Assembly: GCF_029910095.1 (NCBI RefSeq) | Contig: NZ_CP094526.1 | Location: forward strand, 1,240,001-1,304,000 | DNA length: 64,000 bases | From: Bradyrhizobium sp. ISRA464 | GTDB lineage: Bacteria; Pseudomonadota; Alphaproteobacteria; Rhizobiales; Xanthobacteraceae | Direction of reading: 5' to 3' | Shown: in pieces, positions 1-64,000 of the stretch | Layout: each line of letters starts with the position of its first letter | Position numbering within the stretch: position 1 is the first letter of the stretch | Notes under the pieces: generated by a model | Databases searched by the model: none | The model's input: only the letters and a program-made list of their open reading frames with translations | What the model was told of the DNA's origin: nothing | Position numbers and translations under genes: made by a program

Positions 1-31
1 GCTGCAACGAATATTGCATCGGGAGGGTGAT

Positions 32-1099
32 TTGACTGATCACGACGGAATTTTCCTGCGCAACGCCTGGTATGTGGCGGCGCTGAACCAGGAGCTGATC
101 GACGGCAAGAAGCTGGCGCGCACCATCCTGGAGCGGCCGATCGTGCTCTATCGCGGATCGAGCGGAAAGGTGGTCGCGCTCGACGACCGGTGCTGCCACC
201 GCGCCGCGCCGCTCTCGATGGGGCGGGTCGAGGGCGATGACATCAGGTGCATGTATCACGGCATGAAGTTCGCAGCCGACGGCAAATGCATCCAGATTCC
301 CGGCCAGGACGTCATTCCCGCCAAGCTCGGCGTGCGCAGCTATCCGGTGGTCGAGCGCTACAACATGATCTTCATCTGGACCGGGGATCCCGCGAAGGCC
401 GATCCGAAACTGATCCTCGATTATCCGCCGCTCGAAGATCCGAAATGGCGGGGATTGCCGGGCTATATGCACTACAAGGCCAACTGGCTGCTGATCGTCG
501 ATAATCTCAGCGACTTCGCCCATCTCGCCTTCGTGCACACCAATACGCTCGGCGGTTCCGAGGAATACGCCTACAAGACCAAGCCGGTGGCGATCGAGAA
601 GCTCGAAGACGGTTTCCGCGTCGAGCGCTGGCACATGGGCGCCGAGCCGCCGCCGTATCACAGGAAGGTCATCCCGAACAAAACCGACCCGGTCGACCGC
701 CGCAACATCGGCCGCATGCTTATTCCCGGCATCTTCACGCTGGACACCACATTTGCGCCGGCAGGGCAGGGGGTGGAGAAGGGCGTTCAGGTTCCGGGGA
801 CGCGGCAATACCGCAATGCGCAGTTCATGACGCCGGAGACCCGCTCGAGCACTCACTTCTTCTGGAACTACCTGCACGATTTCGACATCGACAACCCTAA
901 CATCGCGCTGTCGCTGCGGCATTCCCTCGAGGAGGGCTTCAACGAGGACAAGGACTTCATCGAGGCGCAGCAGAAGGTGCTCGACGCCGACCCGAACTAC
1001 CAGCTGCTTGCCATCGGCGCGGATGCGCCACTGACCTATTTCCGCTGGCTGTTCGCGCGGAAGCTCGAGGCGGAACGAGGCGCCGAGCAAGCGGCATAG
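32..1099 (+). CDS. Rieske 2Fe-2S aromatic-ring oxygenase (VanA-like)
   Basis: Probable oxygenase component of a two-component Rieske non-heme iron monooxygenase of the vanillate O-demethylase/toluenesulfonate type. The Rieske cluster ligands are visible as C54-x-H56 and C73-x2-H76. The mononuclear iron site is the D-x2-H-x4-H run at about 161-169 (DFAHLAFVH). The length of 355 aa is normal for VanA-type subunits. I chose the TTG at 32 because a GGGAGGG Shine-Dalgarno lies at 21-27; a TTG at 14 would put that site inside the gene. No reductase gene follows, so the electron donor must be elsewhere. The substrate cannot be read from sequence; the family demethylates or hydroxylates aromatic acids. 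Confidence 0.85.
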   Translation: MTDHDGIFLRNAWYVAALNQELIDGKKLARTILERPIVLYRGSSGKVVALDDRCCHRAAPLSMGRVEGDDIRCMYHGMKFAADGKCIQIPGQDVIPAKLGVRSYPVVERYNMIFIWTGDPAKADPKLILDYPPLEDPKWRGLPGYMHYKANWLLIVDNLSDFAHLAFVHTNTLGGSEEYAYKTKPVAIEKLEDGFRVERWHMGAEPPPYHRKVIPNKTDPVDRRNIGRMLIPGIFTLDTTFAPAGQGVEKGVQVPGTRQYRNAQFMTPETRSSTHFFWNYLHDFDIDNPNIALSLRHSLEEGFNEDKDFIEAQQKVLDADPNYQLLAIGADAPLTYFRWLFARKLEAERGAEQAA

Positions 1100-1277
1100 C
1101 CGCTTTCACTGCTGGGTCGCACTGCCATGCCGGGATCGCGAGATCGTGACGTCCCGGCGTGGCTGCCGCGCCAGCGGGATTGGCGTAGACTGATGGATCT
1201 GAATTCGTCGGATCTTGATCGGGGTCGAGGTTGCGACGCGTGCGGGCCGAACCATCCCGCCGGCGATCGATCGGTGA

Positions 1278-2426
1278 ATGAACTTGATCGAAAAGGTGAG
1301 CCCACCGGAACGGAGTCCGAGCGTCGACCCGACGCAGCACGTTTGGCTATGGCCGTTTGAAGCCACACGATTGGTGCTGGACTCATACTGGCAATGGTAC
1401 GCCAGGCGCGCGCCCGGAGGAGCGCCTGACGAGGCGCCGCTGCCCTGGACCACGTCCAACACGGTCGCGCTGCAATTGCCGTCGATGCGCCTGCTGGACT
1501 TCTCGAGTGCGGTCGAAGGCCAGCCGTTGCTGGTGTGCGCGCCCTATGCGCTGCACCGCGCGCTGATCGCCGATCTCGCACCCGGCCACAGCCTGATGGA
1601 GGCGCTGCAGAAGGCGGGCGTTGCGCGTCTCTATCTCACCGATTGGCGCTCCGCTACAGCGGAGATGCGCTATTTCTCGATCGACACCTATCTGTCTGAT
1701 CTCAATGTGGCCGTCGATGCGGTCGGGCCGCCGGTCGACCTTGCAGGCCTCTGTCAGGGCGGGTGGCTGGCGTTGCTTTATGCGGCGCGCTTCCCCGGCA
1801 AGGTGCGGCGGCTCGTGCTTGCAGGCAGCCCGATCGATGTCTCGGTGCCGTCGCAGCTTTCGAGAATGGCGGCCTCGCTTCCGCAACAGGGCTTCGAGGC
1901 GCTGGTGCATCGGGGAGACGGCATCGTCAGTGGCAAGCACATGCTGCAATTCTGGAGCATCCCCTTCGGCCTGCATGATGTGGAGACCGCGCTGCAGCGG
2001 CAGCTCGACGACAAATCGGAGGATGCAAGGGCGCTGCTCGATCGTTTTGCGCGCTGGAATTGCGAGGTGCTCGATTTGCCGGGCACCTACTACCTCGAAG
2101 TGACCGACTGGATCTTTCGCCAGAACCGTATCGCCGATGGAAACTTTGTCGCGCTCGGCCGCAAGGTCGATCTTGCCGCGGTCAAGCTGCCGGTCTTCCT
2201 GCTCGCCGCGGATAACGACATCGTTGTCCCGCGCGACCAGGCGTTGGCGACAATACGGTTGTTGGGCACGCCGCCCGCGTGGCTGGAATGCGAGACCGAG
2301 GCGAGCGGTCACCTCGGCCTGTTCATGGGCAGCAAGGCCTTGACGAATTCATGGCCCCGGATCGTGCGCTGGCTTCAGTCCGACCTCGGCGACGCCTCGG
2401 GCGAGCGGCCGCGGATCAGCGCGTGA
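1278..2426 (+). CDS. PHA synthase-like alpha/beta hydrolase
   Basis: An alpha/beta-hydrolase of 382 aa resembling the catalytic half of polyhydroxyalkanoate synthases. The nucleophile elbow is GLCQGG with Cys159, the cysteine lipase box typical of PhaC rather than the serine of ordinary hydrolases. A probable acid residue lies in LLAADNDIVVP and the histidine in SGHLGLF near the C-terminus. It lacks the long N-terminal domain of class I PhaC and is closer in size to class III PhaC or intracellular PHB-related hydrolases. No phaA/phaB or phasin gene is adjacent. Whether it polymerises, depolymerises or acts on another acyl-CoA is not decided by the sequence. Confidence 0.7.
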   Translation: MNLIEKVSPPERSPSVDPTQHVWLWPFEATRLVLDSYWQWYARRAPGGAPDEAPLPWTTSNTVALQLPSMRLLDFSSAVEGQPLLVCAPYALHRALIADLAPGHSLMEALQKAGVARLYLTDWRSATAEMRYFSIDTYLSDLNVAVDAVGPPVDLAGLCQGGWLALLYAARFPGKVRRLVLAGSPIDVSVPSQLSRMAASLPQQGFEALVHRGDGIVSGKHMLQFWSIPFGLHDVETALQRQLDDKSEDARALLDRFARWNCEVLDLPGTYYLEVTDWIFRQNRIADGNFVALGRKVDLAAVKLPVFLLAADNDIVVPRDQALATIRLLGTPPAWLECETEASGHLGLFMGSKALTNSWPRIVRWLQSDLGDASGERPRISA

Positions 2427-2433
2427 GCTGCAA

Positions 2434-2473
2434 ATGAAAATGCCCCGAACTGCGGTTTTGCAATCCGGGGCAT
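2434..2473 (-). terminator. Intrinsic terminator for ridA
   Basis: Arms ATGCCCCG (2440-2447) and CGGGGCAT (2466-2473) form an 8-bp stem. On the minus strand the stem is followed by TTTTCATTTG, the T-rich tail expected after the ridA gene. On the plus strand no T-run follows, so termination is best supported for ridA only. Confidence 0.65.
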
Positions 2474-2503
2474 CAGACATCTGTCGCGGTTAACGTGTCG
2501 CGT

Positions 2504-2854
2504 CTACTTCGCGGCGACCACCATGATCTCGACATTGTATTGCGGGGCCGCGAGCTTGGCCTCGACGGTGGCGCGGGCCGGCGTGTTGCCCGGCGAGACC
2601 CAGGTGTCCCACACCGCGTTCATCTCGGGGAACGTATTCATGTCGGTGATGTAGATCGTCGCGCTGAGGAGCTTCGACTTGTCGGCGCCGGCCTTCGCCA
2701 GATGACCGTCGATGATCGAAAGGATATCCTTGGTCTGGTCGGTGACGCTGCCGCCGGCGGCCTTGCCGGCCACGACGCCGGCGAGATAGACGGTGTTGCC
2801 GTGCACGACGGCCTGGCTCATGCGCGGGCCGGTTTCGAAACGCTGAATGCTCAT
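2504..2854 (-). CDS. ridA: RidA family enamine/imine deaminase
   Basis: A small 116-aa RidA/YjgF/UK114 protein. Family members hydrolyse reactive 2-aminoacrylate and related enamines/imines, protecting PLP enzymes. The conserved C-terminal segment TPARATVEAKLAAP carries the substrate-binding Arg. The protein has the usual one-domain length and no signal peptide. A GTG at 2866 is also in frame, but the GGAG Shine-Dalgarno (complement of about 2859-2862) lies inside that longer version and fits the ATG at 2854. A terminator follows. Rid proteins fall into several subfamilies and the exact substrate is unknown. Confidence 0.85.
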   Translation of the reverse strand: MSIQRFETGPRMSQAVVHGNTVYLAGVVAGKAAGGSVTDQTKDILSIIDGHLAKAGADKSKLLSATIYITDMNTFPEMNAVWDTWVSPGNTPARATVEAKLAAPQYNVEIMVVAAK

Positions 2855-2884
2855 TTGGGTCTCCACTTGAATGGCGGCAGTTTT

Positions 2885-2991
2885 CTATAGCGTTTTCAGG
2901 CGACGCGGCTACCGGTTCGCGTGAAGAAAACGCGTCAAGACAGGAAGGCTAGAGGTTGGGTTCTGATTTGCTCAGAACCGAACCTCTAGCG
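2885..2991. repeat. Dispersed repeat R2, copy A, with terminal hairpin
   Basis: Contains the conserved core ACCGGTTCGCGTGAAGAAAA followed by CGCGTC, shared with copies at about 25735 and 36725. It ends in a strong hairpin, arms 2949-2966 and 2972-2989 (18 bp with one mismatch) around the loop TTTGC. It lies downstream of the minus-strand FAD dehydrogenase and upstream of ridA. The hairpin sequence differs from the other copies but the pairing is kept. Confidence 0.8.
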
Positions 2992-3097
2992 CGCCGGCGC
3001 GTCCGCCGCCACTGCGCGATTTGCAAGCCGCTTCACGGAAATCGCCTGAAGAAGGGTCGGATCGTCCGACGCCGTCGGGGCCGCGCGTCTCCACCAT

Positions 3098-4756
3098 TCA
3101 CCCAACGGCCCTTGCTGCCGCGCGGCCCGCATTGCGGCCCGAGAACAGGCAGCCGCCGAGGAAGGTGCCTTCCAGCGAGCGATAGCCGTGCATGCCGCCG
3201 CCGCCGAAGCCGGCGGCCTCGCCCGCCGCATAGAGCCCGCGGATGATCTGGTGGTCATGCCCGAACACGCGCGAGTCGAGATCGGTCTCGAAGCCGCCGA
3301 GCGTCTTGCGGGTCAGGATGTTGAGCTTCACCGCGATCAGCGGGCCGTGTTCGGGATCGAGGATGCGGTGCGGCCTCGCGGTGCGGATCAATTTGTCGCC
3401 GATATAGCGGCGCGCATTGTGCAGGTTCATCACCTGCGCGTCCTTCACGAAGGGATTGGCGATCTCGCGGTCGCGCGCCTCGATCTGGGCCTTGATGGGG
3501 GCGAGCTTCAACAGGTCGTTGCCGGCGAGCGCGTTCATGGCGCCGACGAGGTCGGCGAGGTTGTCACGCACGATGAAGTCGACGCCGTGCTGCTTGAACG
3601 CTTCCACCGGCGCCGGCGCGCCCTTGTTGGTGGCGCGCTTGATCGTCATGCGCCAGCTCTTGCCCGTCAGATCGGGGTTCTGCTCCGAGCCGGAGAGCGC
3701 GAACTCCTTCTTGATGATGCTCTGGGTCAGGATGAACCACGAATAGTCGTGGCCCGTGCTCATGATGTAGTGCAGTTGCCCAAGCGTGTCGGAGCCCGGG
3801 AACAGCGGCGCCGGCAGCCGCTTGCCTGTGGCGTCGAACCACAGCGATGACGGCCCCGGCAGAATACGGATGCCGTGGCGCGGCCAGATCGGGTTCCAGT
3901 TCTGGATGCCCTCGACATAGTGCCACATCCGGTCGCGGTTGATCACCCGTCCACCGGCGGCTTCCGTGATGCCGATCATGCGGCCGTCGACATGATCAGG
4001 CACGCCGGAGATCATGAACCTCGGCGGGACGCCGAGCCGCTTCGGCCAGTTCTGCCGCACCAGATCATGATTGCCGCCGATGCCCCCGGAGGCGACGATC
4101 ACGGCCTGTGCGCGAAGCGAGAACTCGCCGATCACCGTCCGCGAGGAACTCCTGCCGCGTTCGACAGTGGTCGGTTCCAGGATCGCGCCTCTGACGCCAT
4201 CGATGGCGCCATTGGTGACGCTTAGCGCATCGACACGGTGGCGGAACCTGAAAATCAGCCGTCCGTTCTTCGCCGCCTCGCGTGCTCGCCGCTCGAACGG
4301 CTCGACGATGCCAGGGCCGGTGCCCCAGGTGACGTGAAATCGCGGAACCGAGTTGCCGTGGCCCATCGCGTCATAGCCGCCGCGCTCGGCCCAGCCGACG
4401 ATCGGGAAGATGCGATGGCCCATCGCGCGCAACCAGTCGCGCTTCTCGCCCGCGGCGAAGGCGACATAGGCCTCGGCCCATTTGCGCGGCCAGTGATCTT
4501 CGTCACGATCGAAGCCTGCGGTGCCCAACCAGTCCTGTAGCGCAAGGTCGAGGGAATCCTTGATGCCGAGCCGCCGTTGCTCCGGCGAATCGACCATGAA
4601 CAATCCGCCGAACGACCAGAACGCCTGTCCGCCGAGGCTTTGTTCCCCTTCCTGATCGAGCACGATCACGCGCTTGCCCGCATCGGCGATCTCGGTTGCG
4701 GCGACGAGGCCGGCGAGCCCCGCGCCAACCACGATCACATCTGAATCGTCAGCCAT
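3098..4756 (-). CDS. FAD-binding dehydrogenase (ketosteroid dehydrogenase/fumarate reductase-like)
   Basis: A 552-aa flavoprotein of the FAD_binding_2 superfamily. The N-terminus VIVVGAGLAGLVAATEIADAG is a Rossmann dinucleotide-binding motif, followed by an acidic strand end (VIVLDQEG). The C-terminal FAD-contact segment GLYAAGEAAGFGGGG is also clear. It matches the group usually annotated as putative FAD-binding dehydrogenase, related to 3-ketosteroid delta-1-dehydrogenase and flavocytochrome c fumarate reductase. No signal peptide and no heme domain, so probably cytoplasmic. The gene stands alone, with repeat R2 copy A downstream. Substrate unknown. Confidence 0.8.
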   Translation of the reverse strand: MADDSDVIVVGAGLAGLVAATEIADAGKRVIVLDQEGEQSLGGQAFWSFGGLFMVDSPEQRRLGIKDSLDLALQDWLGTAGFDRDEDHWPRKWAEAYVAFAAGEKRDWLRAMGHRIFPIVGWAERGGYDAMGHGNSVPRFHVTWGTGPGIVEPFERRAREAAKNGRLIFRFRHRVDALSVTNGAIDGVRGAILEPTTVERGRSSSRTVIGEFSLRAQAVIVASGGIGGNHDLVRQNWPKRLGVPPRFMISGVPDHVDGRMIGITEAAGGRVINRDRMWHYVEGIQNWNPIWPRHGIRILPGPSSLWFDATGKRLPAPLFPGSDTLGQLHYIMSTGHDYSWFILTQSIIKKEFALSGSEQNPDLTGKSWRMTIKRATNKGAPAPVEAFKQHGVDFIVRDNLADLVGAMNALAGNDLLKLAPIKAQIEARDREIANPFVKDAQVMNLHNARRYIGDKLIRTARPHRILDPEHGPLIAVKLNILTRKTLGGFETDLDSRVFGHDHQIIRGLYAAGEAAGFGGGGMHGYRSLEGTFLGGCLFSGRNAGRAAARAVG

Positions 4757-5034
4757 TTCAGCCCTCCCCCAGCCCTGCCGTGATTCAAGACCGCCTCATT
4801 GCGCGCGGTCAACGTCAAACGGCCCTTGCCGGTGGCGGCGAGGCACCAAGCGGTTGCGGCAAGTTGTTCCAGTTTGGGACCTTGCAGTCTTCGACTGCAG
4901 CGTGCGCGCAACACCCAATTTGAATTTGATTTGAGGTGCCGCGCTCGTCTGGACAAAAATTCGATCTCGCAACACGCTCACGCCCATCTTGCATCACAAA
5001 GACAAACAGATTCGGTTTCGACTGGGGCTGGCCA

Positions 5035-5505
5035 ATGAAGTTGATGAGGGGGTTGCTCGCTGCGGTTCTGCTGCTGGCGGGGATGGGGGCGTCGCACGCG
5101 GCGGTCAGGATCGCCGATGATCGTGGCGGACGGATCGGAACCTACGTCGACAGATATCAAAACCTGCGCTCATCGGGCGAGACCGTGATCATCGACGGGC
5201 TTTGCGCTTCGGCCTGCACCATCGTGCTCGGCGCTGTTCCTCACGACCGCATTTGTGTCACCTCGCACGCAAGCCTCGGCTTTCATGCCGCCTGGGATTT
5301 CGGCGCCAACGGCCGCGCCGTCACCAATCCCGAAGCAACCCATATGCTGTATTCAATGTACCCGCCCGCGGTGCGCAAATGGATCGCGGCGCGCGGCGGC
5401 CTGACGCCGCGCATGATCTTCCTGCGCGGCAAGCAGCTGCAGGCGCTCTACAAGCCCTGCTATCTCGACGCCCAGGCGTCGGCGGGCAGGCCGTTCTCGC
5501 ACTGA
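5035..5505 (+). CDS. Secreted ClpP/crotonase-like protein of unknown function
   Basis: A 156-aa protein with a clear signal peptide (about residues 1-22, ending SHAA), so exported to the periplasm. The motif GLCASACTIVLG at about 54-65 and the later Cys in YKPCYLD resemble a group of small periplasmic proteins related to COG3904 (ClpP-like fold, with a CASAC signature where ClpP has its catalytic Ser). A second protein with the same signature is at 32177-33034. I chose the ATG at 5035 because it begins the signal peptide; the longer in-frame extension is not hydrophobic. Function unknown. Confidence 0.6.
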   Translation: MKLMRGLLAAVLLLAGMGASHAAVRIADDRGGRIGTYVDRYQNLRSSGETVIIDGLCASACTIVLGAVPHDRICVTSHASLGFHAAWDFGANGRAVTNPEATHMLYSMYPPAVRKWIAARGGLTPRMIFLRGKQLQALYKPCYLDAQASAGRPFSH

Positions 5506-5675
5506 GTCCGTCGGCGGTTTGGTTGGTCCTCGTCCCGTCACCGCCACGAGGTGGACTGGGATGATGGGCTGAGAGAGCCGGGTCGTTCCCTCGGCGGGCG
5601 AAGCCTCCGCATGACGTGATCACGCCTGCAGCCATCGTGCTTGCCGGCCGGCGGAGCCCGGCTTATCTGAAATAC

Positions 5676-5867
5676 ATGGTTCAGCCGATCTTCGCCCAGC
5701 CCCGTGATATCGCCGCCCCGACGCAGGGCCGGGTGGCGTCCATGATCCTCTGGGGCGCGGCCAGTGTCGGCGGATTGGCCCTGCTTGCTGCTGCCGTGCT
5801 CTGGTTCCATTACGGGACTGCGGTGTTCTTCGAAATGATCACCGCCGGCATCTCCGCCTGCTTCTGA
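5676..5867 (+). CDS. Small single-pass membrane protein upstream of SCO
   Basis: A 63-aa protein starting MVQPIF with one transmembrane helix (about residues 22-46, VASMILWGAASVGGLALLAA). It ends 19 bp before the SCO gene and is probably co-transcribed with it. Position and size suggest an accessory role near copper delivery or cytochrome oxidase assembly (inference from context only). I do not recognise a domain. The chosen ATG gives a short N-terminal tail; an upstream ATG at 5616 would add 20 residues. Confidence 0.55.
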   Translation: MVQPIFAQPRDIAAPTQGRVASMILWGAASVGGLALLAAAVLWFHYGTAVFFEMITAGISACF

Positions 5868-5886
5868 TAGGGGACGTATCGCCATC

Positions 5887-6477
5887 ATGCCTAGGACCAC
5901 CCGCCCGCTGGTGATCTTTGCCGCCTTCGCCGCCAGCCTGGCTGTCGGCCTTGCGCTCATGCTGTGGGCGGTCGGCGGCTTGCGCACCGTCGCCGCGCCG
6001 ACCGCGATCGGCGGCCCGTTCCAGCTCACTGACCAGTCCGGCCGGACCGTCACCGACAAGGACCTCAAGGGCAAGCCGACGCTGATTTTCTTCGGCTTCA
6101 CCCATTGCCCTGACGTCTGCCCGACGTCGCTATTCGAGATGTCGGAGGTGCTGAAGGCGATGGGCAAGGATGCCGACCGCGTGAATGCTTATTTCGTCTC
6201 GGTCGATCCCGAGCGCGACACCGCTGCCGCGATGAAGGATTACCTCTCGAGCTTCGATCCGCACCTGAAGGGTCTCACCGGCGATCCCGCGGCGATTGCC
6301 AAGGTGCTGTCGGAATATCGCGTCTACGCCAAGAAGGTGCCACTCAAGGATGGCGACTACACGATGGATCACACCGCGCTGATCTATCTGATGGATCGCG
6401 ACGGCAATTTCGTCTCGCCGTTCAACCTGAAACGGACGCCCGACGAAGCGGCGGCCGATCTGAAACGGTATCTCTAA
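5887..6477 (+). CDS. SCO1/SenC family copper chaperone
   Basis: A thioredoxin-fold SCO protein of 196 aa that delivers copper to the CuA centre of cytochrome c oxidase or acts as its thiol reductase. The copper-binding CxxxC is in FTHCPDVCPT and the conserved His is in MDHTALIYLMD. An N-terminal membrane anchor (about residues 7-30) places the domain in the periplasm. The start has a good GGGGAC-type ribosome site just upstream. It sits about 45 kb from the cox cluster in this window, with a small membrane-protein gene immediately before it. Confidence 0.9.
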   Translation: MPRTTRPLVIFAAFAASLAVGLALMLWAVGGLRTVAAPTAIGGPFQLTDQSGRTVTDKDLKGKPTLIFFGFTHCPDVCPTSLFEMSEVLKAMGKDADRVNAYFVSVDPERDTAAAMKDYLSSFDPHLKGLTGDPAAIAKVLSEYRVYAKKVPLKDGDYTMDHTALIYLMDRDGNFVSPFNLKRTPDEAAADLKRYL

Positions 6478-6624
6478 GCCCCTCGCTGGGCACGACCCGT
6501 GCGAGAAGCCGGCCTTCGCTTTTCGCGTCATGCCGTAATTCCGGTTCAGAATTAACCCAATCGGCGCTCGCTTCGGGCGCCGGATGGTCTATAAGCCCAT
6601 CCAATTTCTTTTAAATTGCCTGTT

Positions 6625-7623
6625 ATGCCCGATCAGTCTGTCCAGTCCGTTGCCGTCTCGTCGCGCTCCGCCGTCCGGCTGGCCGGGTGGGTGGTCGCGG
6701 CTGCGCTGCTGGGGGTGGCCGGACCAGTGACTGCTCAGACGCCGCCGGCGCAAACGGCGCCCGCGCAGACCCCATCCGCAAAGCCGGCTCCGGCGCCGGC
6801 GGCCCCCGCGCCTGCCGCCCCGGCACCAACGGCGCAGACCCCGACGCCGAAGGCCGCGCCGCAGGCGGTGCCAGGATTCTGGGACCCGCGGCGGCGGCCG
6901 GACCGGCCGGACCTGTCGCGCCTCACCGTGATCCGCTTCCTGACCGAGACCGACTACCCGCCGTTCAACTTCACCGGCCCCGACGGCAATCCGGCCGGCT
7001 TCAACGTCGACCTGGCGCGCTCGCTCTGCGACGAGATCAAGGTCACCTGCACCATCCAGATGCGCCGGTTCGAGACCCTGATCGATGCGCTCGCGACCAA
7101 CCGCGGCGACGCCATCATCGCGTCGATGGCGGTGACGCCACAACTCCGCACCAAGGTCGATTTCACCGATCCCTATTACCGCGCACCGGCGCGTTTCGTA
7201 TCGCGCCGCGATAACGTGATGCCGGAAATCCGTCCCGAATATCTCGAGGGCAAGAAGGTCGGCGTCATCGCCGGGACCTCGCACGAGGCCTATCTCAAGG
7301 CGATGTTCACCGACGCCGAGATCCATTCCTATCTCAATGACGACGCGCTGCGTGCGGCGCTGCGCCGCGGCGAGGTCGACTTCATCTTCGGCGACGCGAT
7401 CTCGCTGGCGTTCTGGATCAACGGCACCGATTCAGCGGAATGCTGCGCCTTCTCCGGCGGTCCCTTCGTCGAGAGCCGCTATTTCGGCGAAGGCATCGGC
7501 ATTGCCGTGCGCAAGGGCAATGACCTGCTCCGGCAGTCGCTGAACTGGGCGCTGTTCCGGATCTGGGAGAAAGGCCGCTTCACCGATCTATGGCTGCGCT
7601 ATTTCTCGGTCAGTCCGTTCTGA
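6625..7623 (+). CDS. Family 3 extracellular solute-binding protein (amino-acid ABC type)
   Basis: A 332-aa exported binding protein. It has a signal peptide (about residues 17-38), then a long Ala/Pro/Thr/Gln low-complexity linker (about 39-87), then a PBPb/SBP_bac_3 domain with TDYPPFNFTGPDG, GFNVDLARSLC and RGDAIIASMAVTPQLR. Such domains bind polar amino acids or related small molecules. No permease or ATPase gene is adjacent, so it may serve a distant ABC transporter or act as a sensor domain partner. The ATG at 6625 is preferred to an in-frame TTG at 6616. Confidence 0.8.
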   Translation: MPDQSVQSVAVSSRSAVRLAGWVVAAALLGVAGPVTAQTPPAQTAPAQTPSAKPAPAPAAPAPAAPAPTAQTPTPKAAPQAVPGFWDPRRRPDRPDLSRLTVIRFLTETDYPPFNFTGPDGNPAGFNVDLARSLCDEIKVTCTIQMRRFETLIDALATNRGDAIIASMAVTPQLRTKVDFTDPYYRAPARFVSRRDNVMPEIRPEYLEGKKVGVIAGTSHEAYLKAMFTDAEIHSYLNDDALRAALRRGEVDFIFGDAISLAFWINGTDSAECCAFSGGPFVESRYFGEGIGIAVRKGNDLLRQSLNWALFRIWEKGRFTDLWLRYFSVSPF

Positions 7624-7634
7624 CGCAGAGGTCT

Positions 7635-7778
7635 TCACCTCGCCCCGCTTGCGGGAGAGGTCGGAATTCAAGCGCAGCTTGAATTTCGGGTGAGGGGGAC
7701 CATCCGCGATTCCGTCTTCTGCAGCCGATGCGGATCGAGCCCCTCGCCAACGCTCTCCCGCAAGAGCGGGGCGAGGGA
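7635..7778. repeat. Palindromic element R1, intergenic copy upstream of lysK
   Basis: About 144 bp. The left end has a hairpin-forming CCCCGCTTGCGGG and the right end CCCGCAAGAGCGGGG, which are inverted relative to each other. Between them are a short inverted repeat (AATTCAAGC..GCTTGAATT) and GGGTGAGGGGG. It is the same family as the copies inside the ligase and helicase genes. It lies between the binding-protein gene and lysK. Confidence 0.75.
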
Positions 7779-7858
7779 GTAGGCGCCAGCACCGGCGCAT
7801 TTTGCATTTTGCCGCGAAAGCGTTAGTTTTGCGGCCTTTTTTGGAGAGAGCCTGAAGA

Positions 7859-9499
7859 ATGTCCGTGATTGATCTTGCCGCCAGCCCGAGCGACCTGCGT
7901 GCGCTCGCCGAACAATCCAACGCCTGGCCGTTCGAGCAGGCGAAAGCGATCGTGGCGCGGCTGAAGAAAAATCCGAAGGACGAGGTGCTGTTCGAGACCG
8001 GCTACGGCCCGTCGGGCCTGCCGCACATCGGCACCTTCGGCGAGGTCGCACGCACCTCGATGGTGCGCCACGCCTTCCGCGTGCTCACCGAGGACAAGAT
8101 CAAGACGCGCCTGCTCGCCTTCTCCGACGACATGGACGGCCTGCGCAAGGTGCCCGACAACGTGCCAAACAAGGAGCTACTGGAGAAGCATCTCGGCAAG
8201 CCGCTCACCAAGGTGCCGGATCCGTTCGGTACCCATCCGAGCTTCGGCCAGCACAACAACGCGCGGCTGCGCGCATTCCTCGATCAGTTCGGCTTCGATT
8301 ACGAATTCGCCAGCTCGACCGAGTATTACACCTCCGGCCGGTTCGACGCCGCGCTGCTGCGCATGCTGGAGCGGATCGAGAAGGTGATGGCGATCATGCT
8401 GCCGTCGTTGCGTGAGGAGCGCGCGGCGAGCTATTCGCCGTTCCTGCCGATCTGTCCGCGCACGGGCCATGTGCTCTACGTGCCGGTGACGGCGCATGAC
8501 GCCAAGGCCGGCACGATTTCCTACGAAGATCCCGAGACCAAGGAAAGCGTCACCGTCCCCGTCACCGGCGGTCGCTGCAAGCTGCAGTGGAAGCCGGATT
8601 GGGCGATGCGCTGGTACGCGCTCGGCGTCGACTATGAAATGGCCGGCAAGGATTTGATCGACTCGGTCAAGCTGTCGGGCAAGATCTGCGCAGCGCTCGG
8701 CGGCACGCCGCCCGAGGGCTTCAACTACGAGCTGTTCCTCGACGAGAACGGCCAGAAGATATCGAAGTCGAAGGGCAACGGGCTGACCATCGACGAGTGG
8801 CTGCGCTATGCCTCGCCGGAATCGCTGTCGCTGTTCATGTATCGCGAGCCGAAGGCCGCGAAGCGGCTGTTCTTCGACGTCATTCCGCGCAACGTCGATG
8901 ACTACCAGCAGTTCCTCGACGGCTTCCCCAGGCAGCAAGCGCGTCAGCAGCTGCAGAACCCGGTCTGGCACATTCACGCGGGGAAGCCGCCGCAGGCCGA
9001 CATGCCCGTCACCTTCCAGCTCCTGCTGACGCTGGTGTCGTCGTCGAATGCGGAAAACGCCGAGACGTTGTGGGGCTTCATCGGCCGCTACCGGCCGGGC
9101 GTGACGCCGCAGAGCCACCCGAAGCTCGATGCGATGGTCGGCTATGCCATCAACTACTATCGCGACTTCGTGGCACCGACCAAGCAGTTCCGTGAGCCCA
9201 CCGAGAGTGAACGCGCCGCGTTGCAGGATTTGCGCGATGCGCTCGCCAATATGGCTCCGGACGCGACCGCGGAGGACATCCAGAACGTGGTCTACGAGAT
9301 CGGCCGCCGCGAGCCGTTCCTCGACCTGAACAAGAAGGGCAAGGACGGCCGCCCCGGCGTCTCGCTCGACTGGTTCAACATGCTCTACCAGGTCCTGCTC
9401 GGCCAGGAGAAGGGCCCGCGCTTCGGCTCCTTCGTGGCGGTGTATGGCGTGACGAACGCGGTCAACATGATCGACGGCGCGCTGGCGCGGTCGTCGTAG
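7859..9499 (+). CDS. lysK: Lysine--tRNA ligase, class I
   Basis: A class I lysyl-tRNA synthetase of 546 aa. It has a HIGH-like motif ([13 protein letters not shown], with HIG at 56-58) and a KMSKS-like motif (KISKSKG near 299-305), the class I Rossmann signatures. Most bacteria use a class II LysRS (LysS); class I LysK is usual in archaea and many alphaproteobacteria. The gene is monocistronic, flanked by R1 repeats on both sides. The ATG at 7859 is preceded by GGAGAGAG, a good ribosome site. Confidence 0.95.
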
Positions 9500-9519
9500 T
9501 TTTCGCGCTGGGCGCAGTT

Positions 9520-9702
9520 CTCCCTCGTCCCGCTCTTGCGGGGTCGAGACGAGCGAAGCTCGCTCTTAGAGGGTTGGGGTGAGGAGCTCTTTTCGCAAAG
9601 ACGATGAGAGACAGACGTGCGGAAGCCCCCCTCACCCGGATCGCATTCCGCTCCGCTGTATGCGCTCCAGCCTCCCCGCAAGCGGGGCGAGGCTAGCCGG
9701 GA
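9520..9702. repeat. Palindromic element R1, extended intergenic copy downstream of lysK
   Basis: An R1-type element bounded on the left by CCCGCTCTTGCGGGG and on the right by CCCCGCAAGCGGGG. It is longer than the other copies (about 180 bp) because the centre carries extra sequence, including GACGAGCGAAGCTCGCTC, which recurs in the copy at about 61910. The stretch 9500-10124 has no convincing plus-strand gene and is mostly repeats. Confidence 0.65.
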
Positions 9703-9713
9703 CCGGCTGCAGC

Positions 9714-9810
9714 GCAATCCGGGAATCTTGCAAGCGGTCTCAGTTGTCCCGGATTGCGCGGAGCCATCGGGCGCGCATTCGCGCGGCCCGTTGGCTCCAT
9801 CCGGGCTACG
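9714..9810. repeat. Repeat R3 (CCCGGAT-type), copy 1
   Basis: Bounded by AATCCGGG and GGCTCCATCCGGGCTAC, with the internal module GGGCGCGCATTCGCGCG. The same modules occur at 10934, 13313, 43558 and 47206. It is a common type of dispersed intergenic palindrome in these bacteria. Confidence 0.7.
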
Positions 9811-9822
9811 GCGGTGCGAAGC

Positions 9823-9939
9823 CTACAGCGGCTCGCCCCTCTTCGTCGTGAACTTGTACACGCCGTCGGCTCCGAGCGCGGCGTGCATGTCGACGTCGGG
9901 ATAGCTGATCTCGTCACCAGTGTTTGGCTGAGTGTTCCT
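9823..9939 (-). pseudogene. Possible 3' remnant of a lost gene
   Basis: An open frame of 38 codons ending in TAG at 9823-9825. It reads like real protein: ...ISYPDVDMHAALGADGVYKF and TTKRGEPL at the end. There is no good start codon, and an in-frame TAA lies at 9940-9942. It looks like the tail of a decayed gene left between repeats. I cannot name the family; it may also be chance. Confidence 0.25.
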
Positions 9940-10124
9940 TTATATCGGACCGCCAAAGCGGCCATCTTCGCAGTGCATCATCCCATAACCGTGGTGGGCC
10001 CGCAAAATCCGGATGGCAGGCCATCGGCAATTTCACCGGAGCTAGCGGCCGGATTGCGTTACAATGCTGCGCACAAAATCAACACGGCCTCCGCCGAGGG
10101 GCCGGCATAGATGGGAGTACGCGC

Positions 10125-10910
10125 ATGCAGTTCAGGGTTTCGCCGACATCGCTGCAGGACAGCTCAAGCGCCGAGGAATGGCAGGCGCGGGTCGATCTCG
10201 CGGCGGCGCATCGGCTCGCCTACATCCACGGTTTCTCGGAAGGCATCTTCAACCACCTCACCTTCGTGGTGCCCGGCCGCACCGATCGCTACTACCAGAT
10301 CCCGTTCGGCATGCACTGGTCGGAAGTGACCGCGTCGTCCTTCATGGAGGTCGGCATCGACGACGCCGAGGTGAAGCGCGGCGAGGGCGAGGTCGAGCGC
10401 TCCTGCTATTGCATCCATGCGCCGATCCACAAGGCGCTGCCGCAAGCGAAGGCGGTGTTCCACACCCACATGCCGTTCGCCAGCGCGCTGACGCGGCTTG
10501 AAGATCCGCGCATCAAGGAGATCGGGCAGACCGAGGTCGGGCTGTCGGAAGCCATCGCCTATGACGATCTTTACACCGGTCCTGCGCTCGATCCGGCTGA
10601 AGGGGCGCGGCTCGCCAAGGTGATCGGCAACAAGACCATTCTGTTCATGGCCAATCACGGCATCTCGACTGTCGGCGAAACCATCGCCGATGCCTATGAC
10701 CGGCTCTACTACATCGAGCGCGCTGCACAGGTGCAGATCTACGCGATGTGGACCCATCAGCCGCTGAAGCAATTGCCGCAGCAGGTGGTTGAGAAGACCA
10801 AGCGCGATTTCCGCGACGATCACCTCTACAAGGGCCCGAGCCCGTCGCAGCGGCATTTCGACGCGCTGAAGCGGATGCTGGACCGCAGGGAGCCGGATTA
10901 CGCGACATAA
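10125..10910 (+). CDS. Class II aldolase/adducin family protein
   Basis: A 261-aa protein with a single class II aldolase/adducin domain, the fold of fuculose-1-phosphate aldolase and ribulose-5-phosphate 4-epimerase. Zinc ligands are visible as HTHMP (about 112-116) and the later His in ANHGIS. Adducin-like bacterial members of this size often lack a known substrate. I chose the ATG at 10125 (MQFRVSP) because GGGAG lies about 8 bp upstream; longer in-frame versions have no domain sequence. Monocistronic, between repeats. Confidence 0.8.
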   Translation: MQFRVSPTSLQDSSSAEEWQARVDLAAAHRLAYIHGFSEGIFNHLTFVVPGRTDRYYQIPFGMHWSEVTASSFMEVGIDDAEVKRGEGEVERSCYCIHAPIHKALPQAKAVFHTHMPFASALTRLEDPRIKEIGQTEVGLSEAIAYDDLYTGPALDPAEGARLAKVIGNKTILFMANHGISTVGETIADAYDRLYYIERAAQVQIYAMWTHQPLKQLPQQVVEKTKRDFRDDHLYKGPSPSQRHFDALKRMLDRREPDYAT

Positions 10911-10933
10911 AGGCAGGCTGCGAGGCGCACCGC

Positions 10934-10975
10934 AGCATCGGACGCGCATTCGCGCGACCCGTTGGCTTGCCCGGG
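10934..10975. repeat. Repeat R3, partial copy
   Basis: A fragment carrying GGACGCGCATTCGCGCGACC and GTTGGCTTGCCCGGG, the right half of repeat R3. It lies between the convergent aldolase-like and S24 regulator genes. Confidence 0.55.
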
Positions 10976-11010
10976 ACGACGCCGGCGCAAGTGGCGTCTT
11001 GCGATGCCAG

Positions 11011-11664
11011 CTACTGGCTCGCCCACACGATGCGCGCGATCCACTCGACCTCATCGGCATCGAGCGTGCGGTCGGGATACGCCGGATTGAGGGAGGCGAG
11101 CTCCAGCACCTTGGCGGTGCGCCGCCTCAGCTCCTTCACCATCACCTCGCCGCCTGTCGTGCGCACGACGACGCGGTCGCCGCGGCGGATCGGGGTGCCC
11201 GGCGAGACCACGATGATGTCGCCCTCGCGATAGGCGGGCTTCATCGAGTCGCCCTCGATCTCCAGCGCATAGGCATGCTCGTCGTTGGTCGCGGGCAGCG
11301 CCACCTCGTCCCAGCCCTTGCCGGAGGGAAAGCCGCTGTCGTCGAAATAGCCGCCGGCGCCGGCCTGGGCGAAGCCGATCAGCGGCACCGACTGACCGCC
11401 GCGTCCGCCGTCGCCGAGCAGCTGGACGAAGGTTTCCATGCTGGAATTGGTCGCGGCCAGCGCCTTCGACACCGATTCGGTGGATGGCCAGCGCTCACGG
11501 CCATCACCGGTGATGCGCTTGGACCTGTTGAAGGTGGTCGGGTCGAGGCCGGAGCGCTTGGCGAGGCCTGAGGGCGACAAGCCAGCGCGTTCGGCGAGCC
11601 GGTCGAGGGCGGCCCAGACCTGGCTGTGGGTCAGCGGTCGAGCAGCTTTCGGCTGTTTGGCCAT
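11011..11664 (-). CDS. S24/LexA-like transcriptional regulator
   Basis: A 217-aa protein with an N-terminal helix-turn-helix region (about 10-65, LAERAGLSPSGLAKRSGLDP) and a C-terminal S24 peptidase domain. The catalytic Ser is in EGDSMKPAYREGD and the Lys in EVMVKELRRR. A possible self-cleavage Ala-Gly occurs in FAQAGAGG. Such proteins are LexA/CI-like repressors that autocleave upon RecA activation or other stress. No phage genes are nearby, so it is probably a host stress regulator. The ATG at 11664 begins the HTH; the longer frame upstream lacks domain sequence. Confidence 0.85.
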   Translation of the reverse strand: MAKQPKAARPLTHSQVWAALDRLAERAGLSPSGLAKRSGLDPTTFNRSKRITGDGRERWPSTESVSKALAATNSSMETFVQLLGDGGRGGQSVPLIGFAQAGAGGYFDDSGFPSGKGWDEVALPATNDEHAYALEIEGDSMKPAYREGDIIVVSPGTPIRRGDRVVVRTTGGEVMVKELRRRTAKVLELASLNPAYPDRTLDADEVEWIARIVWASQ

Positions 11665-11867
11665 CGAGAGGATCCCGTGTGGAGACCTAGGAATTATTAC
11701 CCCAAAATGGGCGGCGTCTGCAATTCTGCTCCGGGTGTTGCACCGCGCCGCTTGAGTTGCGTCGCCGCCGCCGATACGGTCGCTGGCTCGCCCGGTGGCG
11801 TCTGGGGCCATCGCCCCAATCCGGACAAAACCCCAAGAGACTCAAGGATAAAAGGGAAGGCCGGCAC

Positions 11868-12212
11868 GTGCCTATGATCTACAAAATCACCCCTGCCTCG
11901 GCCTGGCGCGAGGCCGAGCGGCAGGGCGTGTACCGGGGCAGTGCGGACGACAAACGCGACGGCTTCATTCATTTTTCCACCGCGTCCCAGGTCGCCGAGA
12001 CCGCGCGCAAGCATTTCTTCGGGCAGACCGGCTTGTTCCTGGTCGCGGTCGACGCGGACGCGCTGGGCGACGCCCTGCGCTGGGAGCCGTCGCGCAACGA
12101 TGAGCTGTTCCCGCATCTCTATGGCGAGCTCGACCTCGGCGCGGTCGTCGAAATCCTCGACCTGCGCGCGCGGTCCGATGGCGGTCACGACGTTCCGGAG
12201 CTCAAGCCGTGA
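11868..12212 (+). CDS. DUF952 domain-containing protein
   Basis: A 114-aa protein of the DUF952 family (small cytosolic proteins related to the ADP-ribosyltransferase fold; function not established). Conserved features are MIYKITPASAW at the start, DGFIHFSTASQV, and the C-terminal HLYGELDL. The GTG at 11868 lies 7 bp after AAGGGAAGG, a better distance than for the ATG at 11874. The last four bases overlap the GTG start of pyrD, so the two are probably translated together. Confidence 0.8.
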   Translation: MPMIYKITPASAWREAERQGVYRGSADDKRDGFIHFSTASQVAETARKHFFGQTGLFLVAVDADALGDALRWEPSRNDELFPHLYGELDLGAVVEILDLRARSDGGHDVPELKP

Positions 12213-13306
12213 TCCGCGCCTTCGACGCCTTCTCACTGCCGCTGCTCCGTTGGTTCGATCCCGAAGATGCCCATCGCATGGCAATCCAGGGTTTGAAGCT
12301 CTTGCCGCCGATCAGGCAGCGGCCGGATGATCCAAAGCTCGCGGTGCGCGCCTTCGGGCTCAACTTCCCGAACCCGATCGGGATGGCGGCGGGCTTCGAC
12401 AAGAGCGCGGAAGCACCCGACGCATTGCTGCGGCTCGGCTTCGGCTTTGTCGAGATCGGCTCGGTGACGCCGAAGCCGCAGGCCGGCAACCCGCGGCCGC
12501 GGCTGTTCCGGCTCGAGCGCGACGAGGCCGTGATCAACCGCATGGGCTTCAACAATGACGGCGCGGAGGCCGTGCTGCGCCGGCTCGCCTCGCGCGCCAG
12601 CCTCGGCGGCATCGTCGGCGTCAATGTCGGGGCCAACAAGGATTCGCCCGACCGCATCGCCGATTACGTGAAGCTGATCGAGACCTTTGCGCCGGTTGCG
12701 AGCTATTTCACCGTCAACGTCTCCTCGCCAAATACGCCCGGCCTGCGCAACCTGCAGCAATCGGCCATGCTCGACGACCTGCTGTCACGCGTCATCGACA
12801 CCCGCGAGCGGGTGCGTAAAAACGCCGGCGATTCACCTGTTCTGCTGAAGATCGCGCCGGACCTCAGCCTTGCCGAGCTCGACGACGTCGTGCACATCGC
12901 GCGCTCGCGCCGGGTCGACGGCATGATCGTCTCCAACACCACGCTGGCGCGTCCCTCAAGCTTGCGCGAGGAGGGCCGGGCGAAGGAGCAGGGCGGCCTG
13001 TCGGGCCGTCCGCTATTCCGGCTCTCGACGCGGATGGTGGCCGAAACCTATGTGCGTGTCGAAGGCGCATTTCCGCTGATCGGCGTCGGAGGCATCGACT
13101 CGGGCGGCGCGGCGCTGACGAAGATCCGCGCCGGCGCCAGCCTGATCCAGCTCTATTCATCGCTGGTCTATAAAGGCCTCGGGTTGGTCGATGATATCAA
13201 GCGCGACCTGTCCTCGACCTTGCTGCGCACCGGGCGCGACTCGCTGTCCGAAATCGTCGGCGCCGATGCCGCGACGATCACGGCCGATGACTGGCCGGTC
13301 AGGTAG
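12209..13306 (+). CDS. pyrD: Dihydroorotate dehydrogenase (quinone), class 2
   Basis: Catalyses oxidation of dihydroorotate to orotate in pyrimidine synthesis, passing electrons to quinone at the inner membrane. The length of 365 aa and the N-terminal extension (about 1-40, with RWFDPEDAHRMAI) identify class 2. FMN/substrate motifs are GMAAGFDKSAEAP, GSVTPKPQAGNPRPR, NRMGFNN, and NVSSPNTPGL with the catalytic Ser. The GTG start overlaps the DUF952 gene by four bases. Repeat R3 follows. Confidence 0.95.
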   Translation: MIRAFDAFSLPLLRWFDPEDAHRMAIQGLKLLPPIRQRPDDPKLAVRAFGLNFPNPIGMAAGFDKSAEAPDALLRLGFGFVEIGSVTPKPQAGNPRPRLFRLERDEAVINRMGFNNDGAEAVLRRLASRASLGGIVGVNVGANKDSPDRIADYVKLIETFAPVASYFTVNVSSPNTPGLRNLQQSAMLDDLLSRVIDTRERVRKNAGDSPVLLKIAPDLSLAELDDVVHIARSRRVDGMIVSNTTLARPSSLREEGRAKEQGGLSGRPLFRLSTRMVAETYVRVEGAFPLIGVGGIDSGGAALTKIRAGASLIQLYSSLVYKGLGLVDDIKRDLSSTLLRTGRDSLSEIVGADAATITADDWPVR

Positions 13307-13312
13307 GCGCCT

Positions 13313-13397
13313 GTAGCCCGGATGGAGCGAAGCGAAATCCGGGTTCACGCATTTTCATGTGCAGCGGCCCCGGATTGCGCTGCGCTCCATCCGGGCT
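13313..13397. repeat. Repeat R3, copy downstream of pyrD
   Basis: An imperfect palindrome bounded by GTAGCCCGGATGGAGCGAAG and CTGCGCTCCATCCGGGCT. The ends can pair over about 15 bp, so it may also act as a transcription barrier after pyrD. No T-run follows. Confidence 0.75.
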
Positions 13398-13399
13398 TC

Positions 13400-14770
13400 T
13401 GTAACGGGCCTTGGTTAGTCAATCCCTTTTTGCGTGGTCCGCTTGCCGGGCACTTGCTTCTGTACGGGATCGGCGCGGTGGCCGTCGCCTGATGGGGTGC
13501 ATTGAGGAGCCGGCCGGCCAATCTACGGAAGCGTGGTTGTGAACCGACTTCCCGGATGGCGGCCTGACCGGATCCGTCGTCCCGGCAAAGGGACTTCGCT
13601 CGGGGAAGGCCTGGTGTCGTGGCCTGCCCAGATCGGTTGAGGCTCCTTGGTTAGGTTGCGTGGGCCATCGGATTGAAGGGTTTCGCATCAGCCAGCATCC
13701 GATGCAGGATGACTGCGAGCTTGCGCGCCAGCGCCACCTTGGCCTTGCGCATGCCCGCACGTTTGGCAAGCCGCATGGCCCAGCTCTTCAGCGCCGAGCA
13801 GTTCCTGACCGGCTTGGTCAGCATGACGTGGGCGGCCTGGTACAGCGCCTCCCGCACCGACGCGTCGCCGATCTTGCTGATGCGGCCAGTGTAGTCGGTT
13901 TGCCCCGACTGATACTTCTTCGGGGTGAGCCCAAAATGCGCACCGGTCGCCTTCGAGGAACGGAACCTGTTCGGATCGTCGATCGCGGCGGCATAGGTGA
14001 GCGCCACGATCGGGCCGACGGCCGGCGTTGTCATCAGAAGCCTGGCCGGGGGATGCGATCTGGCGAGCCTCTGGGTGTGTCTGTCCAGGCCATTGAACTC
14101 GCGCAGCAACACGGCATGGGCTTCGAGCAGGGCCTGCGCCACCAGCTCAAGTCCGGGGTGGCCGGCGACGAGCTCCCGGATCCGGTTGGCGAACGTGCGC
14201 TCGGTGGTCTTGCCGACCTTCAGGCCAAAGCCCCGCAGCACGCCACGTACGCTGTTCTCGATGTCGCGCAGCTTCGACTGCAGCAGCTTGCGGGCCGTCA
14301 GAACCGCCCGCGTCTCCTGCGCTTCAATCGACTTGCAGTGGACCGGCCGGAACCAGCCGAGCCGCATCAGTTGGGCGATGCCGCGGGCATCGTTGCGGTC
14401 CGACTTCACCGGCATCGCCTTGAAGGCATCGCGGACGTGCCGGGTCTCCAGCAGCTCGACGGCAAGCCCGGCCGCGCGCAGCGCCGCGTACAGCCATTGC
14501 GACAACGGACCGGCCTCCAGTCCGATCCGCTCCATCGCCTGGCCCAGCGATCGGAACCAGGCGATCAGCGCTTCCGGCTCGCTGGCAACCTTCGCCTCCC
14601 GCAAAATCTTGCCCGCGCCATCGACAACGCAAACGCTCGAGCTTTCCAAAGACACGTCGATTCCTGCATAGTGGTACATGGTCGTCCCTTAATGATGCTT
14701 GGAGCGGGCTCGCCCGACTCCGTTTGAACACCATCAGTTTGAGGGACGACCGCCTGCCCGAAAAGCCGCA
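13400..14770 (-). mobile_element. IS110-family insertion sequence (edges approximate)
   Basis: Inferred from an intact IS110-type transposase with about 250 bp of non-coding DNA on its 3' side, as these elements usually have. IS110 elements lack clear terminal inverted repeats and often make no target duplication, so I cannot fix the edges. A 10-bp inverted repeat, GGTCGTCCCT (14680-14689) and AGGGACGACC (14742-14751), lies just upstream of the transposase start. Confidence 0.6.
13651..14679 (-). CDS. IS110 family transposase
   Basis: A 342-aa transposase with the N-terminal DEDD RuvC-like domain (YAGIDVSLESSSVCV at the start, GLEAGPLS, DRNDARGIAQLM) and the C-terminal Transposase_20 domain (TTPAVGPIVALTYAAAI, FGLTPKKYQSG, GDASVREALYQAAHVML). 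Length and both domains are complete, so it may be active. Family members recombine via a structured bridge RNA encoded in the element's flank; that would lie in 14680-14770 or 13400-13650 here (inference). Confidence 0.93.
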   Translation of the reverse strand: MYHYAGIDVSLESSSVCVVDGAGKILREAKVASEPEALIAWFRSLGQAMERIGLEAGPLSQWLYAALRAAGLAVELLETRHVRDAFKAMPVKSDRNDARGIAQLMRLGWFRPVHCKSIEAQETRAVLTARKLLQSKLRDIENSVRGVLRGFGLKVGKTTERTFANRIRELVAGHPGLELVAQALLEAHAVLLREFNGLDRHTQRLARSHPPARLLMTTPAVGPIVALTYAAAIDDPNRFRSSKATGAHFGLTPKKYQSGQTDYTGRISKIGDASVREALYQAAHVMLTKPVRNCSALKSWAMRLAKRAGMRKAKVALARKLAVILHRMLADAKPFNPMAHAT

Positions 14771-14844
14771 CGCGAGCGCGCTTCCACATCGCGCCGTCGT
14801 GACCGGGCGGCTATATCCGTCGGCCCGTTACCCCATCTACGCAG

Positions 14845-16170
14845 CTACGATGGCTTAAACGACTTCCGGAATAACGCCGGATAGCGCAGGCCCTGCAGGC
14901 CGCCGCGCGCGACGTAGAAGCCGAGCAGCGCCGTCCAAAGTCCGGCGTTGCCGAACGCGCTGAACGCCCACCAGGTGGCGAGGAAGATCGCAAGCGACAG
15001 CAGCATCAGGTTGCGCATCTCGCGCGCCCAGGTCGCGCCGACATAGATGCCGTCGAAGCCGAACGCGAAGACACCGGGCAGCGGCGCCAGGATCACGAAC
15101 AGCAGGAAGTCGCGTGCGCTGCGGCGGACACCGTCGCTGGTCGTCATCAGGTCGATCAGGGCGGGTCCGAACAGCGCGAACAGCGCCGAGACGACCAGCG
15201 CAAAGCCGATTCCCCACAGCAGCACCAGCCGGGTCGAGTCGGCAAAGCCTCTGGCGTCGCGCGCGCCGAAGGCGTGGCCGCAGAGCTGCTGGGCGGCGTT
15301 GGCGAGGCCGTCGAGGAAGAAGGCCGAGACCAGCAGGAAGTTGTTCAACACGGAGTTCGCCGCCAGCGTCACGTCGCCTTCGCGCGCGCCTTTCGCCGTG
15401 AAGAACAGAAACACGATGATCAGCGCCGCCGTGCGGATCATGATGTCGCGGTTGACGGCCAGCGTCCGCATCAGCTTGGCGCGATCGAACAGGGGGGCGC
15501 GCGGCACCGCGAAGCCGCCCCCGGCGAGATGCCACGCCACCATGATGCCGAGTGCGAAGCCGGTCGCCTCCGCCAGCACGGCGGCGATTGCAGCACCCGC
15601 GATGCCTGCGCCATAGACCAGCACCAGGAGCACGGTGGCCGCCATGTTGATCAGGTTGATCACGATCTGCAGCATCAGCGCCAGATTGGGACGGGCCTGT
15701 CCGACCAGCCAGCCGAGGATCACGTAATTGCCGAGCGCCAGCGGCGCCGACCAGATCCGGATCATGAAATAGGTTCTGGCCGCGTGCGTCACGCCCTCGC
15801 TGCCGCCCATCACGCTGAACGTGACAGCGGCCAGCGGCACCTGCAGCGCGATCAAGGCTGTGCCGATCAGGCCGGCGACGATGAAGCCGCGCACCAGGAT
15901 CGCGGCGAACTCCTGCGTCTCGCCGGCGCCTTGCGCCTGGGCCGTGAAGGCCAGCGTGCTCATGCGCAGGAAGGCGAACAGCCAGAACAGGCAGTCGAAG
16001 ATCACCGAGGCCATCGCCACGCCGCCGAGCAGCGCGGCGTCGTCGAGGCGGCCGATGGCCGTGGTCGAGACGATGCCGATCAGCGGCGTCGTCAGGTTGG
16101 CGACCATCGCGGGGCCGGCGATGGCAAATACCTGCTGCGTCGTGATCATGGGATGAATGGGCGCGTGCAT
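14845..16170 (-). CDS. MATE family efflux transporter
   Basis: A 441-aa membrane protein with about 12 hydrophobic helices, in the MATE family (DinF-like branch), which exports cationic or aromatic drugs using H+ or Na+ gradients. The N-terminal IAGPAMVANLTTPLIGIVST is typical. It begins 2 bp after the stop of the MBL hydrolase gene and is probably in one operon with it and DUF6460. An internal ATG (residue 8) at 16149 is a possible alternative start. Substrate unknown. Confidence 0.85.
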   Translation of the reverse strand: MHAPIHPMITTQQVFAIAGPAMVANLTTPLIGIVSTTAIGRLDDAALLGGVAMASVIFDCLFWLFAFLRMSTLAFTAQAQGAGETQEFAAILVRGFIVAGLIGTALIALQVPLAAVTFSVMGGSEGVTHAARTYFMIRIWSAPLALGNYVILGWLVGQARPNLALMLQIVINLINMAATVLLVLVYGAGIAGAAIAAVLAEATGFALGIMVAWHLAGGGFAVPRAPLFDRAKLMRTLAVNRDIMIRTAALIIVFLFFTAKGAREGDVTLAANSVLNNFLLVSAFFLDGLANAAQQLCGHAFGARDARGFADSTRLVLLWGIGFALVVSALFALFGPALIDLMTTSDGVRRSARDFLLFVILAPLPGVFAFGFDGIYVGATWAREMRNLMLLSLAIFLATWWAFSAFGNAGLWTALLGFYVARGGLQGLRYPALFRKSFKPS

Positions 16171-16172
16171 GA

Positions 16173-16907
16173 TCAGAGTTCGATCGTCATGCCGTCGCTG
16201 GCCGCGGTATAGGGCACGTCACCGACACGGCCGAGCATGTCGTCGCTCATATGGGTGAGTACGACGCGCTTCGCGTTGATGGCGGGGAGATGGGTTTCCA
16301 GCGTTTTCAGGCTGAGATGGTTCTTGACCATCCTGTCGTAGGTATAGGCTTCCGCGATGAAGAGATCGGCATTCGTTGCGGCCGGGATCAGCGCGTCGGT
16401 CCATTCGGTGTCGGCGCTGTAGGTGATGACGCGGCCTTCCGCTTCGATGCGATAGGCCAAAAACGGCCCGCCGGATTCGCCGTGCACGACCGGGTAGGGC
16501 GTCACGGTCACAGCACCGAAGCTGCTGGTATGCAAAGGTTCGAGCGTGACCACCGAGAGATCGTAGCGCTGCTTGGTCTTCGACGAATGCTCGAACATCA
16601 CCTCCATAACCTGCGGCAGCTTGGTTGCGATGCCCTGCGGTCCTGCGATGGTGAGCGGCCGGGTGCGCCGAGAGAACTGCGCGTCGAGCAGCAGGAACGG
16701 CAGGCCGGCGAAATGGTCGCCGTGGAAATGCGTGATCAGGATCAGGTCGATCGCGTCGCGGTCGATCCCGAGGCGCTTCATCGCGGGAAGCGAGGACGCG
16801 CCACAATCGATCAGGACATCGACGCGCTCCCCAGTGAGATGAAAGCAGGTGTTGAAGCGGCCACCGGAGCCGAACGCGTCGCCGCAGCCGACAAATCGCA
16901 GTTGCAT
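16173..16907 (-). CDS. MBL-fold metallo-hydrolase (RNase Z/phosphodiesterase-like)
   Basis: A 244-aa metallo-beta-lactamase-fold protein. The dinuclear metal motif HFHGDH is at 60-65 (H-x-H-x-D-H), with further ligands in VVHGESGG, YSADTEWTD and LTHMSDD. The early GCGDAFGSGGR is typical of the branch containing RNase Z and cyclic phosphodiesterases. It lacks the exosite arm needed for tRNA 3' processing as far as I can see, so I do not call it RNase Z. It lies between DUF6460 and the MATE gene in a tight minus-strand cluster. Confidence 0.8.
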   Translation of the reverse strand: MQLRFVGCGDAFGSGGRFNTCFHLTGERVDVLIDCGASSLPAMKRLGIDRDAIDLILITHFHGDHFAGLPFLLLDAQFSRRTRPLTIAGPQGIATKLPQVMEVMFEHSSKTKQRYDLSVVTLEPLHTSSFGAVTVTPYPVVHGESGGPFLAYRIEAEGRVITYSADTEWTDALIPAATNADLFIAEAYTYDRMVKNHLSLKTLETHLPAINAKRVVLTHMSDDMLGRVGDVPYTAASDGMTIEL

Positions 16908-16929
16908 CGGCTGCCAGCGCTCCTCTGGA

Positions 16930-17235
16930 TCAGCGGCCGCGCGGCGCGCCGAACAGCCGCGACAGCAACCAGACCGGAATCACGACCACGGCACCGAGCA
17001 GGAAGTAGCGCCAGGCCCAGTTAATCGCGTCGAAGCCGAAATCCCAGATGTTCTGAAACAGCTTGCGAATGCTGTAGAGGATATTCCAGGGATCGAAGCC
17101 GATCGCGGCAAGCACGACGCCGACGAGGATCGAGAGCAGGATCAGCCGGAACGCCACCGAAAGCGGCGATCCGCCGAGGAAGCGGTACAGGCCGTCATTC
17201 TGGCTGGCCGGCAAATCCCGGACGTCATTTGGCAT
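16930..17235 (-). CDS. DUF6460-type small membrane protein
   Basis: A 101-aa protein with two hydrophobic segments (about 26-45, VAFRLILLSILVGVVLAAIG, and about 72-92, RYFLLGAVVVIPVWLLSRLF). It resembles small alphaproteobacterial integrity proteins annotated DUF6460; function unknown. The ATG at 17235 has GGAG 6 bp upstream. It opens a probable three-gene operon with the MBL hydrolase and MATE pump. Confidence 0.7.
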   Translation of the reverse strand: MPNDVRDLPASQNDGLYRFLGGSPLSVAFRLILLSILVGVVLAAIGFDPWNILYSIRKLFQNIWDFGFDAINWAWRYFLLGAVVVIPVWLLSRLFGAPRGR

Positions 17236-17333
17236 CTCTGTCTCCTTGCGGAATCGCCGCGCATTATATGTCACGGCCGGGCACGTGGGGAACCCGGGAA
17301 CCGCAATCAATGGCTGCCATGCATCGGCGGGAT

Positions 17334-19133
17334 TTAATTTCCCGTCATGCTCATTAACAGCCGTTCAAGCGTCTCCAGCCGGTCGGCCTCGCCAGGCTTC
17401 TTGTCCCAGCGCAGGCGATTGATGCGCGGAAAGCGCATCGCGACGCCGGATTTGTGACGCGGCGAGCGCTGCAATCCCTCGAAGGCGACTTCCAGCACCA
17501 GGCCCTGGTCGGGCTCGTGCACGACATGACGCACAGGGCCGAATTTCTCCGTCGTGTTGCGGCGGACGAAGCGGTCGATCTGCAGCAGCTCCTCGTCGGT
17601 GAAGCCGAAATAGGCCTTCCCGACCGGCACGAGCTCGTTGCCATCAGTCCAGACGCCGAACGTGTAGTCGGAATAATAGGACGAGCGCTTGCCGTGGCCG
17701 CGTTGCGCATACATCAGCACGGCGTCGATGATGTGCGGATCGCGCTTCCACTTCCACCACGGTCCCTTCGGCCGCCCGGGCAGATAAGGTGCATCGCGCC
17801 GCTTCAGCATCACGCCTTCGACCGCGTCGGCATCATCGCCCGCGCCGGCGCTGCGCGGATCGGCTCGCGCCGCTGCGAGCTCCGTCCAGCTTGCGAAGGG
17901 AATCGTCGGCGACAGGTCGATGCGCGGATCGTTCAGCTTCGCGATGAAGCTCTCGAGATGCGCGCGGCGCTCGACGAAAGGCAGCTCGCGCAGATCGTTC
18001 TCGTCGTCGCCGAGCAGATCGTAGGCGCGCAAATGGATCGGGAATTCCTTGATGAGTTTTGGCGAGACCACTTTGCGGTTGAGCCGCTGCTGCAGCACGT
18101 TGAAGGTCCGCACACGCCCGTCGCGCAGCACCAGCAGTTCGCCGTCGATCGCGCCGGGCAGATGCAGCGACGGTACGAGGTCCGGGAAGCCGCCGGTAAT
18201 GTCCTCGCCGGTGCGCGAATAGAGCCGCGCCTGGACGTGGCCGCGGTCGTCGCGGCCGGAGACCGCCTGCACACGGATGCCATCCCACTTCCATTCCGCG
18301 CTGAAATCCGCGGCGTCGAGATTGGCGAAATCCGCATCCTCGATCGCATGCGCCAGCATCACCGGGCGGAATGGCGCAGGATCGCGATTGATCGGCTTGT
18401 CGCCGCGGCCTTCCAGCCAGGCGAACAGGTCGAGATAGGGCGGCGACAGACCCGGCCACATCAGCTCGATCTCGTGCGGGTCCTTATTCCCGAGCGCGGC
18501 CGCCGCGGTCTTCGCCAGCCGTGCCGAGATCCCGATCCGCATCGCGCCGGTGACGAGCTTTAATAGCGCCCAGCGCCCGGTTTCATCGAGCTCATCCAGC
18601 CAGCGCGCGAGCTGCGCGGGCAGTTCGGTTTTGCCCAGCGTGCGCAGCGTGGTGACGACTTCGGTCAGTGTCGGAGGAGGCGGGTTGTTGTGGAGGGAGC
18701 TGTGTAACGGATTTTCTTCACCTCTCCCGCTTGCGGGGGAGGTCGGATCGTTCGGCGGCGCGTAAGCGCGGTCGAGCGATCCGGGTGGGGGCTCTCTCCG
18801 CTTGTCCATTGCGTGGAGAGACCCCCACCCCGGCCCTCCCCCATGAGCGGGAGAGGGGGAACTCTTCGGCCACATCAGCGCGACCGTCTCGGAGAGATCG
18901 CCGACGTAATCGTAGGAGTATCCGAACAGCACGGGATCGGCGCGCTCCGTGATCAGGTCGCGGATCAATCCCGGCTTGGCGTGCTTGAACGACAGCGCGC
19001 CGGTCAGCGCCGCCAGCGCGTAGCCGCGGTCGGGATCCTCTGTCTCCTGAAAATAAGCGACCAGCAGCTTGATCTTGTTGTTGCGGCCGGGCTCGTAGGC
19101 GAGGCGGTCGAGCAATTGAGCGAAGCGGTTCAT
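17334..19133 (-). CDS. ATP-dependent DNA ligase of the ligase-associated repair set
   Basis: A 599-aa ATP-dependent DNA ligase. The adenylated lysine is K282 in EWKWDGIRVQ (motif I), followed by RLYSRTGEDIT (motif Ia/III region), DGELLVLRDG, EGVMLKR, and the C-terminal OB-fold. The N-terminal DNA-binding domain is interrupted between ALMWP (residue 89) and the PPPPTLTEVV segment by about 50 residues encoded by repeat R1 at 18717-18866, in frame. Without it the protein would be about 549 aa, nearer the family length. The ATG at 19133 overlaps the exonuclease stop in ATGA. Partners are the adjacent exonuclease, and the Lhr-type helicase and PdeM at 22.9-26.6 kb. Confidence 0.92.
   Translation of the reverse strand: MNRFAQLLDRLAYEPGRNNKIKLLVAYFQETEDPDRGYALAALTGALSFKHAKPGLIRDLITERADPVLFGYSYDYVGDLSETVALMWPKSSPSPAHGGGPGWGSLHAMDKRREPPPGSLDRAYAPPNDPTSPASGRGEENPLHSSLHNNPPPPTLTEVVTTLRTLGKTELPAQLARWLDELDETGRWALLKLVTGAMRIGISARLAKTAAAALGNKDPHEIELMWPGLSPPYLDLFAWLEGRGDKPINRDPAPFRPVMLAHAIEDADFANLDAADFSAEWKWDGIRVQAVSGRDDRGHVQARLYSRTGEDITGGFPDLVPSLHLPGAIDGELLVLRDGRVRTFNVLQQRLNRKVVSPKLIKEFPIHLRAYDLLGDDENDLRELPFVERRAHLESFIAKLNDPRIDLSPTIPFASWTELAAARADPRSAGAGDDADAVEGVMLKRRDAPYLPGRPKGPWWKWKRDPHIIDAVLMYAQRGHGKRSSYYSDYTFGVWTDGNELVPVGKAYFGFTDEELLQIDRFVRRNTTEKFGPVRHVVHEPDQGLVLEVAFEGLQRSPRHKSGVAMRFPRINRLRWDKKPGEADRLETLERLLMSMTGN
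18717..18866. repeat. Palindromic element R1 inserted in frame in the DNA ligase gene
   Basis: 150 bp, exactly 50 codons. The left end CTCTCCCGCTTGCGGGGGAG and the right end CTCCCCCATGAGCGGGAGAG are inverted relatives. The inner stem pairs GGGTGGGGGCTCTCTCC with GGAGAGACCCCCACCC. The gene reads the element from the reverse side as ...SPSPAHGGGPGWGSLHAM... to ...SPASGRGEE. The low-complexity Pro/Gly/Ser peptide has no counterpart expected in ligases. Confidence 0.85.
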
Positions 19134-20170
19134 GCACCGGCCTCGCCGGTCAACGCCGCCGTCTCGCCTTCGTCCTCGTCGCCATAGCCGACGAGATCGA
19201 GCGGCCGTGCCGCAAGTCCCCTGGTCTTGCACCAATGCACCAGCGCGTCCTCCTGGCCGTGCGTGACCCAGATCTCGCCGGCGCCGGTCGCGGCGATCGT
19301 TGCCGTCAGCCCGTCCCAGTCGGCATGATCCGAGATCACCAGCGGCAGCTCGACGCCGCCCTGCCGGGCACGGGCGCGCACGCGCATCCAGCCCGAGGCG
19401 AAGGCGGTGACCGGATCGGGGAAACGCCGGGTCCAGATATCGGAAGTCGCGCTCGGCGGCGCCAGCGTGATGGTGCCGGCAAGATCGGTTTTCTTCATGC
19501 CGCGCGCGGGTCTGAGCTCACCGAGCGGGATGCCGCGCTCCTGATAGTAGTAAGTGATCTTCTCCATCGCCCCATGCAGATAAATCGGCGCGTCGTAGCC
19601 CGCTTCGCGTAGCAATGCGATGACGCGCTGCGCCTTGCCGAGCGAATAGGCGCCGACCAGATGCGCGCGCTCCGGAAACAGCTTCACCGAGGCCAATAGC
19701 TTCTTCACCTCGTCGGCCGCGTCGCCATGGCGGAACACCGGCAGCCCAAACGTCGCCTCGGTGATGAAGACGTCGCAGGGCACAAGCTCAAATGGCGCGC
19801 AGGTCGGATCCCGCGCGTCCTTGTAGTCGCCTGAGGCGACGATGCGGGTGTCCTGGCAGGTCACCGCGATCTGCGCCGAGCCCAGCACGTGGCCTGCGGG
19901 ATGGAACGAGACTGTGACACCGCCGAGCTTGATGGTCTCGCCATAGCTGACCGCCTGGGTCGAGCCAGCGAAATTGTCGCCGTGGCGCAGCCGCATCATG
20001 TCGAGCGTCTCTTGCGTCGCAAGCACGGCGCCATGGCCGGAGCGCGCATGGTCGGAATGGCCGTGGGTGATCAACGCACGCTCGACCGGCCGGACAGGAT
20101 CGATATGGAAGCCGCCGGGCTTGCAGCAAAGCCCGGCCGGGACGGGCATCAGGATGTCTTGCGGGCGCAT
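19130..20170 (-). CDS. Ligase-associated MBL-fold DNA exonuclease
   Basis: A 346-aa metallo-beta-lactamase/beta-CASP protein of the 'putative exonuclease, DNA ligase-associated' family. The metal motif H36-x-H38-x-D40-H41 is in ITHGHSDHARSG; later signatures are HPAGHVLGSAQI, VASGDYKD and the C-terminal ISDHADW and WVTHGQED. In the studied Pseudomonas system the equivalent acts with the ligase in DNA repair. The ATG at 20170 has AGGGAC upstream. The stop overlaps the ligase start (ATGA, 19130-19133), so translation is coupled. Confidence 0.9.
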   Translation of the reverse strand: MRPQDILMPVPAGLCCKPGGFHIDPVRPVERALITHGHSDHARSGHGAVLATQETLDMMRLRHGDNFAGSTQAVSYGETIKLGGVTVSFHPAGHVLGSAQIAVTCQDTRIVASGDYKDARDPTCAPFELVPCDVFITEATFGLPVFRHGDAADEVKKLLASVKLFPERAHLVGAYSLGKAQRVIALLREAGYDAPIYLHGAMEKITYYYQERGIPLGELRPARGMKKTDLAGTITLAPPSATSDIWTRRFPDPVTAFASGWMRVRARARQGGVELPLVISDHADWDGLTATIAATGAGEIWVTHGQEDALVHWCKTRGLAARPLDLVGYGDEDEGETAALTGEAGA

Positions 20171-20306
20171 TGTCCCTATATAGGCGCTCGATCCGCCGTG
20201 TTTAGCCGTCACGCGCAGGCTTGACCCGCACATCCATCTCCGGAAAAAGTCGCTGCTTTGATGGCTGGCCGGGTCTCCCCGAACGGGTGTGGACCGGCAT
20301 CAGGCC

Positions 20307-21260
20307 ATGGCAAGATTGGTTTCTTTAGACGAAATGCCTCTGCGCCTGTTCCTGACCTCCGGCGATCTCGTTGCCGACCGTCGCTTCGAGTTCGCGCGCG
20401 ACCTGCAATTGAAGGGCGATCTGCCCGCCGCCGCCGACCTGCTCGAGCAGGCGATCGAGATCGCGCCGAAATTCGCCTCCGCCTGGTTCACCCTCGGCGA
20501 GATCCACCGGCAGCTTGGCCGGGATAAGGCGGCGATCGCGGCCTTTCGTGCCGCGCGCGATGCCGATCCTGAGGATCGTCACGGCGCGGGCCTGCGTCTG
20601 ATGCATCTCGGTGCGGAGGCCGTGGCGTCGATGCCGCCGGCCTATGTGCAGACCTTGTTCGACCAATATGCGCCGCGCTTCGAGGCCGCGCTGGTCGGCG
20701 ATCTCGGCTATCGCGGCCCGGCGCTGCTGTTCAAGGCGGTACTCTCGGTGCGGGCGGCTGCCAAAAAGCCCGCCTTCTTCAAGCGTGCGATCGATCTCGG
20801 CTGCGGCACCGGGCTCGCGGCCGGCGCCTTCGCGAAGAACGTCGACCGCTTCATCGGCATCGATCTGTCGCCGCGCATGGTCGAGAAGGCACGGGCCACC
20901 GGGCACTATGCCGAGCTCGAGGTCGACGACATGCTGCAGGGCATTCGCAGTAAGCCCGATGCCAGCGCCGAACTGGTCCTCGCCACCGATGCGATGGTCT
21001 ACGTCGCCGATCTCGCACCTGTGCTCGCGGAGGCAAGGCGCGTGCTGGTCGCCGGCGGCGTGCTGGCCTTCACCACCGAGACCCATGACGGCGAGGACGT
21101 GATCGTCGGTGAAGGCCTGCGCTACGCGCACAGCGGGTCTTACGTGCGCGCGTCCGTTGCCGCCGCGGGGCTGACACTGGTACAGCTCGAAGATCTCTCC
21201 GCCCGCAACGAAGACAATAACCCGGCCCCCGGACTCGTCGCCGTCGCGATCAAGCCGTGA
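20307..21260 (+). CDS. TPR-containing SAM-dependent methyltransferase
   Basis: A class I methyltransferase with an N-terminal TPR-like region (about 20-80, LQLKGDLPAAADLLEQAIEI and the following repeat) and a C-terminal Rossmann domain. The SAM motif is AIDLGCGTGLAAGAF, followed by FIGIDLSPRMVEKA. It resembles bacterial relatives of the biotin-synthesis/ubiquinone methyltransferases, but the acceptor is unknown. It lies divergent to the exonuclease gene and inside the split DNA-repair module. The start is uncertain: GTG 20289, ATG 20307 and ATG 20334 are all in frame. Confidence 0.75.
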   Translation: MARLVSLDEMPLRLFLTSGDLVADRRFEFARDLQLKGDLPAAADLLEQAIEIAPKFASAWFTLGEIHRQLGRDKAAIAAFRAARDADPEDRHGAGLRLMHLGAEAVASMPPAYVQTLFDQYAPRFEAALVGDLGYRGPALLFKAVLSVRAAAKKPAFFKRAIDLGCGTGLAAGAFAKNVDRFIGIDLSPRMVEKARATGHYAELEVDDMLQGIRSKPDASAELVLATDAMVYVADLAPVLAEARRVLVAGGVLAFTTETHDGEDVIVGEGLRYAHSGSYVRASVAAAGLTLVQLEDLSARNEDNNPAPGLVAVAIKP

Positions 21261-21263
21261 CGC

Positions 21264-21295
21264 TTTCACCTTCTCCCACAAGGGGAGAAGGGAAA
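21264..21295. repeat. Half of an R1-type hairpin
   Basis: CCTTCTCC and GGGGAGAAGG form a short hairpin just after the methyltransferase stop. It looks like one terminal hairpin of element R1 without the rest. It could also weakly terminate transcription, but no T-run follows. Confidence 0.5.
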
Positions 21296-21440
21296 AGAGA
21301 ACCGTGTTCGCGTCTCACAACTTGAGTCTACACGCTACACATTTGCCGTCGCGCGGCATTGCGTCGCGAGCTCGCCACTTCTCGCTTGCCCGGCGCGAAG
21401 CGGAATGCGAGAGCTTTCGCTCCAGGGAGAGAAAACCAAA

Positions 21441-22667
21441 ATGAAGAAGCAAACACGGCGCGAGTTCGGCGCCACCGCGTTGTCGGCCATAGCAGCCTCC
21501 GTCCTGCCGGCGCCTTTCGTCCGGGCCGCAGACAAGAAATATGATCCCGGCGCGAGCGACACCGAGATAAAGCTCGGCCAGACCGTGCCGCATTCCGGTC
21601 CAGGCTCGCTCTATGGCGTGTTGGGGCGCGTCGGCGAAGCCTATTTCCAGATGCTGAACGAGAAGGGCGGCATCAACGGCCGCAAGGTGAAATTCTTCAC
21701 TATGGACGACGCCTACAGCGCGCCGAAATGCGTCGAGGCGACGCGACGGCTGGTCGAGCAGGAGGAGGTGCTGGCGCTCTACGGCTCGCTCGGCACCGCA
21801 CCGCAGACCGCCGTGCACAAATACCTCAATTCGAAGGGCGTGCCTCAATTGTTGTTGAACACCGGCGCCTCGAAGTGGAATGATCCGAAGAATTTCAAGT
21901 GGACCATGGCGGGCCTGCCGCTCTATCCGACGGAAGCCCGCATCCTGGCCAAGCACGTCGTCAGCGTGAAGCCGAACGCCAAGGTCGGCATCCTCTACCA
22001 GAACGATGACTTCGGCCGCGACTTCCTCGGTCCCTTCAAGAAGGTGCTGGCCGATGCCGGCGGCACCGCGAAGGTGATCATGGAGCAGACCTACGATCTC
22101 ACCGATCCGACGGTCGATTCCCAGCTCATCAATCTCTCGAAGTCGGGCGCCGACGTTTTCTACAACATCACCACCGGCAAGGCGACGTCGCAGTCGATCC
22201 GGAAAGTGGCCGAGCTCGGCTGGAAGCCGCTGCAGCTGTTGTCGGCGGGCTCAACCGGCCGCTCGATCCTCAGCGCCGCGGGGCTGGAGAACGCCAAGGA
22301 CATCGTCGCGATCCGCTACAACAAGGAAGTCGGCGTGCCCCGCTACGAGAAGGACGCCGACGTGATCGCGTTCGAGGAGCTGCGCAAGAAGTACCTGCCG
22401 AACATCGATCCCGACAACACCATCGCCTTCGCCGGCTACGGCCAGGCGGCGACGATGGCGGAAATCCTGCGCCGCTGCGGCGACGACCTGACCCGCGCCA
22501 ACGTGCTGAAGCACGCCGCGACGCTCGCCGGCTTCCACTCGCCCTATTTCCTCGACGGCATCGACTACGCCTACACGCCCGACGACTACACGCCGATGAA
22601 GACGCTCTACATCGCGATCTTCAACGGCAAGGATTGGGATCTCTCCGGCCGCCCGATGACGGAGTAG
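21441..22667 (+). CDS. Branched-chain amino-acid type ABC substrate-binding protein
   Basis: A 408-aa periplasmic binding protein of the LivK/peripla_BP_6 family. The N-terminus KKQTRREFGATALSAIAASV has a twin-Arg motif (TRREF), so Tat export is likely. Domain signatures include IKLGQTVPHSGPGSLYG and ILYQNDDFGRDFLGPFKK. No LivHMGF genes are adjacent, so it is an orphan that probably feeds a transporter elsewhere. The ATG at 21441 is preceded by AGGGAGAG. Ligand unknown; relatives bind branched amino acids, amides or aromatic acids. Confidence 0.88.
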   Translation: MKKQTRREFGATALSAIAASVLPAPFVRAADKKYDPGASDTEIKLGQTVPHSGPGSLYGVLGRVGEAYFQMLNEKGGINGRKVKFFTMDDAYSAPKCVEATRRLVEQEEVLALYGSLGTAPQTAVHKYLNSKGVPQLLLNTGASKWNDPKNFKWTMAGLPLYPTEARILAKHVVSVKPNAKVGILYQNDDFGRDFLGPFKKVLADAGGTAKVIMEQTYDLTDPTVDSQLINLSKSGADVFYNITTGKATSQSIRKVAELGWKPLQLLSAGSTGRSILSAAGLENAKDIVAIRYNKEVGVPRYEKDADVIAFEELRKKYLPNIDPDNTIAFAGYGQAATMAEILRRCGDDLTRANVLKHAATLAGFHSPYFLDGIDYAYTPDDYTPMKTLYIAIFNGKDWDLSGRPMTE

Positions 22668-22723
22668 GGAGGGACTCTAGTCTCGCTCGATGCTCTGCCT
22701 CTCCCTGCTCTTCGCGGGGGCTT

Positions 22724-22864
22724 CAACCTCGCCCCGCTTGCGGGGAGAGGTCGGATCGCATCAGGAGATGCGATCCGGGTGAGGGGGTACAGGTCTCACC
22801 ACGCTGAGCGCTCGCCGAAGCAGCCCCTCACCCCGACCCTCTCCCCGTAAGAACGGGGAGAGGG
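22724..22864. repeat. Palindromic element R1, intergenic copy upstream of the helicase
   Basis: Left end CCCCGCTTGCGGGG, right end CTCTCCCCGTAAGAACGGGG, with an inner inverted repeat GGATCGCATC..GATGCGATCC and a GGGTGAGGGGG module. It lies only about 80 bp before the helicase start, and the helicase gene carries another copy of the same family. Confidence 0.75.
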
Positions 22865-22942
22865 AGCGAATGAAGCTTCGCCCCTGCCATCTGCTGCCAT
22901 TTTCACGCAACCCTCGACGAAGCCGCCTGAACCGCTTACCTC

Positions 22943-25726
22943 TTGGGCGTGTCGACGCTCGATCTCTTCACCGTCACGCCGTCGGAAACGGCCCACCCGC
23001 TGCCGCGCCGGTTTCGCGACTGGTTCACTTCTCGTGGCTGGTCGCCGCGCGAGCATCAGCTTGCGCTACTAGCCAGGGCGCGCGAGCAGCGCTCGGCGCT
23101 GCTGATTGCGCCGACCGGCGCCGGCAAGACGCTGGCGGGATTCTTGCCGACATTGGTGGAGTTGAGCGGAGAAGAATCTGACCTCGGTGTTCCTGCTCAC
23201 CTCCCCCTGAAAGGGGGAGGTCGGCGCGTATCGGCGCGCGGCAGCGCGGCCGAGCGCGACGGGTGGGGGTCAGCCGCAGGCACGGAGCAAGCGGCTGACC
23301 CCCACCCCAACCCTCCCCCTTTCAGGGGGAGGGAGCCTGATGATCTCGCAAGTGGAGAAGAAGCTGAATCGGCGAAATCGCGCCCAACGCTCATCTCCAC
23401 TGGCCGCTCGGTCCGTCGCACCGGCGGGCTGCACACGCTCTACATCTCGCCGCTGAAGGCACTGGCCGTCGACATCGCGCGCAACCTGGAAACGCCGGTT
23501 GCCGAGATGGGGTTGCCGATCAGGATCGAGACCCGCACCGGTGACACGCCGGTGTCGCGGCGGCAGCGGCAGCGGCGCTATCCGCCGGATATCCTGCTCA
23601 CCACGCCCGAGCAGCTGGCGCTGCTGCTAGCGTCCGATGATGCGCCCTATCTGTTCGCCTCGCTGAAGCGCGTCGTGCTCGACGAGCTGCATGCGCTGGT
23701 CACTTCGAAGCGCGGCGATCTGCTCTCGCTCGGGCTCGCACGGCTCTGGAAAATCGCCCCGCAGGTGCGCGCCATCGGGCTCTCGGCGACGGTCGCCGAG
23801 CCTGAGCAGCTCGCACGCTTCCTGGTGCCGCAGCCGGGCAGTGCGAGCGTATCCGCCGACGTCGTCACCGCCGGCGGCGCGGCGCCGCCGATCGTCGAGA
23901 TGCTCGACACCAGAGAACGGCTGCCGTGGTCCGGCCACAGTGCACGTCATGCGCTGCCCGAGGTGTACGAGCTGATCAAGCGCAACAAGACCACACTGGT
24001 GTTCGTCAACACGCGCAGCCAGGCCGAGATGCTGTTCCAGGATCTCTGGCGCATGAACGACGATGGGCTTGCGATCGCGCTGCATCACGGCTCGCTCGAC
24101 GTCGCGCAGCGCCGCAAGGTCGAGGACGCGATGGCTGCCGGCCGCCTGCGCGGCGTGGTCTGCACCTCCTCGCTCGACCTCGGCGTCGACTGGGGCGACG
24201 TCGACCTCGTCATCAACATCGGCGCGCCGAAGGGCTCGTCGCGGCTGATGCAGCGGATCGGCCGCGCCAATCACCGCTTCGACGAGGCTTCGCGTGCCGT
24301 GCTGGTGCCGGCCAATCGCTTCGAGGTGCTGGAATGTTCCGTCGCGATCGACGCGATCGCCGAGAATGCGCAGGACACGCCACCGCTGCGCTCCGGCGCG
24401 CTCGACGTGCTGGCCCAGCACGTGCTCGGCTGCGCCTGCGGCGAGCCGTTCCTGTCGGATGAACTTTATGCCGAGGTGTTGACGGCAGCGCCGTATGCCA
24501 ATCTCGCGCGCGCGGATTTCGACGACGTCGTCGAGTTCGTCGCGACCGGTGGCTACGCACTGAAGACCTATGAGCGCTTCGCCCGCATCAAGCAGGACAA
24601 GCAGGGCCGCTGGCGCGTCGCCAATCCCAAGGTGCGGCAGAGCTATCGCCTCAACGTCGGCACCATCGTCGAAGAGACTATGCTGAAGGTGCGGCTGGTG
24701 CGCTCGCGCGCCGGCGGCCAAGGAAAGAGCAAAGGATCGACCGGCGCGATCGCGCGCGGCGGCCGCCTGTTGGGGCAGATCGAGGAGGTTTTCATCGAAG
24801 GCCTCGTGGTCGGCGACACCTTTGTGTTCGGCGGCGAGGTGGTGCGCTACGAGGCCCTGGTCGAGGACCAGGTCTATGTCTCGCGCGCCAATGACAGGGA
24901 TGCCAAGGTGCCGTCCTACATGGGCGGCAAGTTCCCGCTCTCGACCTATCTTGCCGAGCGCGTCCGCAAATTGCTCGACAACAGCCGCGCCTGGAAGGCG
25001 CTGCCGGATCAGGTCCATGACTGGCTGTCGTTGCAGCGGAAGTTCTCGCGCGTGCCGGCGGTGCGCGAGCTCCTGGTCGAAACCTTCCCGCGCGGCGGCA
25101 GCCACTATCTGGTCTGCTATCCCTTCGAGGGCCGGCTCGCCCACCAGACGCTCGGCATGCTCCTGACACGCCGGCTGGAGCGCGCCCGTGCCCGTCCGCT
25201 CGGCTTCGTTGCCAATGAATATGCGCTCGCGGTGTGGGGCGTCGGCGATCTCTCCTTCATGATCAGGCAGGGCAAGCTCGATCTCAACGCGTTGTTCCAT
25301 CCGGATATGCTCGGCGACGACCTCGAGGCCTGGCTGGAAGAATCCGCGCTGATGAAGCGTACCTTCCGCAACTGCGCCATCATCTCCGGCCTGATCGCGC
25401 GCCGCTTCACCGATGAGGAGAAGTCACGCCGCCAGGTGCTGTTCTCGACCGATTTGATCTATGATGTGCTGCGCAAGCACCAGGCCGACCACGTGCTGCT
25501 GCGTGCCGCGCGCGCCGATGCTGCCACCGGACTGCTCGATCTCCGCCGTCTCGGCGACATGCTCTCGCGCATTCACGGCCGGATCACCCACAAGGATCTC
25601 GACCACGTTTCCCCGCTTGCCGTTCCTGCGCTGCTGGAAATCGGCCGCGAGTCAGTTTATGGCGAAGCATCCGACGAGCTCCTGGCCGAAGCGGCCGAGG
25701 AACTGGTGCGGGAGGCGATGACATAA
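22943..25726 (+). CDS. Ligase-associated Lhr-type DEXH-box DNA helicase
   Basis: A 927-aa superfamily 2 helicase matching the Lhr-Core type. Motif I is APTGAGKTLAG (about 57-67), motif II DELH (247-250), motif III GLSATVAEP, motif V TSSLDLGVDWG and motif VI QRIGRANHR, followed by the winged-helix and Lhr C-terminal domain (GTIVEETMLKVRL, GRLLGQIEEVFIEGL). Between motif I and motif Ia (LYISPLKAL, about 166-174) lies an extra stretch of about 80 residues, of which 85-131 are repeat R1. The start is TTG 22943 or GTG 22949; neither has a clear ribosome site, and a stop lies at 22928. PdeM follows. Confidence 0.92.
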   Translation: MGVSTLDLFTVTPSETAHPLPRRFRDWFTSRGWSPREHQLALLARAREQRSALLIAPTGAGKTLAGFLPTLVELSGEESDLGVPAHLPLKGGGRRVSARGSAAERDGWGSAAGTEQAADPHPNPPPFRGREPDDLASGEEAESAKSRPTLISTGRSVRRTGGLHTLYISPLKALAVDIARNLETPVAEMGLPIRIETRTGDTPVSRRQRQRRYPPDILLTTPEQLALLLASDDAPYLFASLKRVVLDELHALVTSKRGDLLSLGLARLWKIAPQVRAIGLSATVAEPEQLARFLVPQPGSASVSADVVTAGGAAPPIVEMLDTRERLPWSGHSARHALPEVYELIKRNKTTLVFVNTRSQAEMLFQDLWRMNDDGLAIALHHGSLDVAQRRKVEDAMAAGRLRGVVCTSSLDLGVDWGDVDLVINIGAPKGSSRLMQRIGRANHRFDEASRAVLVPANRFEVLECSVAIDAIAENAQDTPPLRSGALDVLAQHVLGCACGEPFLSDELYAEVLTAAPYANLARADFDDVVEFVATGGYALKTYERFARIKQDKQGRWRVANPKVRQSYRLNVGTIVEETMLKVRLVRSRAGGQGKSKGSTGAIARGGRLLGQIEEVFIEGLVVGDTFVFGGEVVRYEALVEDQVYVSRANDRDAKVPSYMGGKFPLSTYLAERVRKLLDNSRAWKALPDQVHDWLSLQRKFSRVPAVRELLVETFPRGGSHYLVCYPFEGRLAHQTLGMLLTRRLERARARPLGFVANEYALAVWGVGDLSFMIRQGKLDLNALFHPDMLGDDLEAWLEESALMKRTFRNCAIISGLIARRFTDEEKSRRQVLFSTDLIYDVLRKHQADHVLLRAARADAATGLLDLRRLGDMLSRIHGRITHKDLDHVSPLAVPALLEIGRESVYGEASDELLAEAAEELVREAMT
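23195..23337. repeat. Palindromic element R1 inserted in frame in the helicase gene
   Basis: The ends are hairpins CTCCCCCTGAAAGGGGGAG (23201-23219) and its exact inverse (23313-23331). The centre is a perfect 17-bp stem, GGGTGGGGGTCAGCCGC (23261-23277) with its complement at 23291-23307. It encodes a Gly/Pro/Arg-rich peptide (HLPLKGGGRR ... HPNPPPFRGREP). Orientation relative to the gene is opposite to that in the ligase. Confidence 0.87.
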
Positions 25727-25734
25727 CGCCGGAG

Positions 25735-25850
25735 CGTTTCGAGCGAAGCCTGTCCCGGACTTGATCCGGGATGGATACCGGTTCGCGTGAAGAAAACGCG
25801 AATAAACAAAAGGATAAGAGTATGATCCGATTCAATCGGATCATACTCTG
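25735..25850. repeat. Dispersed repeat R2, copy B, with perfect terminal hairpin
   Basis: Carries GTCCCGGACTTGATCCGGGA, then the core ATACCGGTTCGCGTGAAGAA, and ends in a perfect 33-bp palindrome at 25817-25849 (two 16-bp arms around one C). It fills the gap between the helicase and PdeM genes, just upstream of the PdeM start, so it could affect PdeM translation or transcription. Confidence 0.85.
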
Positions 25851-25861
25851 GGGAACGGGAC

Positions 25862-26572
25862 GTGACGGCAGGCGCGCAGGCTTCGGGAGACAGTGACGAC
25901 ATGCGCGTTTCGAGGGTCACGGTCGCGGACGTGCCGTTGCTCGCGGATTTCTCCGGCGCGCTGTTCTGGGAAGAGCAGCGCCTGCTCGTTGTCTCCGACC
26001 TGCATCTGGAAAAGGGCTCGAGCTTTGCCGCGCGCGGCGTGCTGCTGCCGCCCTACGACACGGTGGCGACGCTGAGCCGGCTCGCCGCCGTGATCGCGCG
26101 CCACGATCCGCGCCAGGTGATCGCGCTCGGCGACAGTTTTCACGATCGCGATGCGCATGAGCGGCTGTCGGAATCCGATCGCGAGGCGCTGACCGCGCTG
26201 CAGGCACGGCGCAACTGGATCTGGATTTCGGGCAATCACGATCCGGCGCCGCCCGCCGATCTCGGCGGCGTTGTCGCAAGCGAGGTCGCGATCGGCCCGA
26301 TCGTGTTCCGGCACGAGCCGACCGGGGCAAGCGGTGAGATTGCCGGCCATCTGCATCCCAAGGCGCGCGTGCCGACCCGCGGCCGCTCGATCGAGCGCCG
26401 CTGCTTTGCCAGCGACGGCGAGCGCGCGGTGATGCCGGCCTTCGGCGCCTACACCGGAGGCTTGAGCATCCGCGACGCCGCGTTTGCAAAGATCTTCGGC
26501 TCGCCGGGCTTCATGGCGCATGTGCTCGGCGACAACCGCGTGCACGCCTTTGCCGCGTCGCGGTGCTATTGA
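25862..26572 (+). CDS. pdeM: Ligase-associated metallophosphoesterase PdeM
   Basis: A 236-aa calcineurin-like phosphoesterase of the DNA ligase-associated family (PdeM). Metal motifs are SDLHLEKG (D46, H48), GDSFHD, SGNHD and AGHLHPKAR. In characterised members the enzyme is a manganese-dependent phosphodiesterase encoded beside the Lhr-type helicase. The GTG at 25862 has GGGAACGGGA just upstream; an internal ATG (residue 14) is possible. It follows the helicase on the same strand, separated by repeat R2 copy B. Together with the exonuclease and ligase it completes the four-gene set. Confidence 0.9.
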   Translation: MTAGAQASGDSDDMRVSRVTVADVPLLADFSGALFWEEQRLLVVSDLHLEKGSSFAARGVLLPPYDTVATLSRLAAVIARHDPRQVIALGDSFHDRDAHERLSESDREALTALQARRNWIWISGNHDPAPPADLGGVVASEVAIGPIVFRHEPTGASGEIAGHLHPKARVPTRGRSIERRCFASDGERAVMPAFGAYTGGLSIRDAAFAKIFGSPGFMAHVLGDNRVHAFAASRCY

Positions 26573-26605
26573 GGCCCTTCGTCATTCCGGGGCACGCCGC
26601 AGTTC

Positions 26606-26694
26606 GTAGGATGGGTAGAGCGTAGCGAAACCCATCATCCATCCTCGCGGCGACCGCGATGGTTTCGCTTCGCTCTACCCACCTGCGTGAACGA
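26606..26694. repeat. Repeat R4 (GTAGGATGGGT-type), copy 1
   Basis: Imperfect palindrome: GTAGGATGGGTAGAGCGTAG on the left and TTCGCTTCGCTCTACCCACC on the right, with an inner GCGGCGACCGC. A related copy is at 47930-48008. Intergenic, downstream of PdeM. Confidence 0.7.
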
Positions 26695-26699
26695 GTGTG

Positions 26700-27147
26700 A
26701 CGGAGAGGGAGTGTCGCCCTGCGACAAATCACCCCGACGGGCAAAATTCCGCTTCGTGTTTGACCCAACTCAGCAGTCTAATACGCCGGTCTCACCCGAT
26801 TGAGGGGCGCGTCGCGATCGTCACGAGTGTTGCGGTGAGATGCGGTGGACGTGGATCATGTGACTGACGAGCACGTGTGAAGCGGACGGTGAAATCGTGC
26901 AGACCTGACGCCCTAGTGGCAGGTGTCTCTTCGTAAGGTGCCGATGCGCTTTGCGAAGACGGTGACAAAAAAGCCCAGTCTCGCCGGGGAGAGCACGTAT
27001 AAGCCGTAGCCCATCGCGCAGGGAAAGCCGGGATTGCTCCGGTTTCACCTGTGGTCCTACCCCCGGTGCTTTTTTGTTGCACCGGGCCCATGGGTGCGAT
27101 CGGCACCCGGCTTTCCCTGCGCCCTCTGATCACGAGAGGGCGGAACG
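26700..27147 (-). other. Large multi-hairpin intergenic element (candidate ncRNA or mobile repeat)
   Basis: About 450 bp with no believable gene but dense pairing. A perfect 17-bp inverted repeat (27016-27032 with 27106-27122, GCGCAGGGAAAGCCGGG) encloses two smaller hairpins: CCCGGTGC/GCACCGGG (27062-27069/27079-27086) and GGGTGC/GCACCC (about 27092-27107, whose right arm overlaps the long arm, so the two pairings would compete). A further hairpin, CCCTCTGATCACGAGAGGG, follows at 27123-27141. On the minus strand the rest reads as a continuous unit down to GTGATTTGTCGC near 26730. I recall similar sequence recurring in Bradyrhizobium genomes, from memory only. Strand and function are not proven. 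Confidence 0.55.
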
Positions 27148-27205
27148 AAATTCAAAACTCGGACAGATCATGTCGCGAAAATGTAGACGCGCGTCATATA
27201 CACCC

Positions 27206-27306
27206 GTCATGCCCCGCGAAGGCGGGGCATCCAGTACGCCGCTGCCCCTCGGCTCATGCACCGCCGTCTCTGGAATACTGGATCACCCGCATGCGCGGGT
27301 GATGAC
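27206..27306. repeat. Repeat R5 (GTCATGCCCCGCG-type)
   Basis: Left hairpin GCCCCGCGAAGGCGGGGC followed by ATCCAGTACGCC, and a right half TGGAATACTGGATCACCCGC with the hairpin CACCCGCATGCGCGGGTG. ATCCAGTA and TACTGGAT pair as the outer arms. It lies downstream of the LysR gene. Confidence 0.75.
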
Positions 27307-27396
27307 ATCGAGAGCTTGGCTATTTGATCTTGAATCGGGAACGATCTCCGATGTCGTCTCCGCGGTTCGCCGGGACGATCGACGGCATGACCTCCC

Positions 27397-28260
27397 CTAC
27401 GCCGCCTTCGCCTGCACCGTGTCGCAATACTCGGCGAGCCGGTCAGCGAGCCGCAATGTCGCGGGGCTGGCCTCGGGGGCCGCGACGAGGGCGACCTCGG
27501 TTTTGTCGATCGGCGCAAAGCCGTCTTTCGCCGTCAGCACGCGATGATCGGCCTGAATCGACATCTCCGACAGGATGCTCAGCCCCAGGCCGGCCGCGAC
27601 GGCAGCCTGGATGCCGGCGAGGCTGGAGGAGGTGTAGGCCATGTGCCAGTTGCGGCCGGCACTCTCCAGCGCATGGATGGCGCGGGCGCGATAGAGGCAG
27701 CCCGAGGCGAAACCGATCAACGGCACCGAGCCGGTCGCAATGTCGCGCGGATGGCTCTTGCTGGTGACCCAGTGCACGCGCTCCGGCCACACCGCGATGC
27801 CGCCCTTCTCGCTGGCATCGCGCTTGATCAGCGCAAGATCGAGATCGCCGCGCTCCAGATCGCGATACAGAAACAGGCTCTGGCCGGTATGCACGTCGAG
27901 CCGCAGGCTCGGATGGCTGCGCGAGAAGGTCGCGAGCAATTTTGTCAGCCGATACGCCGCAAAGTCCTCGGTGATGCCGATCCGGATCGCGCCTTCGCTG
28001 CCGGGACGCGAGAGCACGTCGCGCGCTTCCTCCGCCAGCGCCAACAGCCGCCGCGCATAGGTCAAAAGCCGTTCGCCGGCTTCGGTCGGAGTGACGTCCT
28101 TGCCGCTGCGGATCAGAAGCGCCTGACCGACATCCTCCTCCAGCCGCTTGATCTGCTGGCTCACCGTCGATTGCGTGCGGTGGACGCGTTCGCCCGCGCG
28201 GGTGAAGCCGCCGGCATCGACCACCGAGACGAAACTGCGCAGCAACTCGAGGTCGAGCAT
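27397..28260 (-). CDS. LysR family transcriptional regulator
   Basis: A 287-aa LysR-type regulator. The N-terminal HTH is at about 1-60 (MLDLELLRSFVSVVDAGGFT, RTQSTVSQQIKRLEE); the rest is the effector-binding domain. The ATG at 28260 has GGAGG 6 bp upstream. It is divergent from the EamA transporter gene 97 bp away, the usual layout for a LysR regulator and its target, so it probably controls the EamA/MBL pair (inference). Effector unknown. Confidence 0.9.
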   Translation of the reverse strand: MLDLELLRSFVSVVDAGGFTRAGERVHRTQSTVSQQIKRLEEDVGQALLIRSGKDVTPTEAGERLLTYARRLLALAEEARDVLSRPGSEGAIRIGITEDFAAYRLTKLLATFSRSHPSLRLDVHTGQSLFLYRDLERGDLDLALIKRDASEKGGIAVWPERVHWVTSKSHPRDIATGSVPLIGFASGCLYRARAIHALESAGRNWHMAYTSSSLAGIQAAVAAGLGLSILSEMSIQADHRVLTAKDGFAPIDKTEVALVAAPEASPATLRLADRLAEYCDTVQAKAA

Positions 28261-28357
28261 CGCAGCCTCCATTCGAAAATCAACTGAATGCCAGTCTATC
28301 ATTTAATTTCCAAATATCAAAGCACGAGCCTAGATCATGGGCAAAGGAGACCCTCCC

Positions 28358-29287
28358 ATGTCAGTCGCCCCCGCCGTCGCGATGCCCCGCACCCGCTTCA
28401 ACGCGCTGCCGTTGCTGATCGCCCTGTTCTGCCTGCTCTGGAGCTTCGCCTTCGTCGCCGGCAAGATCGGCGTCACGGATTGCCCGCCGCTGATCCTGCT
28501 CGCCGCGCGTTTCTCGCTCGCCGGCGTGCTGATTCTCGCTATCTCGTTGCTGCGCAGGGACGAATGGGACCTCACCTGGCGCGATGTTGCCGTGTTCGCC
28601 GTGCTCGGCGTCGCCAACAACGCACTCTATCTCGGCCTCGGCTACACCGGGCTGAAGACGGTCTCCGCCGGTCTCGGCGCGTTGATCGTGTCGGCCAATC
28701 CGGTGTTCACCGCCGTCCTGGCGGCGCTGTTCCTCGGCGAGGCGCTTACCTGGCGCAAGGTCACGGGCCTGCTGCTCGGCATTGCCGGCGTCGCTTTCAT
28801 CGTCTGGCATCGCATGTCGGTTGGCTCAGACAGTCCGCACGGCATCCTGTTCACCTTGGCCTCGCTCGCCTCGATCGTCGGCGGCACCATCCTGTTCAAG
28901 CTGCTGGCGCCCAAGGGCAGCCTGTGGATCGGCAACGGCATCCAGAACATCGCCGGCGGCCTTGCGGTGATGCCGTTCGCCTTTGCATTCGCCAAGGTCG
29001 GCGAAATCGTGCCGAGCGCGCGGCTCGCCGGCGCCTTCGCCTTCCTCGTGCTCGGCGGTTCGATCCTCGCCTATCTGCTCTGGTTTCATCTCCTGAAAGT
29101 GTGTGGCGCCACGGCCGCAAGCGCCTATCACTTCCTGATGCCGCCGCTCGGCATGCTGTTCGCCTTCCTCGTGCTCGGCGAGCACGTCGAATTCCGCGAC
29201 CTGCTCGGGATCGTTCCGGTGGCACTCGGCATTTATCTGGTGACCCGCCCTGCGGCTGCCGCATCGTCCAAGAGGAGCGTGACATGA
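28358..29287 (+). CDS. EamA/DMT superfamily transporter
   Basis: A 309-aa inner-membrane protein with ten predicted helices in two EamA repeats (ALFCLLWSFAFVAGKIGV at the start of repeat 1; ASIVGGTILFKLL at the start of repeat 2). The family exports amino acids or other metabolites. The ATG at 28358 is 9 bp after AAAGGAG; an upstream ATG at 28337 precedes that site and is unlikely. The stop overlaps the next gene's ATG (ATGA), indicating coupling with the MBL hydrolase. Confidence 0.88.
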   Translation: MSVAPAVAMPRTRFNALPLLIALFCLLWSFAFVAGKIGVTDCPPLILLAARFSLAGVLILAISLLRRDEWDLTWRDVAVFAVLGVANNALYLGLGYTGLKTVSAGLGALIVSANPVFTAVLAALFLGEALTWRKVTGLLLGIAGVAFIVWHRMSVGSDSPHGILFTLASLASIVGGTILFKLLAPKGSLWIGNGIQNIAGGLAVMPFAFAFAKVGEIVPSARLAGAFAFLVLGGSILAYLLWFHLLKVCGATAASAYHFLMPPLGMLFAFLVLGEHVEFRDLLGIVPVALGIYLVTRPAAAASSKRSVT

Positions 29288-30051
29288 GCATCACCATCAC
29301 CCTGATCGGGGGACCCACGGCATTGATCGAGATCGACGGGTTCCGCTTGCTGACCGATCCGACCTTCGATGCGCCCGGCGACTATCAATTGCCGCATGTC
29401 AAGCTGGAGAAGCTGACCGGCCCTGCGCTCGGCGCGCGCGACGTCGGTGAGATCGATGCGGTGTTGCTGAGCCACGACCAGCACTCCGACAATCTCGATC
29501 ATGCCGGCCGCGATTTCCTGAAGCAGGCGAAGCGCGTGCTGACCACCGAGGCCGGCGCCAAGCGGCTCGGCGGCACGACCGAGGGCTTCGTGCCGTGGGG
29601 CTCGACTGTATTGAAGAAGGGCGATCGGTCGCTGACCATCACCGCAACGCCGGCACGGCATGGGCCCGCGGGGATCGAGCCGCTGTCCGGCGATGTCATC
29701 GGCTTCGTGGTGGAGTCGAGCAGGGCAGGCAACCGCCCGATCTATGTCAGCGGCGACACCACCTGGTTCGACGGCGTCGCCGAGGTCGCGCGGCGGTTCA
29801 ATTGCGGCGTGGTGCTGCCTTTCGCCGGCGCGGCGCAGACCCGTGGGCCGTTCCATCTCACCATGGACACCAATGACACGATCGAGACTGCGCGCGCGTT
29901 TGCGGATGCGGTGATCGTGCCGGTTCATACCGACGGCTGGGCGCATTTCCGGCAGAATGCCAACGACCTGCGGATGTCCTTCGACACCCTCGGCTTCGGC
30001 CGCCGGCTGCGGATTCTCGAGCCCGGTGTCGCCACCGTCATCGAGCCATGA
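29284..30051 (+). CDS. UlaG-like MBL-fold metal-dependent hydrolase
   Basis: A 255-aa beta-lactamase-superfamily hydrolase of the UlaG/YtkL-like group. The start ITLIGGPTALIEIDGFRLLTDPTF is typical. The metal-binding motif is unusual in spacing: LLSHDQHSDNLDH where relatives have SHDHYDHLD. Other ligands are ATPARHGP, YVSGDTTWFDG and VPVHTDGWAH. Translation is coupled to the EamA exporter through a four-base overlap, so the hydrolase may act on the exporter's substrate (inference). Confidence 0.82.
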   Translation: MSITITLIGGPTALIEIDGFRLLTDPTFDAPGDYQLPHVKLEKLTGPALGARDVGEIDAVLLSHDQHSDNLDHAGRDFLKQAKRVLTTEAGAKRLGGTTEGFVPWGSTVLKKGDRSLTITATPARHGPAGIEPLSGDVIGFVVESSRAGNRPIYVSGDTTWFDGVAEVARRFNCGVVLPFAGAAQTRGPFHLTMDTNDTIETARAFADAVIVPVHTDGWAHFRQNANDLRMSFDTLGFGRRLRILEPGVATVIEP

Positions 30052-30108
30052 TGAGGAATCCGATCTGAGGATTCATGGAAGGAGATCGACGCAGGAAACC
30101 GTCGCGGC

Positions 30109-30184
30109 TAGAGCAAGATGAGATTGGGTTGAATCGGTCTCGCGGCAGACGCGCTGCACCTCTCCCGCTTGCGGGGGAGGGAGC
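30109..30184. repeat. Composite repeat: GAATCGGTCTCGC module plus R1 half hairpin
   Basis: TAGAGCAAGATGAGATTGGG with TTGAATCGGTCTCGC, then CTCTCCCGCTTGCGGGGGAG. The same order of modules occurs at 61841, where the right part runs on into a full R1 element. This copy stops after the first R1 hairpin, between convergent genes. Confidence 0.65.
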
Positions 30185-30206
30185 GCAGTCCCGTCGCGGC
30201 AGCGCT

Positions 30207-30989
30207 TTAGTCCTTGCGGAACACGATCGAGGCCATCCAGCCCGTCATCAGCGCCATGAGCGCGGTGACGAGGCCGTAGGCGAAGCCGTTCTGTCGCGCG
30301 GTGGTCGCGACGAACTGCTCGAAACCGACCTTGACGATCTCGAAAGCGGTCTCGGTTTTCGTCACCAGTTTGCCGTCGGCGAACAGCTTGATCTCGACAT
30401 TGTAGATGCCGATCGGCACCTCCGCCGGCAGCGGAATGCCGGTGCGGAACAGGGTCGGCGTCAGGAATGTCACGGCCGAGGTCGCCTCGCGATAGAGCCC
30501 GTGCTCGGAGCGCAGCCGCACGAAGGCGCTGCGGAAGGCGTCGTTCGGCACCACGTCGGCATAGTCGGAGCCGACGCGCTGCATCAAGAGCACGTTGTTG
30601 AGCCCGAGCTGCTGGCGCCGCTGCACGTCGGGGGACGCGATCGCGTCGAACGGGCGATTGGAGAACAGCGCCAGATAGCCCGGCACTTGCAGGAACTGCC
30701 GGGAGTCGGTGTTGATCCAGATGCCGAACCGGCGCTCCTTGCGGCGCGTGACCATGTCGGCGCGCGGGCCGGAGACGGTGACGACGAGGTCGTAGCTGCC
30801 GCGGCCGGGCGGTGTCCTGGCGTCCTTCTCGACCGAGCCGAACAGCACGAGCTCGCCGCCGGAATAGTTCGGCGTCACGGTGACGCGGTGGTTGGAGACC
30901 GACGCGATCAGCCGCTCGGCATGGGCCGGCGCCGCCGCCAGCGCGACGGCGAAGAGACCCATGAACGCAAGCCGCGCGCACAGTCTCAT
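30207..30989 (-). CDS. TIGR02186 family membrane-anchored protein
   Basis: A 260-aa alphaproteobacterial protein of the TIGR02186 family. It has a signal peptide (about 1-24, ending AHAE), a beta-rich periplasmic domain with FGSVEKDARTPPGRGSYDLV and FGIWINTDSRQF, and a C-terminal transmembrane helix (about 233-255, YGLVTALMALMTGWMASIV). It is typically encoded next to a TauE/SafE permease, as here: the start overlaps the tauE-like stop by four bases (30986-30989). Function unknown; an accessory role in anion export is inferred from context. Confidence 0.85.
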   Translation of the reverse strand: MRLCARLAFMGLFAVALAAAPAHAERLIASVSNHRVTVTPNYSGGELVLFGSVEKDARTPPGRGSYDLVVTVSGPRADMVTRRKERRFGIWINTDSRQFLQVPGYLALFSNRPFDAIASPDVQRRQQLGLNNVLLMQRVGSDYADVVPNDAFRSAFVRLRSEHGLYREATSAVTFLTPTLFRTGIPLPAEVPIGIYNVEIKLFADGKLVTKTETAFEIVKVGFEQFVATTARQNGFAYGLVTALMALMTGWMASIVFRKD

Positions 30990-31915
30990 GGTGGGACTCC
31001 GCCGCTTTCACGGATGCTGTAGAGGTCCTGAGGCCGGATCACCAGCTCGACCGCGAAGCGGATGCCGACCGCGAGCACCAAGAGGCCGAGCAGCAGGCGC
31101 AGATGCTCGCCGCGGATCTTCTGACCGGCGCGCGCGCCGAACTGCGCGCCGGTGACGCCGCCGACCATCAGGATCAGCGCCAGCACGGCGTCGACCAGAT
31201 GGTTGGTCATGGCATGCAGCATGGTGGCGATCACCATGGTGACGAAGGTGAGCACCATCGAGGTGCCGATCACGGTCGAGGTCGGCACCCGCAGCAGATA
31301 GATCATCAGCGGCACCAGGATGAAGCCGCCGCCGATGCCCATGATCGCGCCGATGAAGCCGATGACGAGGCCGACCACGATGACGGGAATGACCGAGAGG
31401 TAGATCTTGGAGCGCTTGAAGCGCAGCTTCAGCGGCAGGCCGTGGATCCAGCCATGGCTGCCGGGCTTGCGCAGCGTGACCGCGCCGCCGCGGCGGGCGC
31501 GCAGCATCGCGCGCAGGCCTTCCCAGAACATCAAGCTGCCGACCGTGGTCAGCAGGATGACATAGGACAGCGCGATCATCAGGTCGAGCTGGCCGAGCGA
31601 GCGCAGATAGGTGAAGGTCCACACCCCGAGCGCGGTGCCGAGCGTGCCGCCTATCAGCAGGACCGTGGCCAGCAGCGGGTCGATCGCGCGTCGGCGCCAA
31701 TAGGAGATCGCGCCCGAGAACGACGAGGCCGCAATGTGGCTCGCGACGGAGGCGACCGCGACCGCGGGTGCGATGCCGACGAAGATCAGAAGCGGCGTCA
31801 TCAGGAAGCCGCCGCCGATGCCGAACATGCCGGAGACGAAGCCCACCGCCGCGCCCATCGCCAGGATGAGGAAGACATTGACCGGAATGTCGGCGATCGG
31901 GAGGTAGAGCTGCAC
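30986..31915 (-). CDS. Sulfite exporter TauE/SafE family permease
   Basis: A 309-aa membrane protein with about eight helices and two TauE repeats marked by GMFGIGGGFLMTPLLIFVG and IMGIGGGFILVPLMIYLL. The family exports sulfite, sulfoacetate or related organosulfur anions. I chose the GTG at 31915 (MQLYLPIADIP) because the hydrophobic protein starts there; the longer frame is Arg-rich and not membrane-like. It is the first gene of an operon with TIGR02186, linked by ATGA. Confidence 0.85.
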   Translation of the reverse strand: MQLYLPIADIPVNVFLILAMGAAVGFVSGMFGIGGGFLMTPLLIFVGIAPAVAVASVASHIAASSFSGAISYWRRRAIDPLLATVLLIGGTLGTALGVWTFTYLRSLGQLDLMIALSYVILLTTVGSLMFWEGLRAMLRARRGGAVTLRKPGSHGWIHGLPLKLRFKRSKIYLSVIPVIVVGLVIGFIGAIMGIGGGFILVPLMIYLLRVPTSTVIGTSMVLTFVTMVIATMLHAMTNHLVDAVLALILMVGGVTGAQFGARAGQKIRGEHLRLLLGLLVLAVGIRFAVELVIRPQDLYSIRESGGVPP

Positions 31916-32176
31916 GCGCGTCGCTTCTTCTCGGTTCGCCGCGGTCAGCCGCAAGACTGCGCCACGGCGTGGTGTCCTGGTCGGGCATTCTCGGGCAGAG
32001 CAATCCGGTCGGCGCGCTAACGAGCAGGCGAACGCGGGTCGAGTGCCAGGTTCCTGCATAACCGAAATCGGCCGGAGGAGGGACTAAAGAATCCGATCCC
32101 GGCGGCTTTTTTGCCGCATGTCGCCGCGGCTCCGCCGATGTGGTTGATGCTTCAGATGAATGACGGCCACATCGAT

Positions 32177-33034
32177 TCAGGGCCGATCGACCGGTGTGGT
32201 GATGAGGTTCATCGCAAACGCGTCTTTCGGATTGAGCCAGCGAATATCCGAGGTCTGCGACATGAGCTCGACGATTCTGGAGGAAACGCCCATCTTGGTC
32301 ATGTAGCCGAGCACCCGGCCCTGGGTGCGCTGGGTCTCCGCGACGGGATCGTGCATCGGCCCTTCCGTGGTGAAGCGGTGGACGCCGAGCAACGATCCAT
32401 GAATGCCGTAGCGGGTCTTGCCGCCGGCATAGACCAGCACGCAGGCGCTGGCGCAGGACGCCGCGCGCACCTGTCCAGAAGCGTCCGCCGTGCCGACCGC
32501 AGTGGCGAGCCCGTGCGCACGGATGATCTCGCCCATGATGGTACCCTGGTTCAACTTGCCGCCGTCGGACGACAGCAGGATCACATCACCCGGCGAGAGT
32601 TGCGCCTTCTTAAGCTGATCGTGAAGCCAGCTTGCGCTGGCCACGCCGATGTCGCCGCTGATGGCAAGCGCCCGCCGGCCTCGGCCCGAGCCGTCAATGT
32701 CAACGTTCGGAATGACCGCCGACTTCATGCTCGGCGCGACGAGGGTTTCGCGCGAATAATCCCAGGCGCCCGGCCGCGACAGATCGCGATAGGCGCGAAT
32801 CGCGACACCCGACAGTAGCAGGACGAAGATCACCACGGACCAGACGGAAGGTCTGAAAATGCCGTGCTGAGGGGGAACGTTTGCGCGGCGAGGTGCGGCT
32901 GCGCGAGGCGGTCCGTCGCGATACGGCGGCTGGCGCGGCGGCGCGATGCGCGGACCGGTTGGCGACGAACGGTGCACTCCCGTTCCTTCGTCCAGGCGGT
33001 CGTCGGCAGACAAGCGGGGTCCTCCCAGCGGCAA
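32177..33034 (-). CDS. Membrane-anchored ClpP-like protein (COG3904-type)
   Basis: A 285-aa protein with a Pro/Arg-rich cytoplasmic tail (about 1-60), one transmembrane helix (about 63-82, SVWSVVIFVLLLSGVAIRAY) and a periplasmic ClpP/crotonase-like domain. Signatures are ALAISGDIGVASAS, ILLSSDGGKLNQG (an SDGG oxyanion-type turn) and SCASACVLVYAGG, where ClpP has its active Ser. The family is annotated as predicted periplasmic protein; proteolytic activity is unproven. It shares the CASAC signature with the secreted protein at 5035-5505. Confidence 0.7.
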   Translation of the reverse strand: MPLGGPRLSADDRLDEGTGVHRSSPTGPRIAPPRQPPYRDGPPRAAAPRRANVPPQHGIFRPSVWSVVIFVLLLSGVAIRAYRDLSRPGAWDYSRETLVAPSMKSAVIPNVDIDGSGRGRRALAISGDIGVASASWLHDQLKKAQLSPGDVILLSSDGGKLNQGTIMGEIIRAHGLATAVGTADASGQVRAASCASACVLVYAGGKTRYGIHGSLLGVHRFTTEGPMHDPVAETQRTQGRVLGYMTKMGVSSRIVELMSQTSDIRWLNPKDAFAMNLITTPVDRP

Positions 33035-33123
33035 GCGCTGTTCGTGCGGCGCGTGCCTATCTACACGGTTAGATTGCTGAGGGATAGGACCGCCAAGCCG
33101 GGATGGTGCCCGGCTGAGCTGCG

Positions 33124-36100
33124 TTAGTGGGCGACCAGCGCCGCGGTTCGCTTCGCCGGCTGCCTGACCGACTTCGCTGCCGCAGGCCGTGCGGGGGTGG
33201 CGTCCCAGCCGCCGGGCGGGGTCAGCACATTGACCGCGTCGCTGGGCTGCTGCTCGGCGGTGAAGGTCTGGATCGCGAGCTTCGCCGCCGCCAGCGACTG
33301 TGGGTCCAGCCGCTTGGCGATGTCGTCGCGCTTGTGGCCGGCGTCGGCGTCACCCTGCGCGGCGGCCAGGCTGAACCATTTGAAGGATTCGGCAAGGTTC
33401 TGTTCGACGCCGATGCCGCGGGCATAGAGGATGCCGAGGTTGAACTGGCTGTCGGCAACGCCGCGATCGGCGGCCTTGCGGAACCACTGCGCCGCGCTCT
33501 TGTAGTCGGCGCCCTTGCCGCCGCCGTCGGCGTCGAGCACGGCGAGATTATGCATCGCCTTGGCGTTGCCGCGCTCGGCGGCCTGCACATAATAGCGCCG
33601 CGCCATATCGACGTCGCGCTTCACGCTGAGGCCCTTCTCGTAGAAGGTGCCGAGCCGGAAGATCGCCGGCACCAGGCCGGCCTGCGCCGCGCGGCCATAC
33701 CATTTGGCGGCTTCGTCGAGATTGGCGGCGACGCCCTTGCCCTCGGCATAGCGCACGCCGACCTCGTAGGCCGCGGCCGGATCGCCCTTCATCGCGGCGG
33801 CACGCAGCGCCGGTCCGCCGATCGCGTCAGGCAGCTTCTCGCCCGCCGGAATCTGGATCGTGCCGAGCTTGCCGGGAATAGCCGACGGCGCCGAGGTCGC
33901 CGGAATCGTGCCGGTGACGTCGTTATTGACCGGCGGCGGCGCCACTGGAGCAGCGGCCGGGGCTGGCGCGGGAGACGAAGGGATCGTCACCTGCGCGCTG
34001 TCGAGCGTGTTCGGCGCGGAGCTGTTGTTGGACTGCCGGTCGAGCGGGGTCGGCGAGGTCATCGACGGCCCGGAAGCCGCCGATGGCGCGGCGGGCGCCG
34101 GTGGGGCGAGGTTTTGAGGGGGCCGCTGCACCGGGGCTGCGGCCGGCTCGCTGCTTTCCATCGCAGGCAGCTGCGGCGCCGAGCCGGTGTCGAGCAGGTT
34201 CATCGCGATCTTGAAAGTGCCGAGCACGATCACGACCACGCTCGCACCGACCAGCAGCGAGCGGATCTTGGAGGTGATGGTCGACGGCTGGCCTTCGGGC
34301 GAGCCGGCCTTGATCGCGGCCTTGGCCTTCTCGGCCTTGTCAGCCTTCTCCTTGGCCTTCGCTGCAGCCTTGCTGGCGGCGCGCGCCGCCTTCTCGTTGA
34401 CCGGCTGAGCGGCGGCAGCCTGCGCGGCGCGGCGCGCGGCGGCGATGAAGCTCGATGTCGAGACCGGCTCCTTCTTGCCGGCGGGAAGATCTCTGATCGC
34501 GCTTTCGGACGCGGCGATCCGCTCCGACGGCGACGACATGCGCCCCGCAGGACGCGTGCCCGGCTCGAGCGGATGATCCGGCGGCAGTTCGGGCGCGATC
34601 GCGGCGCGCGCCGCATGCGGCTCGAGGATCTCGCTGATGGCGCGCGGCGGGGTCGGCGGCAGCGGTGGCGGCGTGGCTGCGGCCTGGGGCTCGGCGGCGT
34701 GGAAGTCGCGCGGCGCGGCGGCGAAGTGCTCCTGCGCGAGGGCAGGATTGGGCAGCTCGGGCTTGTACTGTTCAGGCTTGGGCTGCGCGACCGGCTGCGG
34801 CACCGCCGCCCGCGGTTCGGCCACAGCGGGCGCCGGCGGCGCGGTGCGAACCGTGCGCAAATCGTTCTCGATCATCGCCAGGCGATCAACGACATGACCG
34901 AGCGTGCTGTGGACCGTCTCCAGCGAATCCTGAGTGCGGCGATCGGTCTCCGCCTGGCTGAAGCGGATGTCGGACAGCTCGCGCTTCATCATGTCGACGA
35001 TGCCGCTGTCCATCGTCGGCTGCGGGGCGGACGTGGCGCTGAAGTTGCGGGTGGCGTCGGCGAGCGAGGCGATGTGGGCGTGCTGGGCCTCGAGGTGCCG
35101 CATGATGTCATGCAGCCCTTCCTCGACCCGGCCGAGATTGCCGGTGCGCTGATCGGCGGCTTCGAGACGCTCGAGCAGATACGACACGCGCTGTTCGAGA
35201 TGGGCGAAGGCCGATGCGCTGTCGTTGCCGACCTGCAAGCGGTCGATCCGCTCCGACAGGGCGCGCACCGCATTCTCGATCGCGTCGCTATTGTCGTGAC
35301 CGGCCGGCCGTTCGCGGCCTTCCAGCGTCGTGGCCAGCGCGGCGATCCGTTGTTCGAGCATCGCGAAGGCATCGCCCTGACCGTCGGCGCGCGACATCTG
35401 CGAGAGCTGGTCGACCTTCGCCGACAGCGCGTGGACGTCCTCGGAGAGCCGCAGCAGCGCGTCGTTGGAGGCGACGTTGGAGACGATGGCGCGCAGCGCC
35501 GCAATTGCGCCCTCGAGCTGATGCACCGTCGACGGATCGTCGTTGGCGCGCAGGATCATGTCGAGCTTGGCGCCGAGATTGCGGATCGCTTCGTCGTAGC
35601 CGGTGAGCTGCTCGGCCGGGGTCAGCGTGCGCAGCACCTCGCGGATCTCGGACAGGGCACGCTCGATACCGGCGATCGCCTGGCCGTTACCGTTGTTGCT
35701 TTCGAGCCGGATCTCGTCGATCCTGCGGTGCAGCGAGCGGATCTCGTTCTCGATCGATTCGATCGCCCGGCGCGGCATCGCCTCGGTGATGGCCTGGCGG
35801 ATTTCCGCAAGCTCGCCACGGAAGGCAGCGATCGATTGCTCGATATGATCGGGACGCTGCAGCGCCTCGATCTGGCTCGTGATCTTGAGCAGGTGCCGCT
35901 CGAGCGAAGAGAAGTCCGGTCCGCTGGGCGCGGCCTGCGGCGGCGCATTGCGTGGCGGCGTCTGCGCGGGCGCGGGAGCGTCGAGCTCGTTCTGACGCGC
36001 GGCGATCTCCGCGATCGCGGAATCGAACGAGGCCGGGCTCAGCGGCGGCGAGGGGCGATAGATCTGCGCGGCGGCACGCTCGACCGCCTCAGCCTGGCGC

Positions 36101-36522
36101 TGCCGCTCCTGCTGCGGGCGGTCAGGCATCTGCGGCTCGCGGGCCGGTTGCGGCCTGGAAATCTGTGAGAGGCGAGCATCGAGGCGCGAAATGGCGTCGT
36201 TCAATTGCCGGGCGACGGCCGGCTGGCCGCGCGGCACCTCGGCGCGCACGGCCTCGCCGCGCGACACGGGCCTCGCAATCTGTTCGATCTGGCGGGTGAT
36301 CGCGTCCAGCCGCTGGTGGATGTCGGCGACCTCGCGGCTCTCCCGGCTCGGCATCGGCGGCCGTTGCTCGTAGGACGCGCGCCAATCCGGCGGCGTTGCA
36401 TCGCCGACGGTTGAATTCAGCCAGTCGTTCAGCGACATGCCGGCGCGGCGCGCTGCCGCCTCCGCCCTCTCGCGGACGGAGGGATCGATGCCGTCAACAC
36501 TCCACGATACGCGCGAATTCAT
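33124..36522 (-). CDS. PodJ-like polar localization factor with SEL1 repeats
   Basis: A 1132-aa protein built like alphaproteobacterial PodJ. The N-terminal region up to about 750 is cytoplasmic, rich in Ala/Glu/Arg/Gln heptads (coiled coil, with many LEQRIAAL-type segments) and a Pro-rich stretch. One transmembrane helix is at about 757-778 (LLVGASVVVIVLGTFKIAMN). After a Ser/Pro linker come SEL1/TPR repeats (about 905-1075, YAEGKGVAANLDEAAKWYGR and relatives). PodJ scaffolds polar proteins for cell division and development. The ATG at 36522 (MNSRVSWSVDG) starts the conserved N-terminus. Confidence 0.8.
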   Translation of the reverse strand: MNSRVSWSVDGIDPSVRERAEAAARRAGMSLNDWLNSTVGDATPPDWRASYEQRPPMPSRESREVADIHQRLDAITRQIEQIARPVSRGEAVRAEVPRGQPAVARQLNDAISRLDARLSQISRPQPAREPQMPDRPQQERQRQAEAVERAAAQIYRPSPPLSPASFDSAIAEIAARQNELDAPAPAQTPPRNAPPQAAPSGPDFSSLERHLLKITSQIEALQRPDHIEQSIAAFRGELAEIRQAITEAMPRRAIESIENEIRSLHRRIDEIRLESNNGNGQAIAGIERALSEIREVLRTLTPAEQLTGYDEAIRNLGAKLDMILRANDDPSTVHQLEGAIAALRAIVSNVASNDALLRLSEDVHALSAKVDQLSQMSRADGQGDAFAMLEQRIAALATTLEGRERPAGHDNSDAIENAVRALSERIDRLQVGNDSASAFAHLEQRVSYLLERLEAADQRTGNLGRVEEGLHDIMRHLEAQHAHIASLADATRNFSATSAPQPTMDSGIVDMMKRELSDIRFSQAETDRRTQDSLETVHSTLGHVVDRLAMIENDLRTVRTAPPAPAVAEPRAAVPQPVAQPKPEQYKPELPNPALAQEHFAAAPRDFHAAEPQAAATPPPLPPTPPRAISEILEPHAARAAIAPELPPDHPLEPGTRPAGRMSSPSERIAASESAIRDLPAGKKEPVSTSSFIAAARRAAQAAAAQPVNEKAARAASKAAAKAKEKADKAEKAKAAIKAGSPEGQPSTITSKIRSLLVGASVVVIVLGTFKIAMNLLDTGSAPQLPAMESSEPAAAPVQRPPQNLAPPAPAAPSAASGPSMTSPTPLDRQSNNSSAPNTLDSAQVTIPSSPAPAPAAAPVAPPPVNNDVTGTIPATSAPSAIPGKLGTIQIPAGEKLPDAIGGPALRAAAMKGDPAAAYEVGVRYAEGKGVAANLDEAAKWYGRAAQAGLVPAIFRLGTFYEKGLSVKRDVDMARRYYVQAAERGNAKAMHNLAVLDADGGGKGADYKSAAQWFRKAADRGVADSQFNLGILYARGIGVEQNLAESFKWFSLAAAQGDADAGHKRDDIAKRLDPQSLAAAKLAIQTFTAEQQPSDAVNVLTPPGGWDATPARPAAAKSVRQPAKRTAALVAH

Positions 36523-36724
36523 GATTCCGTCCGGTCCCGACTCCGGCGCCACACCCTGCGCCCACAGCCTCCCCGCGCATTCCGGTTAAGAGACAATCGA
36601 ATTCTGCGCGGGTCGTCTGCCTCAGCTGCCGACTTTTTCCCGTCACGGTAAATAACGGGTTAAGGAATGGGGCTAACGAACCTTAAAGTTCGGGAATCGC
36701 GGAACCAGTTGCGCCGGATCAGGA

Positions 36725-36830
36725 CAGCGGAGCGGTTTCGAGCGAGGCAGATACCGGCTCGCGTGAAGAAAGCGGGTCAAACAAAAAAACTTGAAGATCG
36801 GTTCTGATTCAATCAGAGCCAATCTCGGCC
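36725..36830. repeat. Dispersed repeat R2, copy C, doubling as padR terminator
   Basis: Core ATACCGGCTCGCGTGAAGAA, then a terminal hairpin at 36795-36825 (two 15-base arms around one C, two mismatched positions). It abuts the 3' end of the minus-strand padR gene, and on that strand the hairpin is followed by TCAAGTTTTTTTG, as in an intrinsic terminator. The gap 36523-36831 holds otherwise only the 5' region of the podJ-like gene. Confidence 0.8.
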
Positions 36831-36831
36831 G

Positions 36832-37419
36832 TCAGCCGCCGCTTTCGCGCTTGCTGTCGTCGAGCTGCAGCACCTTGCCGCGACCAGCGATCGCGGACAG
36901 CGCGTCGAGAGCTTCCTCGCACCATTCCACCACCACGCGCTCGTGCCGCATCCCGATGCGCAAGCCGAGCATCTTGCCAAGATCGGCCGGCGGCGCGCTG
37001 CCGTCGGGAAAGCGCTTGTTGAGCAGGCGTTCGTAGCGCTCATAGCGGTCGCGGTGATGCTCGAGCCGCGCCATCAAATCGGCACGCAGCGGCTCGATGT
37101 CGACGCTGTCCAGCGCATAGAGCCGGACCAGCAGGTCATCCTTGATCGACGGCGGCACGCTCGGCCGCGCCGCCCAGTGCTTCAGCGCCGCGCGGCCCTC
37201 CGGCGTCAGGGTGTAGACCAGCTTGTTGGGCTTGCCCGATTGCACCACCTCGCGGCCCTGGACATGACCCTTGTCGCGCAGCCGGGACAGCTCGCGATAG
37301 ATCTGCTGGTGGTCGGCCTTCCAGAAGAAGCCGATCGAGGCATCGAACGTCTTGGCGAGCTCATAGCCCGTCATCGGACGTTCCGTGAGGCATGCGAGGA
37401 TTGCGTCACCGAGCGCCAA
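36832..37419 (-). CDS. PadR family transcriptional regulator
   Basis: A 195-aa PadR regulator: N-terminal winged helix (about 1-85, ILACLTERPMTGYELAKTFD, KADHQQIYRELSRLRDKGHV) and a C-terminal helical Vir_act_alpha_C dimerisation domain with many Arg/Glu. I chose the TTG at 37419 because GGAGG (complement of 37426-37430) sits at the right distance; the longer frame is not domain-like. It is divergent from the SnoaL-like gene and the beta-oxidation genes beyond it, with repeated GCATATGCG sites between. Confidence 0.85.
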   Translation of the reverse strand: MALGDAILACLTERPMTGYELAKTFDASIGFFWKADHQQIYRELSRLRDKGHVQGREVVQSGKPNKLVYTLTPEGRAALKHWAARPSVPPSIKDDLLVRLYALDSVDIEPLRADLMARLEHHRDRYERYERLLNKRFPDGSAPPADLGKMLGLRIGMRHERVVVEWCEEALDALSAIAGRGKVLQLDDSKRESGG

Positions 37420-37463
37420 CGCCCACCTCCATCTCAGTTCCCAGACCGCATTCTGAAGTTCGC

Positions 37464-37510
37464 TTGACTTTATGCATTGTTGTGCATATGCGTCAATATG
37501 CATATGCGGA
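37464..37510 (+). promoter_or_regulatory. Candidate PadR operator and promoter
   Basis: A TTGACT -35-like box is at 37464-37469. GCATATGCG occurs twice as an exact direct repeat (37484-37492 and 37500-37508), 16 bp apart, next to TATGCAT at 37471-37477. The sites lie in the space between divergent padR and the SnoaL-like gene, as expected for an autoregulated PadR. Confidence 0.5.
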
Positions 37511-37574
37511 TCCTCTAGCCTTTATGAGGCGCGGATCGATCTTCAGGCTCCTAACCCACCGCAGGAGACGTCCG

Positions 37575-37991
37575 ATGAAGAGACCGGGCCTCGACAAGTG
37601 GTACGCCTACATGAAGTCCCACGACACATCGGCGCTATGGGACCTCCTGCATCCCGACGCGGTGTTCGAAAGCCCGGTGGTGCACACGCCGCAGCGCGGC
37701 CGCGACATCACCTTCAAATATCTGACCAGCGCCGCCAAGGTGCTCGCCGGCCCGACTTTCAGATATCTCGGAGAATGGACCAACGAGACCGGCGCCGTGC
37801 TCGAATTCGAGAACGAGATCGACGGCATCAGGATCAACGGCGTCGATATCATCAGCTTCGATGCCGACGGCCGGATTACGCATTTCAAGGTGATGGTGCG
37901 CCCGCTCAAGGCCATCAACATGCTGCATCGGCTGATGGGAGACGAGCTGATGAAGCAGGGCGGCGCAACGTCGCAAGCTCAGTCTCAATAG
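37575..37991 (+). CDS. SnoaL/NTF2-like domain protein
   Basis: A 138-aa cone-shaped NTF2-like protein (SnoaL family). The sequence starts MKRPGLDKWYAYMKSHDTSA, with LLHPDAVFESPVVHTPQRGR and the C-terminal FDADGRITHFKVMVRPLKA typical of the fold. Members are small-molecule isomerases, hydratases or binding proteins. The ATG has GGAGAC just upstream. It probably shares a promoter region with padR and precedes the beta-oxidation genes by about 100 bp, so a link to acyl-CoA metabolism is plausible but unproven. Confidence 0.8.
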   Translation: MKRPGLDKWYAYMKSHDTSALWDLLHPDAVFESPVVHTPQRGRDITFKYLTSAAKVLAGPTFRYLGEWTNETGAVLEFENEIDGIRINGVDIISFDADGRITHFKVMVRPLKAINMLHRLMGDELMKQGGATSQAQSQ

Positions 37992-38087
37992 TGTCACTGC
38001 CGCGGACCTCCGGAAGCGGATAAGGTCCATTCAAGGGAACCCCAGGAAAAAGCTGCGCTGCCAATGCCAGCCAGCCGGGAGAACATC

Positions 38088-39878
38088 ATGCCGACTTACA
38101 AAGCCCCCGTCGAAGACGTCAGCTTCCTGCTCAACGACGTCTTCCAGATCGATCGCTACGACAATCTTCCGGGCTTCACCGATGCGTCGGCCGATGTGCG
38201 TGAAGCGATCCTCGGCGAGGCCGCGAAGCTCAGCGAGGAGGTGCTGCAGCCGTTGAACCGCACCGGCGATCTCGAAGGCTGCAAGCGCAATGATGACGGC
38301 AGCGTCACCACGCCGAAGGGCTTCAAGGATGCGTTCAAGCAGGTCGCCGAAGGCGGCTGGCTCGGGCTCTCGGCGCCATCAGAATATGGCGGGCAGGGCC
38401 TGCCGGTGGTGCTCAGCCAGGCGGTCAACGAATTCCAGATCTCCGCCAACATGGCGTTCTCGATGTATGGCGGGCTGACCATGGGCGCGACCGCGGCGCT
38501 GCTGGTGCATGGCACCCCGGAGCAGAAGAAGACCTACGTGCCGAAGATGGTTGCGGGTGAGTGGACCGGCACCATGAACCTGACCGAGCCGCATTGCGGC
38601 ACTGACCTCGGTCTCCTGCGTACCAAGGCCGTGCGGCAGGCCGACGGCAGCTTCAAGATTTCCGGCACCAAGATCTTCATCTCCGCCGGCGAGCACGACC
38701 TCGCCGAGAACATCATCCATCTTGTGCTGGCGCGCATCGAAGGCGCGCCGGCCGGCATCAAGGGAGTCTCGCTCTTTGTCGTTCCCAAGGTGCTGGTCAA
38801 CGCCGATGGCTCGCTGGGTGCGCGCAACGGCGTCAGTTGCGGCTCGATCGAGCACAAGATGGGCATTCACGGCAATTCCACCTGCGTGATGAACTACGAC
38901 AGCGCCACCGGCTGGCTGATCGGTGAAGAGAACAAGGGCATGCAGGGCATGTTCGTGATGATGAACGAGGCTCGCCTCGGCGTCGCCGTGCAGGGCCTCG
39001 CGCAGTCCGAAGTCGCCTATCAGAACGCGGTCGCCTATGCGCGCGAGCGCCTGCAGGGCCGTTCGCTGACGGGACCGAAGGCGCCGGACAAGCCGGCCGA
39101 TCCGATCATCGTGCATCCCGACGTGCGCCGCGTGCTGCTCTCGATCCGCGCCTTCAACGAAGGAGCGCGCGCGATGGTGATCTGGACCGCGCTGAAGAGC
39201 GACGTCGCCCACCGCTCCAACGATCCGAAGGATCGCCAGGAGGCGGACGATCACATGGGCCTGATGACGCCGGTGCTGAAGGGCGTGCTCACCGATACCG
39301 GCTTCGCCAACACGGTTGCCGCCCAGCAGGTGTTCGGCGGCCATGGCTACATCGCCGAGCACGGCATGGAGCAGTTCGTGCGTGATGCGCGCATAGCCAT
39401 GATCTATGAGGGCGCCAATGGCATCCAGGCGCTCGATCTGGTCGGCCGCAAGCTGCCCCGCGACGGCGGCCGCGCCGCGATGGCATTCTTCGGCGAGGTT
39501 GGGGCCCACGCCAAGGAGCATGGCGGCGACGAGGCGATGAAGCCGTTCATCACCCCGCTCTCCACCGCGCTCGGCCATCTGCAGCAGGCGACCGGCTGGC
39601 TGATGCAGAACGCGCTGACCAAGCCCGACAATGCCGGCGCCGCTGCGACCGATTACATGAAATTGTTCGGCCTCGTAGCGCTCGCTTATATGTGGGCGAA
39701 GATGGCCAAGGTGGCGCAGGACAAGATCGCGGCCGGCGCCGCGACGCCGCACCTGACCACCAAGCTCGTGACCGGACGCTTCTTCATGGAGAAGCTGCTG
39801 CCGGAGACCGCCGTGCACCTGGCGCGCATCCAGAGCGGCAGTGCGACCACAATGGAACTGGCCGCGGAAGCGTTCTGA
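38088..39878 (+). CDS. Acyl-CoA dehydrogenase with C-terminal extension
   Basis: A 596-aa FAD-dependent acyl-CoA dehydrogenase that catalyses the first step of beta-oxidation. Domain order is N-terminal helical, middle beta (MNLTEPHCGTDLG, FISAGEHDL), and C-terminal helical with the catalytic Glu in YEGANGIQALDLVGRKL, then an extra C-terminal domain of the long bacterial ACAD type. The ATG at 38088 (MPTYKAP) has GGGAG 4-5 bp upstream. It is first in a run with thiolase and the FadB/FadJ-type enzyme; the gap to the thiolase is 73 bp. Confidence 0.93.
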   Translation: MPTYKAPVEDVSFLLNDVFQIDRYDNLPGFTDASADVREAILGEAAKLSEEVLQPLNRTGDLEGCKRNDDGSVTTPKGFKDAFKQVAEGGWLGLSAPSEYGGQGLPVVLSQAVNEFQISANMAFSMYGGLTMGATAALLVHGTPEQKKTYVPKMVAGEWTGTMNLTEPHCGTDLGLLRTKAVRQADGSFKISGTKIFISAGEHDLAENIIHLVLARIEGAPAGIKGVSLFVVPKVLVNADGSLGARNGVSCGSIEHKMGIHGNSTCVMNYDSATGWLIGEENKGMQGMFVMMNEARLGVAVQGLAQSEVAYQNAVAYARERLQGRSLTGPKAPDKPADPIIVHPDVRRVLLSIRAFNEGARAMVIWTALKSDVAHRSNDPKDRQEADDHMGLMTPVLKGVLTDTGFANTVAAQQVFGGHGYIAEHGMEQFVRDARIAMIYEGANGIQALDLVGRKLPRDGGRAAMAFFGEVGAHAKEHGGDEAMKPFITPLSTALGHLQQATGWLMQNALTKPDNAGAAATDYMKLFGLVALAYMWAKMAKVAQDKIAAGAATPHLTTKLVTGRFFMEKLLPETAVHLARIQSGSATTMELAAEAF

Positions 39879-39951
39879 AAATTGTCGCCGCCCCGCTCGC
39901 GGCGGCGCTCCGTTTTGTTATATATTATGATCCTCATATAAGGAGGGCGTC

Positions 39952-41160
39952 ATGCCTGAGGCATATATCTACGATCACGTTCGCACCCCGCGCGGCCGCG
40001 GCAAGCCCGATGGCGCGCTTCACGAGGTCACCGCGCTGGCGCTCGCCACGGTGCCGCTGAAGGCGCTGAAGCAACGCAACAACCTTCCCGAGGACAGTGT
40101 CGACGACGTCGTGCTCGGCGTGGTCGATCCGGTCGGCGAGGCGGGCTCCGACATCGCGCGTTTCGCCGCGCTGAACGCCGGCCTTGGTGAAAAGGTGCCG
40201 GGCGTGCAGATCAGCCGCTTCTGCGCCTCCGGTCTCGACGCCGTGAATTTTGCGGCAGCCCAGATCATGAGCGGACAACATGAGCTGGTGATCGGCGGCG
40301 GCGCGGAATCGATGAGCCGCGTCGGCATCGGTGCCTCCGGCGGAGCCTGGCCGATGGATCCCTCGATGGCGGTGCCGGCCTATTTCATGCCGCAGGGTGT
40401 CTCGGCCGATCTGATCGCGACCAAATACGGATTTTCGCGCGATGATGTCGACGCCTACGCCGTGCAGAGCCAGCAGCGCGCGGCCAAGGCCTGGGACGAG
40501 GGCCGCTTCAAGAATTCGGTGGTGCCGGTCAAGGACGTCAACGGGCTGACCATCCTCGCCAAGGACGAGCACATGCGTCCCTCGACGACGATGCAGTCGC
40601 TCGCGCAACTGCAGCCGTCATTTGCGGCGGTGGCGGCGATGGCCGGCTTCGACGCGGTGGCGGTGCAGTCGCACCCCGAGGTCGAGAAGGTCAACTACGT
40701 GCACCATGCCGGCAACTCGTCCGGCATCGTCGACGGCGCCGGCGCGGTGCTGCTCGGCAGCAGGGAGGCGGGCACCAAGCACGGCCTGAAGCCGCGTGCG
40801 AAGATCCGCGCCTTCGCCAATATCGGCTCGGAGCCGGCGATGATGCTGACCGGTCCGGTCGACGTCACCGAAAAGCTGTTCGCGCGCTCCGGCATGACAA
40901 AGTCGGACATCGACCTGTTCGAGCTCAACGAGGCCTTTGCCTCGGTGGTGCTGCGCTACATCCAAGCCTTCGACATCGACAATGCCAAGATCAACGTCAA
41001 TGGCGGCGCGATCGCGCTCGGCCATCCGCTGGGCGCGACCGGCGCGATGATCCTCGGCACCGTGCTCGACGAACTCGAGCGCACCAACAAGGAGACGGCG
41101 CTGGTGACGCTGTGCATCGGCGGCGGCATGGGCACCGCCACCATCATCGAGCGCGTCTGA
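39952..41160 (+). CDS. Acetyl-CoA C-acyltransferase (thiolase)
   Basis: A 402-aa thiolase that cleaves 3-ketoacyl-CoA to acetyl-CoA and a shortened acyl-CoA. The nucleophilic Cys is in [12 protein letters not shown], the His in GHPLGATGA and the second Cys in [10 protein letters not shown]. Length and motifs are complete. AGGAGG lies just before the ATG. It is 19 bp upstream of the FadB/FadJ-type gene and forms the beta-oxidation complex with it (inference from layout; FadA-like role). Confidence 0.94.
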
Positions 41161-41179
41161 GGCGAGGGGAGCGAACAAC

Positions 41180-43405
41180 ATGGCTTACAAGAATTTCAAG
41201 TTCGAAACCGACGCCGACGGCATTGCGCTCGTCACCTGGGATATTCCGGGGCGCTCGATGAATGTGCTCGACGAGACCTCGATTCTGGAGATCGAGGAGA
41301 TCGTCAAGCAGACCACGAATGATCCCGCGATCAAGGGCATCGTCACCACCTCGGCCAAGGAGGCGTTCTGCGCCGGCGCCGATCTTTCGATGCTCGAGGG
41401 CATGAGCCGCACCTATTCCGATCTCCTGAAGGAGAAGGGCGAGGAAGCCGCCAACCAGGTGCTGTTCGACCAGAGCCGTCGCTTCTCGCAGGCGTTCCGC
41501 TCGATCGAGATCTCGGGCAAGCCGTGGGTCGCCGCGATCAATGGCCTGGCGCTCGGCGGCGGCTTCGAGATCACGCTGTCCTGCCACTACCGGGTTGCGG
41601 CGGAGAATCCGAAGACGCGGCTCGGCCTGCCCGAGATCAAGGTCGGTCTGTTCCCCGGCGCCGGCGGCACCCAGCGCGTGCCGCGCATCGTGCCGCCGCA
41701 GGACGCGATGACGCTGTTGCTGAAGGGCGAGGCGGTCAATCTCGCCCGCGCCAAGGCACTCAATTTGATTCACGCCATCGTTCCCGCGTCCGACCTGATC
41801 AAGGCCGCGAAGGACTGGATCAAGGGCGGCGGCAAGGCGGTCGCGCCGTGGGACGAGAAAGGCTTCAAGCTGCCCGGCGGTCCGGTGTTCTCGAAGGCCG
41901 GCATGCAGATGTTCCCGGCCGGCAACGCGATCTACCGCCGCGAGACCTACGACAACTATCCGGCCGCGCGCGCCATCATGAGCTGCGTCTATGAAGGCCT
42001 GCAGCTGCCGATCGACGCCGCGTTGCGCGTCGAATCACGCTACTTCGCCAAGATCCTGCGCTCGAACGAAGCGGCCGCGATGATCCGCTCGCTGTTCCTG
42101 TCGATGCAGGAATTGAACAAGGGCGCGCGGCGTCCGGCCGGCGTGCCGCCGACCAAGGTGAAGAAGCTCGCCGTGATTGGCGCCGGCTTCATGGGAGCCA
42201 GCGTCGGCTATGTCTCGGCGCAGGCCGGCATCGACGTGGTGCTGGTCGATCGCGACCAGGAGAGCGCCGACAAGGGCAAGGCCCACGCCAAGACCGTGAT
42301 CGACGGGCAGGTTGCCAAGGGACGCATGAAGCAGGAGGCGGGCGACGCCGTCCTGTCGCGCATCACCGCAACGGCTGATTACAACGCGATCAAGGAGTGC
42401 GACCTCGTCATCGAGGCCGTGTTCGAGGACCGCAAGGTCAAGGCGGACACCTTCGCCAAGGCGCAGCCGCTGTTGAAGGAAGGCGCGATCTTCGCCTCCA
42501 ACACCTCGACCCTGCCGATCAACTCGCTGGCGGAGGAGTTCAAGGACCAGGGCCGCTTCCTCGGCATCCATTTCTTCTCGCCGGTCGAGAAGATGATGCT
42601 GGTCGAGATTATCCTGGGCAAGAACACCGGCGATGTCGCGCTGGCGACCGCGCTCGACTATGTGCGCGCGATCGGCAAGACCCCGATCGTGGTCAACGAC
42701 TCGAGAGGCTTCTTCGCCAATCGCTGCGTGATGCGATACATCGCGGAAGGCAACGAGATGCTGCTCGAAGGTGTGCCGCCGGCGATGATCGAGAACACCG
42801 CCAAGATGGCCGGCATGCCGGTCGGCCCGCTGTCGCTGCAGGACGAGGTCGCGCTCGATCTCGGCCTGAAGATCACCAAGGCGACCGAAGCCGATCTCGG
42901 CCCCAACGCGGTCAACCAGGCGCAGAAGAAGCTGATGGTCGAGATGGTCGAGAAGCAGGGCCGCTTGGGCCGCAAGAACGGCAAGGGCTTCTACGACTAT
43001 CCCGAGAAGGGCAAGGGCCAGAAATGCCTGTGGCCCGGGCTCGCCGGTCTGCAGCCGAAGCATCTCGACCCCGACACGCTCGACGTCGAGGAGCTGAAGC
43101 AGCGCTTCCTGGTGGCGCAGGCGGTGGAGGCCGCGCGCACCGTCGAGGACCGCGTCATCACCGACATGCGCGAAGCCGATGTCGGCTCGATCCTCGGTTT
43201 CGGCTTCGCGCCGTTCACCGGCGGCACGCTGTCCTATATCGACTTCATGGGCACCAGGAAGTTCGTCGAGCTGTGCCACACATTCGAGAAGAAGTACGGC
43301 TCGCGCTTCACGCCGCCCAAGCTGCTCGAGGAAATGGCCGCCAAGGGCGAGACCTTCTACGGCCGCTTCCCGCCGAAGAAGCCGGCCGCGCAGGCCGCGG
43401 AGTAA
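41180..43405 (+). CDS. Bifunctional enoyl-CoA hydratase/3-hydroxyacyl-CoA dehydrogenase
   Basis: A 741-aa FadB/FadJ-type enzyme. The N-terminal crotonase domain (about 1-200) contains [20 protein letters not shown] and [17 protein letters not shown]. The NAD-binding domain starts at about 328 with [20 protein letters not shown], and the two C-terminal dehydrogenase domains include [15 protein letters not shown] and [10 protein letters not shown]. It hydrates enoyl-CoA and oxidises the product to 3-ketoacyl-CoA. It is the last gene of the beta-oxidation run; an R1 element follows the stop. Confidence 0.94.
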
Positions 43406-43418
43406 TCGCACGGCGTTG

Positions 43419-43547
43419 CTCACCTCCCCTTGAAAAGGGGAGGTCGCTTTGCTCGCGAGAGCAAAGCGGGTGGGGATCTTCTCTCCACATCCGCCGGTGC
43501 CTGTGGCTGGACCCCCATCCCGACCTTCCCCCTTTCAGGGGGAAGGA
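43419..43547. repeat. Palindromic element R1, intergenic copy after the beta-oxidation genes
   Basis: Left hairpin CTCCCCTTGAAAAGGGGAG, then an inner inverted repeat GCTTTGCTC..GAGCAAAGC with GGGTGGGG, and the right end CTTCCCCCTTTCAGGGGGAAG. It is close to the helicase copy in its end hairpins (CCCCTTGAAAAGGGG vs CCCCCTGAAAGGGGG). Confidence 0.78.
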
Positions 43548-43557
43548 GAAGGGCTTC

Positions 43558-43680
43558 GTAGCCCGGATGGAGCGGAGCGAAATCCGGGACCGGATTATCC
43601 GCGGATGGGCTTGCCCCGGATTGGGCGGAGCCCGCCATTGGGCGCGCATTCGCGCGACCCGTTGGCTCCATCCGGGCTAG
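43558..43680. repeat. Repeat R3, long copy
   Basis: Starts GTAGCCCGGATGGAGCGGAG and ends GTTGGCTCCATCCGGGCTA, so the outer ends are inverted. The inner module GGCGCGCATTCGCGCGACC matches copies at 9714 and 10934. It fills the gap between the FadB/FadJ-type gene and the GST terminator. Confidence 0.78.
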
Positions 43681-43694
43681 GCGTTTTGCATTGC

Positions 43695-43732
43695 TGTAAA
43701 CACAAAGGGCCGGATCGTCGATCCGGCCCTTT
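43695..43732 (-). terminator. Intrinsic terminator for the GST gene
   Basis: A perfect stem AAAGGGCCGGATCG (43704-43717) with CGATCCGGCCCTTT (43719-43732). On the minus strand the stem is followed by GTGTTTACAG. It lies 23 bp beyond the GST stop codon. Confidence 0.7.
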
Positions 43733-43755
43733 CGCTATGCTTGGAAATTGCGGCC

Positions 43756-44373
43756 TCACGCCGCCTTCAGCAGGCCTTCCTTCTTCAGGGCCTCCTGCAC
43801 CTTCGGGCGCGTGGCAACGCGGGCCTTGTAGGCCATGACGTTGGGCAGGCCGGAGAGATCGAAGCCGAGCCGGTCGGTCGCCCACATGATCATGGTAAAG
43901 AGGTAGCCGTCGGCGACGGTGAACTGGTTGCCCATCAGGTAGTCGCGGCCGGCGAGCTGGCTGTCGACATATTTGAACTTGCCCATCGCGCGGTCCTTGA
44001 AGAACGCCTTGGCATCGTCGGACAGCACGGGCGAGAACATCGGGCCGAGATTCTTGTGCAGCTCGGTCGTGATGTAGTTCAGCCATTCCAGCAGCTTGTA
44101 GCGCTCGTTGGAGTCACGGGCAGGCGCCAGCTTCTTGTCCGCGACCTTGTCGGCGATCATCTGGATGATGATCGGTCCCTCGGTGACCAGTTCCCCGGAA
44201 TCGAGCGCCAGCGCCGGCACCTGGCCCTTCGGGTTCACTTTCAGGAAATCGTCGCCGTTTTCGAGCTTCTTGGCACGCAAATCGACCTTCACGAGGTCGT
44301 AGGGCAGGCCGGCTTCGAGCAGCGCGATATGGGGCGAGAGGGAGCAGGCACCGGGGGTGTAATAAAGCTTCAT
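43756..44373 (-). CDS. Beta-class glutathione S-transferase
   Basis: A 205-aa GST. The N-terminal thioredoxin-like domain has MKLYYTPGACSLSPHIAL with the conserved Cys of beta-class enzymes, the cis-Pro in GQVPAL, and TEGPIIIQMIAD for glutathione binding. The C-terminal helical domain carries the N-capping motif FTVADGYLF. It conjugates or reduces electrophiles with glutathione. It is divergent from a MarR regulator with paired operator-like sites between, and gshA lies just beyond that regulator. Confidence 0.93.
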   Translation of the reverse strand: MKLYYTPGACSLSPHIALLEAGLPYDLVKVDLRAKKLENGDDFLKVNPKGQVPALALDSGELVTEGPIIIQMIADKVADKKLAPARDSNERYKLLEWLNYITTELHKNLGPMFSPVLSDDAKAFFKDRAMGKFKYVDSQLAGRDYLMGNQFTVADGYLFTMIMWATDRLGFDLSGLPNVMAYKARVATRPKVQEALKKEGLLKAA

Positions 44374-44420
44374 GGGTATTTCCTTCCCTTGTTCTTGGCG
44401 GCGGGAGAGGGATTGCCTAC

Positions 44421-44460
44421 ATGCACCTGCATGAAATAGTCAAGATTGATGCAGATGCAT
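44421..44460 (+). promoter_or_regulatory. Paired MarR operator-like palindromes
   Basis: Two copies of ATGCA-NN-TGCAT occur: ATGCACCTGCAT (44421-44432) and ATGCAGATGCAT (44449-44460), 28 bp apart start to start. The repeat fits a dimeric MarR protein. They lie between the divergent GST and MarR genes and 42 bp before the MarR start. Confidence 0.6.
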
Positions 44461-44501
44461 TTAGTGCGGTAGACTTTGTTCCGGGAGTTATGGGCTAGAC
44501 C

Positions 44502-45026
44502 ATGAAACGCAAGCTATCGAGCGAGGCGACTGCCGCCTGGATCCGCCTGATGCGGGTGCCGAGTCGGGTGCTCGACTGCGTCGAGCATGATCTGAAGAAG
44601 GCCGGTTTTCCGCCGCTGGCCTGGTACGACGCCCTGCTCGAGCTGTCGCGCGCGCCGTCCGGCGAGCTGCGCCCGGTCGAGCTCGAGCGGCAGATGCTGA
44701 TCCCGCAATACTCCACCTCGCGTCTGATCGACCGCCTGGTCGACGAGGGGCTTGCCGCCCGGCGCGAATGCAAGATCGACAAGCGCGGCCAGTTCGTCGA
44801 GATCACCGAGGCGGGACGCGAGCTGCAGAAGCGGATGTGGAGCGCGTATTCCGCCGCGATCGACAAGCATGTCGGCTCCAAATTGTCCGACACTGAGGCA
44901 GCCAAACTGTGCGGCCTGCTCGACCGGCTGGGCTGCTCCTGCAGCGACGCCAAGGGCGAAACTAAGGGCGAAACCAAGAGCGAGACCAGGACGGCCCCCG
45001 CGCGAGACGGCGTGGTCGTCCGATGA
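44502..45026 (+). CDS. MarR family transcriptional regulator
   Basis: A 174-aa MarR-type winged-helix regulator (about 30-130: LPVRLERQ-like segment ELERQMLIPQYSTSRLIDRL, then the wing ECKIDKRGQFVEITEAGREL). The C-terminal tail is Lys/Glu/Thr-rich with the repeat KGETKGETKSE. It has several Cys near the end (CGLLDRLGCSCS), which might sense oxidants or electrophiles. It is divergent from the GST gene and 90 bp upstream of gshA, so it likely represses one or both. Confidence 0.87.
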   Translation: MKRKLSSEATAAWIRLMRVPSRVLDCVEHDLKKAGFPPLAWYDALLELSRAPSGELRPVELERQMLIPQYSTSRLIDRLVDEGLAARRECKIDKRGQFVEITEAGRELQKRMWSAYSAAIDKHVGSKLSDTEAAKLCGLLDRLGCSCSDAKGETKGETKSETRTAPARDGVVVR

Positions 45027-45116
45027 TATCCTTGATCCCACCAACCGCGGCCCTTCGGGCCTGCGGACCCTGCCACCGCGCGCATTCGATCGAAGCGCCC
45101 TTGAGTTGGATTTCGT

Positions 45117-46487
45117 ATGGCGCGTGACCAGATCGATATGACGCCGCTGCAGTCGCGCGACGAACTCGTGGCGTGGCTTGAAGCTGGCGTGAAGCCAGAG
45201 TCCGAATTCCGGATCGGCACCGAGCACGAGAAGACACCGTTCACGCTCGAAGGCCACCACCCCGTGCCTTACGAGGGCGCCAAGGGCATCGGTGCGCTGC
45301 TCGAGGGCATGAAGCTCCTGCTCGGCTGGGAGCCGATCATGGAGCGCGGCAATATCATCGGCCTCTATGACGTCACCGGCGGCGGCGCGATCTCGCTCGA
45401 GCCCGGCGGCCAGTTCGAACTGTCGGGTGCGCCGGTCGAGACCGTGCACCAGACGCAAGGCGAACTGATGGCGCATCTGGCGCAGGTGCGCGAGATCGCA
45501 ACCCCGCTCGGCATCGGCTTCCTGGGTCTCGGCATGACGCCGTCCTGGTCGCGGGCGCAGATCCCGGTGATGCCGAAGGGCCGCTACAAGATCATGACCA
45601 ACTACATGCCGAAGGTCGGCAAATACGGCCTCGACATGATGTACCGGACCTGCACGGTGCAGACCAATCTCGACTTCTCCTCCGAAGCCGACATGGTGAA
45701 GAAGCTGCGCGTATCGCTGGCGCTGCAGCCGGTCGCGACCGCCTTGTTCGCCAACTCGCCGTTCACCGAAGGCAAGCCCAACGGCTTTTTGTCGTTCCGC
45801 TCGGAGATCTGGCGCGACACCGACAATGCGCGCAGTGGCATGTTGCCGTTTGCATTCGAGGACGGCATGGGCTTCGAGCGCTATGTCGACTACGCGCTCG
45901 ACGTACCCATGTATTTCGTCAAGCGCGGCGACGAATATATCGACGTGTCCGGCACCTCGTTCCGCGATTTCTTCGCCGGCAAGAACCCGGCCTTCCCCGG
46001 CCAGCGGCCGACGCTGTCGGACTGGGCCAATCACCTCTCGACGATCTTCCCCGAGGTGCGGCTGAAGCGTTATCTCGAAATGCGCGGCGCCGACGGCGTG
46101 CCGTGGGGCCGGCTGCCGGCGCTGCCGGCCTTCTGGGTCGGGCTGCTCTACGATAACGACAGTCTCGAAGCCGCCTGGGACATCGTCCGCCACTGGACCG
46201 CGCCGGAGCGGCAGGCGTTGCGCGACGACGTGCCGCGGTTCGGCTTCAAGGCGCGGATCAAGGACCGTTACCTGTTCGAGATCGCCAAGGAGTGCCTCAT
46301 CCTGTCGCATGCCGGATTGCGGCGGCGTGGCCGTATAGATCATCTCGGGCGCGACGAAAGCCGCTATCTCGAACCGCTGGAGCGGATTCTCGAGGCCGGC
46401 CGTTCGCCCGCGGAAGAGATGCTGGAGAAGTTCAACGGTCCCTGGAATGGCTCGGTGGAACCCGCGTATCAGGAATACGCCTTCTAG
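45117..46487 (+). CDS. gshA: Glutamate--cysteine ligase, plant/alphaproteobacterial type
   Basis: A 456-aa glutamate-cysteine ligase, the first step of glutathione synthesis. The N-terminal active-site segment FRIGTEHEKTPF and GNIIGLYDVTGGGAISLEPG match the plant-type family (GCS2), not the E. coli type. The conserved MPKGRYKIMTNYMP and YDNDSLEAAWDI are present. It follows the MarR regulator on the same strand, and the GST gene is close by, so this is a small glutathione locus. Confidence 0.93.
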   Translation: MARDQIDMTPLQSRDELVAWLEAGVKPESEFRIGTEHEKTPFTLEGHHPVPYEGAKGIGALLEGMKLLLGWEPIMERGNIIGLYDVTGGGAISLEPGGQFELSGAPVETVHQTQGELMAHLAQVREIATPLGIGFLGLGMTPSWSRAQIPVMPKGRYKIMTNYMPKVGKYGLDMMYRTCTVQTNLDFSSEADMVKKLRVSLALQPVATALFANSPFTEGKPNGFLSFRSEIWRDTDNARSGMLPFAFEDGMGFERYVDYALDVPMYFVKRGDEYIDVSGTSFRDFFAGKNPAFPGQRPTLSDWANHLSTIFPEVRLKRYLEMRGADGVPWGRLPALPAFWVGLLYDNDSLEAAWDIVRHWTAPERQALRDDVPRFGFKARIKDRYLFEIAKECLILSHAGLRRRGRIDHLGRDESRYLEPLERILEAGRSPAEEMLEKFNGPWNGSVEPAYQEYAF

Positions 46488-46646
46488 GAGTCTCTCCAGA
46501 CTAGGCCGGCCTCAATCAATTTCCGACGGTGCCGGACGTCGCGTCCTGGCTCGCGGTTCCGCGCCGTTCATCCGCCATACAGGTTCATGGCGCTCAAATG
46601 ACTGCCCGCGAAAGTCGCGGGGCTGCGCAAATTTGAAAGCAATCTC

Positions 46647-47201
46647 ATGGGGATAGGCCGCCTCTTTCGGGCGTGTGTGGTGACGTTCGCCGTTTTGGCG
46701 GCAATTGCCGGGACGCGCCCTGCGCTGGCGCAGACCAATTTCGACCGCCCCGGCGGTGACTATCTGAACTCGCCGGTGACGTCGGGCGATCCCGCCGATT
46801 GTGCGCTCGCCTGCGAGCGCGACCGGCGCTGCCGCGCCTGGAGCTTCAACTATCCGACCGACGTCAACAATGGCGCGGTGTGCTGGCTCAAGAGTACGGT
46901 GCCGCCCCGCGTGCAGGACACCTGCTGCGTCTCGGGCGTCCGCGGCGCGGGCGTGGTCGAACCGCGCAACGGCGCGATCGAGACCTCGATCGACCGGTCC
47001 GGCGGCGACTACAAGACCTTTGAATTGAAGAGCAGCGACGGCACAGAAGCCTGCCAGGCTGCCTGCACCGCCGACAACAAATGCCGAGCCTGGACTTATG
47101 CCCGGCCCGGCTATGCCGGTCGCAACGCGCACTGCTCCCTCAAGAAGGAGATCAAGCCGCCACGGCGGAGGGCGGGGTTCATCTCGGGCGTGGTGCGCTG
47201 A
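46647..47201 (+). CDS. Secreted protein with two PAN/Apple domains
   Basis: A 184-aa exported protein. Signal peptide about 1-28 (ending ALAQ). Two PAN/Apple-like repeats follow: FDRPGGDYLNSPVTSGDPAD-CALAC...CRAWSF...CWLK and IDRSGGDYKTFELKSSDGTE-ACQAAC...CRAWTY...CSLKKE. Each carries the Cys pattern of the fold. Such domains bind proteins or glycans; the target is unknown. Stands alone 160 bp after gshA. Confidence 0.78.
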   Translation: MGIGRLFRACVVTFAVLAAIAGTRPALAQTNFDRPGGDYLNSPVTSGDPADCALACERDRRCRAWSFNYPTDVNNGAVCWLKSTVPPRVQDTCCVSGVRGAGVVEPRNGAIETSIDRSGGDYKTFELKSSDGTEACQAACTADNKCRAWTYARPGYAGRNAHCSLKKEIKPPRRRAGFISGVVR

Positions 47202-47205
47202 ATCC

Positions 47206-47326
47206 GTAGCCCGGATGGAGCCAACCGGTCGCGGGAATGCGCGCCCGATGACAGGCTCCGCACAATCCGGGAGCTCCCATCCCGCTTGAAACGGCCCCGG
47301 ATCATGCTTCGCTCGGTCCGGGCTAC
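47206..47326. repeat. Repeat R3, copy downstream of the PAN-domain gene
   Basis: Starts GTAGCCCGGATGGAGCCAAC and ends GCTTCGCTCGGTCCGGGCTA. Its centre carries GGTCGCGGGAATGCGCGCCC, an inverted and diverged form of the GCGCGCATTCGCGCG module of other copies. Confidence 0.7.
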
Positions 47327-47336
47327 GACCGTGCAT

Positions 47337-47903
47337 TCACTCCGCTTGCAGCACCGTGATCTCCGGCCACAGCGCCTTCCAGCGCGCGGCCTTCTTCGCA
47401 TAGTTCGCCGCCGAGAAGTTCGCAGTGTGGTGCGGCCGTACGATCATGCCGGCAACATCGTCGAATCCGTTCGGGGCATAGACGTCGTAGCCGGTGATGG
47501 TGCGGCGGATGCCGACACGCGTGGTCTCGGTGAGGAAGCGGTCGATACCATCGGTCGAGCACGACAATGGCTGGTAGGGCACGCCGTTCTTTTCGGGGTA
47601 CCAGAGATGGACGCGCGCCTGGTTGCGCGCCTCGATCACCACGCCGAGCTCGCCGAGACGCGCCTGCAAGTTGCGGATCACGGCATCCTCGGCTCCCCAT
47701 GAGGTGTCAGGGTCGAAACAGAAGATGTCGTAGTCGCTGATGCCGTAGCCGACCGGCCGGTTGGTCTGCACATTCCACGCGCTCTGCACCAGGCAGCCGG
47801 AGACGATCCACGCGTCGGGCAAAGCGAGGCGAAACAACTCGTCGGCGATCATGCGATTGGCCGGATTGCCGAGCGCGGCGGCGAGGAATTGGTCTTGGGT
47901 CAT
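47337..47903 (-). CDS. Nucleotidyltransferase family protein (DUF925-like)
   Basis: A 188-aa protein of the nucleotidyltransferase-like group formerly DUF925. It contains AWIVSGCLVQSAWNV and the acidic metal motif ISDYDIFCFDPD (D-x-D), followed by FDPDTSWGAEDAVI. Homologs are small free-standing enzymes of unknown substrate. In-frame ATGs lie at 47903 and 47909, with no strong ribosome site; I use 47903 (MTQDQFLAAALG). Monocistronic. Confidence 0.72.
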   Translation of the reverse strand: MTQDQFLAAALGNPANRMIADELFRLALPDAWIVSGCLVQSAWNVQTNRPVGYGISDYDIFCFDPDTSWGAEDAVIRNLQARLGELGVVIEARNQARVHLWYPEKNGVPYQPLSCSTDGIDRFLTETTRVGIRRTITGYDVYAPNGFDDVAGMIVRPHHTANFSAANYAKKAARWKALWPEITVLQAE

Positions 47904-47929
47904 AATCATAATAGAGAATCGTAGGTGCC

Positions 47930-48008
47930 GTAGGGTGGGGTCACCGCAGCGTAACCCACCATCTTTCGTGCCGCGCACGGTGGGTTACGCATTCGGCTAA
48001 TCCACCCT
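47930..48008. repeat. Repeat R4, copy 2
   Basis: GTAGGGTGGGGTCACCGCAG on the left and GGTGGGTTACGCATTCGGCT then CCACCCTGC on the right, forming a long imperfect palindrome. It separates the nucleotidyltransferase gene from a YjbR remnant. Confidence 0.65.
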
Positions 48009-48015
48009 GCGATCT

Positions 48016-48111
48016 CTACGATCCCCGCGCATCGTAATCCTTGAGCGCCTTCTTCGATGCCTCGACCTCCGGCCACGCCAGCGCGATATATCTGACGTCG
48101 TCGAAGGTCAT
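48016..48111 (-). pseudogene. MmcQ/YjbR family remnant with internal deletion
   Basis: A 31-codon frame that starts like a full YjbR/MmcQ protein (MTFDDVRYIALAWPEVE) and ends like the C-terminus of one (ASKKALKDYDARGS). About 80 or more middle residues are missing, but the frame is kept. It is therefore most likely a decayed gene with an in-frame deletion. The join is at about residue 17/18. Confidence 0.55.
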
Positions 48112-48145
48112 GGCATTGCCCATCCGGGCTACGACGTCAATTCGA

Positions 48146-48916
48146 TCAATGCACCGAGGTGAAGAAGCGTGCGAGGCGGAAGCCGGAGAGCCAGGTCCAG
48201 ACCGGCTGGCTGCGCATGCCCATGTCCCACGAGCCGACCACCGCGTCGGCACGGCCGATCAGATTGTCGATCGGCAGCAGGCCGACGCCGCCGTCGCGCA
48301 CCGGCACGCGGCTGTCAGCGGAATTATCCCTGTTGTCGCCGAGCACGAACAGCTTGCCCGGCGGCACGGTCACCTCGGGCGTGTTGTCAAGCGGACCGTT
48401 GTCGCGCATCTTGAAGATCGCGTGGCTGACGCCGTTCGGCAGCGTCTCGACATAGCGATACGCGTCCTCGCCGCCGCCGCGGTCATCCTCGGCGAAGCCA
48501 GTGCCGTCCGCCTTCAACGCCGCCGGATGATCATTGATGAAGAGCTGGCCCTGCCGCATCTGGATGCGGTCGCCGGGCAGTCCCACCACGCGCTTGACCC
48601 AGGCCTGCGAACGGTCGCCTGGCCAACGGAACACCACGACATCGCCGCGCTTCGGCGTCTCGCCGAACAGGCGGCCGGTTTCCGGCAGCGTGATCTGGAT
48701 CGGCAGCGAAGCCGCACCGTAGCCGTAAGGGTATTTCGAGGCGACCAGCGCGTCGCCGATCAGGAGCGTCGGCTCCATCGATCCCGACGGCACGTAGAAC
48801 GGCTCGGCGATCGCGCCCTTGGCGAGGAACACGACGGCGACGATCGCGGCCAGCTGGGCGGCTTGTGAGCGCCAGGTCGACGGCTTGGCCGTCACGGTTT
48901 CGTTTCCGCTGCTCAC
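48146..48916 (-). CDS. lepB: Signal peptidase I
   Basis: A 256-aa membrane serine peptidase that removes signal peptides. One transmembrane anchor is at about 21-38. The catalytic Ser is in PSGSMEPTLLIGD, the Lys in WVKRVVGLPGD, and the S26 box GDNRDNSADSR follows. The GTG start overlaps the tldD stop by one base (TAGTG), with GGAGGT about 9 bp upstream. Genomes like this often have more than one lepB, so it may be a second copy. Confidence 0.92.
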   Translation of the reverse strand: MSSGNETVTAKPSTWRSQAAQLAAIVAVVFLAKGAIAEPFYVPSGSMEPTLLIGDALVASKYPYGYGAASLPIQITLPETGRLFGETPKRGDVVVFRWPGDRSQAWVKRVVGLPGDRIQMRQGQLFINDHPAALKADGTGFAEDDRGGGEDAYRYVETLPNGVSHAIFKMRDNGPLDNTPEVTVPPGKLFVLGDNRDNSADSRVPVRDGGVGLLPIDNLIGRADAVVGSWDMGMRSQPVWTWLSGFRLARFFTSVH

Positions 48917-50340
48917 TAGCCTGTACCTCCGACCGTAATCCGTTCCATTCGTAGCGTCGGCTGGCCGACGCCGACCGGCACGCCCTGACCGTTCTTGCCG
49001 CAGGTGCCGATTCCAGTGTCGAGCGCAAGATCATTGCCGATCATGGTGATCCTGTGGAGATCAGTCGGCCCGTTGCCGATCAGCATCGCGCCTTTCAGCG
49101 GCGCGCCGAGCTTCCCGTTCTCGATTTTGTAGGCCTCGGTGCACTGGAACACATATTTGCCCGAGGTGATGTCGACCTGGCCGCCGCCGAAATTGGCGGC
49201 ATACATGCCGTTCTTCACCGAAGCGATGATCTCGGCCGGATCGCGATCGCCGGCCAGCATGTAGGTGTTGGTCATGCGCGGCATCGGCACATGGGCGTAG
49301 CTCTGCCGCCTTCCGTTGCCGGTCGGCTTCATACCCATCAGCCGGGCGTTCTGGCGGTCCTGCATATAGCCGACCAAAATGCCGTCCTCGATCAGCACGG
49401 TGCGGTTAGTCGGCGTGCCCTCGTCGTCGATGGAGAGCGAGCCACGCCTGGATGCCATGGTGCCGTCATCGACCACGGTCACGCCTTTGGCGGCGACCTG
49501 CTGGCCCATCAATCCTGCAAAGGCGGAGGTCTGCTTGCGGTTGAAATCGCCTTCGAGCCCGTGGCCGACTGCCTCATGCAGCATCACGCCGGGCCAGCCG
49601 GCGCCCAGCACGACATCCATCTCGCCAGCGGGCGCGGGCACCGATTCGAGATTGACCAGCGCCTCGCGCAGCGCGCCGTCGGCGGCGTCGCGCCAGGCCT
49701 TGGTCTCGATAAAGCGGGCATAGCCCTCGCGGCCGCCATAGCCCTTGCTGCCGGTCTCCTGCCGGTCGCCCTGGCCGGCGACCACGGAAATGTTGACGCG
49801 CACCAGCGGGCGGATGTCGCGGTAGCTCTCGCCGTCCGGCCGCAGGATTTCGACGACCTGCCAGGTCGCGGTAAGGCTGGCGGAGACCTGCCGCACCCGC
49901 GGATCCTTGTCGCGGATATAGGCGTCGATCTCGCCGAGCAGCTTGACCTTGGCCTCGAAGCCCGGCGCGTCCAGCGGGTTCTCGTCGCCATAGAGCTTGA
50001 CGTTGGTGTGCGCCGGCGCCGCGGCGAAGGTCCCGGCGTAGCCGCCGCGGACGGCCGCGACCGCATCAGCGGCGCGGATCAGCGCGGGAATCGAGACATC
50101 GGAGGAATGCGCATAGCCGACCGCGTCGTCCTTGACCGCGCGCAGGCCGAAACCCTGCGAGGTGTCGTAGGTCGCCTGCTTCAGCCGGCCATTGTCGAAC
50201 ACCAGCGCTTCGGTCTGCCCGAACTCCAGGAACAACTCTCCGTCGTCGGCGCCCGCAAGTCCGCGCGCCACCTCGCGGCGGACGGTATCGCGGTCAAGAT
50301 TGGCACGGTCGAGCAGGGAGGTCGTGGCGGGATTGGTCAT
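48916..50340 (-). CDS. tldD: Metalloprotease TldD
   Basis: A 474-aa TldD protein, partner of TldE/PmbA in a zinc protease that degrades unfolded peptides and matures some peptide toxins. The metal motif is HEAVGHGLEGD (HExxxH). The C-terminal GGGQVDITSGKYVFQCTEAY is also typical. The ATG at 50340 is 5 bp after GGAG; a GTG at 50346 is less likely. It is upstream of lepB on the same strand with a one-base overlap. No tldE is in the window. Confidence 0.93.
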   Translation of the reverse strand: MTNPATTSLLDRANLDRDTVRREVARGLAGADDGELFLEFGQTEALVFDNGRLKQATYDTSQGFGLRAVKDDAVGYAHSSDVSIPALIRAADAVAAVRGGYAGTFAAAPAHTNVKLYGDENPLDAPGFEAKVKLLGEIDAYIRDKDPRVRQVSASLTATWQVVEILRPDGESYRDIRPLVRVNISVVAGQGDRQETGSKGYGGREGYARFIETKAWRDAADGALREALVNLESVPAPAGEMDVVLGAGWPGVMLHEAVGHGLEGDFNRKQTSAFAGLMGQQVAAKGVTVVDDGTMASRRGSLSIDDEGTPTNRTVLIEDGILVGYMQDRQNARLMGMKPTGNGRRQSYAHVPMPRMTNTYMLAGDRDPAEIIASVKNGMYAANFGGGQVDITSGKYVFQCTEAYKIENGKLGAPLKGAMLIGNGPTDLHRITMIGNDLALDTGIGTCGKNGQGVPVGVGQPTLRMERITVGGTG

Positions 50341-50570
50341 GGTCACTCCAGCGAACTGCGAATTCTCGCCATCCCTGCCTTGGGCGCAACTAAATACCAG
50401 CGCAAGGGGAACCTGCAGCCAACATTTTCGCGATCTAAGCAGAGATGAGCACGAAACTCATCTTACATCCCGGAAACCTGCGGCTGCCGGTCCCGGGTCG
50501 GCCCGGGCGCTTGTGATGAAAGATAGTGCTTATGGCTGCAAACCGGGAGAGCCTGCGACAGTGCGGTCGA

Positions 50571-51107
50571 TCACGGCAACTTGTCATATCCTTCCGCCAG
50601 CCCGTTCAGGCTGAGCGGAAAGCCGATGCCCTCTTCCGGGGTCTCGAAGATGATGAAGGTGGCGGTCTTGGCGGCCTTGAGCTGGCCGAGCAGCTTGTCG
50701 TCCAGCACGACCTCAGCCACGCAGCCATTGGGCAGGCAGCGAACGAAGCCGGCGCGGCCGACATCCTGGTTGTCGAGCTTCAGCCCGAGGCCGGAGGGCA
50801 GCAGCACGCCGAGCGGCGCGACCACCCGCATCAGGCGGCTCTTCTGGTCGGCGGTCTTCAGCACGATCACGGTCAGGCCGGCATTGGAGCGGTCCTCCGC
50901 CACCACGCTCTGGATCAGCGCGCATTGCTCGGCCTGCGCGCCCGGCGGGGTGTCGCAACGGATCTGCCAATCGCCATGGACCGAGCGGACCGCCCCTTGC
51001 GCGTTCGCCGCCTGGGTCAGGCCGAGAAACAGGGCTGCCGCCAGCAGACCTCCCAGCCAGCCTGCTTGCGCCTTTCGCCTTGTTGCCTGAATGTTCGAAG
51101 CGCCCAT
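50571..51107 (-). CDS. Invasion-associated locus B (IalB) family protein
   Basis: A 178-aa exported protein. The signal peptide is at about 18-37 (GGLLAAALFLGLTQAANAQG). The IalB domain follows: VHGDWQIRCDTPPG, QCALIQSVVAED, LGVLLPSGLGLKLD, RCLPNGCVAEVVLDD. In Bartonella the founding member aids red-cell entry; in free-living alphaproteobacteria it is a common periplasmic protein of unknown role. Divergent from the cox cluster. Confidence 0.87.
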   Translation of the reverse strand: MGASNIQATRRKAQAGWLGGLLAAALFLGLTQAANAQGAVRSVHGDWQIRCDTPPGAQAEQCALIQSVVAEDRSNAGLTVIVLKTADQKSRLMRVVAPLGVLLPSGLGLKLDNQDVGRAGFVRCLPNGCVAEVVLDDKLLGQLKAAKTATFIIFETPEEGIGFPLSLNGLAEGYDKLP

Positions 51108-51595
51108 CCGGGTCGATCCTTTAGAATGTTCGGTCGGGCCCGGCCGTCCGTTCGGCCGCCGGTCGCACGCACCCGTCGACTGTATCGCAATGACGGCGCC
51201 TTGAAGGCGATCTTGAAGCCATTTCCGCGCCGGATCGGGGCATCCACGAGCGAATCAGGTTCCTGTGGAGCGCCCGCCTGTGGGTACATCCGGCAATCCC
51301 CCTGTCAAGCAGCGTCGGTGATCGACCCGGCGACTTTCGCTTGATTTTGCGGGAAAATTCGCGGTCGGCAGATTAGTCGCAGGCGCATGGCGTTCGGCCT
51401 TACTACTGCATTGCGAGCGCCTGCGAATTATGGTTTGAGAGGCTGGATTTCGACGCGTTCTAGCGATCTGGCTCCCGTACCCTTCTTGACTTGAACGCGG
51501 GTACGTCCGGTAGGCCGTTTGTCAGGGCGGATCGTGCCGCATTTCCGGCAAAGCGCCGGGGTGCGTTGGGGAAATATCTAGGGAGCGCGAGCGGC
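51108..51595. other. Divergent intergenic region between ialB and coxB
   Basis: No gene here. The 488 bp must hold the promoters for the IalB gene and the cox cluster. The only promoter-like box I see is TTGACT at 51486-51491, without a convincing -10 element at the right distance. A ribosome site AGGGAG is at about 51580-51585. Confidence 0.4.
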
Positions 51596-52435
51596 ATGAA
51601 GATGTCGATTGGCCGGATTGGCCGACAATTGCTGGGATTTGCGGTGGCGGGCATGGCGTCGATCGCCGCAGGATCGGCCTTCGCCGAGATGGGACAGCCG
51701 GCACCTTGGGAGCACACGCTGCAGGAAGGCGCGACTCCAGTGATGGAAAACATCATCTGGTTTCACAATTTCCTGCTGGTGCTGATCACCCTGATCACGC
51801 TGTTCGTGCTGGCGCTGCTCGTGATCGTCGTGGTGAAGTTCAACGCTCGCACCAACCCAGTGCCCTCCCGGACCACCCACAACACCCTGATCGAGGTGGC
51901 CTGGACGCTGATCCCGGTGCTGATCCTGGTCGGCATCGCGGTGCCGTCGTTCCGCCTGCTGTTCCTCGAGCTCGACGTGCCGAAGCCGGATCTCACGGTC
52001 AAGGTCACCGGCAAGCAGTGGTACTGGTCCTACGCCTACCCGGACAACGGCAAGTTCGAATTCGATTCGCTGCTCGACAAGGACAAGCAGCCCCGCCTGC
52101 TCGGCGTCGACAACGAGATGGTCGTCCCGGTCAACAAGGTAGTGCGGATCCAGACCACCGGCGCGGACGTGATCCACTCCTTCGCGGTGCCGGCTTTCGG
52201 CATCAAGATCGACTCGATCCCCGGCCGTCTCAACGAGACCTGGTTCAAGGCCACCAAGACCGGCATGTTCTACGGCCAGTGCTCGGAACTGTGCGGCAAG
52301 GACCATGCTTTCATGCCGATCGCGGTGCGGGTCGTCAGCGACCAGGAATTCGCGGCCTGGGTTGACGGCGCGAAGAAGAAGTTTGCGGCCAACCCGGCGA
52401 ATACCTACGCGTCGGCTGGTCAGGCGGCGCAGTAG
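51596..52435 (+). CDS. coxB: Cytochrome c oxidase subunit II
   Basis: A 279-aa subunit II of the aa3 oxidase. Signal peptide about 1-30, two transmembrane helices (about 52-75 and 99-117), then the CuA domain. CuA ligands are in GQCSELCGKDHAFMP with the earlier His in VIHSFAVPAFG, and the electron-entry Trp in GKQWYWSYAY. It is the first gene of the cox cluster, 69 bp before ctaD. The ATG at 51596 has GGGAG about 10 bp upstream; an ATG two codons later is possible. Confidence 0.95.
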   Translation: MKMSIGRIGRQLLGFAVAGMASIAAGSAFAEMGQPAPWEHTLQEGATPVMENIIWFHNFLLVLITLITLFVLALLVIVVVKFNARTNPVPSRTTHNTLIEVAWTLIPVLILVGIAVPSFRLLFLELDVPKPDLTVKVTGKQWYWSYAYPDNGKFEFDSLLDKDKQPRLLGVDNEMVVPVNKVVRIQTTGADVIHSFAVPAFGIKIDSIPGRLNETWFKATKTGMFYGQCSELCGKDHAFMPIAVRVVSDQEFAAWVDGAKKKFAANPANTYASAGQAAQ

Positions 52436-52453
52436 GCGCGATTGGAAGAATAA

Positions 52454-54121
<1,668 letters not shown>

Positions 54122-54131
54122 CCTGAGACGA

Positions 54132-54163
54132 CGCGGCGCACCCTAAAGTGCGCCGCGCTTTTT
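54132..54163 (+). terminator. Terminator between ctaD and ctaB
   Basis: GCGGCGCAC (54133-54141) and GTGCGCCGC (54148-54156) pair perfectly around CCTAAA, and TTTTT follows at 54159-54163. Placed inside the cox cluster it probably lowers expression of the assembly genes relative to the oxidase subunits. Confidence 0.8.
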
Positions 54164-54183
54164 GAGAGAAGTGAGACCTGATC

Positions 54184-55122
54184 TTGTCGGTTGTCGATCA
54201 CAGCGCCATTGAGTTGCCTCGGATTTCCGAGGCCGAAGTGGGCGACTACATCGCGCTCTTAAAGCCGCGCGTGATGTCGCTGGTGGTCTTCACCGCGCTG
54301 GTCGGGCTGATGATCGCGCCGGTTCACGTCCACCCGGTGCTGGCGTTCACGTCGATCCTCTGCATCGCGGTCGGCGCCGGCGCCTCCGGCGCGCTCAACA
54401 TGGCCTATGAGGGCGACGTCGACGCCCTGATGACGCGGACCGCCAACCGGCCGATCCCGCGCGGCCGCATCACCCCGCCGGAGGCGGCGGCGTTCGGCAT
54501 CACGCTCGCCTTCTTCTCGGTGATGACGCTCGGCATCCTGGTCAACTGGGTGGCGGGCGCGCTGCTCGCCTTCACGATCTTCTTCTATGCCGTGATCTAC
54601 ACGATGTGGCTGAAGCGCTGGACCGCGCAGAACATCGTGATCGGAGGGGCTGCCGGCGCGCTGCCGCCGGTGGTGGCGTGGGCCGCGGCGACCGGCTCGC
54701 TGTCGGTGGAGCCGATCCTCCTGTTCCTGATCATCTTCTTCTGGACGCCGCCGCATTTCTGGGCGCTGGCGCTGTTCCGCAGCGACGACTACGCGCGTGC
54801 CGGCATCCCGATGCTGCCCGTCGTCGCCGGTCCCGATGCGACGCGGCTGCAGATCCTGCTCTACACCATCGTGCTGGTCGCGATCGCGCTGGCGCCGTGG
54901 CCGCTCGGCTATTTCGACTGGATCTACGGCATCACGTCGCTGGTGTTCGGCGCCGGCATGCTGTGGCTCGCGATCCAAGTCTATCGCCGCCGCGAGGGCG
55001 TTGCGGCCAATCGCGCCACGCGACGGCTGTTCGCTTTCTCCATCCTTTATCTGTTCGCGCTGTTCGCCGTCCTCCTGGCAGAGGTTGTCGTCCGCGCGAT
55101 CGCGCCTATCGTCTTTGGGTAG
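54184..55122 (+). CDS. ctaB: Protoheme IX farnesyltransferase (heme O synthase)
   Basis: A 312-aa UbiA-family prenyltransferase that adds farnesyl to heme b, the first step to heme a. The catalytic Asp-rich motif is in [19 protein letters not shown] (N-x3-D-x-D pattern) with the second Asp-containing segment in [13 protein letters not shown]. About eight helices. It starts at TTG 54184, just after a ctaD terminator, and lies between ctaD and the ctaG group, the usual alphaproteobacterial order. Confidence 0.94.
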
Positions 55123-55159
55123 GGGCGCCAAGGGCAAGATGGGGGCGCATGGGTTACAA

Positions 55160-55324
55160 ATGGACGAGAAGCAGGAACCAGAAGGAATCGTCCTCACCGA
55201 GGCGCAGCTCAAGAGCCGCCGCCAGCGCTCGATCGCCACGGCGCTCGCGCTCGGCGTGCTCGTTCTGCTGTTCTTCGCTGTCACCCTCGTCAAGGGGCCA
55301 GCCGTGCTGGTGCGGCCGCTGTGA
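55160..55324 (+). CDS. Small CoxF-like membrane protein
   Basis: A 54-aa single-helix protein (helix about 27-47, [20 protein letters not shown]) of the type always found between ctaB and ctaG in alphaproteobacteria. It may help assemble the oxidase (context). The start is uncertain between ATG 55160 (MDEKQEPEG) and ATG 55139 (7 residues longer). The stop overlaps the GTG start of ctaG (GTGA, 55321-55324). Confidence 0.75.
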
Positions 55325-55983
55325 GTGAGATGGCGAACCAGCCGACCAACCAGGATCCGCAGGGCCGGGATCTGCGGGACGATGGCGCCAAGGTCACGCG
55401 GCGCGTGCTGACGCGCGACGCGATGGTCGCTTCGATCTGCGGCGTCGTCGTGGTGCTGATGGTCGGCGCGTCCTACGCCGCGGTGCCGTTCTACAACTGG
55501 TTCTGCCGCACCACGGGCTTCAACGGCACCACCCAGGTCGCGACCTCGGCCCCGACGGCCGCGCCGCTCGACCGCACCATCACGGTCAGCTTCGATTCCA
55601 ACGTCGCGCCGGGCCTGCCCTGGAAGTTCGAGCCGGAGCAGAACAACATCGACGTCAAGATCGGCCAGGTCGTCACCGTCTACTACACCGTGACCAACCA
55701 GTCGGCGCGGACCACCACCGGACAGGCTGCCTACAACGTCGCGCCGCTGACGGTCGGCGCCTACTTCCAGAAGATCAACTGCTTCTGCTTCACCGAGCAG
55801 ACCATGGCGCCGGGCGAAAAGCGCGAGATGGCCGTGGTGTTCTACGTCGATCCGGCGCTGGCAAAAGACAGCGAGAACGACACGCTGAAATCGATCACCC
55901 TGTCCTACACCTTCTTCCCCGTGCGCGATCCGGCGCCGAAGCCCGTCGCGGCGGGCGAGGCGGAGCAGCGGAAGGGCGGCTAG
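55321..55983 (+). CDS. ctaG: Cytochrome c oxidase assembly protein CtaG/Cox11
   Basis: A 220-aa copper chaperone for the CuB site. One N-terminal transmembrane helix (about 36-58) anchors a periplasmic Ig-like domain. The copper-binding CFCF motif is in [12 protein letters not shown], with the conserved [16 protein letters not shown] segment upstream. Its GTG overlaps the small CoxF-like gene; an ATG three codons later is also possible. Confidence 0.94.
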
Positions 55984-56041
55984 CGATTTTTGGAATTTGA
56001 GACGAATACGTGCCTGACGGCACGCGAATGGAGAGACTGCA

Positions 56042-56938
56042 ATGGCTGAGGCGCAAGTCAAGCATCACGACTATCATCTCGTCGACCCGAGCCCGTGGCC
56101 GGTAGTCGGCTCGATCTCGGCCTTCATCATGGCGTTTGGCGCGATCGGCTGGATGCATCACATGTACTCGGCGGCTCCGATCGTGTTCGGCGTCGGCACC
56201 GTCGGCGTGCTCTACACGATGGCGAGCTGGTGGGGCGACGTGATCAAGGAAGCCCAGTACAAGGGCGACCACACCCGCGTGGTGCAGATCAGCCACCGCT
56301 ACGGCATGATCCTGTTCATCGCCTCCGAGGTGATGTTCTTCGTCGCCTGGTTCTGGGCGTTCTTCAACTCCGCGCTGTTCCCGGCCGATGCGGTGCATGC
56401 CACCCGCGACGCGGTGTTCGGCTGCGGTCCCGGCACCGCGATGGGCGCCTGCAATGTGCCCGGCACCTGGCCGCCGAAGGGCATCGAGACCTTCGACCCC
56501 TGGCATCTGCCGCTGCTCAACACGCTCTTGCTGCTGACCTCGGGCACGACGGTCACCTGGGCGCACCATGCGCTGCTCGAGAACGACCGCCAGGGCCTCA
56601 AGCAGGGCCTGATCCTGACCGTGATCCTTGGCGCCTGCTTCACCTGCGTGCAGGCCTATGAGTACGCACACGCGACGTTCTCCTTCGCTGGCAACGTCTA
56701 TGGCGCGACCTTCTTTATGGCGACCGGGTTCCACGGTTTCCACGTGCTGGTCGGCACCATCTTCCTGCTGGTCTGCCTGTTCCGCGCCTACGCCGGTCAC
56801 TTCACGCCGAAGCAGCACCTCGGCTTCGAGTTCGCCGCCTGGTACTGGCACTTCGTCGACGTGGTGTGGCTGTTCCTGTTCATCTGCATCTACGTCTGGG
56901 GCCACGGTGCCGAGACCATGGCCCACGGCGCGCACTAA
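56042..56938 (+). CDS. coxC: Cytochrome c oxidase subunit III
   Basis: A 298-aa subunit III with seven helices. Typical segments are [17 protein letters not shown] near the N-terminus, [15 protein letters not shown] and the C-terminal [14 protein letters not shown]. It stabilises the proton-pumping core. It follows ctaG by 58 bp and is followed by a strong terminator, so the main cox unit ends here. Confidence 0.96.
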
Positions 56939-56963
56939 CCGCACGTCCTATGTGCTAAAGAGG

Positions 56964-56988
56964 GGGCGGCCGGACTGGCCGCCCTTTT
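56964..56988 (+). terminator. Terminator after coxC
   Basis: GGGCGGCC (56964-56971) and GGCCGCCC (56977-56984) pair perfectly around GGACT, followed by TTTT. Confidence 0.85.
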
Positions 56989-56996
56989 GCTTTCAA

Positions 56997-57070
56997 GAGC
57001 ATGGTCTGGAAAATCAAGGACCGGTTTTCCCTCGCGACAAACGCGGAACGTTTGCGCGGAGATCATGCTC
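56997..57070. repeat. Palindromic repeat GAGCATG..CATGCTC
   Basis: GAGCATG (56997-57003) and CATGCTC (57064-57070) are inverted ends of a 74-bp element with inner GGAAAATC and ACCGGTTTTCC. This form is common in alphaproteobacterial intergenic DNA. It lies between the coxC terminator and the DUF983 gene. Confidence 0.6.
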
Positions 57071-57131
57071 CAACAAGGAGATGAGATCATGATGCGGTTC
57101 CCTGCAATCGTATCATGATCGAAGAGAACCG

Positions 57132-57518
57132 ATGACGGATACACCACCCACCGTGACCGAGAGCGCCTTGCGCGGCATCGCCTGCAAATGTCCGCGCTGC
57201 GGCAAGGGCAAGCTCTACTCAGGTTTCCTCACGCTCGCGCCGCGCTGCGAGAACTGCGGCCTCGACTACGCCTTCATCGATTCCGGCGACGGCCCGGCGA
57301 TCTTCATCATCATGCTGGCGGGTGCGATCGTGGTCGCGGCCGCGCTGATCGTCGAGGTGAAGTACCAGCCGCCGTTCTGGGTGCATGCGGCGCTGTGGCT
57401 GCCGCTGATCGTCGTCACCACGATCTTGCCGCTGCGGTCGATGAAGTCGCTGCTGATCGCGCTGCAATTCCATCACAAGGCCGCCGAAGGCCAGTTGATC
57501 CGCCGCGACCCGTCATGA
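57132..57518 (+). CDS. DUF983 domain-containing membrane protein
   Basis: A 128-aa protein with an N-terminal zinc ribbon of two Cys pairs (CKCPRCGKGKLY and RCENCGLDY) and two transmembrane helices (about 57-76 and 84-103). It is commonly encoded beside oxidase genes, as here, and its ATG overlaps surf1 by four bases (57515-57518). A role in oxidase biogenesis is inferred from context. Confidence 0.85.
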   Translation: MTDTPPTVTESALRGIACKCPRCGKGKLYSGFLTLAPRCENCGLDYAFIDSGDGPAIFIIMLAGAIVVAAALIVEVKYQPPFWVHAALWLPLIVVTTILPLRSMKSLLIALQFHHKAAEGQLIRRDPS

Positions 57519-58276
57519 GCAGTACAGCTATTCGCCGGCCCAGCGCCGCCGGCTTCGGCATCTTCACGCTGATCCTGATCGTGGTCTTTGTCGGTCTCGG
57601 CATCTGGCAATTGCAGCGCCGGGTCGAGAAGCATGCCCTGATCGCGCAGCTCGACGCCCGGCTTGCGGCGGCGCCGGAGGCGCTGCCGCAGCCGTCGGTG
57701 TGGCCCACACTGACCTCGGCGAAGGACGAATTCCGTCGCGTCACCTTCACCGCAACCTATACGACACTGCCGGACGCGATGGTCTACGGCTCCGGCTCCG
57801 GGGTGCGCGCCGATATCAGCGGGCCCGGCACCTGGGCGTTCCTGCCGGCGAAGCTGCCGAGCGGCGAGACCGTCGTGGTCAATGGCGGCTTCGTGCAGAA
57901 CACGATGCAGGATCGTTCTTTCGAGGATCGCATCGTCGGCCGTCTCGTCACCGGCCAGCCGGTCACGCTCACCGGTTACATCCGCTTTCCCGAGCGTCCC
58001 GGCCGGCTGACGCCGGCGGAAAACGTGCCGAAGCGGCTGTGGTTCGCGCGCGATCATCGCGGGATGGCGCAGGCGCTGGGCTGGGGCGAGGTGGCGCCGT
58101 TCTACATCGACCTGGAAGCGCCGGTACCCGACAGCGGCACGCCGAAGCCGGGTCCGCTGCAGGTGCATCTCAGGGATGACCACATGCAGTACGCCATCAC
58201 CTGGTTCTCGCTGGCCGCGGCCGTCCTGATCGCGTTCGGCGCGTGGTGGCGCGGCCAGCGCCGCAGGGGCGCCTGA
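57515..58276 (+). CDS. SURF1 family cytochrome oxidase biogenesis protein
   Basis: A 253-aa SURF1 protein, which binds heme a and helps insert it into subunit I. Two transmembrane helices are at about 13-31 and 229-247, with the conserved GIWQLQRRVEKHALI after the first and the periplasmic LTGYIRFPERPG in between. It starts in ATGA overlap with DUF983 and ends the cox biogenesis group. Confidence 0.92.
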   Translation: MSSTAIRRPSAAGFGIFTLILIVVFVGLGIWQLQRRVEKHALIAQLDARLAAAPEALPQPSVWPTLTSAKDEFRRVTFTATYTTLPDAMVYGSGSGVRADISGPGTWAFLPAKLPSGETVVVNGGFVQNTMQDRSFEDRIVGRLVTGQPVTLTGYIRFPERPGRLTPAENVPKRLWFARDHRGMAQALGWGEVAPFYIDLEAPVPDSGTPKPGPLQVHLRDDHMQYAITWFSLAAAVLIAFGAWWRGQRRRGA

Positions 58277-58349
58277 CGGCAGGTCGCACGAAGCGAGCGC
58301 GTCGCCTGGAGCGGAAACGCGCCTGCTATCCGCCTATCGCGGGCCATGC

Positions 58350-59942
58350 TCAGTGTCCGACATGGACGGCGCCGCCGAGCTTGACCTTGCGCAGCGTCAG
58401 CGCGAGCGGCACGGCCGAGAGCGAGATCAGCATCAGCACCCAGAACGCGTCCATGTAGGACAGGAACGACGCCTGGGTCTGCACCTGCTGGCCGATCCAT
58501 TGGATCGCCTGGTCGTGCGCCTGCGCCAGCGAGCTGCCCTGACCGGCGAAGAAGCTGGTGATCTGATGCAGCGTTTCCTGATATTGCGGGCTCGACGGCG
58601 TCACCTGCTCGACCAGCCGGCTCTGATGGAATTGCTCGCGATGCGTCAGCACGTTGGAGACGATGGAGACGCCGATCGAGCCGCCGGTGTTGCGCGCCGC
58701 GTTGATCAGGGCTGAGGCCTGGTCGGTCTTGGCAGGCGGGATGCCGTCATAGGAGGCCGCCATGATCGGCACGAAGATCAAGGGCAGGCCGACGCCAAGC
58801 AGCATGCGCGAGCGCGCCATGAACCAGAAGCCGAGATCGCCATACACGTTGGTCATGCCGTACATGGAGATTGCAATGACCAGTGCCCCGATGACGATCA
58901 GATATTTCGGCTGCACCTTGGCCGCGAGGCGGCCGACGGCGAACATCATCAGCATGGTGACGACGCCGCCGGGCGACAGCATGAGGCCGGCCCAGGTCGC
59001 GGTGTAGCCGAAATCCTGCTGCACCAGTTGCGGCAGGAACTGGGTGGTCGCGAGCAGGATGGCGCCGGTCGCCAGCATCACCAGGAAGCAGGCGCCGAAC
59101 TGGCGGCTTGCCACCATCCGCAGATCGATCATCGGATTGCGGCGGGTCATCTCCCACGGGATCATCAGCACGAACGCCGTGCCGCAGATCACGGCGAAGG
59201 TGACGATGAAGGGGGAGGCGAACCAGTCGTCCTCCAGGCCGCGGTCGAGCACCACCTCGAGGGCGCCGAGGAAGGTCGCGACCAGCGCGAAGCCGATGAA
59301 ATCGAACGTGTTGTCCTGCCGCTCCTTTGCCTGCTTGGCAGGCTCGTGCAGCACCGCCGCGATCAGGGCGATCGCAAAGGCGCCGACCGGGGCGTTGATC
59401 AGGAAGCACCAGTGCCAGGAGAGATTGTCGGACAGCCAGCCGCCGAGTGTTGGCCCGACCACCGGCGCAACCACCACGGCGATGCCGAACACCGCAAAGG
59501 CCTGGCCGCGTTTCGCCGGTGGAAACGCATCGGCCAGGATCGACTGCGCAACCGGCACCATGCCGCCGCCGCCGAGACCTTGCAGAATGCGGAACAGCAA
59601 CAGCGCGTTCAGGCTCGGCGCGAACCCGCACAGGATCGAGCTCACGGTGAAGATGCCCAGGCAAATCAGGAAGAACGTCTTGCGTCCCAGCATCCGCGCG
59701 AGAAAGCTGGAGGCGGTCAGGATGATGGCGTTGGAGACCAGATAGGTCGTGACCACCCAGGAGGCTTCGTCCTCGCTCACGCCCATGCCGCCTGCGATAT
59801 AGGGCAGCGCCACGTTGGCGATGGTGGTGTCGAGCACCTCCATGAAGCTCGCGAGCGCAACCACGATGGCGATCAGCCACGGATTGGCGGCGGCGGTGCT
59901 CGGAGCAGGGATACTTCTTGCGTCGATCGCAGCCGCACTCAT
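58350..59942 (-). CDS. EmrB/QacA-type MFS drug efflux transporter (DHA2)
   Basis: A 530-aa major facilitator with 14 predicted helices, DHA2 family. Signatures are LDTTIANVALPYIAGGMGVS (motif D1 region) and LGRKTFFLICLGIFTVSS. It works as a drug/H+ antiporter with the membrane-fusion partner encoded just upstream, whose stop overlaps this start in ATGA (59939-59942). The pair is divergent from a TetR regulator. Confidence 0.92.
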   Translation of the reverse strand: MSAAAIDARSIPAPSTAAANPWLIAIVVALASFMEVLDTTIANVALPYIAGGMGVSEDEASWVVTTYLVSNAIILTASSFLARMLGRKTFFLICLGIFTVSSILCGFAPSLNALLLFRILQGLGGGGMVPVAQSILADAFPPAKRGQAFAVFGIAVVVAPVVGPTLGGWLSDNLSWHWCFLINAPVGAFAIALIAAVLHEPAKQAKERQDNTFDFIGFALVATFLGALEVVLDRGLEDDWFASPFIVTFAVICGTAFVLMIPWEMTRRNPMIDLRMVASRQFGACFLVMLATGAILLATTQFLPQLVQQDFGYTATWAGLMLSPGGVVTMLMMFAVGRLAAKVQPKYLIVIGALVIAISMYGMTNVYGDLGFWFMARSRMLLGVGLPLIFVPIMAASYDGIPPAKTDQASALINAARNTGGSIGVSIVSNVLTHREQFHQSRLVEQVTPSSPQYQETLHQITSFFAGQGSSLAQAHDQAIQWIGQQVQTQASFLSYMDAFWVLMLISLSAVPLALTLRKVKLGGAVHVGH

Positions 59943-60919
59943 AGCAGCCTCCCCAGGCGCTCGAGCAGCGACGGCGAGGAATCGATGCGCACGGTCGGGA
60001 CCACGGACATGCCCGGGCCGAGGGCCAAGTCGGTCGGCGGGTTGTCCATCACGATCTTGACCGGCACGCGCTGCACGATCTTGACGTAGTTGCCGGTGGC
60101 GTTCTGCGCCGGCAGCAGCGAGAACGCGGTGCCGGATCCGGGGCTCTTGCGCTGCGCCTTGAGCGACTCGACCTGGCGCTGCGCCAGGTTAAGCGTCGCC
60201 TTCGCGCTGAGCAGCGCGGACTGCTGCTGATGCAGTTGCGAGGTGTACTGCTCGGAGTTCTGAACCGTGCCGTAGCCGGTCTGCTCCAGATGCTGGTAGC
60301 GCGTCGCCTGCTGCTGGGCGAACACCAGCGCCGCCTCGCTCTGGTCCACCTGCGCCTGGTTGGCGGCGATCTGGGCCTGCTGCACATCGAGCTGCGCGTC
60401 GATGTTCTCGATGCTGGCGCGCGCCGCCGCGACCTGGGCCTCGGCCTGCGCGAGCGCGACGCGGTAGTCGCGGTCGTCGAGGCGGGCGATCACCTGTCCG
60501 GCGGCGACGTGCTCGTTGTCGGTGACCGGAACTGCGGTGATGTATCCGGACAGTTTCGGGGCGATCGCGGACTGCCGCGCCGCGATGAAGGCGTCGTCGG
60601 TTGATTCGAAATGCCTGGAATAGTCCATGTAGAGATAGCCGCCGCCGATCGCCGCGGCGAGCAACACGGCGCCGATCGCGGAGACCACGGGGCGGCGGCG
60701 CAGGACACTGTCCCGGCGCGCCTTGTCGCTGGCCTGCGGCTGGGCCGTCCCGGGCTGAGGCGCCTTGCCGGCCGGGCCTTCATTCGGGGCGGGAGCGCGC
60801 GCCGCGGGCTCCGGCTGGTGGGATTTGACGCCGGGCTCACGCGAGGTCGCAGCGGAAGGCGGGCTTTCAGCGCCCTCGAGCCCTGGTGCGCCTCGTTCCA
60901 AAACACTGTCTTCGAACAT
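59939..60919 (-). CDS. HlyD/EmrA family membrane fusion protein
   Basis: A 326-aa periplasmic adaptor. A long Pro/Ala-rich N-terminal cytoplasmic tail (about 1-70) precedes one transmembrane helix (about 78-97, VVSAIGAVLLAAAIGGGYLY). The lipoyl halves (SAIAPKLSGYITAV, GTAFSLLPAQNATGN region) flank a coiled-coil hairpin (about 150-245). It bridges the EmrB-type pump to an outer-membrane channel. The ATG at 60919 has AGGAG upstream. It is the first gene of the operon. Confidence 0.9.
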   Translation of the reverse strand: MFEDSVLERGAPGLEGAESPPSAATSREPGVKSHQPEPAARAPAPNEGPAGKAPQPGTAQPQASDKARRDSVLRRRPVVSAIGAVLLAAAIGGGYLYMDYSRHFESTDDAFIAARQSAIAPKLSGYITAVPVTDNEHVAAGQVIARLDDRDYRVALAQAEAQVAAARASIENIDAQLDVQQAQIAANQAQVDQSEAALVFAQQQATRYQHLEQTGYGTVQNSEQYTSQLHQQQSALLSAKATLNLAQRQVESLKAQRKSPGSGTAFSLLPAQNATGNYVKIVQRVPVKIVMDNPPTDLALGPGMSVVPTVRIDSSPSLLERLGRLL

Positions 60920-60969
60920 GATCGCTGCTCCTGCGGCCGGCGAGGTCCGCAAGGCGGGCCTCGCATAAA

Positions 60970-61047
60970 GGAACGGAGCCGTTCCGTTCTGTGCTACAAA
61001 TAGCCCGGTCTCGCAGGTGCGTCAATAGGAACGGAACTGTACCGTTC
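60970..61047. promoter_or_regulatory. Paired TetR operator-like palindromes
   Basis: Two palindromes with the half-site GAACGG occur in the divergent space: GGAACGGAGCCGTTCC (60970-60985) and GAACGGAACTGTACCGTTC (61029-61047). The second also reads as ACGGAACTGTACCGT. They sit upstream of both the pump genes and the TetR gene, as expected for a repressor controlling both. Confidence 0.65.
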
Positions 61048-61126
61048 TATTTACAAGCGGATGTGATAAGGCTAGATTGACCTGCAACGCTGCCCCGTCG
61101 GCGGCATCGAACCCGGTGCGATCGCG

Positions 61127-61843
61127 ATGAACACCCGCACTCTGAAGAAGACACCGTCATCGAGGCCCAAGCGCGCCGAGGTGCGCCTGGGCCGGCCGCC
61201 GAAGGAGCTGATCGGAGAGGTTGACGAGCGCATCCTCGATGCCGCCCGCATGGTCTTTCTGCAGCGCGGGTTCGAGGGCGCGAGCATCGACGAGATCGCC
61301 GAGGTCGCCCGCTCCGGCAAGCGCACGATCTATGCGCGCTTTGCGGACAAGCGGGCGCTGTTCACCGAAGTGGTGACGCGGGACATCCTTGTGCGCATCG
61401 CCGAGTACAAGGTCGAGGCGCCGACCGGCGCCACCGTCGAGGAGCGCCTCACGAGCGCTGCGTCCACCATGCTGCACTGGGGGCTCGACACCGACAGGAT
61501 CGGACTGATGCGGCTCGCCATCGCGGAGGCGCGCCGCTTCCCCGATCTGGCTGCCACAGTCAACCGAAGGGCGCGCGAGCTCAGCACCGAGCTGGGGGTT
61601 CACCTCCTGCGCGACCTGACGAAGTCGGACGAGTTCGGGACGCTGCCGGCCTTCGCGCCGGAGCACCTCGCGACCACGGCGCGGCTGTTCCTCGATCTCG
61701 TCGCGGTGCCGATGCTGCTCAGGGCGCTGTATGAGGTCGACCTCAAGGTGCTTGACCCGGAGATCGACGCGCATGTGGCGCGCGCTGTTGCGTTCTTTCT
61801 CGCGGCCTGCCGCAACGGCTGGGTTGAGAGTGGGAAGCAGTAG
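61127..61843 (+). CDS. TetR/AcrR family transcriptional regulator
   Basis: A 238-aa TetR repressor. The HTH is at about 36-82 (ILDAARMVFLQRGFEGASID, IYARFADKRALFTEVV), after a basic N-terminal tail (KKTPSSRPKRAEVRLGRPPK). The C-terminal domain resembles AcrR-C types with a drug-binding helical core. It is divergent from the efflux pair with GAACGG palindromes between. The TAG stop is also the first bases of a composite repeat. Confidence 0.92.
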   Translation: MNTRTLKKTPSSRPKRAEVRLGRPPKELIGEVDERILDAARMVFLQRGFEGASIDEIAEVARSGKRTIYARFADKRALFTEVVTRDILVRIAEYKVEAPTGATVEERLTSAASTMLHWGLDTDRIGLMRLAIAEARRFPDLAATVNRRARELSTELGVHLLRDLTKSDEFGTLPAFAPEHLATTARLFLDLVAVPMLLRALYEVDLKVLDPEIDAHVARAVAFFLAACRNGWVESGKQ

Positions 61844-62041
61844 AGCGGGACGAAGTTGGATTGAATCGGTCTCGCAGCAGACTCGCTGCAGCTCTCCCGC
61901 TTGCGGGGCCGAGACGAGCGAAGCTCGCTCTTAGGTCGGATCGCATCGGTAGATGCGATCCGGGTGGGAGCTCTCTCCCCACAAAGAGCGATGATCGCGG
62001 AGAGACCCCCACCCCAGCCCTCGCCCGCAAGCGGGAGAGTG
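61841..62041. repeat. Composite repeat: GAATCGGTCTCGC module plus full R1 element
   Basis: Begins at the tetR stop codon with TAGAGCGGGACGAAGTTGG and TTGAATCGGTCTCGC (shared with 30109), then a full R1 element: CTCTCCCGCTTGCGGGG at the left, inner GGGTGGGAGCTCTCTCC pairing with GGAGAGACCCCCACCC, and CCCGCAAGCGGGAGAG at the right. The inner stem sequence matches that of the ligase copy. Confidence 0.8.
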
Positions 62042-62060
62042 GGTGGAGTTCCTTGACGGA

Positions 62061-62777
62061 TCAACCCGGCGCGCGCTCGACGGCGTGACGCAGCCAGACC
62101 ATTCCGCCCTCGAGCGTTTCGCAGTGGGTCAGCCGCAGCGCCTGCCCGGCGCCAGGGCGATCGCCTTCCGGCCCGTGATAGTCGACGATGCTCTGCGTTC
62201 CGGCCACGCCGTCGACGGCCGGATGGATCAGCGTGCTGAATTCGTCGATCAGCCCATGCTTGAGGAAGGCGCCATTGATCCCGCCGCCGCCTTCCAGCAG
62301 CAGCGTCTTGGCGCCGAACAGAGCCGCAAGCTGCTCCATCGCGTCCGGTAGATCGTCGCCCTTCGCGCCGGCAAAGATGTAGGACGCGCCGTCCTCGCGC
62401 AGTTCGGCGAGATGGGCATCGGACACTTGTTCGCCCAACACCGCAACGGCGTGATCGCCGCCGACATTGTCTTTCCCGAAATGCACGCGGCCCGAAGGAT
62501 CGATGCCGACCGCAAGCTTGCGGCCGTTGCGGTTGGCGATGTGCGCCTCGCGCGGCAGCTTCGGCGGGTTGGCGATGTGCCGCCCGGATCCCTTGGCCAT
62601 CTCGTTCATGGTGACGCGGCCGATGATCCATCCGTCGGCATTGAAGCCGTCGTGGATCCGCTCGTAATGTCCGCGCAGAATGTCGGCCGAGATGCCCGCA
62701 GCCGGCTTGGTGAAGCGGCTGGGATGAAGTTTGCCGTCGATGGACGTGCCCATGTGGCAGATGATGTGGGGTCGCAT
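62061..62777 (-). CDS. RibD C-terminal/dihydrofolate reductase-like protein
   Basis: A 238-aa protein with one RibD_C domain, the NADPH-dependent reductase fold of riboflavin biosynthesis and DHFR. Signatures are HIICHMGTSIDGKLHP, WIIGRVTMNEM, and LLLEGGGGINGAFLKHGLID (the typical GGxxxNxxFL turn). Free-standing members have various or unknown substrates. The ATG at 62777 begins the fold. No riboflavin gene is adjacent. Confidence 0.82.
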   Translation of the reverse strand: MRPHIICHMGTSIDGKLHPSRFTKPAAGISADILRGHYERIHDGFNADGWIIGRVTMNEMAKGSGRHIANPPKLPREAHIANRNGRKLAVGIDPSGRVHFGKDNVGGDHAVAVLGEQVSDAHLAELREDGASYIFAGAKGDDLPDAMEQLAALFGAKTLLLEGGGGINGAFLKHGLIDEFSTLIHPAVDGVAGTQSIVDYHGPEGDRPGAGQALRLTHCETLEGGMVWLRHAVERAPG

Positions 62778-63097
62778 GAGTGTACTCTTCAGTGGAACGT
62801 TGCAATGACGAGCCGCTGTCGCGGATTGGGGGCACGGTCTCATCTAGAGGGCCGCTGGTCTATTCTCAACTTCAGTAACGGGGCGGTGCTTCAACCTCGC
62901 GGCGCAGTGCTTTACGTACTCAAAATTCGTCACGCCGCCTTCCTCTCGAAAGCGGGCGCCAGATCGCGGCGAGCGAGAAAAACACACCTGCGGTGTGATC
63001 GCGTGATATATCGTTGGCAAACAGGTACTTCTTCAACCTGCCTGCCTCGCGCATTGGGGACGCTCAGCACATCATTCCTGCAAGAAGGACGGAACTG
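62778..63097. other. Intergenic region before the GH17 gene
   Basis: No gene seen. It contains a small hairpin CACACCTGCGGTGTG (62983-62997) and AAGAAGGA at about 63083-63089 as a possible ribosome site for the GH17 gene. Its base composition is less GC-rich than the surroundings. Confidence 0.4.
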
Positions 63098-64000
63098 GTG
63101 TCTCTCCGCACCCCGCTGATGCTTCTCCTGATATCCCTGGGCGCCGTCGCCGCGGTGTGGTGGTGGCTGGGCATCCCGGCCAACCTGGCGTACGCACCGA
63201 TCGATCCAAATCGTAAAGTACAATGCATCTCATACGCTCCCTTCCGTAACAATCAGACGTCACTTTCGTCGGCGACGCAGGTGTCGCGGGAGCAGATCGC
63301 GGAAGATCTCGCCCAGCTTGCGAAGATAACCGACTGCATCCGTACCTATGCGACCGATCTTGGTCTCGATCAAATTCCCGAGCTTGCGGCGAAGGCGGGG
63401 CTGAAAGTCATTCAGGGCATTTTTCTTGATAGGGACCGGCAGAAGAATTCAACTCAGATATCAACGGGGATACGTCTCGCCAGGAAATATCCGGAAACCA
63501 TCATCGCGCTCGTGGTCGGCAACGAGGTCTTGTTGCGTAAAGAAATGACAGCTTCCGACCTCGCCGCCACGATCCGCTCGATCAAGGCGCAGGTCACTGT
63601 GCCCGTCACCTATGCCGACGTCTGGGAGTTCTGGCTGAGCAATCGCGAACTTTACGACGCCGTCGATTTCGTCACGATTCACATCCTGCCATATTGGGAA
63701 AATGTTCCAGTCCGGGCGGAATTTGCTGCCGCTCACGCTGACACGATTCGCCGGCAGATAGCGTCGGTTTTTCCGGGCAAGGAAATCGTGATCGGAGAAA
63801 TCGGCTGGCCGAGCGAGGGGCGAATGCGCGAGTCAGCTCTACCGTCGCGCATCAATCAGGCGCGGGTGGTCTCGGAGGTCCTCGACCTTGCTCGGCGCGA
63901 GCATTTCCGCGTCAATCTGTTCGAGGCCTATGATGAATCGTGGAAGCGAGAGATCGAGGGTACGATCGGCGGATCTTGGGGCTTGTTCGATTCCGAGCAG
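63098..64000 (+). CDS. GH17-type beta-glucan protein, 5' part (runs off the window)
   Basis: The first 301 codons of a gene with no stop before the window end. Signal/anchor segment about 7-27 (PLMLLLISLGAVAAVWWWLG), then a glycoside hydrolase 17 domain. The two catalytic Glu are in VVGNEVLL (acid/base) and EIGWPSEG (nucleophile). The group occurs in rhizobial beta-(1,6)-glucan synthases (NdvC-like), which carry a large membrane part after this domain. The GTG at 63098 is the likely start; an ATG eight codons in is an alternative. Confidence 0.75.
   Translation, partial: MSLRTPLMLLLISLGAVAAVWWWLGIPANLAYAPIDPNRKVQCISYAPFRNNQTSLSSATQVSREQIAEDLAQLAKITDCIRTYATDLGLDQIPELAAKAGLKVIQGIFLDRDRQKNSTQISTGIRLARKYPETIIALVVGNEVLLRKEMTASDLAATIRSIKAQVTVPVTYADVWEFWLSNRELYDAVDFVTIHILPYWENVPVRAEFAAAHADTIRRQIASVFPGKEIVIGEIGWPSEGRMRESALPSRINQARVVSEVLDLARREHFRVNLFEAYDESWKREIEGTIGGSWGLFDSEQ

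Follow-up and report, generated by a model that had tools for sequence, protein, structure and literature searches.

It is already known that palindromic repeats can lie in frame within proteins, and that REPs can lie within repair genes. According to the part of a review that deals with the Rickettsia RPE (Ogata et al. 2000, via PMC2229807), these palindromic repeats of 105–146 bp form long stem-loops and are found in frame in genes for conserved proteins, and one of the RPE-bearing enzymes, Gmk, is reported there to stay active. For Wolbachia, a section of PMC4224334 describes the recombination genes addA, addB and priA as carrying WPE-like inserts in frame. For REPs of the GTAG and CGTC kinds, the passages of Di Nocera et al. 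2013 (PMC3733652) on copies inside genes name many repair genes (uvrA, uvrB and recB) as carriers, place Opitutus terrae REPs in DNA ligase and RNA helicases, report REPs at about the same site of recB in two Xanthomonas, and associate GTAG REPs with RAYT transposases. An operon of the ligase-associated DNA damage response (LADR) type is described in a section of PMC10140301. A literature search, judged by titles and the beginnings of abstracts, returned no paper on palindromes in Bradyrhizobium repair genes.

The window analyzed here is a stretch of 64,000 nucleotides from Bradyrhizobium sp. ISRA464, the genome of which is a single contig of 8,462,457 bases. It contains all four LADR genes (TIGR04120–TIGR04123), each scoring above its curated cut-off. 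The host gene of the element under study (22943..25726, plus strand) encodes an Lhr-type helicase, the ligase-associated DNA damage response DEXH box helicase TIGR04121, with an NCBIfam score of 1095.6 bits against a cut-off of 850; its Pfam domains are DEAD, Helicase_C, WH_Lhr and DEAD_assoc. The other members of the set are the ATP-dependent DNA ligase TIGR04120 (17334..19235, minus strand; 796.8 bits, cut-off 400), the ligase-associated exonuclease TIGR04122 (19130..20233, minus strand) and the ligase-associated endonuclease PdeM, TIGR04123 (25862..26572, plus strand). Palindromic inserts were found in two of the four genes, those of the helicase and the ligase, and the exonuclease and PdeM genes of the window gave no match to the element profile. 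The ligase gene carries an R1 copy at 18719..18859 (plus strand), which it reads antisense and in frame (E-value of the ligase loop match on the minus strand, 5.9 × 10−24). In addition, a related palindromic element of the GGGTGAGGGG subtype (22733..22856, plus strand) lies in the gap that precedes the start of the helicase gene, and another element in the window, of the CTGAAAG type, is located at 43425..43545 on the plus strand.

The R1 element of the helicase gene (23198..23333, plus strand, 136 bp) consists of four hairpins, A, B, C and A', of which B is variable, and is read in frame in the canonical A-B-C-A' orientation. It was matched by nhmmer over model positions 2–123 with an E-value of 2.2 × 10−13, the copy itself being among the model seeds. 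The outer arms, hairpin A at 23200..23220 (CACCTCCCC...GGGGAGGTCG) and hairpin A' at 23312..23332 (CCCTCCCCC...GGGGGAGGG), both on the plus strand, form a perfect inverted repeat of 21 nt. Hairpin C (23261..23307, plus strand; GGGTGGGGGTCAGCCGC ... GCGGCTGACCCCCACCC, also given as GGGTGGGGG...CCCCCACCC) has arms at 23261–23277 and 23291–23307 that form a perfect inverted repeat of 17 nt. Folded as single-stranded DNA, the element reaches −74.4 kcal/mol versus −36.6 ± 3.1 kcal/mol for 200 shuffles (z = −12.1). An Rfam scan of the element gave three matches, all of them well under the gathering scores. Maintenance of the hairpin structure by selection was considered and set aside because the support was too weak: 93.7% of pair cells are kept, both partners have changed in two of the 33 pairs, and the covariation score was reached by 5 of 500 shuffles.

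The first-pass annotation of this DNA had placed a palindromic element inside the Lhr-type helicase gene, between motif I and motif Ia, and had the helicase reading it in the direction opposite to that of the ligase. The perfect arms and the folding energy agree with the former statement, the element does lie between motif I (GAGKT, residues 59–63) and motif Ia, and the ligase copy does run in the reverse direction. A non-conserved insert of about 80 residues (about 80–161) had also been proposed, and its size was overstated. The variable loop extends over residues 75–161 (87 aa; 23165..23425, plus strand) and comprises the R1 element together with native loop, most of residues 132–161 looking native, since short loops of orthologues end in a similar way. 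Among the 50 orthologue loops lacking a profile match, 43 are 18–37 aa and seven are 43–86 aa long (one of the latter being an unscored type-c element, and some others likely scars), and most of the 50 finish in a similar STGRxVxR stretch. At the corresponding position, Lhr of M. smegmatis has about 8 aa.

A structural model of the helicase built from 37 sequences (mean pLDDT, 76.3; pTM, 0.75) has its best PDB match in M. smegmatis Lhr (5v9x; TM-score by target, 0.80). In this model, residues 79–158, between a helix (62–79) and a strand (165–168), have pLDDT values below 50, and the loop segment is thus predicted to be disordered. An AlphaFold model from 28 close relatives (mean pLDDT, 41.8) was set aside.

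Orthologues were compared in a set of 81 Lhr sequences (80 named orthologues and the window), in which 77 loops were readable; two loops at contig ends and two with masked stretches were dropped. The loops range from 18 to 107 aa, and 27 of the 77 match the profile, 19 in the sense and eight in the antisense orientation. No profile matches were found elsewhere in Lhr, i.e., in the 81 downstream parts (184 kb) or in the 77 upstream pieces. Sorted by eye, the inserts belong to R1 (13), type b (four), type c (four), type d (five) and type e (two). Close relatives differ: the window has R1, and in its sister (L012) the loop is short and retains a remnant interpreted as a subtype-b scar, while another such group includes R1 (L016), type b (L017) and no insert (L021), and three Tardiphaga-like sequences (L054, L055 and L058) have three different inserts next to a fourth (L088) with none. 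On a quick tree from which the loop was excluded (80 rows, 76 typed; L061 too short), the element types require no fewer than 24 changes, and presence or absence 21, recombination being possible and scars being taken as absence. Outside the genus, within the same order, the 27 loops read (from 30 loci in 81 genomes) are all short and by eye contain no such peptide. The Lhr loop is thus a recurrent site, at which palindromes of several subfamilies and in both orientations have repeatedly come and gone; the term insertion, as the name of an event, is suggested by the contrast between empty and filled relatives.

A survey of 60 Bradyrhizobium genomes (one without an Lhr and one without a ligase orthologue) yielded 59 ligase loci and 56 readable ligase loops, the other three loci being two cut pieces and one out of frame. 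The loops are either 13–15 aa (26 of 56) or 35–119 aa (30 of 56) in length, and 26 of the 56 match the profile, 13 in each orientation; the remainder of the ligase gene as cut gave no match in any of the 56 (97 kb). In the same genome set, the Lhr loop was read in 59 genomes and matched in 17, which is a lower bound, as two clear type-c loops score none. In the 55 genomes that could be cross-tabulated, 12 have matches in both loops, three in Lhr only, 14 in the ligase only and 26 in neither (Fisher p = 0.005, uncorrected for kinship). A third site was found in an N-terminal extension of UvrB, where 8 of 30 loops match (31 loci, one without a loop; 29 of the 30 were best matches to an element-bearing UvrB and not a random draw). 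PdeM gave no element matches in 81 loci, 79 of them with a near-complete PdeM.

Abundance in the own genome was assessed in a sample of 1,484,000 bases (1.2 Mb, the window and 220 kb) at a profile threshold of E ≤ 1 × 10−6, with a profile built from own-genome copies including both genic ones. It contains 51 matches (41, seven and three), two of which are pieces of one element; scaling suggests about 290 R1 copies per genome. A strict C-hairpin pattern occurs at 90 places in the whole genome. Two of the 51 sampled matches lie within recognized host genes, both of them repair genes, the helicase and the ligase. The test for genic copies, based on a coding signal on both flanks and inspection of spanning ORFs, is crude, and a copy in a short gene or close to the end of a gene may escape it: it flagged the ligase and the ORFs at 495027 and 627148, and overlooked the helicase copy, the left flank of which reaches beyond the start of the gene. 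By eye, four spanning ORFs (over 495027, 627148, 382217 and 130342) were deemed spurious as hosts. The ORF over 139339 and 139481 continues into a DUF559 gene.

The reading frames of R1 were examined in 39 full-length copies, 36 from the own-genome sample and three near matches of the helicase copy, and 127 of their 234 frames are stop-free. Mononucleotide shuffles gave 90.2 ± 6.9 open frames (0 of 500 reaching 127), dinucleotide shuffles 114.5 ± 6.7 (21 of 500), and random pieces of the own genome 120.7 ± 7.0. An open frame on each strand was found in 30 of the 39 copies, compared with 30.0 ± 2.4 in dinucleotide and 24.3 ± 2.8 in mononucleotide shuffles (16 of 500 reaching 30), but this is not independent evidence, because a near-palindrome reads alike from either side. 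None of the six frames stands out (22, 19, 24, 24, 19 and 19 open copies of 39). With short flanks, the helicase copy is open in one of six frames, the one in use, and in two when trimmed to the model; the ligase copy is open in four and five, respectively. The peptides encoded by open R1 frames contain on average 41% Gly, Pro and Arg (39–43% by frame), versus 30% in random open frames and 21% in the helicase core.

These counts bear on the suggestion of the first-pass annotation that the element remains open in both senses and was probably selected for that or filtered by selection. Two-way openness does not hold for the flanked helicase copy. The family is open more often than any of the 500 composition-matched shuffles, and in this literal sense the suggestion survives, but the ordinary DNA of the genome is equally open, and selection of the R1 family for two-way reading is not supported. 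Because R1 is about as readable as the other DNA of its genome, selection on the element is not required to explain why it is open in two genes and in two directions. Filtering, i.e., removal by selection of copies bringing a frameshift or a stop, is supported by the small number of matches in recognized genes and by the 77 Lhr and 56 ligase loops, none of which contains a stop, partly by construction, as the loops were located through intact frames. One Lhr (G027) and one ligase (L204 = G006) contain an element that is out of frame, an assembly error being possible in such hairpins.

In 11 R1-bearing Lhr genes (L014 and L061 left out), the dN/dS ratio of the element is 0.59 (bootstrap range, 0.38–0.88) versus 0.10 for the core, where the highest 45-codon window reaches 0.29; constraint on the element is thus relaxed. 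The element is not simply drifting, since its silent divergence (pS, 0.187) is lower than that of the core (0.347) and hardly tracks the gene (r = 0.27 between element and gene distances; lower third-position divergence of the element in 53 of 55 pairs). Possible causes are gene conversion, repeated insertion and constraint on the element at the DNA level. Of 60 genomes, four contain a C-hairpin signature of the Lhr copy (≤2 mismatches); three of these occurrences are in Lhr, and the fourth, elsewhere, has stops in the corresponding frame, so descent and fresh insertion are both possible.

Peptide searches were run against 5.8 billion proteins, covering lengths of 0.55–1.75 times that of the query. 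The R1 peptide of Lhr matched 35 proteins, all of them Lhr, and the ligase insert peptide matched 34, all of them ligases, one being that of the window. The type-c insert of one Lhr (L056) matched 274 proteins, and among the 120 matches listed are 50 Lhr, 69 ligases and one UvrB. At the DNA level, the type-c peptide gave 79 rows, merged manually into 66 distinct places in 5 of 60 genomes. Sixty-one of these, inspected on both strands, include three in Lhr, two in the ligase, five in UvrB and three in ORFs without a Pfam match; the remaining five, assigned by position, are one in Lhr, three in the ligase and one just upstream of Lhr. Altogether, 14 of the 66 places are in Lhr, the ligase or UvrB, and around the rest no other gene was recognized. 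Ten type-c ORFs were scanned in the query frame: nine had no Pfam match and one matched PhyH, with the element at the N-terminal edge outside the domain. Confinement of type c to Lhr and the ligase was ruled out by the UvrB copies once both strands were checked.

The reading we favor, with a probability of about 0.75, is that loops of repair genes tolerate and filter R1, which is recurrently replaced at single sites in Lhr, the ligase and UvrB. A copy of R1, a GC-rich, four-hairpin, MITE-like repeat that is presumably mobile, would have entered, or been exchanged into, the helicase loop between motif I and motif Ia. Tolerance would be the reason for its persistence: about half of the frames of such DNA are stop-free for compositional reasons, every frame gives a disorder-promoting peptide rich in Gly, Pro and Arg, the loop would accept such peptides, and copies causing a frameshift or introducing a stop codon would mostly be purged. 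Elements of several subfamilies and both orientations replace each other, shrink by in-frame deletion and leave scars, and one ligase loop and one N-terminal stretch of UvrB behave likewise. Plain tolerance leaves the prevalence of repair proteins unexplained, since loose linkers exist in many proteins. This prevalence, both in the listed type-c protein matches and in the type-c places of the genomes, is what speaks for an adaptive insert, i.e., for palindromes retained because they change the activity or the expression of repair genes, along the lines of the mutator proposal made by Di Nocera et al. 2013. Such a role is nevertheless unlikely, given that the dN/dS ratio of the element is far above that of the core, that neither content, length nor orientation of the insert is conserved, that 50 of the 77 Lhr loops have no profile match, and that part of the concentration is owed to common descent.

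A stronger competitor, possible although somewhat doubtful, is that, instead of repeated de novo hits, a single old insertion has been retained and rewritten by ectopic recombination or allele exchange with other copies, by way of the A/A' hairpins that they have in common. In its favor, element forms cut across host clades, three Lhr genes from hosts that are far apart (L016, L024 and L030) sharing a B form shorter by 18 bp, the divergence of the element does not follow that of the gene, and occupancy of Lhr and the ligase goes together. It accounts less easily for related lineages with opposite orientations and dissimilar element types, for the clean absence seen in the 26 ligase sites of 13–15 aa, and for the full-length R1 in the ligase of the window. 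Selection of the element itself for being stop-free, so that it can invade genes, is very improbable: the slight excess of open frames over dinucleotide shuffles and the large one over mononucleotide shuffles agree with it, but random genomic pieces are equally open, there is neither a favored frame nor an excess of openness on both strands, and 49 of the 51 sampled matches lie outside recognized host genes.

As to how R1 might move, one DUF559 ORF of the own genome (about 139.4–140.0 kb) lies, as read by eye, between the two halves of an R1 hairpin C. A sample of 32 DUF559 loci, composed of two from the own genome and the 30 best-scoring of the genus and thus not a random draw, was compared with random windows of the own genome. 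A profile match was present within 350 nt in 30 of 32 loci (39 of 1000 random windows), the second own copy (L405) and L430 being those without one, and an exact inverted repeat of ≥14 nt spans the gene in 21 of 32 (2 of 1000). A DGxxH-type motif is present in 31 of the 32 loci. A DUF559 motif adjoins three type-c places (L395, L400 and L402). In a fourth genome with type c, the arms of a DUF559 gene (L414) resemble that type. The DUF559 nuclease, which we take to belong with the Vsr-like nucleases, is therefore a candidate mobilizer of the palindromes. It is conceivable, and we advance it tentatively at rather less than even odds, that the palindromes are non-autonomous derivatives of a class of elements mobilized by a DUF559 (Vsr-like) nuclease encoded within hairpin C, and that they gain lasting genic footholds only in repair proteins (Lhr, its partner ligase and UvrB), through hairpin processing by those enzymes or an occasional benefit of altered repair.

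The comparative series of empty, filled, shrunken, scarred and out-of-frame loops documents how a palindromic repeat colonizes a coding loop, in bacteria that are free-living and of which many species have been sequenced. It makes the old question of why palindromic repeats occur in repair genes testable, and the DUF559 genes are a concrete candidate for the agent of element movement. Compared with the systems described previously, what is added here is the element family, a series of replacements at a single site within two genes belonging to the same cluster and, provisionally, the link to DUF559 genes. Compared with RPE, as outlined in the review, R1 is similarly palindromic, present in many copies (51 matches in 1.484 Mb), of similar length in the Lhr copy and in frame in conserved genes. 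It is set apart, by description rather than by sequence comparison, by its host lineage, Bradyrhizobium instead of Rickettsia, and it differs further in that both recognized host genes are repair genes and in that several subfamilies swap at one site. WPE-like inserts, as they are described, differ from R1 in the genes concerned and in their endosymbiont host. The GTAG tag of REPs is absent in 23198–23333, and so is CGTC, but CCTC, which like TGTC counts as a variant of the CGTC tag, is present at both A hairpins; according to the passages of PMC3733652 on these repeats, the stem of CGTC REPs is 8–9 bp long and nearly always starts with A/T, whereas the A and A' stems of R1, by eye, start with C-G. 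Unlike the GTAG REPs described there, R1 has a body of 110–150 bp with four hairpins, and its partners are DUF559 genes and not RAYT. R1 resembles MITEs in being short, present in many copies and bounded by inverted repeats, and the DUF559 loci, with their neighboring profile matches and spanning inverted repeats, are candidates for the autonomous partner with the same ends.

The N-terminal extension of UvrB was identified as a third site at which palindromes are carried in frame (loci L350–L357, L366, and L374), and in the UvrB protein P0129 the palindrome segment spans residues 96–144. Type c, an insert subfamily sorted by eye, is present at the UvrB site in all five of the genomes in which this type was detected.

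In the ligase-associated helicase (Lhr) P0070 (1019 aa), the same loop holds two consecutive type-c inserts. The element-bearing loop is out of frame with respect to the remaining gene in both the Lhr gene of genome G027 (L267) and the ligase gene of genome G006 (L204), and these frame breaks represent either real inactivation or assembly errors. The Lhr from a record titled Frankia sp. RB7 (L078) is of the Bradyrhizobium type and is placed within the Bradyrhizobium tree; this record is probably mislabelled or contaminated.

As for DUF559, the nuclease family proposed as candidate mobiliser of the palindromes, hairpins of this kind were found ≤350 nt from its genes in 30 of the 32 loci examined. 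One such nuclease gene is enclosed by hairpin C of the four-hairpin element R1 (L095, about 19340–20000, corresponding to about 139.3–140.0 kb of the ISRA464 genome).

The window harbors other palindromes as well. A related one of the GGGTGAGGGG subtype occupies 22733–22856, immediately 5′ of the helicase gene, the expression of which it could affect. Positions 43425–43580 comprise an element of the CTGAAAG type and, after it, a GTAGCCCGGATGGAGCGGAGCGA stretch that appears similar to a GTAG REP.
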